From IMG/VR virus record IMGVR_UViG_3300034072_001406, positions 1-37,222 of that record: a DNA stretch of 37,222 bases; one strand, given 5' to 3'. Within the stretch, counting starts at the first letter, position 1. Each line of letters starts with the position of its first letter. Below the pieces are notes generated by a model that worked only from the letters and a program-made list of their open reading frames with translations, was not told the origin of the DNA and made no database searches. The position numbers and the translations under genes are program-made. Shown here one piece after another: positions 1 through 37,222 of this stretch. Origin of the DNA: a virus.

Positions 1-433
1 ATCAGTTGTTGCTGAAAATATTAAAAACATAGAATTAAATTTAAGAACAAGATTAATAAATCATAATCAAAGAATAATTCCGGGACCAGCAGATGATTAT
101 ATGTTACACGGAAAAAAAGCTGGATTAAAAACTATTTACGATTACTTTATTGAAAAAGATGTTTTATTCAGTCGTGGAATAAAATCAGATCAATCAATAG
201 AGCAAGGTATAGAAATAATTAAAGAAATGCTTTATAATACAAAAGAAAATAATAATAGACCACATCTTTACTTTTTTGAAACTTGTAAATTTTCAATTGA
301 AACTATATTCAGTTTAAAAGCAGATCCTACATATCCAGATAGACCTGCGCCAAAGCAAGCAGATCACGCTTGTGACGTTGTTAGAATGATAGTTTTAGAA
401 GGTCAAAATAATTTCAGTATTAAAACATTATAA
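1..433 (+). CDS. terL: Terminase large subunit, C-terminal part (continues from 36005)
   Basis: This is the 3' end of the terminase large subunit gene whose 5' end lies at 36005-37222. Removing the 127-base terminal overlap gives one continuous frame of 507 aa. This part carries the end of the RNase H-like nuclease domain, including the late acidic motif DHACDVVRMIV, which fits the third metal-binding aspartate region of TerL nucleases. The protein cuts and pumps concatemeric or circular DNA into the prohead. An ATG at 101 is internal, not a real start. The portal gene follows after a 67-base gap with its own promoter. Confidence 0.93.
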   Translation, partial: SVVAENIKNIELNLRTRLINHNQRIIPGPADDYMLHGKKAGLKTIYDYFIEKDVLFSRGIKSDQSIEQGIEIIKEMLYNTKENNNRPHLYFFETCKFSIETIFSLKADPTYPDRPAPKQADHACDVVRMIVLEGQNNFSIKTL

Positions 434-436
434 TTT

Positions 437-465
437 TTGATTTTAAATTAATAATTAAGTATAAT
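437..465 (+). promoter_or_regulatory. Sigma70-like promoter of the portal gene
   Basis: TTGATT at 437-442 and TATAAT at 460-465 are separated by 17 bp. It lies in the only gap between terL and portal, 35 bases before the portal start. The 17-bp spacer matches other structural-gene promoters here. Confidence 0.6.
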
Positions 466-500
466 ATAAAAAAAAGAATAATAAAAAAGGAACAAATAAA

Positions 501-1886
501 ATGACAAAAGCATGTGAAAAATCATCATTCTGGAAAAATAAAGAATATGATAGACAAATAATTAAAGATCTTATGGATGGTGTTGAAGTAGTTAGAAGAA
601 AATACTTAATTCAAAATAATGCAGAAAATCAAACTAAATTCCAAAAAAGACAGCAGCAAGCACAACTAAGCCCACTTGTAGAAACACAGATCAATGGATT
701 AGTGGGCAAAGGATTGGCATCTGGTATTTCAGTCAACTCAGATAATGACTTCATAAATTCTTTAAATAAAAATTTCGATGGTTTTAATAGAACTATATTT
801 GATTTTTCAAGAGATTTTTATAAATTAGCAGAAACTTATTCAGAAGCATACGCATTCGTTGACTTTGAACAATTAGAAATCGATGAAAACGGAAACTTAC
901 AAAATGCTGACAATTTAAGACCTTTTGTTGTTATTTTAGATTTGAATTCAATATTACATACAAGAGACAACGGAAAAGAATGCACTTATTTAAGATTTAA
1001 AGAATATAAAACAATTTCTAATGGATATGACGATCAAGAAGTTATCTATATAAAAGAATTCGAAAAAAGTAACGGAAAAGTATATTGGTCTTTAATTCAA
1101 GTAATCGAAGATAGTGAGATAATTATTGTAAATAAAGAAGTTTACTTTTTAGATTATATACCACTTGTAGAACTGTATCCTAATGGTTCTAAAAAAATGT
1201 TTTCTATTAATTTATTTTGGAAAAATTGTGCTAACTTAAATATAGGACACTTTAATGCTTATTCTCATTATTTAAATTTATCGAAAGTTAATTCAATCCC
1301 TGTAATGTTAGTGAAAGCAGTAGGAAAGCAAGCTGGTGACACTATTGAGTTTGGTGCTGGGACAGCAGTTTGCACTGATAGTAAAGATGGAAGTATTGAA
1401 TTTGTTGAGCCAAGTGGTGCTGGTTTAAATGGTGCGTTAGAAACAGTTAAAAAATTCGAAAATGATATTAATTTTTTTGGTTTAAATGTGAATACTGGTG
1501 CAAGTGGAAATCCAACCGCAACAGCGTCAGCAATAGAAGAGTCAACTGTTAACGCAATGCTTTCTGCTCGTATGATTTCTTTAAAAGATGCTATTGATAA
1601 AATTATAAAAATTATTATTGATTGGGAAAGCTTTAAAGATTCAAGTTTATTAAATGCTGAATATAAAGTTGAACTTAATACTGAATTCAATACTAAAGGT
1701 GATCAACTAGCATTACAAGCATTACTAAATGCATATGATAGACAAGCAATAAGTAAGAGAACATTAACTGATGGTTTAATAAAATTAGGTTTCTTAGATA
1801 AAAATTTCGATTATGAAAAGGATGCAGAAGAAATTGAAAACGCTATAAATGGATTAAATTTATTAAATAATGTAAATCAAGAGTAA
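501..1886 (+). CDS. Portal protein (DUF4055-like)
   Basis: Probable portal protein: the dodecameric ring at the capsid vertex through which DNA is packaged and to which the tail attaches. At 461 aa the length is typical. The order terL-portal and the N-terminal pattern (QLSPLVETQINGLVG, then an acidic GISV/FNRTIFDFSRDFYKLAETYSEAYAFVDFE segment) resemble the DUF4055 group of phage portals. A conserved-looking TATASAIEES segment near residue 340 fits the clip/stem helix region. The start is ATG 501, after AAAAGGAAC. Unusually, the other head genes are 15 kb downstream, across the whole accessory region. The gene ends at a hairpin shared with the convergent gene. Confidence 0.82.
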   Translation: MTKACEKSSFWKNKEYDRQIIKDLMDGVEVVRRKYLIQNNAENQTKFQKRQQQAQLSPLVETQINGLVGKGLASGISVNSDNDFINSLNKNFDGFNRTIFDFSRDFYKLAETYSEAYAFVDFEQLEIDENGNLQNADNLRPFVVILDLNSILHTRDNGKECTYLRFKEYKTISNGYDDQEVIYIKEFEKSNGKVYWSLIQVIEDSEIIIVNKEVYFLDYIPLVELYPNGSKKMFSINLFWKNCANLNIGHFNAYSHYLNLSKVNSIPVMLVKAVGKQAGDTIEFGAGTAVCTDSKDGSIEFVEPSGAGLNGALETVKKFENDINFFGLNVNTGASGNPTATASAIEESTVNAMLSARMISLKDAIDKIIKIIIDWESFKDSSLLNAEYKVELNTEFNTKGDQLALQALLNAYDRQAISKRTLTDGLIKLGFLDKNFDYEKDAEEIENAINGLNLLNNVNQE

Positions 1887-1913
1887 AAAAAAAGAGATCT
1901 TTAATTAGATCTC
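1885..1913 (-). terminator. Terminator between convergent genes
   Basis: GAGATCT (1894-1900), loop TTAATT, AGATCTC (1907-1913). Read on the minus strand it is followed by nine T (plus-strand A run 1885-1893), a strong intrinsic terminator for the minus operon. It has only a weak T-rich tail for the portal transcript. The stop codon of the minus gene overlaps the stem. Confidence 0.8.
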
Positions 1914-2394
1914 AATTTATTTTCTTTATAAATACATTTCGTTGATATTCACTTAAAAAGTTATTTTTTACGAATTTAATTAATTTTTTAACTTGTTTAA
2001 CTGGAACTCTATAAGATTTTAATGTTTTTTTATCAGTTTTGTTTTTATCTTCATTCTCATATACTTCGATCATATTTTCTTTAACTAAATAAGCTAAAAG
2101 AGATGGATACATTGTAAAGTATTTAAAAAAGTATGGATAAGAAACTAAAATCTGCTTTTTATATACTTCTGTAAAACTTTTTAAACTATAATAACCCAAA
2201 GTTTCCGCTCTTTTTATTTTCTTTTCTCTTTCATAATAATTTACTTCTGTATCTTTATCATATTTATTTAATTTAGTTCCAATTTTACTTTTTTTATTCA
2301 TTTTTACTTTTATAGCTTTTTCAGTAAAAACTGGAACATTAGATATGTCAACTTTTTGAGTTAATTTTTTTACTCTTTTATTTTTATCTTCCAT
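1912..2394 (-). CDS. Hypothetical basic protein, last gene of minus operon
   Basis: Not recognised. The 160-aa protein is Lys-rich and basic. Its N-terminal third is polar and probably disordered. The remainder looks helical (LGYYSLKSFTEVYKKQILVSYP) and ends in a segment, KSYRVPVKQVKKLIKFV, that would suit a small DNA-binding wing/helix; this is only a guess. Start choice: an ATG at 2406 has no ribosome site, whereas the ATG at 2394 is preceded by GGAG at a 6-nt spacing, so 2394 is used. The stop of the small membrane-protein gene upstream lies 1 nt before this start, implying translational coupling. Confidence 0.7.
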   Translation of the reverse strand: MEDKNKRVKKLTQKVDISNVPVFTEKAIKVKMNKKSKIGTKLNKYDKDTEVNYYEREKKIKRAETLGYYSLKSFTEVYKKQILVSYPYFFKYFTMYPSLLAYLVKENMIEVYENEDKNKTDKKTLKSYRVPVKQVKKLIKFVKNNFLSEYQRNVFIKKIN

Positions 2395-2395
2395 T

Positions 2396-2518
2396 TTATA
2401 CTCCATTTTTAATTTTATTTAATTTAAAACATTCTTTTTTATATGCTGATAAGTAAAAAGCTACTAAAAAGCAAGATACTGATAAAAATGAAGACATTGA
2501 TATAATTAAATCTAACAT
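2396..2518 (-). CDS. Small single-span membrane protein (40 aa)
   Basis: A 40-aa open frame starts at ATG 2518 after a good AAGGAG site. Residues about 3-26 (from DLIISMSSFL to AYLSAY-like hydrophobics) form one predicted membrane helix, followed by a short Lys-rich tail (KKECFKLNKIKNGV). It is the first gene after a consensus promoter (2582-2609) and its stop lies 1 nt before the start of the downstream 160-aa gene, so the two form a tight operon. Function unknown. Ribosome site, promoter and coupling support it as a real gene although no homolog can be named. Confidence 0.65.
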   Translation of the reverse strand: MLDLIISMSSFLSVSCFLVAFYLSAYKKECFKLNKIKNGV

Positions 2519-2581
2519 TTTATTACTCCTTTATTTTTATTTATTTAAAGTATCTATAAAAAAATAAATACTCATATTATA

Positions 2582-2609
2582 ATTATACAAGTATTTACTT
2601 TATTGTCAA
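2582..2609 (-). promoter_or_regulatory. Consensus sigma70 promoter with upstream box
   Basis: On the minus strand TTGACA (2609-2604) and TATAAT (2587-2582) are separated by 16 bp, a perfect consensus. Just upstream (plus 2608-2622) is a copy of the box TTTGTRAAACTATT shared with the rep and 8300 promoters. It drives the genes at 2518 and 2394. Confidence 0.75.
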
Positions 2610-2635
2610 ATAGTTTTACAAAGATTAAAAAAATA

Positions 2636-3292
2636 TTACTGATTATAAAATTCTTTTAATAATATTGATTGTGATATTTCTTTGTCTGTTAAAGTTTCAA
2701 ATTTTATTAAAATAAATTCATCTCCATCACTTTTAAATATTTCAGTATTAATTTTTTTTATCATATTATCATCACCATTTTGATCACTATATAAACTATC
2801 TAAAAATGCTTTTTTATAATTTGCTTTAAATACTTGATCAATAACATACTCTATATTATCTATGTCTTTTTGCTGATAATTAATAAAAAAACTAATATCT
2901 ATTTTTACATTTTTATGATTTAAAAAAGGAATCATATCTTTATCTATTTGTTCTTTTATTTCGTTTCTATATTCTTTATATTTAGTATTAAAATATGCTA
3001 CTTTATCAACTTTATAATGAACTTCATTATAACCTAATATTTTTTTAACATTAAATTTAAAAACTTTTGAAATCATCTTGCAATCATTAAAATCGTCAGC
3101 GAATATTGATTCTTTTGCTACTTTTGAAATCTCTTTTAAATTTTTTCTTTCTAATGTTTTATTATATTCGAAAAATTCATTATCTCTTTCATCTTCTTCG
3201 AAAACTAATGTATCTAAATCTATTAAATTATTGATTTCCATTCTTGATAGTTTTAAAACTTCTATCGCTGACATATTTGAATTAAATTCCAT
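2636..3292 (-). CDS. Hypothetical protein, possible RusA-like resolvase
   Basis: Second gene of the rep operon (28-base spacing, AAAGGAG site), 218 aa. The N-terminal ~90 residues are acidic and unrecognised. The C-terminal half has the spacing of acidic residues seen in RusA Holliday-junction resolvases: KDIDN at 142-146, D152 and DDNMI at 174-178, preceded by a beta-strand-like VKIDISFFI. RusA enzymes use such Asp residues to bind Mg and cut branched DNA. The match is by motif only and overall similarity to the clearer RusA-like gene at 4778 is low. It could instead be an unrelated replication accessory protein. Confidence 0.5.
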   Translation of the reverse strand: MEFNSNMSAIEVLKLSRMEINNLIDLDTLVFEEDERDNEFFEYNKTLERKNLKEISKVAKESIFADDFNDCKMISKVFKFNVKKILGYNEVHYKVDKVAYFNTKYKEYRNEIKEQIDKDMIPFLNHKNVKIDISFFINYQQKDIDNIEYVIDQVFKANYKKAFLDSLYSDQNGDDNMIKKINTEIFKSDGDEFILIKFETLTDKEISQSILLKEFYNQ

Positions 3293-3319
3293 TTTATTAC
3301 GCTCCTTTTTATTTATTAA

Positions 3320-4315
3320 TTAAAACTTATTAGTGAATACATCATCTAAATCGTCATCTTGCTCTTCTTCTTTGATATAAAATTCTTCTTTTTCTTTTTC
3401 TATTTCATGAGAAAAATCTTCATCATAATCTTCTTTATTTTCTTCTTCTTTTTTAACTTCTGGTAAATGTTTTTTATTACTTACTTGTTTATTTTTTTCT
3501 GCTTCTTCTGCTATCTTTCTTATATTGATTTCTTTTGTTTTAATTTTGAAAGCAATAGTTTTCTTTAACTCTTTATCTTCTATACTATCAATTATAAAAC
3601 CTATTTTTTTTAATTCATTAATTGCTTGTCTTATATTATACACGAATTTTTTTTCTTCCATATTTTGACTTAAAAATCTTTCTTTTAATTTTTCAATACT
3701 AAATGTATTATATTCTCTTATATTATTAGAAACTATTAAAGTGTACATGATCTTACTGTAATCAAGTTTTAACTTGCTGTATATTTTTTTGTATTCTATA
3801 TTATAAATATTATTAGAATCTGCTTTCCAAAACATCTTATTAGAACTTGACATCTTTATCTTACATATGTTGTCATTTATTAAACCATAATCTAAAAGAC
3901 CACAAAAATAAGTAGTTTCATCTATATCAAAGACAACTGTTAATCTTCTAAATTTAATTAATGATTTAGCAAACTCTTCTTTTATATGTTTTCTATTATT
4001 TATTTGCTTATGATCTGGATCTACGAAATCATAAAACTCTTTCATATTAAATTCAAAACAATCATCTTTAATTTGATTAGATTTTAATGTAATGAAACAG
4101 TAAGCTGCAAAATCTGAGGAAACATTAAGGTTGTCTGTAATTATTTTTACATTTTTATAATAAGAAAAAGAAGGCAATTTGATTTCTTGTTTAATTTCTT
4201 TATTTTTTAAATTAAATATTGGTAATGTTAAAACTGATCTATAAATTGAAAAGAAATTATTATCTATAAAAACCTTTTTATTTACTTCTTCAATTTTAGT
4301 TACTTGTAATGCCAT
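3320..4315 (-). CDS. rep: Plasmid-type replication initiator (Rep_3-like)
   Basis: Probable initiator that binds iterons and opens an origin. The 331-aa protein has two winged-helix-like halves: residues about 30-150 (VSSDFAAYCFITLKSN, KSLIKFRRLTVVFDID) and about 165-265, where YSKLKLDYSKIMYTLIV, FSIEKLKERFL and FVYNIRQAINELKKIGFIID follow the Rep_3/RepE pattern. A very acidic tail (residues about 285-325) is extra. The ATG at 4327 lacks a ribosome site; ATG 4315 has GGAG 6 nt upstream and is chosen. Its own promoter and four iteron-like repeats lie just upstream, the usual autoregulated initiator/origin layout of plasmids. No other replication gene is visible. Confidence 0.75.
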   Translation of the reverse strand: MALQVTKIEEVNKKVFIDNNFFSIYRSVLTLPIFNLKNKEIKQEIKLPSFSYYKNVKIITDNLNVSSDFAAYCFITLKSNQIKDDCFEFNMKEFYDFVDPDHKQINNRKHIKEEFAKSLIKFRRLTVVFDIDETTYFCGLLDYGLINDNICKIKMSSSNKMFWKADSNNIYNIEYKKIYSKLKLDYSKIMYTLIVSNNIREYNTFSIEKLKERFLSQNMEEKKFVYNIRQAINELKKIGFIIDSIEDKELKKTIAFKIKTKEINIRKIAEEAEKNKQVSNKKHLPEVKKEEENKEDYDEDFSHEIEKEKEEFYIKEEEQDDDLDDVFTNKF

Positions 4316-4346
4316 TTTTTGCTCCATTTTTTTATCTTATATATTA

Positions 4347-4374
4347 ATAATAGCATATTAAAATACTAATGCAA
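4347..4374 (-). promoter_or_regulatory. rep promoter with conserved upstream box
   Basis: Minus strand TTGCAT (4374-4369), 16-bp spacer, TATTAT (4352-4347). Immediately upstream is TTTGTGAAACTATTG, identical over 15 bases to the box at the 8300 promoter. It drives rep and the 3292 gene, and iterons start 29 bp further upstream. Confidence 0.7.
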
Positions 4375-4402
4375 TAGTTTCACAAAGATTTTTATAAAAT
4401 TT

Positions 4403-4499
4403 ACTATAAACCGGAACTTATAGTTACATAAAAACTTTAAAATTACTATAAACCAGAACCTAAAACACTATATCCCGGAACCGAAAACTATATCAAAGC
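4403..4499 (+). repeat. Iteron-like repeats, array A
   Basis: Related direct repeats: ACTATAAACCGGAAC (4403), ACTATAAACCAGAACC (4445), ACTATATCCCGGAACCGAA (4467) and a truncated ACTATATC (4487). Two are 22 bp apart, two helical turns as in iteron origins. They lie upstream of rep and recur at 9680-9760 and nowhere else noticed. Confidence 0.75.
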
Positions 4500-4521
4500 T
4501 TAGTGCCATGCGGTTTTTAAT

Positions 4522-4667
4522 TCTAATAAGTATTTAATAAGTATGTAAACGAAATTACAAATCTAATTTTTATTTAAATTTTTAGTTATTTTTGATCTAT
4601 AAAATTTTTAACATGATGATTATATTTTTCTTGTTATGATGATGATGTGATGTTCTGATTATTATTT
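4522..4667 (+). repeat. 146-bp duplicated origin module, copy A
   Basis: Matches 9798-9943 without gaps and with four mismatches, in the same orientation. Weaker homology extends left to about 4498. It starts with two tandem TAATAAGTAT units (11-bp period), then an AT-rich core and an ATGATG-rich end. Confidence 0.93.
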
Positions 4668-4694
4668 ATTTTTATCTTATTACTTGCTTTTTAT

Positions 4695-4722
4695 TTTAAA
4701 ATTGTTATATCTATATTATAAT
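4695..4722 (+). promoter_or_regulatory. Possible promoter of the RusA-like/lysis operon
   Basis: TTTAAA (4695) and TATAAT (4717-4722) with a 16-bp spacer; a second TATAAT overlaps at 4722-4727. The -35 is poor, so the exact promoter is uncertain, but this is the only upstream gap of the operon. Confidence 0.4.
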
Positions 4723-4777
4723 ATAATAGAATGTTAAAGCATTTTGTGATAAATTAAATTAATAAAAGGAATTAAAA

Positions 4778-5308
4778 ATGATAAAAGAATATGATGATTA
4801 TTTAGTTTTATTTATACCATACATCGCTCCATCTTTAAATAAAATATTAAACGAATACTTTAAAGTTTGGAATAAAAGAATGGGAACATATCTTGATAGA
4901 ACTAAACAGTTTAGAGATAGATACATAGAAGAAACAAACATAATATTTAAAAATTCAGAAATAAAAAAAATAAATCAACCAATCTTCATCTCTTATTATC
5001 CAATTTTAGGATCAGAAAAACAAAACGAAAACGATAAAATGATAAAAAAATCGTATGATGTTGATAATTATATATATTGTTGTAAATGTATCACTGATGC
5101 TTTAAAAAACAAAGAAATATTTGAAGATGATTGTAATAAATACATTAAAAGTATATTCGTAAATGAATCTAATAACGAAAGAATATTAAAAACTTCGGGA
5201 ATGATCGTTATAATTGAAAAACAAAAAGAAAATAATTTTCCAGATCTTAAAAAACAAGAAAAAATAAAAGAAAAATTTTTAAATGATTTAATAAAAGGAC
5301 AAAATTGA
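4778..5308 (+). CDS. RusA-like Holliday junction resolvase
   Basis: Structure-specific endonuclease that would cut Holliday junctions or branched replication products before packaging. The 176-aa protein shows the family layout: a beta strand leading to SLNKILN, then W31-x-x-R34, a helix, and the catalytic acidic set D94-x-D96-N97, D107-A-L and E116-D117-D118 followed by YIKSIFVNE. The C-terminal ~40 residues form a charged tail. ATG 4778 follows AAAAGGAATT. It is the first gene of an operon whose next four genes overlap or nearly touch and encode lysis-type proteins. Family assignment by motif is fairly strong; activity is inferred. Confidence 0.78.
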   Translation: MIKEYDDYLVLFIPYIAPSLNKILNEYFKVWNKRMGTYLDRTKQFRDRYIEETNIIFKNSEIKKINQPIFISYYPILGSEKQNENDKMIKKSYDVDNYIYCCKCITDALKNKEIFEDDCNKYIKSIFVNESNNERILKTSGMIVIIEKQKENNFPDLKKQEKIKEKFLNDLIKGQN

Positions 5309-5316
5309 GGATAAAA

Positions 5317-5553
5317 ATGTTAAAAAAATTTACTAAACAATTAATTCAATACTTTATAATAGTTTGCACTTGTTCATTAACTGCATCTTATATGTATGAA
5401 AATAAAAATCCAGAAATAGCTTTAACAATTTTAGCAATTTATGGAACTATTTTAATTTTATTAATTTTTTCTGATGTAAAATCTATAAAAATAGGATCTT
5501 TTTTAGAATTAGAAAAACACGAACAAGAAAATAAAGAGGAGAATGATAAATGA
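5317..5553 (+). CDS. Putative holin (two membrane helices)
   Basis: A 78-aa protein with two predicted membrane spans, about residues 8-27 and 35-55, and a short charged C-terminus (LEKHEQENKEENDK): the layout of class II holins, which permeabilise the inner membrane at lysis. The ATG at 5317 follows GAGG at 6 nt and is preferred over an in-frame TTG at 5305. Its stop overlaps the next start (ATGA). Position directly before a spanin pair supports a lysis role. No family signature is recognisable, so another small membrane protein is possible. Confidence 0.6.
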   Translation: MLKKFTKQLIQYFIIVCTCSLTASYMYENKNPEIALTILAIYGTILILLIFSDVKSIKIGSFLELEKHEQENKEENDK

Positions 5554-5942
5554 TCAACTTATTTAATAACTTAACTACTAAAATTTTAACTATAATAGTG
5601 ATTATTTTAATTATTTTGGCTGGTTTTTTTTATTTATCAAATAAAAGTATTAAAAACGAATTAAACACTATAAAAACAACTAATAAAATGCTTGAAGAAA
5701 AGATTGAAAATCAAAATAAAAAAATAACACAATATATTGATTTAATAGATAAAAATATAAAAATTATAAAAGAATACACTGACAAAAATAAAGAAATAGA
5801 AAATAAATTAAACAATATTAATAATAAATTAGAAAAATATGATCTTAATAAGATATCTAAATCAAAACCAAAAATGTTAGAAAAAATTATTAATAATGGA
5901 ATTAATAAAGAGAAAAAAGAATTAATGGAGATTACAAAATGA
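5550..5942 (+). CDS. Putative inner-membrane spanin (Rz-like)
   Basis: A 130-aa protein with an N-terminal membrane anchor at about residues 9-29 and a long hydrophilic coiled coil (KNELNTIKTTNKMLEEKIENQNKKI and onward) that would cross the periplasm. This is the architecture of i-spanins, which fuse inner and outer membranes with a partner lipoprotein in the last step of Gram-negative lysis. It overlaps the upstream holin-like gene by 4 nt and the downstream lipoprotein gene by 4 nt. The call rests on topology and neighbours, since spanins share little sequence. Confidence 0.68.
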   Translation: MINLFNNLTTKILTIIVIILIILAGFFYLSNKSIKNELNTIKTTNKMLEEKIENQNKKITQYIDLIDKNIKIIKEYTDKNKEIENKLNNINNKLEKYDLNKISKSKPKMLEKIINNGINKEKKELMEITK

Positions 5943-6274
5943 TTAAAAATTTACTAAAAATAATTGCTTTAATTATTGTCGCTATACTTTCTTTTAAGTT
6001 GACTGGATGCTCTTCAAAGATAACTACACTAGAGACTACTCAAAAAGAATATAATGTTTTAATTCCTGAAGATCCACGCCCTATAAATTTAAAAGAAAAT
6101 AATTATATAGTCAATAATGAAATGTTATGTATAAATATCGAAGACTATAAAAAAGAAGTCTATAATTTTCAAGAATTAAAGAGATATATTGAGCAATTAA
6201 AAAATCAAAATATTGCGCTTAAAAAAATAATAAACGAAATAAAAAAAGGAGATCAAAATGGAGAAAATAAATAA
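5939..6274 (+). CDS. Putative outer-membrane spanin lipoprotein (Rz1-like)
   Basis: A 111-aa lipoprotein: basic start, hydrophobic residues 8-20 and lipobox LTGC with the lipidated cysteine at 24. The mature part has a Pro-containing stretch (LIPEDPRPINL), then a C-terminal helical segment (ELKRYIEQLKNQNIALKKI) recalling the Rz1-like pattern of long o-spanins. It follows the i-spanin with an ATGA overlap; GGAG lies before the start. It would sit in the outer membrane facing its partner. The presence of this pair is the main evidence for a Gram-negative host. Confidence 0.72.
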   Translation: MIKNLLKIIALIIVAILSFKLTGCSSKITTLETTQKEYNVLIPEDPRPINLKENNYIVNNEMLCINIEDYKKEVYNFQELKRYIEQLKNQNIALKKIINEIKKGDQNGENK

Positions 6275-6575
6275 AAATAATATTAAAGAAATCATTAAAA
6301 AAGTCAACATAATTTTAATAGTTTTCATATTATCGTTTTCATTATTTTTTAGCTTGTTTGTTTTTGCTAATAATCAAAATAAAATAGAAAACAATACTGT
6401 TAAAGTGAACAATGGTTTTAAAGTTGAAATAAAAGATGTGGTTATCGAAAATAAACTATATAGATATATAATTGTCTTCGAAAATGATGTTTTATTTTTA
6501 ATTAAACTATGCGATCATAGAATTACACATGAACAAGAAAAATCTTTATGTATGAAAGATAGAAAAATCATTTAA
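6258..6575 (+). CDS. Hypothetical exported or membrane-anchored protein
   Basis: Not recognised. The 105-aa protein has a Lys-rich start and one hydrophobic segment at about residues 18-37 ending FVFANN, which may be an uncleaved anchor or a signal peptide cut after FANN-like residues. The rest is a small, probably beta-rich domain (VKVNNGFKVEIKDVVIENKLYRYIIVFEN) with two cysteines (CDH, LC). It overlaps the o-spanin gene by 17 nt with AAGGAG before ATG 6258, so it belongs to the lysis operon. Its 3' end overlaps the convergent gene at 6568 by 8 bp. Confidence 0.6.
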   Translation: MEKINKNNIKEIIKKVNIILIVFILSFSLFFSLFVFANNQNKIENNTVKVNNGFKVEIKDVVIENKLYRYIIVFENDVLFLIKLCDHRITHEQEKSLCMKDRKII

Positions 6576-6960
6576 CTGGTCTTATTTCTGTATATCTTTG
6601 AAATAAAAGTTCATCTCCAAAATTAAAAGTGAAAATAACTTCGTCATCATTATTTAATTTGTCAACTAATATAAAAAGATAAGTGTAATTTTTTGTATTC
6701 TTTCTATTTTTATTTATCTTTTTATTATTGTGAGCGATATGCTGATTAGTATTAATTAGTATGTTTTTTAATTCGAAATATTTATCATATAACAAGTATT
6801 CAACTGAGTGATCTTTAAGTGTTTTCATTGTTAATTCATAATTACTTATTATAATCTTTGTTAATCTTAAATCTTCTACATATTTCATCAATCTTTCGAT
6901 ATCTTCTGGTTCAAAAGTGCATGTTATTTCTTTACTATCATCGAACTGGAAATTACTCAT
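6568..6960 (-). CDS. Hypothetical protein
   Basis: Not recognised. A 130-aa soluble protein with an acidic N-terminal part (FDDSKEITCTFEPEDIERLMKYVEDL), a central helical part, a basic Asn/Lys-rich linker (HNNKKINKNRKNTKN) and a C-terminal beta-like end (DEVIFTFNFGDELLFQRYTEIRPVK). The start ATG at 6960 overlaps the stop of a 41-aa gene by the ATGA arrangement and has AAAAGG at 7 nt. It is the last gene of a three-gene minus operon. Confidence 0.6.
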   Translation of the reverse strand: MSNFQFDDSKEITCTFEPEDIERLMKYVEDLRLTKIIISNYELTMKTLKDHSVEYLLYDKYFELKNILINTNQHIAHNNKKINKNRKNTKNYTYLFILVDKLNNDDEVIFTFNFGDELLFQRYTEIRPVK

Positions 6961-7082
6961 TTATTTACCTTTTTTATTTGTTTAATTCTTTTATTTATAT
7001 CAGCAATAAGCTTTTTTGTTTTTAACTTAACTATAAAGCATTTTAATTTGCTTAAAATAGTGTTACACATTAAATTTTTCAC
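6957..7082 (-). CDS. Small basic protein (41 aa), GTG start
   Basis: An open frame of 41 aa starts with GTG at 7082, preceded by GGGGGGAGAGAA, one of the strongest ribosome sites in the window. Its TGA stop overlaps the next gene's ATG (ATGA). The protein is strongly basic (many Lys, few acidic residues), begins MKNLMCNTILSKLKCF and has a helical Lys-rich C-terminus. Function unknown; nucleic-acid or membrane binding is possible. Ribosome site plus coupling make it a probable gene. Confidence 0.6.
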   Translation of the reverse strand: MKNLMCNTILSKLKCFIVKLKTKKLIADINKRIKQIKKVNK

Positions 7083-7095
7083 TTCTCTCCCCCCG

Positions 7096-7404
7096 TTACT
7101 CATTAAAATCACTAATTAGATCTATAATATGTGTAACCACTTCATCATCTATCTTTATATTATCAATTTCTTCATCATATTCTGATATTAATTCATAATA
7201 AACATCTTCAATTATTTTAGTTCTATTATAAACAACTTGATCAGTGTCTCTTTCATATTTTTTTATACAGTATTTTACAAGTTCAAAATAAGTCTTGATT
7301 ACTATCTCATTGTATACTGTTTTATATTCATTTTCTTCATAGAAATATACATTATTATTTTCTTCTAATATTGTATACTCATTTAATAAAAAATAATCTC
7401 TCAT
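7096..7404 (-). CDS. Hypothetical strongly acidic protein
   Basis: Not recognised. In 102 aa there are 26 Asp/Glu against 10 Lys/Arg, a net charge near -16, spread along a probably compact fold rich in Tyr and Val/Ile. Small acidic early phage proteins are sometimes DNA mimics that block restriction or CRISPR nucleases, but nothing beyond charge supports that here. The first gene of a minus operon, with its own promoter (7435-7462); the GAG-type ribosome site before ATG 7404 is weak. Confidence 0.6.
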   Translation of the reverse strand: MRDYFLLNEYTILEENNNVYFYEENEYKTVYNEIVIKTYFELVKYCIKKYERDTDQVVYNRTKIIEDVYYELISEYDEEIDNIKIDDEVVTHIIDLISDFNE

Positions 7405-7434
7405 ATTGCTCTCATTTTTTTGTTATCTATAATC

Positions 7435-7462
7435 ATTATAATATTTTTAAACTTTTTGTAAA
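7435..7462 (-). promoter_or_regulatory. Promoter of the 7404 minus operon
   Basis: Minus strand TTTACA (7462-7457), 16-bp spacer, TATAAT (7440-7435), about 30 bases before the gene. It is back to back with the plus promoter at 7470-7498, so the two probably interfere. Confidence 0.6.
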
Positions 7463-7469
7463 TATCTTA

Positions 7470-7498
7470 TTGATTTTTTTTAATAATATATATATAAT
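7470..7498 (+). promoter_or_regulatory. Promoter of the 7522 gene
   Basis: TTGATT (7470-7475), 17-bp spacer, TATAAT (7493-7498). It is 24 bases before ATG 7522. Confidence 0.55.
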
Positions 7499-7521
7499 TA
7501 CACAAAGAAAAGGAGAGTATT

Positions 7522-7734
7522 ATGAATTATAAAGAAGACAAGAATAAATTGATTTCAATATTACAAGAAAGCATATTTAAAGACGACGAAATAATTAAGA
7601 AATTGATAATAAAATTAGAATACAAAAAATCACAGAAAGCATTCGATAATTTTATAAATAAAACTAAAAAAGATAGTTTAAAAAGTTTAAGTTTAGTTAA
7701 TGCTTTCATATATACAGTATTCAATAAATTTTGA
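7522..7734 (+). CDS. Hypothetical small basic helical protein
   Basis: Not recognised. A 70-aa single-gene unit between a divergent promoter pair and a terminator. It is helical and Lys-rich (LISILQESIFKDDEIIKKLIIKLEYKKSQ) with a C-terminal hydrophobic segment LSLVNAFIYTVFNKF that is too short to call a membrane span with confidence. ATG 7522 follows AAAGGAGAG. A reverse-strand open frame over the same bases lacks a ribosome site and is a shadow. Confidence 0.6.
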   Translation: MNYKEDKNKLISILQESIFKDDEIIKKLIIKLEYKKSQKAFDNFINKTKKDSLKSLSLVNAFIYTVFNKF

Positions 7735-7738
7735 CAAC

Positions 7739-7759
7739 AAAAAACACTCTTAAAGAGTG
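7739..7759 (-). terminator. Terminator of the 7782-8300 gene
   Basis: CACTCT (7745-7750), TAA loop, AGAGTG (7754-7759). On the minus strand it is followed by six T. It may also weakly stop the convergent plus gene. Confidence 0.6.
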
Positions 7760-7781
7760 CTAATTGTTTGCTATCTATTAA

Positions 7782-8300
7782 TTAAGCATTCTTAATTGTG
7801 TTTTCTAATATTTTACGAATGCAAGCCATGTCTATTTCATGTAAATCGTAACCTTTTCTAACTTGTCTTATAACTAAATCATTTTTTATAAAGAAAAGTT
7901 CATCAGAATCTTCTGGATAAACGCTTATATGATCTTTATAAAGAGATTCAATTACTTCGTAAGCTGATTTGTTTTTATATTCTTCTAATATTATATTTTC
8001 ATACATAATTACAAAATCTTTCTTTTCATATTTAACTTTTCCATAACTATTAATTTTTAATAATGAAAAACTAATTTCTTCTTCTGCTGTTTTTGCTTCG
8101 TTAATAAAAATATTTAATTCTTTTTTAATTTCTTCTTTATCTTCTATATATATATAATCATAAAACTCATCTAAACTTGTATAAGTATCAATTATATGAT
8201 CAGCATCTTCCCAATCTGAAAAACTACCTCCGTTAAACATGATATTTTCATCTACTGCTTTTTTAAAAAAGTTTAAATCTAATTCAATTATTTGTTTCAT
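7782..8300 (-). CDS. Hypothetical acidic protein
   Basis: Not recognised. A 172-aa soluble protein, acidic in its N-terminal half (FSDWEDADHIIDTYTSLDEFYDYIYIEDKEE) with the look of an alpha/beta fold; the C-terminus is helical (ACIRKILENTIK). It is a single-gene unit. ATG 8300 has a good GGGAG site. Its promoter carries the same 15-bp upstream box as rep, so the two are probably co-regulated. It is transcribed divergently from the 8496 gene. Confidence 0.65.
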   Translation of the reverse strand: MKQIIELDLNFFKKAVDENIMFNGGSFSDWEDADHIIDTYTSLDEFYDYIYIEDKEEIKKELNIFINEAKTAEEEISFSLLKINSYGKVKYEKKDFVIMYENIILEEYKNKSAYEVIESLYKDHISVYPEDSDELFFIKNDLVIRQVRKGYDLHEIDMACIRKILENTIKNA

Positions 8301-8357
8301 TTTATTGCTCCCTATTTTTCGTTTACTTATATAGATAAATAATCTATCTATGATCTA

Positions 8358-8385
8358 ATAATAGCATATAAAAATAATAATTCAA
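8358..8385 (-). promoter_or_regulatory. Promoter of the 8300 gene with rep-type box
   Basis: Minus strand TTGAAT (8385-8380), 16-bp spacer, TATTAT (8363-8358), preceded by TTTGTGAAACTATTG (8397-8383), identical to the box before rep. The ATATGC just before the -10 is also shared with rep. Confidence 0.7.
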
Positions 8386-8412
8386 TAGTTTCACAAAAAT
8401 ATACTTTAACAG

Positions 8413-8440
8413 TTGACAATATTGATTTTAGTAGTAAAAT
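8413..8440 (+). promoter_or_regulatory. Promoter of the 8496 gene
   Basis: TTGACA (8413-8418), 16-bp spacer, TAAAAT (8435-8440); a TATAAT overlaps at 8440-8445 but would need a 21-bp spacer. It is divergent from the 8300 promoter. Confidence 0.6.
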
Positions 8441-8446
8441 ATAATC

Positions 8447-8465
8447 ATAAACTATTAAAGTTTAT
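8447..8465 (+). promoter_or_regulatory. Palindromic operator candidate
   Basis: ATAAACT-ATTAA-AGTTTAT, perfect 7-bp arms placed at the expected transcription start of the 8496 promoter. The position suits a repressor site. No cognate regulator is identified. Confidence 0.4.
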
Positions 8466-8495
8466 AGAAAACAAAATAAATAAAGGGAGCAAATT

Positions 8496-9038
8496 ATGGA
8501 AAATAAAATTGAGACATTTAACACAAGAATACTTAAAGATGAAAGTTTAGATTGTATAGTATTCAATAAGAAGATATTAAACACATTAGAGATCAGTGAC
8601 GCAATCATAGAGAATAATGGTTATATATATAAAACATCAACAAGAATAAAGATTGCAATCAGTCAGAACTGTTTTAATACAATAATTAATGACGATATAA
8701 TAATAAAAAGACATGAGAATAAGTTAACAGAAGGTTTTAGTTTAATAGAAGCTTTTAACGAAACAAACGAACAATTGATAATGACACCAAGAATTTATAA
8801 GAATTTCGATTTAACTTCTGGTTATATTTATATATTAAATGGTTCTTATATTGTTCACAAATTTAAGATAGTATTAAATAATAGTAAAAATGTTGTTGCT
8901 ATCAGAGTAAGCGATACAGTGAACGATGTAATAATTAAAGACTATGATAAATATGGAAACTTAATTGATACTTACGAATTAGCAAAAGATTACAAAAAGA
9001 AGTGTAAAGAAATGTATAATTATATTGAATTTATTTAA
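8496..9038 (+). CDS. Hypothetical protein
   Basis: Not recognised. A 180-aa protein, probably beta-rich in the middle (NLTSGYIYILNGSYIVHKFKIVLN-like strands) with a helical C-terminus (YELAKDYKKKCKEMYNYIEF). It is an isolated unit with a near-consensus promoter, a possible operator at the start point, a GGGAG ribosome site and a strong terminator. That independent, strong and apparently controlled expression is the most informative thing about it; an early host-takeover or defence-related role is possible but unproven. Confidence 0.65.
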   Translation: MENKIETFNTRILKDESLDCIVFNKKILNTLEISDAIIENNGYIYKTSTRIKIAISQNCFNTIINDDIIIKRHENKLTEGFSLIEAFNETNEQLIMTPRIYKNFDLTSGYIYILNGSYIVHKFKIVLNNSKNVVAIRVSDTVNDVIIKDYDKYGNLIDTYELAKDYKKKCKEMYNYIEFI

Positions 9039-9058
9039 TACATAATAGTAAGCATTAG

Positions 9059-9079
9059 ACACCCTTTAAGGGTGTTTTT
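9059..9079 (+). terminator. Intrinsic terminator after the 8496 gene
   Basis: ACACCCT (9059-9065), TTA loop, AGGGTGT (9069-9075) and five T. A clean terminator 20 bases after the stop. Confidence 0.85.
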
Positions 9080-9123
9080 GCTATCTATAATTTTTAGGTG
9101 GCTATATCTTTCAATCGTCTATA

Positions 9124-9339
9124 TTAAACTTGTCTACAATACATCTTATAGTTTTTTAATACATATTCGTAAGCATATACTTGAACATTACTTGAAGTTA
9201 TGAATATCATCTCTTTATTCTTCTCTTCTTCTTTCTTCTTTATATTTGTATCATTGTTAAATACATAATTATAAATGTCTTTAATATTCTCGCTTTCTGT
9301 TAGTTTTAAGCCGTCTTTACTCTTTAATGTGTATATCAT
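9124..9339 (-). CDS. Hypothetical small protein inside inverted repeats
   Basis: Not recognised. 71 aa. The N-terminal segment MIYTLKSKDGLKLTESENIKDIYNYVFNND resembles a small beta-hairpin plus helix, followed by a charged stretch (KKKEEEKNKE) and a Tyr-rich end. The ribosome site is weak (AAGAGA). Its promoter at 9372-9400 and the gene are enclosed by the inverted repeats 9096-9119 and 9407-9431, with the left arm starting 4 bases past the stop. It could be a cargo gene. Confidence 0.5.
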   Translation of the reverse strand: MIYTLKSKDGLKLTESENIKDIYNYVFNNDTNIKKKEEEKNKEMIFITSSNVQVYAYEYVLKNYKMYCRQV

Positions 9340-9371
9340 TGAATGATCTCTTTTATTGTCCTTTATTTATC

Positions 9372-9400
9372 ATTATAGTGTATTATATTATAGTTTTCAA
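9372..9400 (-). promoter_or_regulatory. Promoter of the 9339 gene
   Basis: Minus strand TTGAAA (9400-9395), 17-bp spacer, TATAAT (9377-9372), inside the inverted repeats. Confidence 0.6.
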
Positions 9401-9431
9401 ATTATTGACGACTTTAAGAATTTAGCCACCT

Positions 9432-9670
9432 GAATATTTTGAATACTGATTGATTTGATACCTTTATTTTTATTATCAATTTATTGTGTCTTTATATAGT
9501 TTTCTTTATGTATTTTATTATGATGCCAATATTTTGACTAATTTTTTAATAGTGTTAGGTGTCAAATTATTGATTGCTTATGGTTTTAGCCGTCAAAAAT
9601 CAGGCATCAAGAACTTTGAAAACTTTTTCGGGCGGCGGGCAAGGGGGCGGATGATATACTTTTTAATGAT
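9432..9670. other. Structured non-coding region with G-rich tract
   Basis: No convincing gene. It holds two long-range inverted repeats that interleave: 9453-9462 with 9558-9567 (10 bp, one G-T) and 9521-9538 with 9592-9609 (7+7 bp around a 4-base mismatch). It also has an imperfect direct copy of the cassette's right arm (9562-9594), and a tract at 9629-9650 with runs GGG, GG, GGG, GGGGG and GG, the most GC-rich segment of the window. Confidence 0.5.
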
Positions 9671-9679
9671 TTTATAATT

Positions 9680-9760
9680 ACTATAAACCAGAACCATGAT
9701 CATTTTTTTAGTTAAAAATTACTATATCCCGGAACCGAAACTACTATATCCCGGAACCGA
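9680..9760 (+). repeat. Iteron-like repeats, array B
   Basis: ACTATAAACCAGAACC (9680), ACTATATCCCGGAACCGAA (9721) and ACTATATCCCGGAACCGA (9743), the last two 22 bp apart. These are the same units and order as array A near rep. Confidence 0.78.
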
Positions 9761-9797
9761 CATCGAACTTAACGCCTAGTCTCATGCACTTCTTCGA

Positions 9798-9943
9798 TCT
9801 AATAAGTATTTAATAAGTATGTAAGCGAAATTACAAATCTAATTTTTATTTAAATTTTTAGTTATTTTTGATCTATAAAATTTTTAACATGATGATCATG
9901 TTTTTCTTGTTATGATCATGATGTGATGTTCTGATTATTATTT
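9798..9943 (+). repeat. 146-bp duplicated origin module, copy B
   Basis: 97% identical to 4522-4667, gap-free, same orientation, with weaker homology from about 9774. Three of the four differences fall in the ATGATG-rich end, where this copy has ATGATCAT palindromes. Confidence 0.93.
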
Positions 9944-10166
9944 TATTTGTTTTATTTATGTTAAAGTTTAGAGCGTGATGTTAAAATTTTAATTTTATAA
10001 CTGAATAAATTTATATCAGAAATAAATGAGATAAAAGTTTGATACTTGCACGATCTATCTTATTTAATAAAAAACCATTAAAACTATTGATTATTATGCT
10101 TAATATACTATAATGTATAATATAGATCATTGATTTATATTTAATAAATAAAAAAAAGGAGTAAAA
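9944..10166. other. Non-coding remainder before the early operon
   Basis: AT-rich, no open frame with a ribosome site. It contains the 10087 promoter near its right end; nothing else is recognised. Confidence 0.5.
10087..10114 (+). promoter_or_regulatory. Promoter of the 10167 operon
   Basis: TTGATT (10087-10092), 16-bp spacer ending ATATAC, TATAAT (10109-10114). The -35 is preceded by AAAACTA, giving AAACTATTG as at the rep and 8300 promoters. Confidence 0.68.
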
Positions 10167-10730
10167 ATGGAAATATTAACAATAATAATTCTTTTAGTTA
10201 TTTTATTTAATTGTATTTTTATAATATATAATTTAAAATCAGAATTAAAAGAAGTTAAAAAAATATGTAAAAAATCTATATTAAGTTATGAAGAAGAAAA
10301 TAAAAATATACAATTAGAAAATTTTAATTTAAATAAAATAAATTATAAACTAATTGATATAATTGATAATTATATTAAAAAACAAGGTGTAAAAAAAATA
10401 AATTACATACATCAGATTAAAGATTTTAATAATAATATAATAGATTCTACTTCTATAATTAAATATTATACAGAAATAGATTATATTAATATTACGGATT
10501 ATATTAAAGAAATAGAAAAACAAGGTGCAGATTTAGATTCTTATTTTAATAATATAAATAATTTTAAAGAAGAATTTGATTTTAAAGAATATTATGTAAA
10601 AGAAGATGAAAATATTAAAAAATATGGATTTCCAATTCAAGAAGAATTAATGGTTTTAAAAGTTTTAAAAGAAGGAGAACATATTTTAAAAAAAGAACAA
10701 ATTAATAAATTTAAAAATATAGGAGAATAA
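10167..10730 (+). CDS. Hypothetical membrane-anchored protein with YGFPI C-terminal motif
   Basis: Not recognised. A 187-aa protein: one N-terminal membrane helix (residues about 3-22), a coiled-coil-like stretch, an acidic middle and a C-terminal ~36-residue motif, KYGFPIQEELMVLKVL then GEHILKKEQINK and a final NIGE. The same motif ends the next gene's product, so the two are partial paralogs or share a binding module. Third codon positions are nearly all A or T, more extreme than in the 11036 gene. ATG 10167 follows AAAAGGAG. Confidence 0.62.
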   Translation: MEILTIIILLVILFNCIFIIYNLKSELKEVKKICKKSILSYEEENKNIQLENFNLNKINYKLIDIIDNYIKKQGVKKINYIHQIKDFNNNIIDSTSIIKYYTEIDYINITDYIKEIEKQGADLDSYFNNINNFKEEFDFKEYYVKEDENIKKYGFPIQEELMVLKVLKEGEHILKKEQINKFKNIGE

Positions 10731-10731
10731 A

Positions 10732-11046
10732 ATGGATAATAATGAAAATTTAAATTATTCTAAATATATTTATATAGAAGAAAATGAAAAAGATAAATTT
10801 ATAAAAAAAGAGTTTAATGAAGAGAATTATATTAAAACATTATCAGAAAATGAAAATTTAATAATATTTTCTGGTTTTACGGTAGATAAAATAACAGCAG
10901 AAATTGAATTTAAATTAAATAGTAATATTATACAATATGGATTTCCAATTACTGAAAAATTAAAACCTTTAAAAATTGGAGAAAAAGTTTTAACAAAAGA
11001 ACAAATTAATAAAAATAAACATATAGGAGAACAAGATGACGAATAA
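10732..11046 (+). CDS. Hypothetical protein sharing YGFPI C-terminal motif
   Basis: Not recognised. A 104-aa acidic soluble protein starting 1 nt after the previous stop, with AGGAG before ATG. Residues about 68-100 (QYGFPITEKLKPLKI, GEKVLTKEQINK, HIGE) repeat the C-terminus of the upstream protein, while the N-terminal parts differ. It lacks a membrane segment. It overlaps the 11036 gene by 11 nt. An antisense frame here is a shadow. Confidence 0.62.
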   Translation: MDNNENLNYSKYIYIEENEKDKFIKKEFNEENYIKTLSENENLIIFSGFTVDKITAEIEFKLNSNIIQYGFPITEKLKPLKIGEKVLTKEQINKNKHIGEQDDE

Positions 11047-11668
11047 TTTAAAAGAAATATTAGAGACTTCACTAATCGCTTGCTTAAAAGAATCAGATTT
11101 AAATAAAATAAATATAAAATCCAGAAAAGAAAACAAAATCAGATTTCATAAAGATACAGTTAAAATCTTAAAATTAGATCAACACTTATTGTTTCCTAAT
11201 GAAGTTAAAAACATCGAAAATGTTGGAAACTTATTTAATAGTTGCTTTAATAATTTTAATAACTCAATAATTAGCGAAATCGACAATATTGATTATATAT
11301 ATAAAAAACCAGAGTATAGAGCAGAACTTACTAATCAAACTTACTCAGAATATACAGAAATCGAATTAAAAGAAGGCTTAATCTGTTTATACAAAATAAG
11401 TCCAGTAATTAAAGAAGATGTAACTAAGGTTATAGATAAAGAAGTAATGGATGAATATATAGTTAAATATAAAGAAGCTTTAAGTAAAGAGTTGATTAAA
11501 AACCCAAACTTAACAGAAGAAGAAAAAGCATTAATAAAGATAGATGATCAAGTATTACAGATGAAAGTAATAAAATCAATGTTTAATGCAGAACAAAAGC
11601 ATACAGAAGAAATTACTGGTTACACAGTAGATATTGCTTTCTTGTTTAAATTTAAGCCAATAAAATAA
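11036..11668 (+). CDS. Hypothetical protein
   Basis: Not recognised. A 210-aa soluble protein, mixed alpha/beta, with a central charged helix (EYIVKYKEALSKELIKNPNLTEEEKALIK) and a C-terminal strand-like end (VDIAFLFKFKPIK). ATG 11036 has AGGAGA 6 nt upstream and overlaps the previous gene. Codons use third-position C and G more than its neighbours at 10732 and 12433. It directly precedes the endolysin gene (11-nt gap), so a virion or lysis-associated role is possible. Confidence 0.6.
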   Translation: MTNNLKEILETSLIACLKESDLNKINIKSRKENKIRFHKDTVKILKLDQHLLFPNEVKNIENVGNLFNSCFNNFNNSIISEIDNIDYIYKKPEYRAELTNQTYSEYTEIELKEGLICLYKISPVIKEDVTKVIDKEVMDEYIVKYKEALSKELIKNPNLTEEEKALIKIDDQVLQMKVIKSMFNAEQKHTEEITGYTVDIAFLFKFKPIK

Positions 11669-11679
11669 TAGAGAAAGCT

Positions 11680-12228
11680 ATGAAAGATACAATTATATTA
11701 TGCACATTAGAAAATTTAAAGAAGATTGAAAGTTATGGTGTCGTTAATTTCGGCACTTTTAACGCTTTCAAATTAATGATTGCTACAATCGCACAAGAAA
11801 GCAATTTTAAGTATAGTAAACAGTTAAATAATGGACCCGCTATGTCATATTTTCAAATAGAACCTAATACTGCCATCGACATTATTAAGAATTATATTGA
11901 ATATAGACCACTATTAAAAGATTGCTTAAAAAAGATTACTAAAATAAACATTAAATCAACTTATATAGAAGTAGAAGAGGAATTGTTCGTTAATTTTACT
12001 TTTGCGACATTTATAAGTAGATTAGTATATTATAGATCTAACTTTAAAAAACTTGGGTTCAAATCATTAAATGAGATTGATGAAGTTAGTGAGATGGCAA
12101 GAGTTTGGAAAGCAATTTATAACACAGAATATGGAAAAGGAAAAGAAAGCGAATTTATTCATAATTATAATAGATTCGAACTTGACAATTATGATATAAA
12201 ATATTATAATGAAATAGTAAATAAGTGA
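11680..12228 (+). CDS. Endolysin, lysozyme/transglycosylase-like
   Basis: Probable peptidoglycan-cleaving enzyme for host lysis. The 182-aa protein shows the goose-lysozyme/SLT-type layout: helix with catalytic Glu40 in IAQESNF, then GPAMSYFQIEP (52-62), equivalent to the family's GxxGLMQIxP, then FATFISRLVYYRSNF and a C-terminal ARVWKAIYNTEYGKG...NYNRF segment. No signal peptide, so export would need a holin. It lies 5 kb from the holin/spanin cassette. A terminator follows at 12308. The catalytic assignment is inferred from motif spacing. Confidence 0.75.
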   Translation: MKDTIILCTLENLKKIESYGVVNFGTFNAFKLMIATIAQESNFKYSKQLNNGPAMSYFQIEPNTAIDIIKNYIEYRPLLKDCLKKITKINIKSTYIEVEEELFVNFTFATFISRLVYYRSNFKKLGFKSLNEIDEVSEMARVWKAIYNTEYGKGKESEFIHNYNRFELDNYDIKYYNEIVNK

Positions 12229-12307
12229 ATAACTTTTTTATATTTTTCATAATACCATATATTTATAAGTTTATAATAAAAATAAAAATAAAATGCTCCT
12301 TGTTTTT

Positions 12308-12332
12308 AACCTCTTAATTGAGGTTTTTTTTT
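12308..12332 (+). terminator. Intrinsic terminator after endolysin operon
   Basis: AACCTC, loop TTAATT, GAGGTT followed by a T run to 12332. Confidence 0.87.
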
Positions 12333-12354
12333 GCATAAAATTTAATAAAAATGC

Positions 12355-12382
12355 TTGTAATATCAAATGAATATACTATAAT
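12355..12382 (+). promoter_or_regulatory. Early-type promoter module, copy 1
   Basis: TTGTAA, 16-bp spacer, TATAAT. The 40 bases 12345-12384 match 13202-13241 with one mismatch. It drives the 12433 operon. Confidence 0.75.
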
Positions 12383-12432
12383 ATTAACATAAGTTGAATA
12401 AAACTTATATAAAAAAAATAAAGGAGTAAAAA

Positions 12433-12753
12433 ATGGATAATCAAGAAAAAATATTAAAAGAAATATTAAAAACTTTAAAAGATAATGAATTAATAATAAA
12501 TACTCATTTAACACTTATAAAAGTTTTAGAAGAAAAAAATAAAGAATTAAAAGAAAGAAATTATATTTCAAAAGAAAATGATCTTTTATTTGTTGATTTA
12601 TATGTATATTTAAGAAAATGGGAAAAAGATAATAATATAAAAACAAATCAAGAAAACATTTATGTTGATAATTTTGTAGATAAATTTTTAATATTAGTTA
12701 ATGCATATATAAAAGAAAATAATAATAAAAATGGTTTAGTAAATGATAAATAA
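12433..12753 (+). CDS. Hypothetical helical protein
   Basis: Not recognised. A 106-aa, highly charged protein, mostly predicted helix with a coiled-coil-like N-terminal half (ILKEILKTLKDNELIINTHLTLIKVLEEKNKELKERN). Codons are almost purely NNA/NNT. AAAGGAG precedes ATG 12433. It overlaps the next gene by 11 nt in a two-gene operon with its own promoter and terminator. Confidence 0.6.
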   Translation: MDNQEKILKEILKTLKDNELIINTHLTLIKVLEEKNKELKERNYISKENDLLFVDLYVYLRKWEKDNNIKTNQENIYVDNFVDKFLILVNAYIKENNNKNGLVNDK

Positions 12754-13159
12754 ACAACATAGAATATTATTATGTCATGATAATATATTAAATTCAAAAT
12801 ATTTTACATTACTTAAATGCCAAGATTTAAATGCAGTAAATTATTTTTATAATATAGTTGAAAATTTTTTTATTGATAGTGTATTAAAAAATTATGAATT
12901 ATTATCAGAATGTGATTCAAAACCAGATTTAAAAGATTTTCCTTTTTATGATTATTATTTAAATGATGAAAATTATGAAATTTTTAAAATAATTAATTAC
13001 GATAATATAATAGAAACATTTAATAATATAAAATGGTTTTATGAAATTTATCAAGATTTTGAATATACATTAAATGATTTTTATATTATTTTAGATTACA
13101 TTCAAGAAAGAAGTATTTACTTAAATTTAAAACAAATAAAAAAATATAGAAGGATATAA
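12743..13159 (+). CDS. Hypothetical acidic protein
   Basis: Not recognised. A 138-aa, Tyr/Asn/Asp-rich, acidic soluble protein. The ATG at 12743 lies within the end of the previous gene; no strong ribosome site is seen, so coupled translation is likely. A terminator follows 5 bases after the stop. Confidence 0.58.
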   Translation: MINKQHRILLCHDNILNSKYFTLLKCQDLNAVNYFYNIVENFFIDSVLKNYELLSECDSKPDLKDFPFYDYYLNDENYEIFKIINYDNIIETFNNIKWFYEIYQDFEYTLNDFYIILDYIQERSIYLNLKQIKKYRRI

Positions 13160-13164
13160 AATTT

Positions 13165-13187
13165 AAACACCTCCGGGTGGTTTTTTT
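13165..13187 (+). terminator. Intrinsic terminator
   Basis: CACC-TCCG-GGTG with outer A-T pairs and seven T. The TCCG tetraloop would stabilise it. Confidence 0.78.
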
Positions 13188-13211
13188 ATGTAATTATTTT
13201 TATAAAAATGC

Positions 13212-13239
13212 TTGTAATATCAAATAAATATACTATAAT
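13212..13239 (+). promoter_or_regulatory. Early-type promoter module, copy 2
   Basis: TTGTAA, 16-bp spacer, TATAAT. It is nearly identical to the module at 12345-12384 and drives the 13274 gene cluster. Confidence 0.75.
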
Positions 13240-13273
13240 ATATATAAGATAAACAAAAAAGGAGCAAATTAAA

Positions 13274-13591
13274 ATGGAAAATTTTATAATATTCGTAATA
13301 TTCTTAACAGCATTATTTACAGTAAGTAGTTTATTTATTGCAATAGTATCATTCAAATCAAAACAATCTATTCCAGAAATAAAAAAAGAAGAAGAAGATC
13401 AGGAAGAAGATTTTCAATTATATACTGATGAAGAATTAAACATTGAATTACAGAAGTATGAAAATGATTTAATTAATCAGAAGAAAGAAATAAATAAAAA
13501 AGCAACTGATTATAATTTAATTTATAAAAATAATACAATTTATTCAGTAAATAAATATAAAGAAGAAACAGAAGTTTTTAAGAGAGTTTAA
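13274..13591 (+). CDS. Hypothetical membrane-anchored protein
   Basis: Not recognised. A 105-aa protein with one N-terminal membrane helix (residues about 4-28, IIFVIFLTALFTVSSLFIAIV), then an acidic, coiled-coil-like cytoplasmic or periplasmic part (KKEEEDQEEDFQLYTDEEL). GGAG before ATG 13274. It is followed after 1 nt by the 13593 gene. Confidence 0.6.
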   Translation: MENFIIFVIFLTALFTVSSLFIAIVSFKSKQSIPEIKKEEEDQEEDFQLYTDEELNIELQKYENDLINQKKEINKKATDYNLIYKNNTIYSVNKYKEETEVFKRV

Positions 13592-13592
13592 T

Positions 13593-14213
13593 ATGAAAAA
13601 TTATTCAACTTACTATGTTAAAAACAATATGATCACTATTTTAAATATAGAAACCAAAGATGATGGTGCCTATATATTCATAGATAGAGAATTATCATAT
13701 TTTCTACCAAACGAAGAAGATATGGAGGATCACTTAATTGAAAAAGGTTTCATGTCATTCGATGACAATGATAATATAAAACTTGAAGAGTGTGATAACT
13801 GTTTTAAAGATCTCGAAATAATAGTTTACGATTTAAAGAATAAGAATAAATCAAATAATTGTAATGTATTTTGTTATAATTGTTTTATAGAAAGTTGTAA
13901 ATATAAATTAATTAAAGAAAGCTTGATAATGCTCACTATAATGAATTTAGATAAATTAAAAGAAAACAATGAAATAGTGAGCGAAGATTTATGCGACATA
14001 TTAGTAAAGATTACTACTTTAAAGTTAGCAACAGTTAAGAAAGCAATAAATGAGTTTTCAAATAAATATGGTTTAACTTATAACGCTTACAATATTTATA
14101 ATGTTAAAAAAATAATTAATAACTATGAGAAAGTTAACGAGATTTTATTTAGTAAGCTAAAAGAATATGAAATCAATACAATGTTAGACCTCGAAGAATT
14201 TTGGAGACAATAA
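13593..14213 (+). CDS. Putative zinc-binding protein
   Basis: Not recognised by family. The 206-aa protein holds two cysteine pairs, C67-x2-C70 and C94-x2-C97, with C90 and C102 nearby, a spacing that suits a treble-clef or ribbon zinc site. Phage proteins of this type often bind nucleic acids or host enzymes. The C-terminal half is helical (KITTLKLATVKKAINEFSNKYG). GAGAG precedes ATG 13593. The final base is shared with the next gene's start (TAATG). Confidence 0.6.
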   Translation: MKNYSTYYVKNNMITILNIETKDDGAYIFIDRELSYFLPNEEDMEDHLIEKGFMSFDDNDNIKLEECDNCFKDLEIIVYDLKNKNKSNNCNVFCYNCFIESCKYKLIKESLIMLTIMNLDKLKENNEIVSEDLCDILVKITTLKLATVKKAINEFSNKYGLTYNAYNIYNVKKIINNYEKVNEILFSKLKEYEINTMLDLEEFWRQ

Positions 14214-14719
14214 TGAAAAATAAAAAAAATAAATTTAATATAACATATTGTAAATATACAAGTTTAGAACAAATTTATTATAAAAATCTAAATACTTATG
14301 ATAAAATAAAAGATAAAAAAGTATCAATAAGTAAATATAATAAATTAAAAGATAAAAAAGTATCAATAAGTAAATTAATGAAATATTTTTTATTTTCTAA
14401 ATATATAAAAGAATTTAATTATAATTATATAACAGAAGAAGAGTTTAATTTAATTTACATTATTAATTATGAAGATTTTATAAAATTACATAATCGTATT
14501 AATAAAATAGTTAAATTAAATAACTGTAAAGAAATTAATTATAAAAGTTTTAAAAATCATTATATGAAAATAATAAAAGAAACTGAAAATTATTATAAAA
14601 GAAGTAATAAAAATTATATAGATTATTTTTTAAATAAAAATATAGATGAAAAATCTTTTATAGATAATGAAGAAGAAAATTTTAATAATATATTAAAAAG
14701 TATAAAATTGAAAATATAA
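14213..14719 (+). CDS. Hypothetical protein with internal tandem repeat
   Basis: Not recognised. A 168-aa, very basic, Lys/Asn/Tyr-rich protein. The ATG at 14213 follows GGAG at 7 nt and is preferred over an in-frame TTG at 14201. It contains a recent in-frame duplication with a 39-base period: KDKKVSISK occurs twice, 13 residues apart. Almost every codon ends in A or T. Confidence 0.55.
   Translation: MKNKKNKFNITYCKYTSLEQIYYKNLNTYDKIKDKKVSISKYNKLKDKKVSISKLMKYFLFSKYIKEFNYNYITEEEFNLIYIINYEDFIKLHNRINKIVKLNNCKEINYKSFKNHYMKIIKETENYYKRSNKNYIDYFLNKNIDEKSFIDNEEENFNNILKSIKLKI
14307..14375 (+). repeat. 39-bp-period tandem duplication within gene
   Basis: 30 identical bases at 14307-14336 and 14346-14375, keeping the reading frame (13 codons). 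It suggests slippage or recent duplication. Confidence 0.9.
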
Positions 14720-14756
14720 AAAAAATAAATAAAATGTAAAAATAAAGGAGATTAAA

Positions 14757-15248
14757 TTGAGTAATATAATATTTAAAGATCAACATGAAAATATTTATTT
14801 AAATTTAATAATAGATAAAGAAGTAAAATATAAAGTTAGTAAATTAATAGAATTAAAATTATTAAAATTTAGAGAATATATTTATAAAGAAAATTTTGAT
14901 TATTTTAATGATAGATATCATACAGAACAACCCAATAAAGATATTAAAGTAATTAATGATTATGAAATAAATATTTTTAAATTTAATAAATATAAATCAG
15001 ATGCAATAATATATGAAGAATCAACTAAAAGTTTTTATAAAGTTGAATTATTAATAAATATTACAGATTTATATATAGAAGATCAATTAAAAGAAGTTTA
15101 TATGGATATAAAAAATAAAAATTATGATGTATTTTATAACAATAAAATAAAAGATTTAAAAATAAGCGATATAAATAATGATCAATTATTGTATTTATTA
15201 GATTATATTTTAGAAATTGAGATAATAAAAACAATAAAAATAAATTAA
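14757..15248 (+). CDS. Hypothetical protein, TTG start
   Basis: Not recognised. A 163-aa, acidic, Tyr/Ile-rich soluble protein. The TTG start is well supported: AAGGAG lies 6 nt upstream and no ATG is suitably placed. Near-total NNA/NNT codon use. It is the last gene of its cluster before the promoter at 15268. An antisense frame over its end is a shadow. Confidence 0.58.
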   Translation: MSNIIFKDQHENIYLNLIIDKEVKYKVSKLIELKLLKFREYIYKENFDYFNDRYHTEQPNKDIKVINDYEINIFKFNKYKSDAIIYEESTKSFYKVELLINITDLYIEDQLKEVYMDIKNKNYDVFYNNKIKDLKISDINNDQLLYLLDYILEIEIIKTIKIN

Positions 15249-15267
15249 AAAAAATACACAAAAAAAC

Positions 15268-15295
15268 TTGTAATATATAATAAATATACTATAAT
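15268..15295 (+). promoter_or_regulatory. Early-type promoter module, copy 3
   Basis: TTGTAA, 16-bp spacer ending AAATATAC, TATAAT. It shares the -35, -10 and spacer end with copies 1 and 2. Confidence 0.72.
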
Positions 15296-15331
15296 ATTTT
15301 ATATAGAGAACAAAAATTTAGAGTATACAAA

Positions 15332-15532
15332 ATGTTAGAGATTACAAAAAAATATAGAGAGCAAATAATTAGCATGACTATTGCATTAGATTTTTATAAC
15401 GAAATAATAAAGACAACTAAATTTATAGAAATCAATAATGTAGAAGAAGAAGATGATCAAGTTTATGGATGGGAAGAGTTAGATTTCCAAAATAAGTTGT
15501 CTAATAAAAAAAGGAGTTTAAAATGTTTTTGA
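15332..15532 (+). CDS. Hypothetical small acidic protein
   Basis: Not recognised. 66 aa. A helical N-terminal half (LEITKKYREQIISMTIALDFYNEIIK) and an acidic end (EEEDDQVYGWEEL). The ribosome site is weak (TAGAG). It overlaps the next gene by 10 nt. Confidence 0.5.
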   Translation: MLEITKKYREQIISMTIALDFYNEIIKTTKFIEINNVEEEDDQVYGWEELDFQNKLSNKKRSLKCF

Positions 15533-15810
15533 ATGCTATTGTTATAAATTACTTAATTATTGTTTACTTATTAGTAGTAATCAATGATGATATAGTAAGA
15601 GAAAGAAATGGTTTAATTAATGATTTTGTAGGAACTAAGGTTTTAGCTTTCTTGTTTGCTTTTATTAGTTGGTTTACTTATGTGCCATTTTTATTTATAA
15701 AAGAATACGATTTTAATTATTTTATGGTTTTATTATTCTATGTTCTTTTAGTTGTCATATTAAAGCTAACTAAATATTTTGTGGGGTCTTTTTATGAAAA
15801 AGAAAAATAA
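15523..15810 (+). CDS. Hypothetical integral membrane protein
   Basis: A 95-aa protein with three probable membrane helices (residues about 2-20, 38-58 and 65-87), short loops and a charged C-terminus. AAGGAG precedes ATG 15523, within the previous gene. It could be a superinfection-exclusion or holin-like protein on topology alone; there is no family match. It overlaps the next gene by 17 nt. Confidence 0.58.
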   Translation: MFLNAIVINYLIIVYLLVVINDDIVRERNGLINDFVGTKVLAFLFAFISWFTYVPFLFIKEYDFNYFMVLLFYVLLVVILKLTKYFVGSFYEKEK

Positions 15811-15973
15811 AATAAATAATGATTGTGATTTTATAAAATTTTGGTTTAAACCATTATCATCAGATTATAAAATAAAATATGAAATATATGATATAGAATT
15901 CATAGAATCTAAATTTAAATTTATGACATTTGAAGAATTTAATGAATTTTATAAATTAAGTAAAAAAAAATAA
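15794..15973 (+). CDS. Hypothetical small protein
   Basis: Not recognised. 59 aa, basic N-terminus, Phe/Tyr-rich, ending MTFEEFNEFYKLSKKK. ATG 15794 follows GGGG at 7 nt and is preferred over the TTG at 15779. The last ~50 bases plus the following ribosome site are duplicated, in shortened form, at 16365-16416. Confidence 0.5.
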   Translation: MKKKNKINNDCDFIKFWFKPLSSDYKIKYEIYDIEFIESKFKFMTFEEFNEFYKLSKKK

Positions 15974-15984
15974 AGGAGAATAAA

Positions 15985-16365
15985 ATGGAAAATATTAAGA
16001 TAAGATTACAATTTATTGAATACATACTAAGAGATATTAAGAATTACAGCAAACAAGAGGAAATTATTTATAAAAAAGTAATAAAAGAAAAAATAGCATT
16101 AATATTAAGTAGTTCATTTATAACAGAGTTCGAAAAAAGAGAAATATATTATAACACTTTTGCTATCTCATTATATAAGATTGCAATGTATGAATATTAC
16201 TTAAATATATCAACAAAAGCAGAGAAAACAGCAATCTATAATAAGATTGAAAATAGCTTAATAAATGATCATAATAAGTTATGTGAATTGATTACAGAAA
16301 TAAAAGATTACGATAATGATAAAGATATATTAATTAAGATAAATAATTTGTATATAAATATATAA
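15985..16365 (+). CDS. Hypothetical helical protein
   Basis: Not recognised. A 126-aa, probably all-alpha, soluble protein (IRLQFIEYILRDIKNY, EKREIYYNTFAISLYKIAMYEYYL). AAGGAG precedes ATG 15985. It uses third-position C/G codons (TAC, ATC, TTC, AAG) clearly more than the genes that follow it. Confidence 0.58.
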   Translation: MENIKIRLQFIEYILRDIKNYSKQEEIIYKKVIKEKIALILSSSFITEFEKREIYYNTFAISLYKIAMYEYYLNISTKAEKTAIYNKIENSLINDHNKLCELITEIKDYDNDKDILIKINNLYINI

Positions 16366-16416
16366 CAATTGAAGAATTTAATGAATTAAGTAAAAAAAAT
16401 AAAGGAGAATAAAATG
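16365..16416 (+). pseudogene. Remnant of a duplicated gene end
   Basis: Repeats 15926-15987 (end of the 59-aa gene, its stop region and the following AAGGAG site) with a 9-base deletion between AATT repeats. Read in frame it would give an IEEFNELSKK-like end. It supplies the ribosome site of the 16414 gene. Confidence 0.7.
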
Positions 16417-16734
16417 AAAAAAGAAATAACAGCAGAAAAATTAATTGATATATTAAAAGGATTAATAAATGATCAAATAATATTTTCAAGTTTTACAGAA
16501 ATTAGTTGTTTATCAGAAATTTTTTTAAAATTAAATATAAAAGATTATTCTTATAAATATATGTATTTTAATCAAGAAAAACTTGAATTTGAAGAAAATT
16601 TTTTATTATTTAAAAATAAATTTAATGAATTATTAATTAAAGAAAAAAGAAAAGAAGAGTATTTTAAAAAGTTAAATAAAATACAAAATAAAATACAAAA
16701 ATTAAAAGAAGAATATTCTGATATAATAAAATAA
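16414..16734 (+). CDS. Hypothetical helical protein
   Basis: Not recognised. 106 aa, Lys/Phe/Glu-rich, with a C-terminal coiled-coil-like helix (EYFKKLNKIQNKIQKLKEEY). No codon ends in C. Its AAGGAG ribosome site lies in the duplicated gene-end segment. The antisense frame is a shadow. Confidence 0.55.
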   Translation: MKKEITAEKLIDILKGLINDQIIFSSFTEISCLSEIFLKLNIKDYSYKYMYFNQEKLEFEENFLLFKNKFNELLIKEKRKEEYFKKLNKIQNKIQKLKEEYSDIIK

Positions 16735-16747
16735 AGGAGAGAATAAA

Positions 16748-16969
16748 ATGGAAGAAAATATAAATAAAGATTTAATAAATCAAATACATCAATTATTATT
16801 TTTCTTAGAAGAAAACAGAAATATAAAAGTTGAAATAAAATCAAAAAGTTATAATCATTATGATAAAAATGGAAATATACATTCTTTTATAACAGATAGA
16901 AAAATTTATTTAGTATCAGAAGATAATAAAGAAAATGTTTTCAATTTTGAATTTAATTTTATAAAATAA
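16748..16969 (+). CDS. Hypothetical small protein
   Basis: Not recognised. 73 aa. A helical start (INKDLINQIHQLLFFLEENRN) followed by beta-like segments (VEIKSKSYN, RKIYLVSE, NVFNFEFNF) that could form a small sheet. AAAGGAGAG precedes ATG 16748. Extreme NNA/NNT codon use. Confidence 0.52.
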   Translation: MEENINKDLINQIHQLLFFLEENRNIKVEIKSKSYNHYDKNGNIHSFITDRKIYLVSEDNKENVFNFEFNFIK

Positions 16970-16980
16970 TAAAAAAATAC

Positions 16981-17008
16981 TTTACAAATAAAAATATTAT
17001 AATATACT
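16981..17008 (+). promoter_or_regulatory. Possible promoter of the 32-aa gene
   Basis: TTTACA (16981), 16-bp spacer, TATACT (17003). An overlapping TATAAT at 16998 has too short a spacer. Confidence 0.4.
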
Positions 17009-17033
17009 AATAAAAAAACAAGGAGGAAATAAA

Positions 17034-17132
17034 ATGGATAATAAAATACAAGAATTTAAAAACGAAAGTAAATTAAACTATATTTATGCATTTATAATTA
17101 CAATTGTTATTTTTGGAATTTTTATAATATAA
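17034..17132 (+). CDS. Tiny membrane protein (32 aa)
   Basis: A 32-aa frame preceded by AGGAGG, a full-consensus ribosome site. It consists of a polar charged start (MDNKIQEFKNESKLN) and a hydrophobic C-terminal half (residues about 16-32) that would span the membrane. It lies in the last gap before the late promoter and terminator. Function unknown; the strong ribosome site and upstream promoter-like sequence argue that it is expressed. Confidence 0.55.
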   Translation: MDNKIQEFKNESKLNYIYAFIITIVIFGIFII

Positions 17133-17133
17133 T

Positions 17134-17162
17134 TTGCATCTTAAAGTAAAATTAAATATAAT
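17134..17162 (+). promoter_or_regulatory. Main late promoter before the scaffold gene
   Basis: TTGCAT (17134-17139), 17-bp spacer, TATAAT (17157-17162). It is the first promoter of the head-tail module, and its expected start point (about 17169) lies inside the left arm of the terminator hairpin. Confidence 0.7.
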
Positions 17163-17163
17163 T

Positions 17164-17201
17164 AAAGTATATATTAAATTAGGTTTAGTATATACTTTTT
17201 T
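17164..17201 (+). terminator. Terminator of early transcription, overlapping late start
   Basis: AAAGTATATA (17164-17173) pairs with TATATACTTT (17189-17198), with a possible inner TAAA/TTTA pair, followed by T to 17201. It would form in read-through RNA, while RNA started at about 17169 lacks half of the left arm. Confidence 0.65.
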
Positions 17202-17227
17202 AACATCCAAATTTGTGAGGCAAAGAA

Positions 17228-18007
17228 ATGGAAAATAATGATAATAATGTAGATCCAAAAGATCAGAACAACAATCAACCAAATAACTTACCAGAACTTG
17301 ATCTTGAAAATGATCCAAGAGTTCAAGAACATGTGAAGGGATTAAAAAATAAAGTTAATGAATTATTAACAAAAGTAAATCAAATTAAAAAACCAGAAAA
17401 TATTGACATTGGTTTAACAAAAGAAGAAATTGAAGAATTAAAACAATTAAAAGAAGCAAGAAAAAAAGAGCAAGAAGAAAAACTTAAAACTGAAAATCCT
17501 GATGAATTAATTAAATCAAAAATTTTAGAAGTAGAAAGTCAATATAAAAAATTATTAGAAAAAGAAAGAAAAGAAGTTGAAGAAAGGGATCGTATTTTAA
17601 ACGAATTTAAATCAAAAGAAACTTTTCAAAAAATAGAAAAAGAAATAATAAAAAGAGCATCTACTGATATAAGAAAATTAAAAGATGTTGAAATAGAAGA
17701 ACAAAAAGAATACATAAAAGAAAAGTTTGAATTTAATGATGATGGTGTTTTAGTTTCAAAAGATAATAAAATAAATAATCAGGGAGAAAGATATAATATT
17801 GATGATTATTTTAATGATTTAGCAACTCGTAGACCATACCTTTTTGATCAAATACCATCCGGTTCTGGAACTAAATCAACAACTTCAAGCACATCAACAA
17901 AATTTGATGGAAAGAAAAAATTAACATTAGAGGAAGCTAGTTATTTACTCGAACATGATCCAGAGAAATACAAGGAAATGAAAAAGCAAGGGCTTGGACC
18001 ATTTTAA
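17228..18007 (+). CDS. Capsid scaffolding protein
   Basis: Probable internal scaffold that guides assembly of the P22-like coat protein and is later removed. Evidence: position directly before the coat gene; 259 aa of very charged, Glu/Lys-rich, mostly helical sequence with coiled coils at about residues 30-145; a disordered acidic N-terminus (NNDNNVDPKDQNNNQPNN); a Gly/Ser/Thr-rich linker near 210-225; and a basic helical C-terminal end (KKLTLEEASYLLEHDPEKYKEMKKQG) suitable for coat binding. ATG 17228 follows GAGG at 7 nt. Sequence identity to known scaffolds cannot be judged. Confidence 0.75.
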   Translation: MENNDNNVDPKDQNNNQPNNLPELDLENDPRVQEHVKGLKNKVNELLTKVNQIKKPENIDIGLTKEEIEELKQLKEARKKEQEEKLKTENPDELIKSKILEVESQYKKLLEKERKEVEERDRILNEFKSKETFQKIEKEIIKRASTDIRKLKDVEIEEQKEYIKEKFEFNDDGVLVSKDNKINNQGERYNIDDYFNDLATRRPYLFDQIPSGSGTKSTTSSTSTKFDGKKKLTLEEASYLLEHDPEKYKEMKKQGLGPF

Positions 18008-18028
18008 AATATGTTCTTTTGTAAAAAC

Positions 18029-18058
18029 TTGAAAGTTATACCTCTAATATAGTAAAAT
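18029..18058 (+). promoter_or_regulatory. Possible promoter of the capsid gene
   Basis: TTGAAA (18029), 18-bp spacer, TAAAAT (18053); an alternative TATAAT lies at 18058-18063. The 122-base gap upstream of the most abundantly needed protein makes a promoter likely. Confidence 0.45.
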
Positions 18059-18129
18059 ATAATAAAGTATACATTTATGTGTAAAAAATAATAATAAAAA
18101 AAATAAATAAATAATAAGAGGAAAAAAAA

Positions 18130-19266
18130 ATGTCAAATGATTTTAGTCAAAATATAACAAAAGTTTTTGCAACTGAATCTCTTCCAAGAATTACTGAAAA
18201 CTTAGTAATGGCAGGTAAAGATAATAACGTAACTAAAACTTATGAAGCTACATGGAGCGGTTCAAATTTAAACATAGGAGATGAAATTTCAATCGAAGTT
18301 CCTTATTATGTAGATAATGTTGATGAATTTGTAACTACTACTCAAACATCTTACCAAAAGGCTCAAAATGTAAAATTAAAAGTTGAAAAACATCTTTACA
18401 AGAGACTTGAATTAAATACAAAAGACGCTACTTTTAACCAGAAAAACTTCTTTAATAACATGATTCTTCCAGTTATGGATGCTTTTGGTGTTGCTATTGA
18501 AAAGATCATATTTAACAAAATGTTGATAGGAACTTATAACTATGTAGAATTAGCGGGTGCTCCATCTTCTCTTGCTGATTTAACTAAGATATTAACTAAA
18601 TTCAACAAGTTAAAAGTTAAGCAAGGAAGCCGTAGAGTTGTTTTAACTACAACTGCAAACGAAAAAGTTTTAAATATAGATTCTATAATTAAAGCAAACG
18701 AAAGAGCAAACGCTGAAACAGTAAGTACTGGTTATGTTGGTAATCACTTAGGTATTCAATACTATTTCTCTAACATATTAGATGATTTAGAAGTTGCTTC
18801 TTCAACTTTCTCAGGTGGTGCATTAAAAGGTGCATTAGTTAAGAATCAAGAGAACTTAGTTGTTACTTTAGATGGCGCTGTTGAAGGTGAAACAGTTAAA
18901 GCTGGATCTATAATCAAGTTAGGAAACGCTTCAATAGTTGCAAAAGCAGACGCTGTTGTAGATGCTTCTGGTGAAATACAAATATCAGTAGAAAAAGTAG
19001 GTTTCGATGTGGCAAACGATACAGTTGCAGAATTAGCAACAGTAGGTAAAAACTTCGGTTTCAGCCCTGAATCTATTGCATTAGCAACTATTGCGCCAGC
19101 AGTTCCAAGCGGACAAGTAGATAGCTCAATCGCTACTGACGAAGTAACTAAATCTTCTATAAGAGTAACTCAGGCTTTCGATATAGATACATTAAAAAAT
19201 TATATCGTATTTGATTTATATGTTGCTGCTAAGAATATAATGCCTGAATTAAATTTCAGATTCTAA
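18130..19266 (+). CDS. Major capsid protein (P22 gp5-like, HK97 fold)
   Basis: Forms the icosahedral shell. The 378-aa protein follows the P22-like coat layout: an N-terminal arm, an E-loop-like region (SIEVPYYVDNVDEF, then VKLKVEKHLYKRLEL), a spine-helix region (NNMILPVMDAFGVAIEKIIFNKM), an inserted beta domain around residues 235-300 (GETVKAGSIIKLGN...) in the place of P22's I-domain, then FGFSPESIALATI and the typical ending RVTQAFDIDTLKNYIVFDLYVAAKNIMPELNFRF. AGAGG precedes ATG 18130. A strong terminator follows. Codon use is less extreme than in accessory genes, as expected for high expression. Confidence 0.85.
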   Translation: MSNDFSQNITKVFATESLPRITENLVMAGKDNNVTKTYEATWSGSNLNIGDEISIEVPYYVDNVDEFVTTTQTSYQKAQNVKLKVEKHLYKRLELNTKDATFNQKNFFNNMILPVMDAFGVAIEKIIFNKMLIGTYNYVELAGAPSSLADLTKILTKFNKLKVKQGSRRVVLTTTANEKVLNIDSIIKANERANAETVSTGYVGNHLGIQYYFSNILDDLEVASSTFSGGALKGALVKNQENLVVTLDGAVEGETVKAGSIIKLGNASIVAKADAVVDASGEIQISVEKVGFDVANDTVAELATVGKNFGFSPESIALATIAPAVPSGQVDSSIATDEVTKSSIRVTQAFDIDTLKNYIVFDLYVAAKNIMPELNFRF

Positions 19267-19287
19267 TATTAGATAATAAAAAAAATT

Positions 19288-19316
19288 GAGATCTTATTAT
19301 AGATCTCTTTTTTTTT
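19288..19316 (+). terminator. Intrinsic terminator after the capsid gene
   Basis: GAGATCT, loop TATTAT, AGATCTC and nine T. The T run overlaps the -35 of the next promoter, so stop and restart sites are fused. Confidence 0.93.
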
Positions 19317-19343
19317 GCAATTTATTCGTTATTTTGTTATAAT
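19315..19343 (+). promoter_or_regulatory. Promoter after the capsid terminator
   Basis: TTGCAA (19315-19320), 17-bp spacer, TATAAT (19338-19343). It restarts transcription for the 19408 and connector genes. Confidence 0.72.
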
Positions 19344-19407
19344 TTTTATAAGTGCTAATAAATAAAATAAATAACAATAATAAAAATAAAAATAAAAAGG
19401 ACTTAAA

Positions 19408-19749
19408 ATGGAAGAGTTAAAAGAAGCTTTAAAAGAAATAAGAGTTATTCAGATAGAAATAAAAAGTTATAAAGAAGAGATTTCATTATTACATAATAGT
19501 TTAAAATATGAAGTTGAACATAGAAGAATGACGCAAGATAAAATAAAAGAATTAGAAGGAAAGATTGAAATTTTAGAAAAAGAAGTTAACGAAAGCGAAT
19601 TAAAAATAAAAGAAATTGAACAACAAGTTAATGATATAAATGACTTTAAAAAAGATGTAAAAACATTATTTTGGAAAGTTTTATTTATAGTTTTAACAGC
19701 GGCTGGAACAGTTATTGCAGCTTATTATAGTTCATATTTTAATAAATAA
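19408..19749 (+). CDS. Coiled-coil protein with C-terminal membrane anchor (XhlA-like layout)
   Basis: A 113-aa protein: a long charged coiled coil (residues about 1-82) and one C-terminal membrane helix (about 85-108, preceded by LFWKVLF). This layout is that of the XhlA family of phage lysis accessory proteins, but similar tail-anchored coiled coils occur in other roles. Its place between coat and minor head genes is unusual for a lysis protein. Good promoter upstream; AAAAAGGAC before ATG 19408. The membrane segment is clear; the function is not. Confidence 0.55.
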   Translation: MEELKEALKEIRVIQIEIKSYKEEISLLHNSLKYEVEHRRMTQDKIKELEGKIEILEKEVNESELKIKEIEQQVNDINDFKKDVKTLFWKVLFIVLTAAGTVIAAYYSSYFNK

Positions 19750-19767
19750 TTTTGGAGTAAATTAAAA

Positions 19768-20643
19768 ATGTTAGTGCAAGATATTATCAAGCATCGTGTT
19801 TATTTAGAGATGCAAAAAAATAGAATTAATAAAAATGCATTAACTTATTTATTAAGTTCAATAGATGAATTTGATAAAATTTTAAAATTTTTAGTTGATA
19901 ATGATTATAATAAATTACCAGAAAACATTAAAAAAGAAATAGATAAAATTATAACAGAAATATTTAATAAATATGAAAAAGAAGCAACTGATGGAATTAT
20001 TGAAGTAGCAAAATATGAAAATTTATATAATAGTAATTTAGTTAAAAATTTAGTTATAAGTAAAGTAGCAGTGAAATCTTTATCAACTGATCAAATTGAA
20101 ACTTTTTTAAATAAAGATGTATTAAATTTAAAATTCGATAAATCAATAAAAAATCAATCAGAACAGTTTAGAGAAATTTTTAAAGCAAATATAGAAACAG
20201 GAATTAAAGATCGTCTTGGTGTTGAAAAAATATCTAATAATTTAAGAATTAATTTAAATATGAAAAAAACACATCTTGAAACTTTAACAAGAACAGTTTT
20301 TCAAAATACTATGAATTTAACAAACGATGAAATATATAAAAGAAATAAAGAGTTTTTAAACGGATTAAAAAGAACAGCAGTTCTTGATCAATTAACTACT
20401 GATATATGTAGAAAAAATAATGGAAAAATTTACACAATTGAAGAATCAAAGGGAGTTCTTCCGGCTCATTATAATTGTCGTTCATTTTGGATTCCAGTAA
20501 TTGATAAAGATTTTTTAATACCCGCACAATATAAAGATTTCGCAAAAACTCAGAAAGATGATATATTTAAAAGTGAAAGTGAAAAAGCTTTCAAAACTTC
20601 GAAAACTATGACAATAGAAGAAATGAAAAAAAGAGAACAATAA
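19768..20643 (+). CDS. Minor head protein (SPP1 gp7 / Mu F-like)
   Basis: Phage head morphogenesis protein that associates with portal and capsid. The 291-aa protein has a helical N-terminal part and the family's conserved domain in roughly residues 165-255: LTRTVFQNTMNLTNDEIYKRN, then AVLDQLTTDICRKNNGKIY, then PAHYNCRSFWIPV, with the paired cysteines of the motif. ATG 19768 follows GGAG at a long spacing. The family is normally encoded just after the portal; here the accessory region lies between them. Confidence 0.83.
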   Translation: MLVQDIIKHRVYLEMQKNRINKNALTYLLSSIDEFDKILKFLVDNDYNKLPENIKKEIDKIITEIFNKYEKEATDGIIEVAKYENLYNSNLVKNLVISKVAVKSLSTDQIETFLNKDVLNLKFDKSIKNQSEQFREIFKANIETGIKDRLGVEKISNNLRINLNMKKTHLETLTRTVFQNTMNLTNDEIYKRNKEFLNGLKRTAVLDQLTTDICRKNNGKIYTIEESKGVLPAHYNCRSFWIPVIDKDFLIPAQYKDFAKTQKDDIFKSESEKAFKTSKTMTIEEMKKREQ

Positions 20644-20662
20644 AAAATAAAGGAAAAATAAA

Positions 20663-21043
20663 ATGACAACAACATATATTACTATTGAAGATTTAAGATT
20701 AAATTTTACAGAAGCAGACTTTCCACAACTACCAGATGAATCACCTGACTACGATCTTATAAATTCAGCAATAGAAAGAGCCGCCGTATTAATTGATGGC
20801 AAATTAAAAACGGCAGGAATAAAGTTTCCAATTTCTGCGGCTTCTATAATAAAATTAAAGACAACAGCAATGTCGATCACTCGTTATTTTTACAGCCAGC
20901 GAGATGGTGAGTTAACTGAATGGATTGAAAAAGAATATAAAAATCAATTAGAATTTTTAGATCAAATAGTTGTAGGAAACTTTAAATTAGATGACGAAGC
21001 AACACAAGCTGGCTTTTATAATTTATATTTCGAAATTAATTAA
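20663..21043 (+). CDS. Head-tail connector, gp36/DUF1320-like
   Basis: Probable adaptor ring between portal and tail. The 126-aa protein shows the family pattern: YITIEDLRLNF at the start, DLINSAIERAAVLIDGKLKTAGIKFPI, a helix with SITRYFYSQR, and an EYKNQLEFLDQIVVGNFKL segment. Order (minor head, this, tail completion, tail terminator) matches Mu-like and related siphophage connector modules. AAAGGA precedes ATG. Confidence 0.75.
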   Translation: MTTTYITIEDLRLNFTEADFPQLPDESPDYDLINSAIERAAVLIDGKLKTAGIKFPISAASIIKLKTTAMSITRYFYSQRDGELTEWIEKEYKNQLEFLDQIVVGNFKLDDEATQAGFYNLYFEIN

Positions 21044-21055
21044 GGAGACTAATAA

Positions 21056-21478
21056 ATGACTTCTTTATATATAGATTTCAACAGAGAAGATCTTCAAGTA
21101 TTTAAAAAATTAGATCAAGAATTATTAAAAAGAAAAAGATTAATTTTTGATCGTGTGGGTATATATATGCTTGCAAGAACAAGAGAAAACTTTGATAAAT
21201 CAAGAGATATATATATGAAAGAATTCGCACCAATAAAAACAAGAAAGAATGGAACAAGTAAGCCATTAGTTAAAAGTGCAGTCTTGCAAAATTCTTTCAC
21301 AGTTGACGAATTTAAAGAAGGTATAGTTATAAAGTCAGTAGTTTATTATGCAAGCTTTCATAATGATGGCACTGATAAGATTAAACAACGCCAGTTTTTA
21401 CCTAAAAATAATTTACCAGAAAATTATAAAAGAGATATACTTGCAATAATAGAAAATTCATTAATATTTGAAAGTTAA
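21056..21478 (+). CDS. Tail completion / virion morphogenesis protein (Mu G-like)
   Basis: A 140-aa protein with the pattern of phage virion morphogenesis (tail completion) proteins: an N-terminal helix (DRVGIYMLARTRENFDKSRD), FAPIKTRKNGTSKPL, VLQNSFTV and a YYASFHNDGTDKIKQRQFLP segment resembling the domain's conserved HxxGxxxxxRxFL. It probably sits at the head-tail joint. AAGGAG precedes ATG 21056. The antisense frame is a shadow. Confidence 0.75.
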   Translation: MTSLYIDFNREDLQVFKKLDQELLKRKRLIFDRVGIYMLARTRENFDKSRDIYMKEFAPIKTRKNGTSKPLVKSAVLQNSFTVDEFKEGIVIKSVVYYASFHNDGTDKIKQRQFLPKNNLPENYKRDILAIIENSLIFES

Positions 21479-21497
21479 TGCTAAAATGTTATATAAT
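21468..21497 (+). promoter_or_regulatory. Weak promoter candidate
   Basis: TTGAAA (21468), 18-bp spacer, TATAAT (21492), overlapping the end of the upstream gene. The spacer is long. Confidence 0.35.
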
Positions 21498-21514
21498 AAA
21501 ATAAAAGGATGATT

Positions 21515-22000
21515 ATGTATATAGTTGAACAAAATATAAACGAAATATTAAATAATCTAAAAACTGAATTAGAAAGTTTAAATGAAATTTCACAAGTTAT
21601 ATTCTATGATGGTGAATTCATTGGAACAGATTTTAAAATAAGTTTAAAAAGTGAAAAAGCATCTGTATTTTTAGATTTAGTAGAGATTGATACTTTTGAA
21701 AGCGAAATTCAACATGGTGAAGATTGTAGATTATTTATAAATTTATATGTAGTTGCTGGAAATAATAACAGAGCATACGACAAGGGAAATAAAAACACAA
21801 GTATAGTATGTATTAATGCAATAGAAAGTATTAAAAGAAATTTAAGAAATAATTTTTTAAATGTTAATTTAAATACTGAACCAGTTATAAGTGGTGCTAA
21901 AAAAATATTTAACAGCACATTAGAGAGTAAAGGTTCAACAAGTGCGTATATAATTACTTTAATGTATGAATTTACATATATAAAAGATTTAGAAGAATAA
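21515..22000 (+). CDS. Tail terminator-like protein
   Basis: A 161-aa protein in the tail-terminator slot, directly before the tail tube gene. Features fit the fold: an N-terminal helix, strands with FKISLKSEKASVFLDLVEID, a middle DCRLFINLYVVAGNN strand, a helix NAIESIKRNLRNNF and C-terminal strands (AYIITLMYEFTYIKD). It would cap the tail and join it to the head. Start: ATG 21509 touches its AAAAGG, so ATG 21515 at a normal spacing is chosen. Assignment is by position and strand pattern. Confidence 0.65.
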   Translation: MYIVEQNINEILNNLKTELESLNEISQVIFYDGEFIGTDFKISLKSEKASVFLDLVEIDTFESEIQHGEDCRLFINLYVVAGNNNRAYDKGNKNTSIVCINAIESIKRNLRNNFLNVNLNTEPVISGAKKIFNSTLESKGSTSAYIITLMYEFTYIKDLEE

Positions 22001-22043
22001 TAAATAAAAAAAATAAACAATAAAATAATAAGAGGAAAAAAAA

Positions 22044-22883
22044 ATGTCATCAAATATAAATTTCAATTATGGTGCAGATAAAAAAGCGTTCGGATGGAAA
22101 ACAGAAGGTGCTTTGCATTATGCAATAAAAGATGCTAATGGTAACAGAATCTCAGCATTTAAAAGCTGGGGATACATTCAAGCCGTTCAATTAGCTTTCG
22201 ATATACAAACAGTTGAACAACAAGCATCTTTATTCGGTCCTTTATCCGAAGTAGATTCTACTGAATTATCAAGAAGCGCAACTTTAACTTTAACTTTAAC
22301 ATCAGCACAAGCGGAAAACTTGAAAACTGTGTTACTTGGTGAATTAAATACAATCGCAGCAACTGGTGTAACTGATGAAGAATTAACTGTTGAAGTGTTT
22401 AATGATGGTATTACTCCATTGAATAGAATAATAAAAGAAATAACATCAGTTAAATCAAACGATGGTCTAATTACATATGAAGAAAATAAAAACTATGTAT
22501 TAACCCAATCAGGTTTATATGTTTTCAGTGCAGAAGAACAAACAGCAAAAGGTGCTCTTGAAATATTAGCAGAAACTACAAAAGAAACTGTTAAAGTTTT
22601 AGGTAAGTTTGAATTACAGCACAACATTGAAGGTTTTACAACTTCTGGTGCTACATTAGAACTTTACTTTGAGGGTAGATCAACAGCTAAATCAGCAAAA
22701 GCTCCATTCTTCGTAAGAATACATAAAGCTAAGTTTAACCCAGCAAACTTTGATATATTATCAGATCAGGGGTATGGACAGTTCTCATTAAGTGCAAAAG
22801 TTCTTGCAGATTCAACAGTAAGTGGAGTTAATGAAGCAGGTCAGCAATACAGTCAATTCTTCTTCATGGCAACATCAAGATAA
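22044..22883 (+). CDS. Major tail tube protein
   Basis: Probable subunit of the tail tube. A 279-aa beta-rich protein (SRSATLTLTLTSAQ, VLGKFELQHNIEGFTTSGATLELYFEG) with codon use richer in C/G third positions, like the capsid gene, consistent with high expression. It sits between tail terminator and tail assembly chaperones and ends at a strong terminator. AGAGGAA precedes ATG 22044. No sheath gene follows, which supports a non-contractile tail. Confidence 0.78.
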   Translation: MSSNINFNYGADKKAFGWKTEGALHYAIKDANGNRISAFKSWGYIQAVQLAFDIQTVEQQASLFGPLSEVDSTELSRSATLTLTLTSAQAENLKTVLLGELNTIAATGVTDEELTVEVFNDGITPLNRIIKEITSVKSNDGLITYEENKNYVLTQSGLYVFSAEEQTAKGALEILAETTKETVKVLGKFELQHNIEGFTTSGATLELYFEGRSTAKSAKAPFFVRIHKAKFNPANFDILSDQGYGQFSLSAKVLADSTVSGVNEAGQQYSQFFFMATSR

Positions 22884-22902
22884 TCAGCAAACTAATAAAA
22901 TT

Positions 22903-22932
22903 GAGGTCTATTTTTATAGATCTCTTTTTTTT
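22903..22932 (+). terminator. Intrinsic terminator after the tail tube gene
   Basis: GAGGTCTA and TAGATCTC (one G-T pair), loop TTTTTA, eight T. The T run overlaps the next promoter's -35. Confidence 0.9.
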
Positions 22933-22959
22933 GATTTTTTATTAATTTAGATCTATAAT
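22931..22959 (+). promoter_or_regulatory. Promoter of the tail assembly genes
   Basis: TTGATT (22931-22936), 17-bp spacer, TATAAT (22954-22959). Same terminator-then-promoter fusion as after the capsid gene. Confidence 0.72.
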
Positions 22960-22984
22960 ATAAATAAATAATAGGGAGATAATG

Positions 22985-23407
22985 ATGGCTAAAATAAGCA
23001 TCAAAGATTATTCTACAAGAATAAGAAAAGAAAAAGTTTATATTAATGATGACGAATACATTGAAGTTAGAGGACTTAATACTAACGACCTCATTGAATT
23101 GTTTGCTGAAAGAACTGAATTAATGAGATTTATTTTTGAAGGCGTTGATTTTGAAACAGCAAGCAATGAAGAACTTGCAAACATCATGATTAAAAGAGGT
23201 CTTGATATTGCTATCTTAGTGTTTGCGATTGCAGCAGATGAACCAGAAAACTATATGGAGTTTAGACATTTATCAACTGATATTATATTGCAAGCAATGA
23301 GAAAGATAATTGATTTAACATTACCTAAAACAGCGAAGGAGTTGCATGACGAAATAAAAAAGATTCAAGCGATCATCAAGAATTTTACAACCATGATGAA
23401 ATCCTGA
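22985..23407 (+). CDS. Tail assembly chaperone, short form (gpG-like)
   Basis: A 140-aa cytoplasmic chaperone expected to bind the tape measure during tail-tube assembly. It is acidic and helical (VRGLNTNDLIELFAERTELMRFIFEGVDFETASNEELANIM), typical of the gpG class. ATG 22985 has GGAG at 6 nt and is preferred over the adjoining ATG 22982. Near its 3' end it contains the slippery heptamer A AAA AAG (23356-23362, in frame), from which a -1 shift gives a 236-aa fusion. Confidence 0.8.
   Translation: MAKISIKDYSTRIRKEKVYINDDEYIEVRGLNTNDLIELFAERTELMRFIFEGVDFETASNEELANIMIKRGLDIAILVFAIAADEPENYMEFRHLSTDIILQAMRKIIDLTLPKTAKELHDEIKKIQAIIKNFTTMMKS
23356..23362 (+). other. Programmed -1 frameshift site (A AAA AAG)
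   Basis: Zero-frame codons are ATA AAA AAG ATT. The heptamer A-AAA-AAG is the classic -1 slippery site, and the -1 frame is open from 23350 to 23694. It joins the chaperone to its extension, as in many siphophages. Confidence 0.87.
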
Positions 23408-23694
23408 ATATAGGAAAAAAGTTGTATTTTGATGATCGTGGTTTCGGTGATAAATTAGAAACATTAATTGAAATGTGTCATTTTTTAATACATCACAATT
23501 TTGCTGTAATTATAAATCCATTTGAATTACCTATTGCTCAATTAAAAAAACATTATGAATTTCAAAACTTAATAATAAGAAATAAGTTGAGAACTGAATT
23601 AAAAAAAGATTTAAGTATTTTAAATGTTGAGCATGGTGATGCAAAAGGTTGTATAGAATTTGAGAACTTATTATCTAAAAGAGATAATTTGTAA
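23362..23694 (+). CDS. Tail assembly chaperone frameshift extension (gpT-like)
   Basis: The 110-aa C-terminal part of the long chaperone, translated after the -1 shift: the fusion reads ...DEIKK then DSSDHQEFYNHDEILNIGKK and on through YFDDRGFGDKLETLIEMCH. The -1 frame has a stop at 23347-23349 and no good ribosome site or ATG before YFDDRG (only a TTG at 23422), so it is very probably made only as a fusion (236 aa in total). It lies directly before the tape measure gene, the standard position. Confidence 0.82.
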   Translation, partial: DSSDHQEFYNHDEILNIGKKLYFDDRGFGDKLETLIEMCHFLIHHNFAVIINPFELPIAQLKKHYEFQNLIIRNKLRTELKKDLSILNVEHGDAKGCIEFENLLSKRDNL

Positions 23695-23722
23695 AATAAT
23701 AATAATAATAAAGGAATAAAAG

Positions 23723-26674
23723 ATGGCTGGTGTAGATTTTTTAATAAATTTTAAACAAAAAGGTTTAGAGGTCGTTGATAAAACAAAGAAATCAATGAAT
23801 GATCTATTAAAAGCAGAGCAAAATTTAACTAAGCAAGCAAAAGAGAATACAAAAGAAAATGATAAGCTTGCAAAAAGTTATGATGAAATTAATAAAGAAC
23901 AAGAAAGCACTATTAGATCAACTAATAAAGTAAGCGTTGCTTTTAAACAGATGAAAGATAATGCTAAAAGTGCAATTGATAATAATGAAAAATTAAAAGA
24001 TTCAATGAAGAATATAGGTGTTGGGCTTGGTGCAGCAATTGCAACAGCATCAGCAGCATTAGTTGCATATTCTAAAATAGTAATAGATTTAACAGTTGAA
24101 CAACAAAGATTAGCAGATCAATCTAATATAAACTTTGAGAGATTTCAAGCATTATCACAAGCAGCAAGTCTTTTTGGTGTAGAAGCCGGAACATTATCTG
24201 AAAAATTAGCAGATATGAACATCGCAATTACAGAAGCGGCCAGAGGTGAGGGTGAACTTGTAGAATTTTTAAAAGAATTAAATATAAACGCAGTAGAACT
24301 TGCTAAATTATCACCAGAAGATCAATTTTATAGATTATCAGAAGCAATTAAATCAATTCCAGAGAATGAGGCTTTATTAGTTTTAGATAAAGCAAAAATT
24401 AAAGATATAAAATTATTAGCAGATAATTACGACAGTTTAAAAAATTCAGTAGAAGGGTTTATTGCTACGGGTTTAATTCCAAAAAATGCTGAAGAGTTTT
24501 CTGAATTTAATACAAATATAAAAGAAACAAAAATAAATATTCAAAACTTTGCTGCTACTGTTTTAAATGAATTACTTCCAGTAGTTAATGAATTATATTC
24601 AAAATTCAATGAAAGTTTATCAGAAGATTTTTTGAATTTAGAAAATGCTGATACTACTATAAAAACTTTAAAAGGAATTATAAATTTAGTTTTAATATTA
24701 TCCAATTCTATATCAGTAGTTAAAAATGCTATTGAATTAGTTTTCGAAGTATTGATCGCTTTTGCTGTATCAGTTAAAGATGTTTTAATTGCTCCAATTA
24801 ATGTATTTATTGAATTTTTAAAATCTGTATTTCAAGTTAATTTTATAAATGTTTTTGAAACTATTGGAAATAAAGTATTAAAGTTAGGAAATTATTTTTT
24901 AGAGTTACAAGCAAAAGCAGAGCTTGCATATTCTTCAATACTTGAAACATTAGGAGCAGATGAAAAAGCATCAGAAGTTAGAATTAAAGCATTAGAAAAA
25001 CTTGCAAAAGTTGCAGAAAAAAGTAAAGAACTTGATGTAGAATTAGATATAAATTTCGAAACTTCTAATATTGAACAAGAATTCGATAAAGTATTTAGTA
25101 ATAAATTTGAAGTGTTTAAAAGTAGATTTAAAAAACAAACAGATGATCTTTCAGAAGACATTGCTGATATATTTAAAAATGTTGATGAATTATCAAATCC
25201 TGATCGTCTTGATACATACGGAACAAAACCAGTTAAAAATAAATCAGATGAAATTAAAGACATAACTATTGATACATTATCAGAAATTAATAATTTAGCA
25301 AAAAATGCACAAACTGAACTTTTAGATGCTTTAATTCCCTCATTAGAAGATTATCAAAATCAATTAAATAATTTAAGAACTAAATTTGAATTGGGTGATA
25401 TTTCTGAATCTACTTTTAAAGATGAAGGTGTTGATATTTTAGAAAATATTTTAAATTTAACAAAAGGAACTAATAAAGAGTTAGAAGCAAGACTTCAAGC
25501 TAAAAAATTCATTGAAGAATTTGATAAAAAAGAAGAAGAATCATCAAAAAAGAAAAAAGAACAAGAAAAAGAAAGAGTTGATATTTTCGAAAAAGTTAAA
25601 ATATTACAAGATGAATATAGAGCTGGTTTAAAAACTGAAGAAATTTCACTCGCACAACAAGCCGCTGAATATGATAAAATAGCAAAAACTTCAAAAGATC
25701 AACAGGTTGTATTACAAGCATTAGTTGGTTTAAGAGAAACTGAAAATAAATTATTAGATATTCAATTACAAAAACAAAAAGAAATAAAAAGACAAGAAGA
25801 TGAATTATTAAATAAAAGAGTTGAAGTTTTAAGAGCGCAGGGTAGAGAATTAGAAGCATTACAACTTGAAGAAGAAAGCAGAATTGAAAGAGTTAAAGAG
25901 CAATTTACTGATTTAGAGATGCAAGCAGAAGCTGTTGAATTAGAAAAAGCACTTATTAATACAGAAAAAACGAAAGCACAATTAGATGAAGTAAAACAAC
26001 AAATTGATGATCTTAATGCTGAATTAAATTCTAACAACTTCTTTACTGATGCAGATCGTAATGTTCAAATTCAAGAAGATTTAATTCGTCTTAAAAAACA
26101 ACAAATAGAATTAGAAGGAAAACATGCAGACGCCATCGATAAAACTTCATCTTTATCATTGTTTACTTATGAAAAAGTTGCAGAAATAACTTCGGACTCT
26201 TTTGATGTATTAGCAGAAGCGTCAGCAAACATCATCGCTCAAACTGATTCAACTTCTAAGATAGTAAGAAAAGCGATGGCTGATATATTAACAGAAATCA
26301 ATAAAGTTTTACTTAGACAGTTAGCATTAAATATTGCTAATCAATTAGGAGGCGGAACGATGGGAGGTGGCTTTGCTGGTGCATTCACTAACTTGATTTC
26401 AACAGTTGCAAGAAATCATACAGGAACGAATGCAATAACAGCAGATCATACAAGTGGACAATATGGATTACAACCTGATGAAGTTTTAAGAGTATTGAAT
26501 ACTAACGAAATAGTAATCAATAGAACAGAAGCTAAAAATTTAAAAAATAAATCAACTCCATCATCTGTTAATGCTAACGTAAATATACAAGCCAGCAGAG
26601 TAGCGCCAGCAATCATCAGAGAAGGCTATTCAGATCTTGACGAGTGGGCAAAAGCAAGAGGACTTTTTAAATAA
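23723..26674 (+). CDS. Tape measure protein
   Basis: Sets tail length and is ejected with the DNA. The 983-aa protein is the longest in the window. It has an N-terminal coiled coil, a hydrophobic segment at about residues 95-120 (GVGLGAAIATASAALVAYSKIVIDL), the common tape-measure block FERFQALSQAASLFGVEAGTLSEKLADMN followed by EGELVEFLKELNI, further hydrophobic segments at about 315-375, long Glu/Lys coiled coils and a Gly-rich stretch near 875 (GGGTMGGGFAGAF). By length it would suit a tail of about 140-150 nm. AAAGGA precedes ATG 23723. Confidence 0.88.
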   Translation: MAGVDFLINFKQKGLEVVDKTKKSMNDLLKAEQNLTKQAKENTKENDKLAKSYDEINKEQESTIRSTNKVSVAFKQMKDNAKSAIDNNEKLKDSMKNIGVGLGAAIATASAALVAYSKIVIDLTVEQQRLADQSNINFERFQALSQAASLFGVEAGTLSEKLADMNIAITEAARGEGELVEFLKELNINAVELAKLSPEDQFYRLSEAIKSIPENEALLVLDKAKIKDIKLLADNYDSLKNSVEGFIATGLIPKNAEEFSEFNTNIKETKINIQNFAATVLNELLPVVNELYSKFNESLSEDFLNLENADTTIKTLKGIINLVLILSNSISVVKNAIELVFEVLIAFAVSVKDVLIAPINVFIEFLKSVFQVNFINVFETIGNKVLKLGNYFLELQAKAELAYSSILETLGADEKASEVRIKALEKLAKVAEKSKELDVELDINFETSNIEQEFDKVFSNKFEVFKSRFKKQTDDLSEDIADIFKNVDELSNPDRLDTYGTKPVKNKSDEIKDITIDTLSEINNLAKNAQTELLDALIPSLEDYQNQLNNLRTKFELGDISESTFKDEGVDILENILNLTKGTNKELEARLQAKKFIEEFDKKEEESSKKKKEQEKERVDIFEKVKILQDEYRAGLKTEEISLAQQAAEYDKIAKTSKDQQVVLQALVGLRETENKLLDIQLQKQKEIKRQEDELLNKRVEVLRAQGRELEALQLEEESRIERVKEQFTDLEMQAEAVELEKALINTEKTKAQLDEVKQQIDDLNAELNSNNFFTDADRNVQIQEDLIRLKKQQIELEGKHADAIDKTSSLSLFTYEKVAEITSDSFDVLAEASANIIAQTDSTSKIVRKAMADILTEINKVLLRQLALNIANQLGGGTMGGGFAGAFTNLISTVARNHTGTNAITADHTSGQYGLQPDEVLRVLNTNEIVINRTEAKNLKNKSTPSSVNANVNIQASRVAPAIIREGYSDLDEWAKARGLFK

Positions 26675-26683
26675 AGCTTTCTA

Positions 26684-26712
26684 TTGAATTAATTGATTTA
26701 ATATATTATAAT
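26684..26712 (+). promoter_or_regulatory. Promoter of the tail-tip genes
   Basis: TTGAAT (26684-26689), 17-bp spacer, TATAAT (26707-26712), 19 bases before ATG 26731. Confidence 0.68.
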
Positions 26713-26730
26713 AAAAGAAAAGAGGATAAA

Positions 26731-27615
26731 ATGGCATATATAGCAAGTAGTGCAAGTAATTTTCAAGATTTAATAGATAAAGTAAAAGCTAATTTAGTGG
26801 CAAATGGCTGGCTTAATTTATTAGATAGCGTTGTAAGTTCAAGTAGAGAACTTTATTTTAAGAATTCAGTAACTGATGTAATCATCGGTTTTAAAGAAGT
26901 CTCATCAAGTCCAGATTATTTTAATTTATTATTAAATTCTTGTTCATCTTATTCAGGATCTTTTGATTGGTTTAATCAAATTGGATCTATTCCACATTTT
27001 CCAAATAATACAGCATCTTCTGGTAATGCTATGCCAGTTTTAGCGTGTTTAAATACTCCGATGAATTATTGGGCTTTTATTGATAATGATAGATTAATTT
27101 TAGTAGTAAAATGTAACACTTCTTATAATTCATGTTATCTTGGTAAATTTGAGCAGTATGGATCTCCTAATCAATACCCAAAACCTATTTTTGTAGGTGG
27201 ACATGCAAAAAACTCTACAATGTTAAACTCTTATACTGGTTTTGAAAATGAATGTTTTATATATGAAAATGCTGAAAAGAAAAATAATTGTGGTGCAAGA
27301 TTAAGAAAATATGATTCTACATGGTTAAGTATAGGTAACAGTTCTTTACAATTAGATACAGGTTTCGGTGCTATATATCCAACCTCTTCATTAGGAATTG
27401 AAAATAATTATACAACTGATGGGACTTATGATGTTGAACCACTAATATTATACACAGATACAAGCGCAGCCGGTGAATTAAAAAATATATTTTGGCTTGC
27501 TGGGAGAGGTTTATCAGCAGAATCTGAAATAACAATTGATTCAGTTAATTATATAATATTTCCAAATATTTTTAGAACAACTAATAAAGATTTTTATTGT
27601 ATTAAAAAATCATAA
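26731..27615 (+). CDS. Tail-associated virion protein (paralog 1)
   Basis: A 294-aa beta-rich protein. The stretch PMNYWAFIDNDRLILVVKCNTSYNSCYLGKF and then YGSPNQYPKPIFVGG resembles a group of siphophage tail proteins, often labelled tail fibre, located just after the tape measure. It probably belongs to the distal tail or side fibres and may touch the host surface. The next gene encodes a second member of the same type, so the two may form a hetero-assembly. AGAGGA precedes ATG. Confidence 0.65.
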   Translation: MAYIASSASNFQDLIDKVKANLVANGWLNLLDSVVSSSRELYFKNSVTDVIIGFKEVSSSPDYFNLLLNSCSSYSGSFDWFNQIGSIPHFPNNTASSGNAMPVLACLNTPMNYWAFIDNDRLILVVKCNTSYNSCYLGKFEQYGSPNQYPKPIFVGGHAKNSTMLNSYTGFENECFIYENAEKKNNCGARLRKYDSTWLSIGNSSLQLDTGFGAIYPTSSLGIENNYTTDGTYDVEPLILYTDTSAAGELKNIFWLAGRGLSAESEITIDSVNYIIFPNIFRTTNKDFYCIKKS

Positions 27616-27632
27616 TAATAAAGGATAATAAA

Positions 27633-28559
27633 ATGACAGTATACACAAAAAGCACAGGAATAGCAACAGATAATGTTGATTTAATAACTAAATTAAGAGA
27701 TTTTTTAGTAAGTAACGGTTTTACATTAGAATTATATGCTGATAATATAATAAGTTCTGTAAATTTAGGTAAAAGATTACATCTTTCTAAAAACTCAGTT
27801 TATTATAATTTTGCTTGTTCTATAAATAATTCAACAGTATCTAATACACCTACTTGGACAAGTGCAGGAATTTCTGAATTAGCTGGTAATTGTTCTTTAA
27901 CATTTAATTCATCATTAGATTGGTATGTAAATAATCCAGAACCTGATATAGCAGCGGCTGAAATAAAAACTAACTCAACATATTGGTTTTATGTAAATGA
28001 TAAAAATATAATAATAGTTATAAAATACGCAGCAAACAAATATACTTTTTTAAGTTTAGGTGAAGCTGATAGTTTAACAGTTGATAAAATAGTTTATCAA
28101 TCTTCATCTTGTCAAAGAACTTTAAGCGGTGGTCAATTAGTTAAAATTCCTTTATTTAAAACTCTTAAAACTGGATTTTTTAAAGGATTCGTTTATAATG
28201 AAGAATCAACAGGAGATGGAAGAGTAAATCATTTTAATGAAAATATTAATGGCGGTCCAACATTTTATATAAATACAAGTAATGATAATGGTATAGTAAA
28301 CAGATCTGATAATGTTTTTAATGGTACATCTATATTAATGCCAATTAAATATTATATAAGATCAGGATCTTTAACTACTCCAACTTTTACATTTAAAAAA
28401 ATATTTATAGTTAATTTTAAAAATCATACAGCAGAACAAAATTTAAATTTAGGAACAAATAGTTACGATGTATTTCCATTTTATCAAAAAGAAAGCCCAC
28501 AAGTTTATACGAATACGCAATCTTGGGGTATGGGTTTAGCAATTAAGATTGCGGAGTAA
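27633..28559 (+). CDS. Tail-associated virion protein (paralog 2)
   Basis: A 308-aa protein with the same architecture as its upstream neighbour: an N-terminal helix with DLITKLRDFLVSNGFTLE matching DLIDKVKANLVANGW, then a shared YWFYVNDKNIIIVIKYA / YTFLSLGEAD core aligned with YWAFIDNDRLILVVK / YLGKFE. It is probably an ancient duplicate and a structural or adhesion protein of the tail tip. AAAGGAT precedes ATG 27633. The next gene's ribosome site lies in its last codons. Confidence 0.62.
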   Translation: MTVYTKSTGIATDNVDLITKLRDFLVSNGFTLELYADNIISSVNLGKRLHLSKNSVYYNFACSINNSTVSNTPTWTSAGISELAGNCSLTFNSSLDWYVNNPEPDIAAAEIKTNSTYWFYVNDKNIIIVIKYAANKYTFLSLGEADSLTVDKIVYQSSSCQRTLSGGQLVKIPLFKTLKTGFFKGFVYNEESTGDGRVNHFNENINGGPTFYINTSNDNGIVNRSDNVFNGTSILMPIKYYIRSGSLTTPTFTFKKIFIVNFKNHTAEQNLNLGTNSYDVFPFYQKESPQVYTNTQSWGMGLAIKIAE

Positions 28560-28563
28560 TAAA

Positions 28564-30213
28564 ATGAAATTAACTTATGTAAACATTAACAACACCCCAA
28601 TTGATGTCTTACTACCTGCTGACGAAATTAAACCATATGAAGTCAAAATTTTGTCACAAGGAACACTTGTCAATAAATTGGCATCTAATAATGATCTCAT
28701 AGAATTTGATGGCTTTATTACTAAACAATTTAAAAATGAATTATATAATCAAATACATGTAATTAAATTAAACTACGATGTTGGTTATGTCAGCGAATAC
28801 ACACAAGACAACATAGAAGTTTGGAACTCTTATTATGTAAGTAAACAAATAACAGACTTCTCTACTTCGTCATCTGACATTACTATAACTAATCCAAATA
28901 GTTTACCAATTAATTTAGTTACTAATTCATCAGAAAACTTTACATTAAATATTGAAAAAGTTGGTGAAGTTGTTATTAATGAAACTTTTAATTTTACAGT
29001 ATCAAGTCAAGAAATTCAGGGAACTATAAATGGTATTCGTGCCAACTTATTTGATTTTAATCACTCTTGGGTTAATGATTTTCAAGAAAAGTATTTTTAT
29101 TATACTGGTATAAATAAATCTGTTGGCTTAATAGAACAAAGAATTCCTCTAATTGATTTATGTAATTATTCTTGTCAATATTCTTACAGATTAAAAGATC
29201 AAGATAAGCAAAAATTAGATGCTATTTTATACAACAATGTTAATAGTTTGATAGCATTACCTCTTTATCAGCATGTTAGAAGAGTGATATTGGCTTCGAA
29301 TGATATTATAGAAAGCGATTTAAAGAATACAGTTTATCAAAAAAATATGCAAGTATTAATAAAAGATAATAATAAAAAAGAGATTGTAACTATTAAAGAA
29401 ATTGATTTAATAAATAATAGATTAACATTGACTAAAAATTTAATTAATTTATATAATAATGCAATCATTGTTCCCGTAATTCTTTCAAGAACTATTGAAG
29501 TCAATACTGAGAATATTTTACCACATTTTACAGACTACACTATTACATTTGAAAAAGAAATTGACGAACTTGATATGTTAGAAATTAATAATAATAATGT
29601 AGTCTTAAATAAAGTAAACAGTATAAACTACTTAGAAAAAGAACCAAATTTCAATGATTTAAAAGTAAATAAAGAATATACTTATAATAATACAGTTTTA
29701 AGTAATGAGTATGGAATAAAAGCATTTTATGAATATAATAAAACAGCAGAGATCGGAATATCTTATGATTATATAATTTTTAATAAAGATAAATTATCAG
29801 AAATTAAAAAAGTTTTTAAAGATAATTTAGGAGCCTACGGAGATCTTTATTTAAATAATTTTAACTCAGATATTAAAATAGTTGAAAATATAAATGCAAC
29901 TGATACAATAATAATAATAGAAAATATAAATGCGTCAGTTTTTTATAAAAATAATTATTTAAAATATATAGTAATAAATTATGGCGGAACTAAAAAAATA
30001 TTAGAATTTAATAATATATATAAAATTGACGAAAATAAAGAGGGGATTGTTTTAACAGAAAACGCTGGTTTTAATTTAAATAAAAACTCTATTAATTATT
30101 GTAATTTTTTATTTAGAGGTAGATTTGGAAATGATGATCTTGATATATCATATAAAAATAATGAAATTACAGAAGCTAAAATTAACTTTATAAAAAATGT
30201 TGGTGTAGAATGA
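28564..30213 (+). CDS. Distal tail / tail assembly protein
   Basis: A 549-aa protein in the distal-tail slot. The second quarter (EQRIPLIDLCNYSCQYSYRL, LDAILYNNVNSLIALPLYQHVRRV) and C-terminal part (FKDNLGAYGDLYLNN, NINATDTIIIIENI, FRGRFGNDDLDISYKNN) follow the pattern of a tail assembly family in siphophages that precedes a BR0599-type protein and a hub. ATG 28564 follows GGAG at 8 nt and is preferred over a TTG at 28549. It overlaps the next gene by 4 nt (ATGA). Confidence 0.62.
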   Translation: MKLTYVNINNTPIDVLLPADEIKPYEVKILSQGTLVNKLASNNDLIEFDGFITKQFKNELYNQIHVIKLNYDVGYVSEYTQDNIEVWNSYYVSKQITDFSTSSSDITITNPNSLPINLVTNSSENFTLNIEKVGEVVINETFNFTVSSQEIQGTINGIRANLFDFNHSWVNDFQEKYFYYTGINKSVGLIEQRIPLIDLCNYSCQYSYRLKDQDKQKLDAILYNNVNSLIALPLYQHVRRVILASNDIIESDLKNTVYQKNMQVLIKDNNKKEIVTIKEIDLINNRLTLTKNLINLYNNAIIVPVILSRTIEVNTENILPHFTDYTITFEKEIDELDMLEINNNNVVLNKVNSINYLEKEPNFNDLKVNKEYTYNNTVLSNEYGIKAFYEYNKTAEIGISYDYIIFNKDKLSEIKKVFKDNLGAYGDLYLNNFNSDIKIVENINATDTIIIIENINASVFYKNNYLKYIVINYGGTKKILEFNNIYKIDENKEGIVLTENAGFNLNKNSINYCNFLFRGRFGNDDLDISYKNNEITEAKINFIKNVGVE

Positions 30214-31016
30214 TTAACGAAATAAATAGACTTTTACAAATAAAAGCAACAATATATAAATTTTCAATAGGAAATAAAAATTATTGTTATACAGATGCAA
30301 GAAAAGACATTATTTTTCAAGATGAAATTTATAAAAAAATAGTAATATCAAACGATCCCATCGAAAAACAAATTGGTTCAGCACCAGAGAGTATTAAAAT
30401 ATATACACATTTAAATACAGAAATAGCTCAAAAGTTTTTATTGAATTCACCTCAATGCGATTATATAATTAGAGAAGTTTTAGTTAATTCACCAGATTTA
30501 AATTTTACATTTATATCTTCCGGTGAAATTATTGGAGCAAATACTAAAAAAGAAACTGTTACACTTGAAGGAATTGATAATTCAAAATTATTAAAAGTTC
30601 AAAATTTAAACTATACTTTTTCAGCATATTGCGATCATGAAATATATAACACAGAAACTTGCACATTAAATTTTGATGATTTTTCTTTTACTACTAAAAT
30701 TTTAAATATTTCAACAAATAGAATAATATTAACACTTGAAGATCTTCCATCAGATGTTACATATTTTTACAATGGAATAGCAAGAAATAAAGATAATCAA
30801 AACCAGATGATTGTAAATATAAATACATCAACTAAACAAATAGAACTATTAAATAAATTAGATTTTAATGTAAAAATAAATGATATAATAAAAATTGCAC
30901 CAAACTGTAGAGGATTGTATAATATATGTAATAGCGTTTTCAATAATATTGAAAATAATACAGCATTTATAAAAACCAGAGGAAATCCATTTGAAAATTC
31001 TGGTTTAAAAAAATAA
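30210..31016 (+). CDS. Tail-tip protein, phage BR0599/DUF2163-like
   Basis: A 268-aa baseplate/tail-tip component. Recognisable features are FTFISSGEIIGAN, YCDHEIYNTETCTLNF (the conserved Cys pair), VNINTSTKQIEL and the C-terminal signature IKIAPNCRGLYNICNSVFNNIENN followed by RGNPFENSG, matching the family's C...C..FGN..NF.G.P..P end. It lies between distal tail and hub genes as in gene-transfer-agent-like and related siphophage tips. ATG 30210 overlaps the upstream stop. Confidence 0.75.
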   Translation: MINEINRLLQIKATIYKFSIGNKNYCYTDARKDIIFQDEIYKKIVISNDPIEKQIGSAPESIKIYTHLNTEIAQKFLLNSPQCDYIIREVLVNSPDLNFTFISSGEIIGANTKKETVTLEGIDNSKLLKVQNLNYTFSAYCDHEIYNTETCTLNFDDFSFTTKILNISTNRIILTLEDLPSDVTYFYNGIARNKDNQNQMIVNINTSTKQIELLNKLDFNVKINDIIKIAPNCRGLYNICNSVFNNIENNTAFIKTRGNPFENSGLKK

Positions 31017-31036
31017 TAAAAAAGGAATAAATAAAA

Positions 31037-33463
31037 ATGTTCAGTATTTTCGTTTTAACATTAGCATCAATCGCAATTAATTATCTGATTTGGTATTTAA
31101 ATAAAGATGATAGTAAACAAAAAAATAAACCACCATCTAAAGATCAGTATAATTTTCCAACCGCTGATCAAACAAGACCCATTCCTAAATTTTGGGGAAC
31201 AATTAAATTAAATTCTCCTAATGTTTGCGCTTTTCAAATAACTTCACAAGAAAGAATAGTTATAAAAACAAAAAGTCTTTTTGGAACTGAAAAAACTGAA
31301 ACTCCAAATTTTAAAACTTATGTAGATATGCATCTCGCTCTTGCTTTAACTGATGAACAACAAGGTGCTAAATTAAAAAAAATATTAGTTAATGACATAG
31401 AAGTTTGGAATAATTCAAGTAATGCGTTTGGAGATGTTTCATCATCTATAAATCAACCAGATTTTTTTGGAGAAGATAATGGAATTTCTGGATCTTTTGA
31501 TTTTATGAGCGGAAAAACAGGTCAGACAGCTAACTCTTATTTAGTTAACAGATTATACGACAACTTAGGCTTCAAGTGGAGAAAACTTTCTCATATAGTA
31601 TTCAAGAATTTTTATGTTGGAAACTCTACATCAATAGCGCCATTTTCTTTTATTTTAGAACATGCACCAACACCTCATTGGGCGAATGATACTTATTCAA
31701 ATTTTGATGGCGATTGTAACCCAGCAGTTGTCATTTATTACATGTTAACTGAATATTTTGCGGGCGGAAGAATAAAAGAAAGCAAGCTTGATCTTCAATC
31801 TTTTATAGATTGTCATGTAAAATTATATAATGAAAGATTGGGAATAAGTTTATTAAGACAAGAAAGTTCAAGTATTGAGACAGATATTTATGACATTTTA
31901 GAAGTTATTGATGGACAATTATATACAGATTTAACAACTGGAAAAATGACATTATCTTTAAATCGTGCAGATTATGAAATTGATGATTTATTACATTTAG
32001 AATTAAATAAAAACATTCAAGAATATGAATCAAGTAATACATCAGCAACTACAACAGTAAGCGAAATAAGAGCAACTTATACAAATAAAGATGAAAATTT
32101 CGTTCAACAATATCAAATATGGAGAAACGAACAAGCAAGATTTAAAAAAGAAAAAGGTGAAGTTAAAACATTAAATTTTGACATGATAACAAAACCATCT
32201 CTCGCTTCAAAAATTGCAAGAAGAGAGGGCGAAGCATTAACATCATCATTAATAAAATTAAATTTAACAACTGATAGAAGTTTAAGCACAAAAAACATAG
32301 GTGATGTAGTTAAAATAAGTATTGATAAACTTGGAATATATGAAACACCATTTAAAATTACTAAAATTAATTATGGAAGTTTAAAAAATTTATCAATAAA
32401 AGTTGAATTAATACAAGATCTTTTCGGTAAATATAACGCTATATTCTCAGAAACAAATCCAAATACATCTACATCTACATCAGCAGAAGCAGTTCAATCA
32501 AATTTAAAAATTATAAACGCACCATCTTATTTTAATAAAAATTTAAATGTAACTAATAATTTAATATTAACATTTGCAGAAAAACCAAATAATAGACAAT
32601 TAAATTATGATTTATATACTAAAAGAGGAACGAATGATTATAAAAAGAATGGAACTTCTTCTGGTTTCTCTTATGTTGCTAACTTAGAAAATAATATTGA
32701 AATACCTGATGATGAAATAGTTGTAAATAGTAATAATTTTAATATACAAAATTATGGAATTGATCTTTTAAATAATGGTTATAATTTAGCTTTAATATAT
32801 GATGAAACTAATAATAAAAATGAATTTATAAACTTTGAATATGCTGATTATAATTCTTCATTAGATCTTTATACTTTAAAAAATGTTAATAGAGGTTTAC
32901 TTGATACAATACCGCAAAAATTTACTAATTCGACTACTAAAATTTATGTTTTTAGTTATGGTTATGCTATCAATAATTTAGAATTCTTTAATGATAGCGA
33001 ATTAATAAAAGTTAAAAGTATAAATAAAACAGTTAGCAATACACAAGATTTCAATGACGCTACTGAATTCAATTTTACAGTTAGCAATAGACACAAGAAA
33101 CCTATAAATGTTAGTAATCTAAAAGTGGATGGCGTTAATTTTACAGACGATCAAATAATATCACATGATAATGATGTATACTTTCAATGGTCATATAGAA
33201 ATAAAATTTCAAGTATACAATATTATAATGAAGTTAATAATTTGAATAATGATGGTAATTCTGTTAGAATAAAATTATATGACATAAGTAATGTTTTATT
33301 AAGTGATGTAACATTATCAGCGAATGAGACATCTTGGGCTTGGACGCATGAAAGTTCTTCATATGTTCATAGATTACATTACATAAGAGCAGAGATTTAT
33401 ACTATTAAAGATTTAATTGAATCTGAACAGAAATATGATATAATAATAAGAAGAATAGATTGA
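31037..33463 (+). CDS. Tail-tip hub protein
   Basis: An 808-aa central tip protein that would close the tail tube and bind fibres. Features: an N-terminal hydrophobic segment (residues about 3-20), PIPKFWGTIKLNSPNVCAF, a hub-like block FWKW-type GFKWRKLSHIVFKNFYVG, GDCNPAVVIYYMLTEYFAGGRI, YDILEVIDGQLYTDLTTGKMTLSL, then a helical TKPSLASKIARREGEAL segment typical of tail hubs, and a C-terminal beta-rich adhesion-like region (about 470-808). AAAAAGGA precedes ATG 31037. Confidence 0.75.
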   Translation: MFSIFVLTLASIAINYLIWYLNKDDSKQKNKPPSKDQYNFPTADQTRPIPKFWGTIKLNSPNVCAFQITSQERIVIKTKSLFGTEKTETPNFKTYVDMHLALALTDEQQGAKLKKILVNDIEVWNNSSNAFGDVSSSINQPDFFGEDNGISGSFDFMSGKTGQTANSYLVNRLYDNLGFKWRKLSHIVFKNFYVGNSTSIAPFSFILEHAPTPHWANDTYSNFDGDCNPAVVIYYMLTEYFAGGRIKESKLDLQSFIDCHVKLYNERLGISLLRQESSSIETDIYDILEVIDGQLYTDLTTGKMTLSLNRADYEIDDLLHLELNKNIQEYESSNTSATTTVSEIRATYTNKDENFVQQYQIWRNEQARFKKEKGEVKTLNFDMITKPSLASKIARREGEALTSSLIKLNLTTDRSLSTKNIGDVVKISIDKLGIYETPFKITKINYGSLKNLSIKVELIQDLFGKYNAIFSETNPNTSTSTSAEAVQSNLKIINAPSYFNKNLNVTNNLILTFAEKPNNRQLNYDLYTKRGTNDYKKNGTSSGFSYVANLENNIEIPDDEIVVNSNNFNIQNYGIDLLNNGYNLALIYDETNNKNEFINFEYADYNSSLDLYTLKNVNRGLLDTIPQKFTNSTTKIYVFSYGYAINNLEFFNDSELIKVKSINKTVSNTQDFNDATEFNFTVSNRHKKPINVSNLKVDGVNFTDDQIISHDNDVYFQWSYRNKISSIQYYNEVNNLNNDGNSVRIKLYDISNVLLSDVTLSANETSWAWTHESSSYVHRLHYIRAEIYTIKDLIESEQKYDIIIRRID

Positions 33464-33470
33464 AATAAAA

Positions 33471-34058
33471 ATGAATAATTTAATAAAAATTGACGAAAAA
33501 ATATTAAACACAATGATTCCTAAACGAGATTATCATTTGTTAAAATATACAAGCAAATATCCAAAAAGATTGGAAAGAATGGAAAATTTATTAAGAGATG
33601 GAGAGTTGTCACAATCTCAATGTTGTAAATATGCTAATTTTCCATCCACAACTTACTTTTTAATTTTAAAATATGCTGAATTAATTTTTAATTATTGTGA
33701 AGAAAATAATATTGATTATGAAAATTCTGAGTATTATGAGATTATAAAAGCATGGAAAATACTTGATAAAGCGTATATTGATGGACAAATAAAAGGAATG
33801 AGAATTATATCAGAAGCAGCAAAAGATCGCTTTTCAGTTGATGAAAATGGAAAAGAATTTTTAGTAAAAAAAGGTGATTGGAAAGCACAAGCGTTCTTAT
33901 TAAAATATTCAAGAAAAAATGAATTTGGAGATGTTGAAGATGATTCTAATTCAGGAAATTCAGGAGTTACTATTAACATTGAAATTCCCAAAGAATATAA
34001 TCTTAAAGATATAGCATTAAGTTCTCAAAAGCATTTAATAGATAAATCAAAAGAATAA
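33471..34058 (+). CDS. terS: Terminase small subunit
   Basis: Probable DNA-recognition subunit of the packaging terminase. The 195-aa protein has a helix-turn-helix-like segment (GELSQSQCCKYANFPSTTYFLILKYAELI, about residues 42-70), helices, and a terminase-small-type ending GDWKAQAFLLKYSRKNEFGD (about 135-155) followed by VTINIEIPKE. No strong ribosome site precedes ATG 33471; the upstream hub gene ends 7 nt before, so coupling is likely. Two probable virion genes separate it from terL. Confidence 0.72.
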   Translation: MNNLIKIDEKILNTMIPKRDYHLLKYTSKYPKRLERMENLLRDGELSQSQCCKYANFPSTTYFLILKYAELIFNYCEENNIDYENSEYYEIIKAWKILDKAYIDGQIKGMRIISEAAKDRFSVDENGKEFLVKKGDWKAQAFLLKYSRKNEFGDVEDDSNSGNSGVTINIEIPKEYNLKDIALSSQKHLIDKSKE

Positions 34059-34091
34059 TAAAAAAAATAAATAATAAAAAAGGAAAAGAAA

Positions 34092-34379
34092 ATGGCAAGT
34101 TATTTCTATAAGACAAAAAAAATCGAAACATTTGTTTTTGCACCGATGCATCAAGTAAAAACAGCATCTGAAATTTATACAACTTTATCAATAATAAATA
34201 ATTCAGATTATGATGTTAAAGTAATAGAACATGATGGAACTGGAACACCAGATCAAACAGAAGGCACATTGTTAGGATCTAAAAAAATGTTAACTTATGA
34301 TAATCCTCCAAAAAATGCTGTTTATATTTACGGAGCTACACCAGCCCCAACTACTATATTAGTAAAATATTCAGAATAA
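34092..34379 (+). CDS. Hypothetical small virion-type protein
   Basis: A 95-aa beta-rich protein, not recognised. Strand pattern FVFAPMHQV, IYTTLSIINNSDYDVKVIEHDGTG, KKMLTYDNPPKNAVYIYGATP, TTILVKY recalls small capsid-decoration or fibre-adaptor domains. It lies between terS and a large virion-like protein; AAAAAGGA precedes ATG. A decoration role is a guess from size and composition. Confidence 0.5.
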   Translation: MASYFYKTKKIETFVFAPMHQVKTASEIYTTLSIINNSDYDVKVIEHDGTGTPDQTEGTLLGSKKMLTYDNPPKNAVYIYGATPAPTTILVKYSE

Positions 34380-34403
34380 TAAATAATAAAAAGGATTAAT
34401 AAA

Positions 34404-35921
34404 ATGAAAATAACAGACTTAAAAACAGCAGCATCAGGTGGATCATCAGGTTATGAATTTGCACCGGGCGATGTTAAAATAACAACTAAAAACTTTGAAA
34501 CTGGTTTTTATAATTTAAATTATGCTAATTATTTAGTAAGAAAAACAGACACAAATATAAATCAAAATTTATCAGGTCCATCATTAGATTTATTTGAAAT
34601 AAGTAATAACGAAATGACAAATGGAACTGGTATCGGTGATTATAGTGAAATTTATAAAATAAACGCAACTGATTATATATCAATTATAATTGATTTTTAT
34701 CAGCCTGGTTTAAAAGATGATACTAATGTAATAATTAAATATATATCTGATGGAAATACTACTGATACTAAAACAATGAATTTTGCTTTCGCAACTGGTT
34801 CTGATAGTTATAAATTCAGATCTGTTTGTAATTATAACGATGTTTTATATTTCTTTAAAGATTATGAAGAATCTCAAAATAAAGACTATTCAACAGCAAT
34901 ATATAAAATAGAAATTGATAGCGTAAATAAAACATTATCAACTATTTCAACTATCTCAACAGTAAATAGAAGAATATTAAAAGCTTTTTATGATAAGACT
35001 ACAAGTAGATATATAACTATTGAAAATAATATTGAATCAAATCCATTAATTACAGCAAGCGAATATGCAAAATGTGGAATATTTAAGAATGCAGATTTTG
35101 AAAGCATTAATGTATTATCTAACTCAACAGCTTTCTTTTCAATTGATGATGCAGAATTTTATGATGGTTTCTTTAAAACAACTATGCCTCCATTATCTAC
35201 ATTATCAAATATAAATGACGCATCAAGATTTTTTAGTATTGCATTTTATTCAAACGAAGATAATAAAATTTTCGTATATAATAAAACAGAAAATAATTAT
35301 ACATTAGTAAAAGATAAAGGTGAAGTAACAGAAAGTATTGTGTATAATGTCATTGATTTATTAGATATAAGTGAAGTAAGTATATCACAAAATCCGCTTT
35401 CTTTTCATCAATTTGGTAACGATTATATTGTATACTATGCAACAAGTAATCCAGCATCTGAGCCATGCAAATCATTTTCAGTATACAATAAATTAGACGA
35501 AAGCAGTAAAAGAATACACATCGAAAACATTGATAACTTTAATAAATATGGTTTCTTATTTGTTAAGAATGTAGTTGACTATGTAACTTGGGAACCATCT
35601 ACTGCTGTGTTAACTCATTATACAGATGTCGATAGTGTTGTAAAAAGAAAAGTAACAACTTTTAATAATACAGTTCATTTAAATATAAATGATAAAACTA
35701 TGAATAGCTTTCCTCAAGTTTATTTAAGTCCCGAAAGAATTGGTTACAATCAATATGTCAACAATGAAAGTAATCTTTATATAGTTGACGATATGGGTGC
35801 AATAGTTGAAAAAACTTATAAGTTAGCAAGAATTGATTACGATCAATATAACTTCCCTTATGTATATGTTGCACAAGTTACAAACGCACCAACTGGCTTA
35901 TTCTACTTATTAAAAGAATAA
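34404..35921 (+). CDS. Probable virion surface or fibre protein
   Basis: A 505-aa protein, not assigned to a family. A short N-terminal Gly/Ser segment (TAASGGSSGYEFAPGDVKI) could be an attachment arm; the next part (NFETGFYNLNYANYLVRKTDT) resembles fibre-type segments of phage receptor proteins. The rest is Ser/Thr/Tyr-rich with repeating strand-turn units (YNDVLYFFKDY, YDGFFKTTM, FGNDYIVYYATSN), consistent with a beta-propeller or beta-solenoid. Its third-position codon use is like the other structural genes. AAAAAGGAT precedes ATG. Confidence 0.55.
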   Translation: MKITDLKTAASGGSSGYEFAPGDVKITTKNFETGFYNLNYANYLVRKTDTNINQNLSGPSLDLFEISNNEMTNGTGIGDYSEIYKINATDYISIIIDFYQPGLKDDTNVIIKYISDGNTTDTKTMNFAFATGSDSYKFRSVCNYNDVLYFFKDYEESQNKDYSTAIYKIEIDSVNKTLSTISTISTVNRRILKAFYDKTTSRYITIENNIESNPLITASEYAKCGIFKNADFESINVLSNSTAFFSIDDAEFYDGFFKTTMPPLSTLSNINDASRFFSIAFYSNEDNKIFVYNKTENNYTLVKDKGEVTESIVYNVIDLLDISEVSISQNPLSFHQFGNDYIVYYATSNPASEPCKSFSVYNKLDESSKRIHIENIDNFNKYGFLFVKNVVDYVTWEPSTAVLTHYTDVDSVVKRKVTTFNNTVHLNINDKTMNSFPQVYLSPERIGYNQYVNNESNLYIVDDMGAIVEKTYKLARIDYDQYNFPYVYVAQVTNAPTGLFYLLKE

Positions 35922-35937
35922 TAAAAATTTACAATAA

Positions 35938-35970
35938 AACTTATGGAAGATTTAGGATCTTCTGTAAGTT
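35938..35970 (+). promoter_or_regulatory. Long hairpin before terL
   Basis: A 14-bp stem with two G-T pairs, AACTTATGGAAGAT with ATCTTCTGTAAGTT, loop TTAGG. There is no T run after it, so it is not a normal terminator; it could be an mRNA stability or processing element, or part of a packaging site. Confidence 0.5.
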
Positions 35971-36004
35971 AATCAATTAAAATTTAAATTTATATGAGGT
36001 ATAA

Positions 36005-37222
36005 ATGAAAATTCAGAAAAAAAAGAAAGATCCGTGGACTCCACTCAAATCTTTAAATCCAGAAACGAATCCATTATCAGTTCAAGAGTTAGTTCTTGCT
36101 TTTTCAAAAAATGATGAAAATTTAATAAATGATCTTATTATGCAAGGAGGAAGAGGAACAGGTAAAACTGAGACAATTAGTTCTGTATATCTTCAACATG
36201 TAAATAAGGGTTATGGAGAAAAATGGAAGGGTTTATGTATTAGACACTCATATGACGCATTAAAAGATGTTTTTGATAGATTTAAAACAATATGTGACTC
36301 TTATTTTTATGAAAATGTTGAATATAAAGTATTAAACTCATCAGACGAATATTGTGTAAAGTTTAAATGGGGAGAAGTTATTTATTTTAGAGCATTAGAT
36401 AGCGTAAAAACATATGAAACAAAATTCAAAGGTCAAGAATACCCATTCATCTGGATTGAAGAATTGACCTCATTGAATAGTATAGAATTAGTTGATTTAA
36501 TATTAACATGTAACAGAGCATCAAACACTCAAGATGGATTAAAAGTTCCAGTAATGTTTAGAGCAACAACAAACCCTGATGGACCCATACATGAAGCAGT
36601 AAAAAGAAGATATATAAAAGCATCTGAGCCGGGTGAAATATTAGAAAGAGTTATTGAACATCCATTGAAAAAAGGAACATTTATAACACATAAACAGATG
36701 CAATTATATACAATTTTAACTGAAAATTACATGCTTCCTGACGATTATGTATTTAAAATTGAAGCATTAAAACATACTAATTATAGATTATATCGCATGT
36801 ATATGTTTGGTGACTGGGATGTTCAAACTGATACATTATTTAGTGAAGTTTATGAACATTCAAAACAAGTAATAAGACAATTTAAAATTCCAGAAAATTT
36901 TCAAGTTAAAAGAGCTTTCGATTGGGGAACTTCTGATCCATTTTGTTATTTAACTTATGCAATAAGCGATGGAACTCCATTTTTAGATCATACTGGAAAA
37001 TTAAAACAAGTTCCGAAAGGATCAATATTTATAATAAAAGAGTATTATGGTGCTGAAAGTTTAGAAAATCCAAAAAAAGGTTTGCAATTAAACCCATCAG
37101 TTGTTGCTGAAAATATTAAAAACATAGAATTAAATTTAAGAACAAGATTAATAAATCATAATCAAAGAATAATTCCGGGACCAGCAGATGATTATATGTT
37201 ACACGGAAAAAAAGCTGGATTA
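36005..37222 (+). CDS. terL: Terminase large subunit, N-terminal part (continues at 1)
   Basis: ATP-dependent DNA packaging motor and nuclease. Visible motifs are Walker A GGRGTGKT at residues 48-55, Walker B IWIEE at 149-153, a coupling-type TTNPDGP at 188-194, GDWD at 269-272 and the first nuclease aspartate in FDWGTSDP at 305-312. The start is ATG 36005 after a GAGG ribosome site. The frame runs off the window end and resumes at base 2, because bases 37096-37222 repeat 1-127. The full length is 507 aa, normal for TerL. The small subunit lies upstream but is separated by two probable virion genes, and a 14-bp hairpin precedes this gene. Confidence 0.95.
   Translation, partial: MKIQKKKKDPWTPLKSLNPETNPLSVQELVLAFSKNDENLINDLIMQGGRGTGKTETISSVYLQHVNKGYGEKWKGLCIRHSYDALKDVFDRFKTICDSYFYENVEYKVLNSSDEYCVKFKWGEVIYFRALDSVKTYETKFKGQEYPFIWIEELTSLNSIELVDLILTCNRASNTQDGLKVPVMFRATTNPDGPIHEAVKRRYIKASEPGEILERVIEHPLKKGTFITHKQMQLYTILTENYMLPDDYVFKIEALKHTNYRLYRMYMFGDWDVQTDTLFSEVYEHSKQVIRQFKIPENFQVKRAFDWGTSDPFCYLTYAISDGTPFLDHTGKLKQVPKGSIFIIKEYYGAESLENPKKGLQLNPSVVAENIKNIELNLRTRLINHNQRIIPGPADDYMLHGKKAGL
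37096..37222 (+). repeat. Terminal overlap identical to 1-127
   Basis: The last 127 bases equal the first 127 and lie inside terL. The gene only reads through if the copies are merged, so this marks circular closure of the assembly and not a physical terminal repeat. Confidence 0.95.

Follow-up and report, generated by a model that had tools for sequence, protein, structure and literature searches.

Given that the genome studied here carries two near-identical modules of direct repeats and AT-rich DNA, one of them beside a gene for a plasmid-type replication initiator, it is reasonable to ask what the second module does. The window, meaning the whole stretch of DNA that was analyzed, corresponds to one circular virus record with a length of 37,222 bases (IMGVR_UViG_3300034072_001406). 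Repeats of 127 bp at both ends, together with a terminase reading frame that runs across the join, indicate that the genome is circular, with a size of about 37.1 kb. The virus is a circular siphophage of bacteria, and no close relatives of it were found in the collections searched. Its genome is 23% GC with a coding fraction of 90%, and no intergenic regions are longer than the two (827 and 450 bp) in which the modules, herein called A and B, are located. The features discussed below are listed in Table 1.

Table 1. Coordinates of features at the two modules and in adjoining genes of the window.
Feature	Position	Strand	Remarks
RusA-like Holliday-junction resolvase gene	2636..3292	-	Pfam PF05866 above cut-off; phrog_140; downstream of rep, same direction
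rep, replication initiator gene	3320..4327	-	335 aa; distantly related to P1 RepA/RepFIB (RepB-family) initiators
Probable rep promoter region	4345..4389	-	91% copy at 8356-8400, before leftward gene 7782-8300
Module A iterons	4403..4488	+	At 4403, 4445, 4467 (weight-matrix scan)
Degenerate fourth iteron, module A	4489		ACTATATC
Module A AT-rich block	4522..4667	not assigned	146 bp, 84% AT; probable unwinding element
Second RusA-like resolvase gene	4778..5308	+	Opposite side of module A; RusA-type phage matches, DxDN...DD motif
Module B iterons	9680..9760	+	At 9680, 9721, 9743 (weight-matrix scan)
Module B block	9798..9943	not assigned	146 bp, 4 mismatches vs module A
Inverted repeat	9887..9924	not assigned	ACATG-ATGATCAT...ATGATCAT-G-ATGT; well formed in B but not in A

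The iteron ACTATANNCCRGAAC occurs exactly six times in the genome, always on the plus strand. When both strands were scanned with a weight matrix, scores at these six sites ranged from 24 to 34 bits and no other site exceeded 9.6 bits, which bears out the original prediction that such repeats are confined to two arrays. The 22-bp phase proposed for the arrays holds for iterons 2 and 3; the first iteron stands apart in both modules, such that the first-to-second spacing is 42 bp in module A and 41 bp in module B, and the second-to-third spacing is 22 bp in both. Phasing of iterons matters (PMC5043065), and in module A the phased direct repeats lie beside and precede an initiator gene, as is the case for iteron-type theta origins.

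Each array is followed by a spacer of identical length and then by an AT-rich block. The blocks align without gaps and with four mismatches (at 4549, 4621, 4624, and 4641 in module A coordinates), exactly as had been claimed, and the full gapless match between the modules proves to be longer (237 bp, 88% identity, 4436-4672 versus 9712-9948). Outside the matched segments, the sequences of A and B are unrelated. Within them, identity is distributed unevenly: 82% across iterons 2 and 3, 58% across the 33-bp spacer, and 97% across the block. The contrast between 4 mismatches in the 146 positions of the block and 14 in the 33 positions of the equal-length spacer is strong (Fisher p = 7e-9). This mosaic suggests selection rather than a recent copy, since length and phase are kept while the spacer sequence is not, a pattern expected from selection on protein-binding and melting elements. 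The proposal that either selection or gene conversion keeps the copies alike therefore comes to favor selection, and gene conversion restricted to the block is possible as well.

The same mosaic bears on whether module B might have arisen by duplication not very long ago, or be left over from fusion or recombination with an element that shared the origin, and be held similar to module A by homologous recombination while having no role of its own. The 97% identity of the blocks, which includes one exact run of 71 bp, is compatible with this reading, as are promoter-type repeats elsewhere, which reveal that this genome duplicates short regulatory DNA. However, a recent copy should not concentrate its differences in the spacer while iterons and spacing are retained, and no rearrangement breaks are visible at the module edges. 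Furthermore, the interval between the modules contains Rz-like spanin genes and a resolvase gene, which are not obvious cargo, and the presence of spanin genes makes a simple cargo insertion less evident. We therefore regard a functionless duplicate as rather improbable.

It is far less probable still that the second copy was created by the assembler. The sequence comes from a metagenomic record and one assembly, and no independent relative is at hand for comparison. However, the copies differ at defined positions, and mis-assembly is made unlikely by unrelated flanks and a longest exact repeat of 71 bp. The 127-bp terminal overlap also suggests that the assembly words were about that length, which exceeds the shared run.

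Short direct repeats are present within the blocks; in block A, two 11-mers (TAATAAGTAT) and two 12-mers of the AATTTTTAGTTA type occur in tandem. Related Rep proteins with two winged-helix domains require short repeats of this sort for sequence-specific binding of single-stranded DNA, and one strand is bound (PMC4081077). An AT-rich region with short repeats adjoins the iterons, as in iteron-type theta origins, although it is only moderately unusual for this AT-rich genome: the duplex instability of the blocks falls in the 3-12% tail when measured in windows of 30-100 bp. DnaA boxes, which are common though not universal in iteron origins, were not found in module A or B. The GC-skew check that had been recommended was uninformative, as strand-corrected third-position skew gave no clear origin signal. 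A coding function for the block was rejected because stop codons occur in all six frames, and a structured RNA was considered; the block matched no Rfam family, and its predicted RNA fold was not unusual.

The gene beside module A had been described as Rep_3-like. Its product has no match in Pfam, NCBIfam, or PHROGs, and a direct search with the curated Rep_3 model PF01051 was also negative, so the family label did not survive in that form. A more distant relationship is nevertheless apparent. Among 72,556 plasmids searched at a loose threshold, initiators of the RepB/RepFIB type were the best matches, with E values as low as 0.004, and those of the listed plasmid matches that carry an annotation were replication initiators. 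The 11 phage matches obtained at the loose threshold comprised RepA proteins of the P1, P7, and SJ1 type along with a single protein that lacks annotation and can be aligned to these. A profile built from eight such RepA-type proteins matched the window's Rep with an E value of 5e-13, compared to 0.025 or worse for shuffled controls; because the eight members were picked for resemblance to the query, this value is somewhat optimistic, but the gap to the controls is large. The hhalign comparison (probability 96, E 4e-9, residues 57-252) likewise supports homology across both winged-helix regions. A single-sequence structure model of Rep (pLDDT 34) was too poor for a fold search. Judged by its profile, Rep belongs with the P1 RepA/RepFIB initiators, at scores below the curated cut-offs.

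The copy of the probable rep promoter found ahead of another leftward gene suggests shared regulation. Separately, three rightward promoter-like sequences that are nearly identical to one another form a second family, at 12347-12403, 13204-13260, and 15260-15316. A tandem repeat at 14297-14384 (39-bp unit, 2.3 copies) lies within an ORF at 14201-14719. Genes at 10167-11046, 12433-13159, and 14757-15248 have very low third-position G+C (e.g., 5 of about 188 codons) and are adjacent to genes with about 20%, which suggests different sources.

Taken together, the anatomy gives good support to the view that one initiator serves two full origin-type modules. The modules share three iterons each on the same strand, a near-identical layout, and an equal distance from iterons to block, all of which speak for two origins. 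As had been noted, there is no initiator gene at module B, which is a rep-less copy of the entire cis-acting unit situated at the start of a long rightward gene block. It is quite likely that both modules are origin-type units recognized by Rep. The idea of two origins thus holds in its anatomical part, and its functional part is a prediction from sequence. Our preferred explanation, which we advance tentatively, is that both modules are Rep-dependent origins, with module B serving as a second origin and/or as a Rep-bound fork barrier. Counting against it are the lack of a DnaA box, the moderate instability of the blocks, the fact that no helicase, loader, or recombinase gene was recognized in the window, unlike in SPP1, and the fact that no relative was found for comparison.

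For such a system, we envision that Rep would bind both iteron arrays and melt the AT-rich block beside each of them. Module A would serve as the main theta origin and double as the site of rep autoregulation, whereas module B would act as a second or later origin and/or as a Rep-bound barrier that stalls forks arriving from A. A stalled fork could then be processed with the help of RusA-like resolvases, and replication would shift to a recombination-dependent mode that generates concatemers for packaging. Genes for two such enzymes flank rep and module A. For the product of the gene at 4778-5308, the phage matches listed at the loose cut-off are RusA-type resolvases without exception, and the DxDN...DD residues can be aligned. 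Of these ideas, the fork-barrier switch, which we propose by analogy, is clearly less likely than the recognition of both modules by Rep as origin-type units and should be considered doubtful.

Several features distinguish module B from module A. The inverted repeat in the module B block is predicted to fold as DNA with an energy of -7.7 kcal/mol (z -2.3), compared to -1.4 kcal/mol (z +0.3) for its counterpart in A, and five GATC sites are present in module B versus one in module A. These distinctions mean that the copies could be regulated differently, and together with a circular genome and a plasmid-type initiator they would suit a division of labor in which one origin provides plasmid-like maintenance and the other lytic growth. 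The original prediction had raised a switch of this kind. However, no partition, integrase, or repressor gene was recognized among the window's proteins, most of whose early members are without a match, and the sole integrase-labeled match was partial (E 0.0025) and to a spanin-like protein. Moreover, both modules would answer to one Rep, and iteron origins also serve phage growth, as in lambda (PMC5043065). The switch between amplification and maintenance therefore finds no support here, and we consider a division of labor improbable.

Other observations were made near module B. Three of the four ATGATCAT palindromes in the genome lie within this module (9696, 9892, and 9912), and none lies in module A. 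Just ahead of the module, at 9629-9650, is a G-rich tract, CGGGCGGCGGGCAAGGGGGCGG, in which 20 of 22 positions are G or C. This is by far the most GC-rich 22 bp of the window, and it has no exact match in viral contigs. The tract may function in priming, in an R-loop, or as a cohesive end. Further upstream (9082-9445), an inverted repeat with AGGTGGCTA cores surrounds an ORF of 71 aa (9124-9339, minus strand), an arrangement that may represent a small mobile cassette.

Searches of sequence collections uncovered no relative with either module. Viral contigs and genomes were queried with Rep, portal, and terminase by 8-mer-based methods, and iteron pairs, the 11-mer repeats, and the G-rich tract were sought as exact matches; none of these searches revealed a related module. 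The exact iteron search returned a single match, in a 322-kb contig, which is about the chance expectation for 17 bases. A terminase profile identified loci with about 30% identity, of which 80 were viral and 43 bacterial; no Rep relative was present in the viral loci, and none was detected in the five genomes of bacterial loci that were scanned. When 369 genomes from one bacterial class and 296 genomes from another phylum were searched, one marginal match was obtained. A 35-bp similarity to Citrobacter plasmids was dismissed as chance, there being no rep gene nearby.

Comparison with known systems helps to distinguish among the remaining explanations. Phage P1 (oriR with incC, plus incA, and RepA) and its relative Cronobacter phage JK004 have an initiator distantly related to the window's Rep and a second iteron array elsewhere, beyond the initiator gene. 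Module A, read along rep, keeps the P1 order of AT-rich block, iterons, promoter, and rep; the annotated P1 record has AT/Dam sites, incC iterons, promoter, and repA. By this precedent, module B might be a copy-control locus only, as is incA, that titrates Rep or handcuffs with module A and does not itself fire, and membership of Rep in the same family speaks for this reading. However, the second array of P1 directly follows repA and consists of iterons only, as repeat analysis gave no AT-rich copy there, whereas module B is a complete unit whose 97% identical AT-rich block, at fixed spacing, is unneeded for titration. The iteron sequences of P1 and JK004 are also unlike those of the window, in which no DnaA box was found. 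The titration or handcuffing locus suggested earlier is thus kept as a rival and becomes less likely, and we would assign copy control alone only a small share of the probability.

R6K-type plasmids offer a second parallel for two Rep-dependent origins, in that several origins (alpha, beta, and gamma) operate under one initiator system. There, the alpha and beta origins lie within long inverted repeats and depend on additional proteins (PMC3332091), whereas the modules described here are two near-equal direct copies.

The closest parallel is Bacillus phage SPP1, with oriL, oriR, and the initiator gp38. SPP1 has two origins 12-13 kb apart, each composed of direct repeats and an AT-rich unwinding element, of which one resides inside the initiator gene and the other is intergenic, and the phage encodes a RusA-type resolvase (PMC6316719, PMC3485210). 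A switch from theta replication to concatemers (theta-to-sigma), with the second origin as a roadblock, is no more than a proposal even for SPP1, in which the resolvase is not essential (PMC3485210, PMC6316719). Our phage is likewise a siphophage with one initiator and two separate units that combine repeats with an AT-rich element. The initiator gene adjoins one of these units, the other occupies a long intergenic region, and the phage encodes RusA-type resolvases (two RusA-like genes). In contrast, its units are 5.3 kb apart, and its initiator resembles P1 RepA/RepFIB rather than gp38. Because the initiator family differs and no gp39- or gp40-type genes of the initiator-loader-helicase set were found among the window's proteins, we judge by analogy that the system is SPP1 oriL/oriR-like in layout, and its best match in working, and is not a member of that type. 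One unlikely extension is that an SPP1-like two-origin switch evolved independently from a plasmid initiator, wherein one RepA-type protein would fire module A and, when bound at module B, would block forks, so that recombination and a RusA-type resolvase turn circle replication into the synthesis of concatemers. The switch from circle to concatemer in circular phages has been well argued in few phages. If the proposal is true, two near-identical origin modules paired with an unrelated, plasmid-type initiator would constitute a case independent of SPP1, and the compact, well-separated modules provide a directly testable system.
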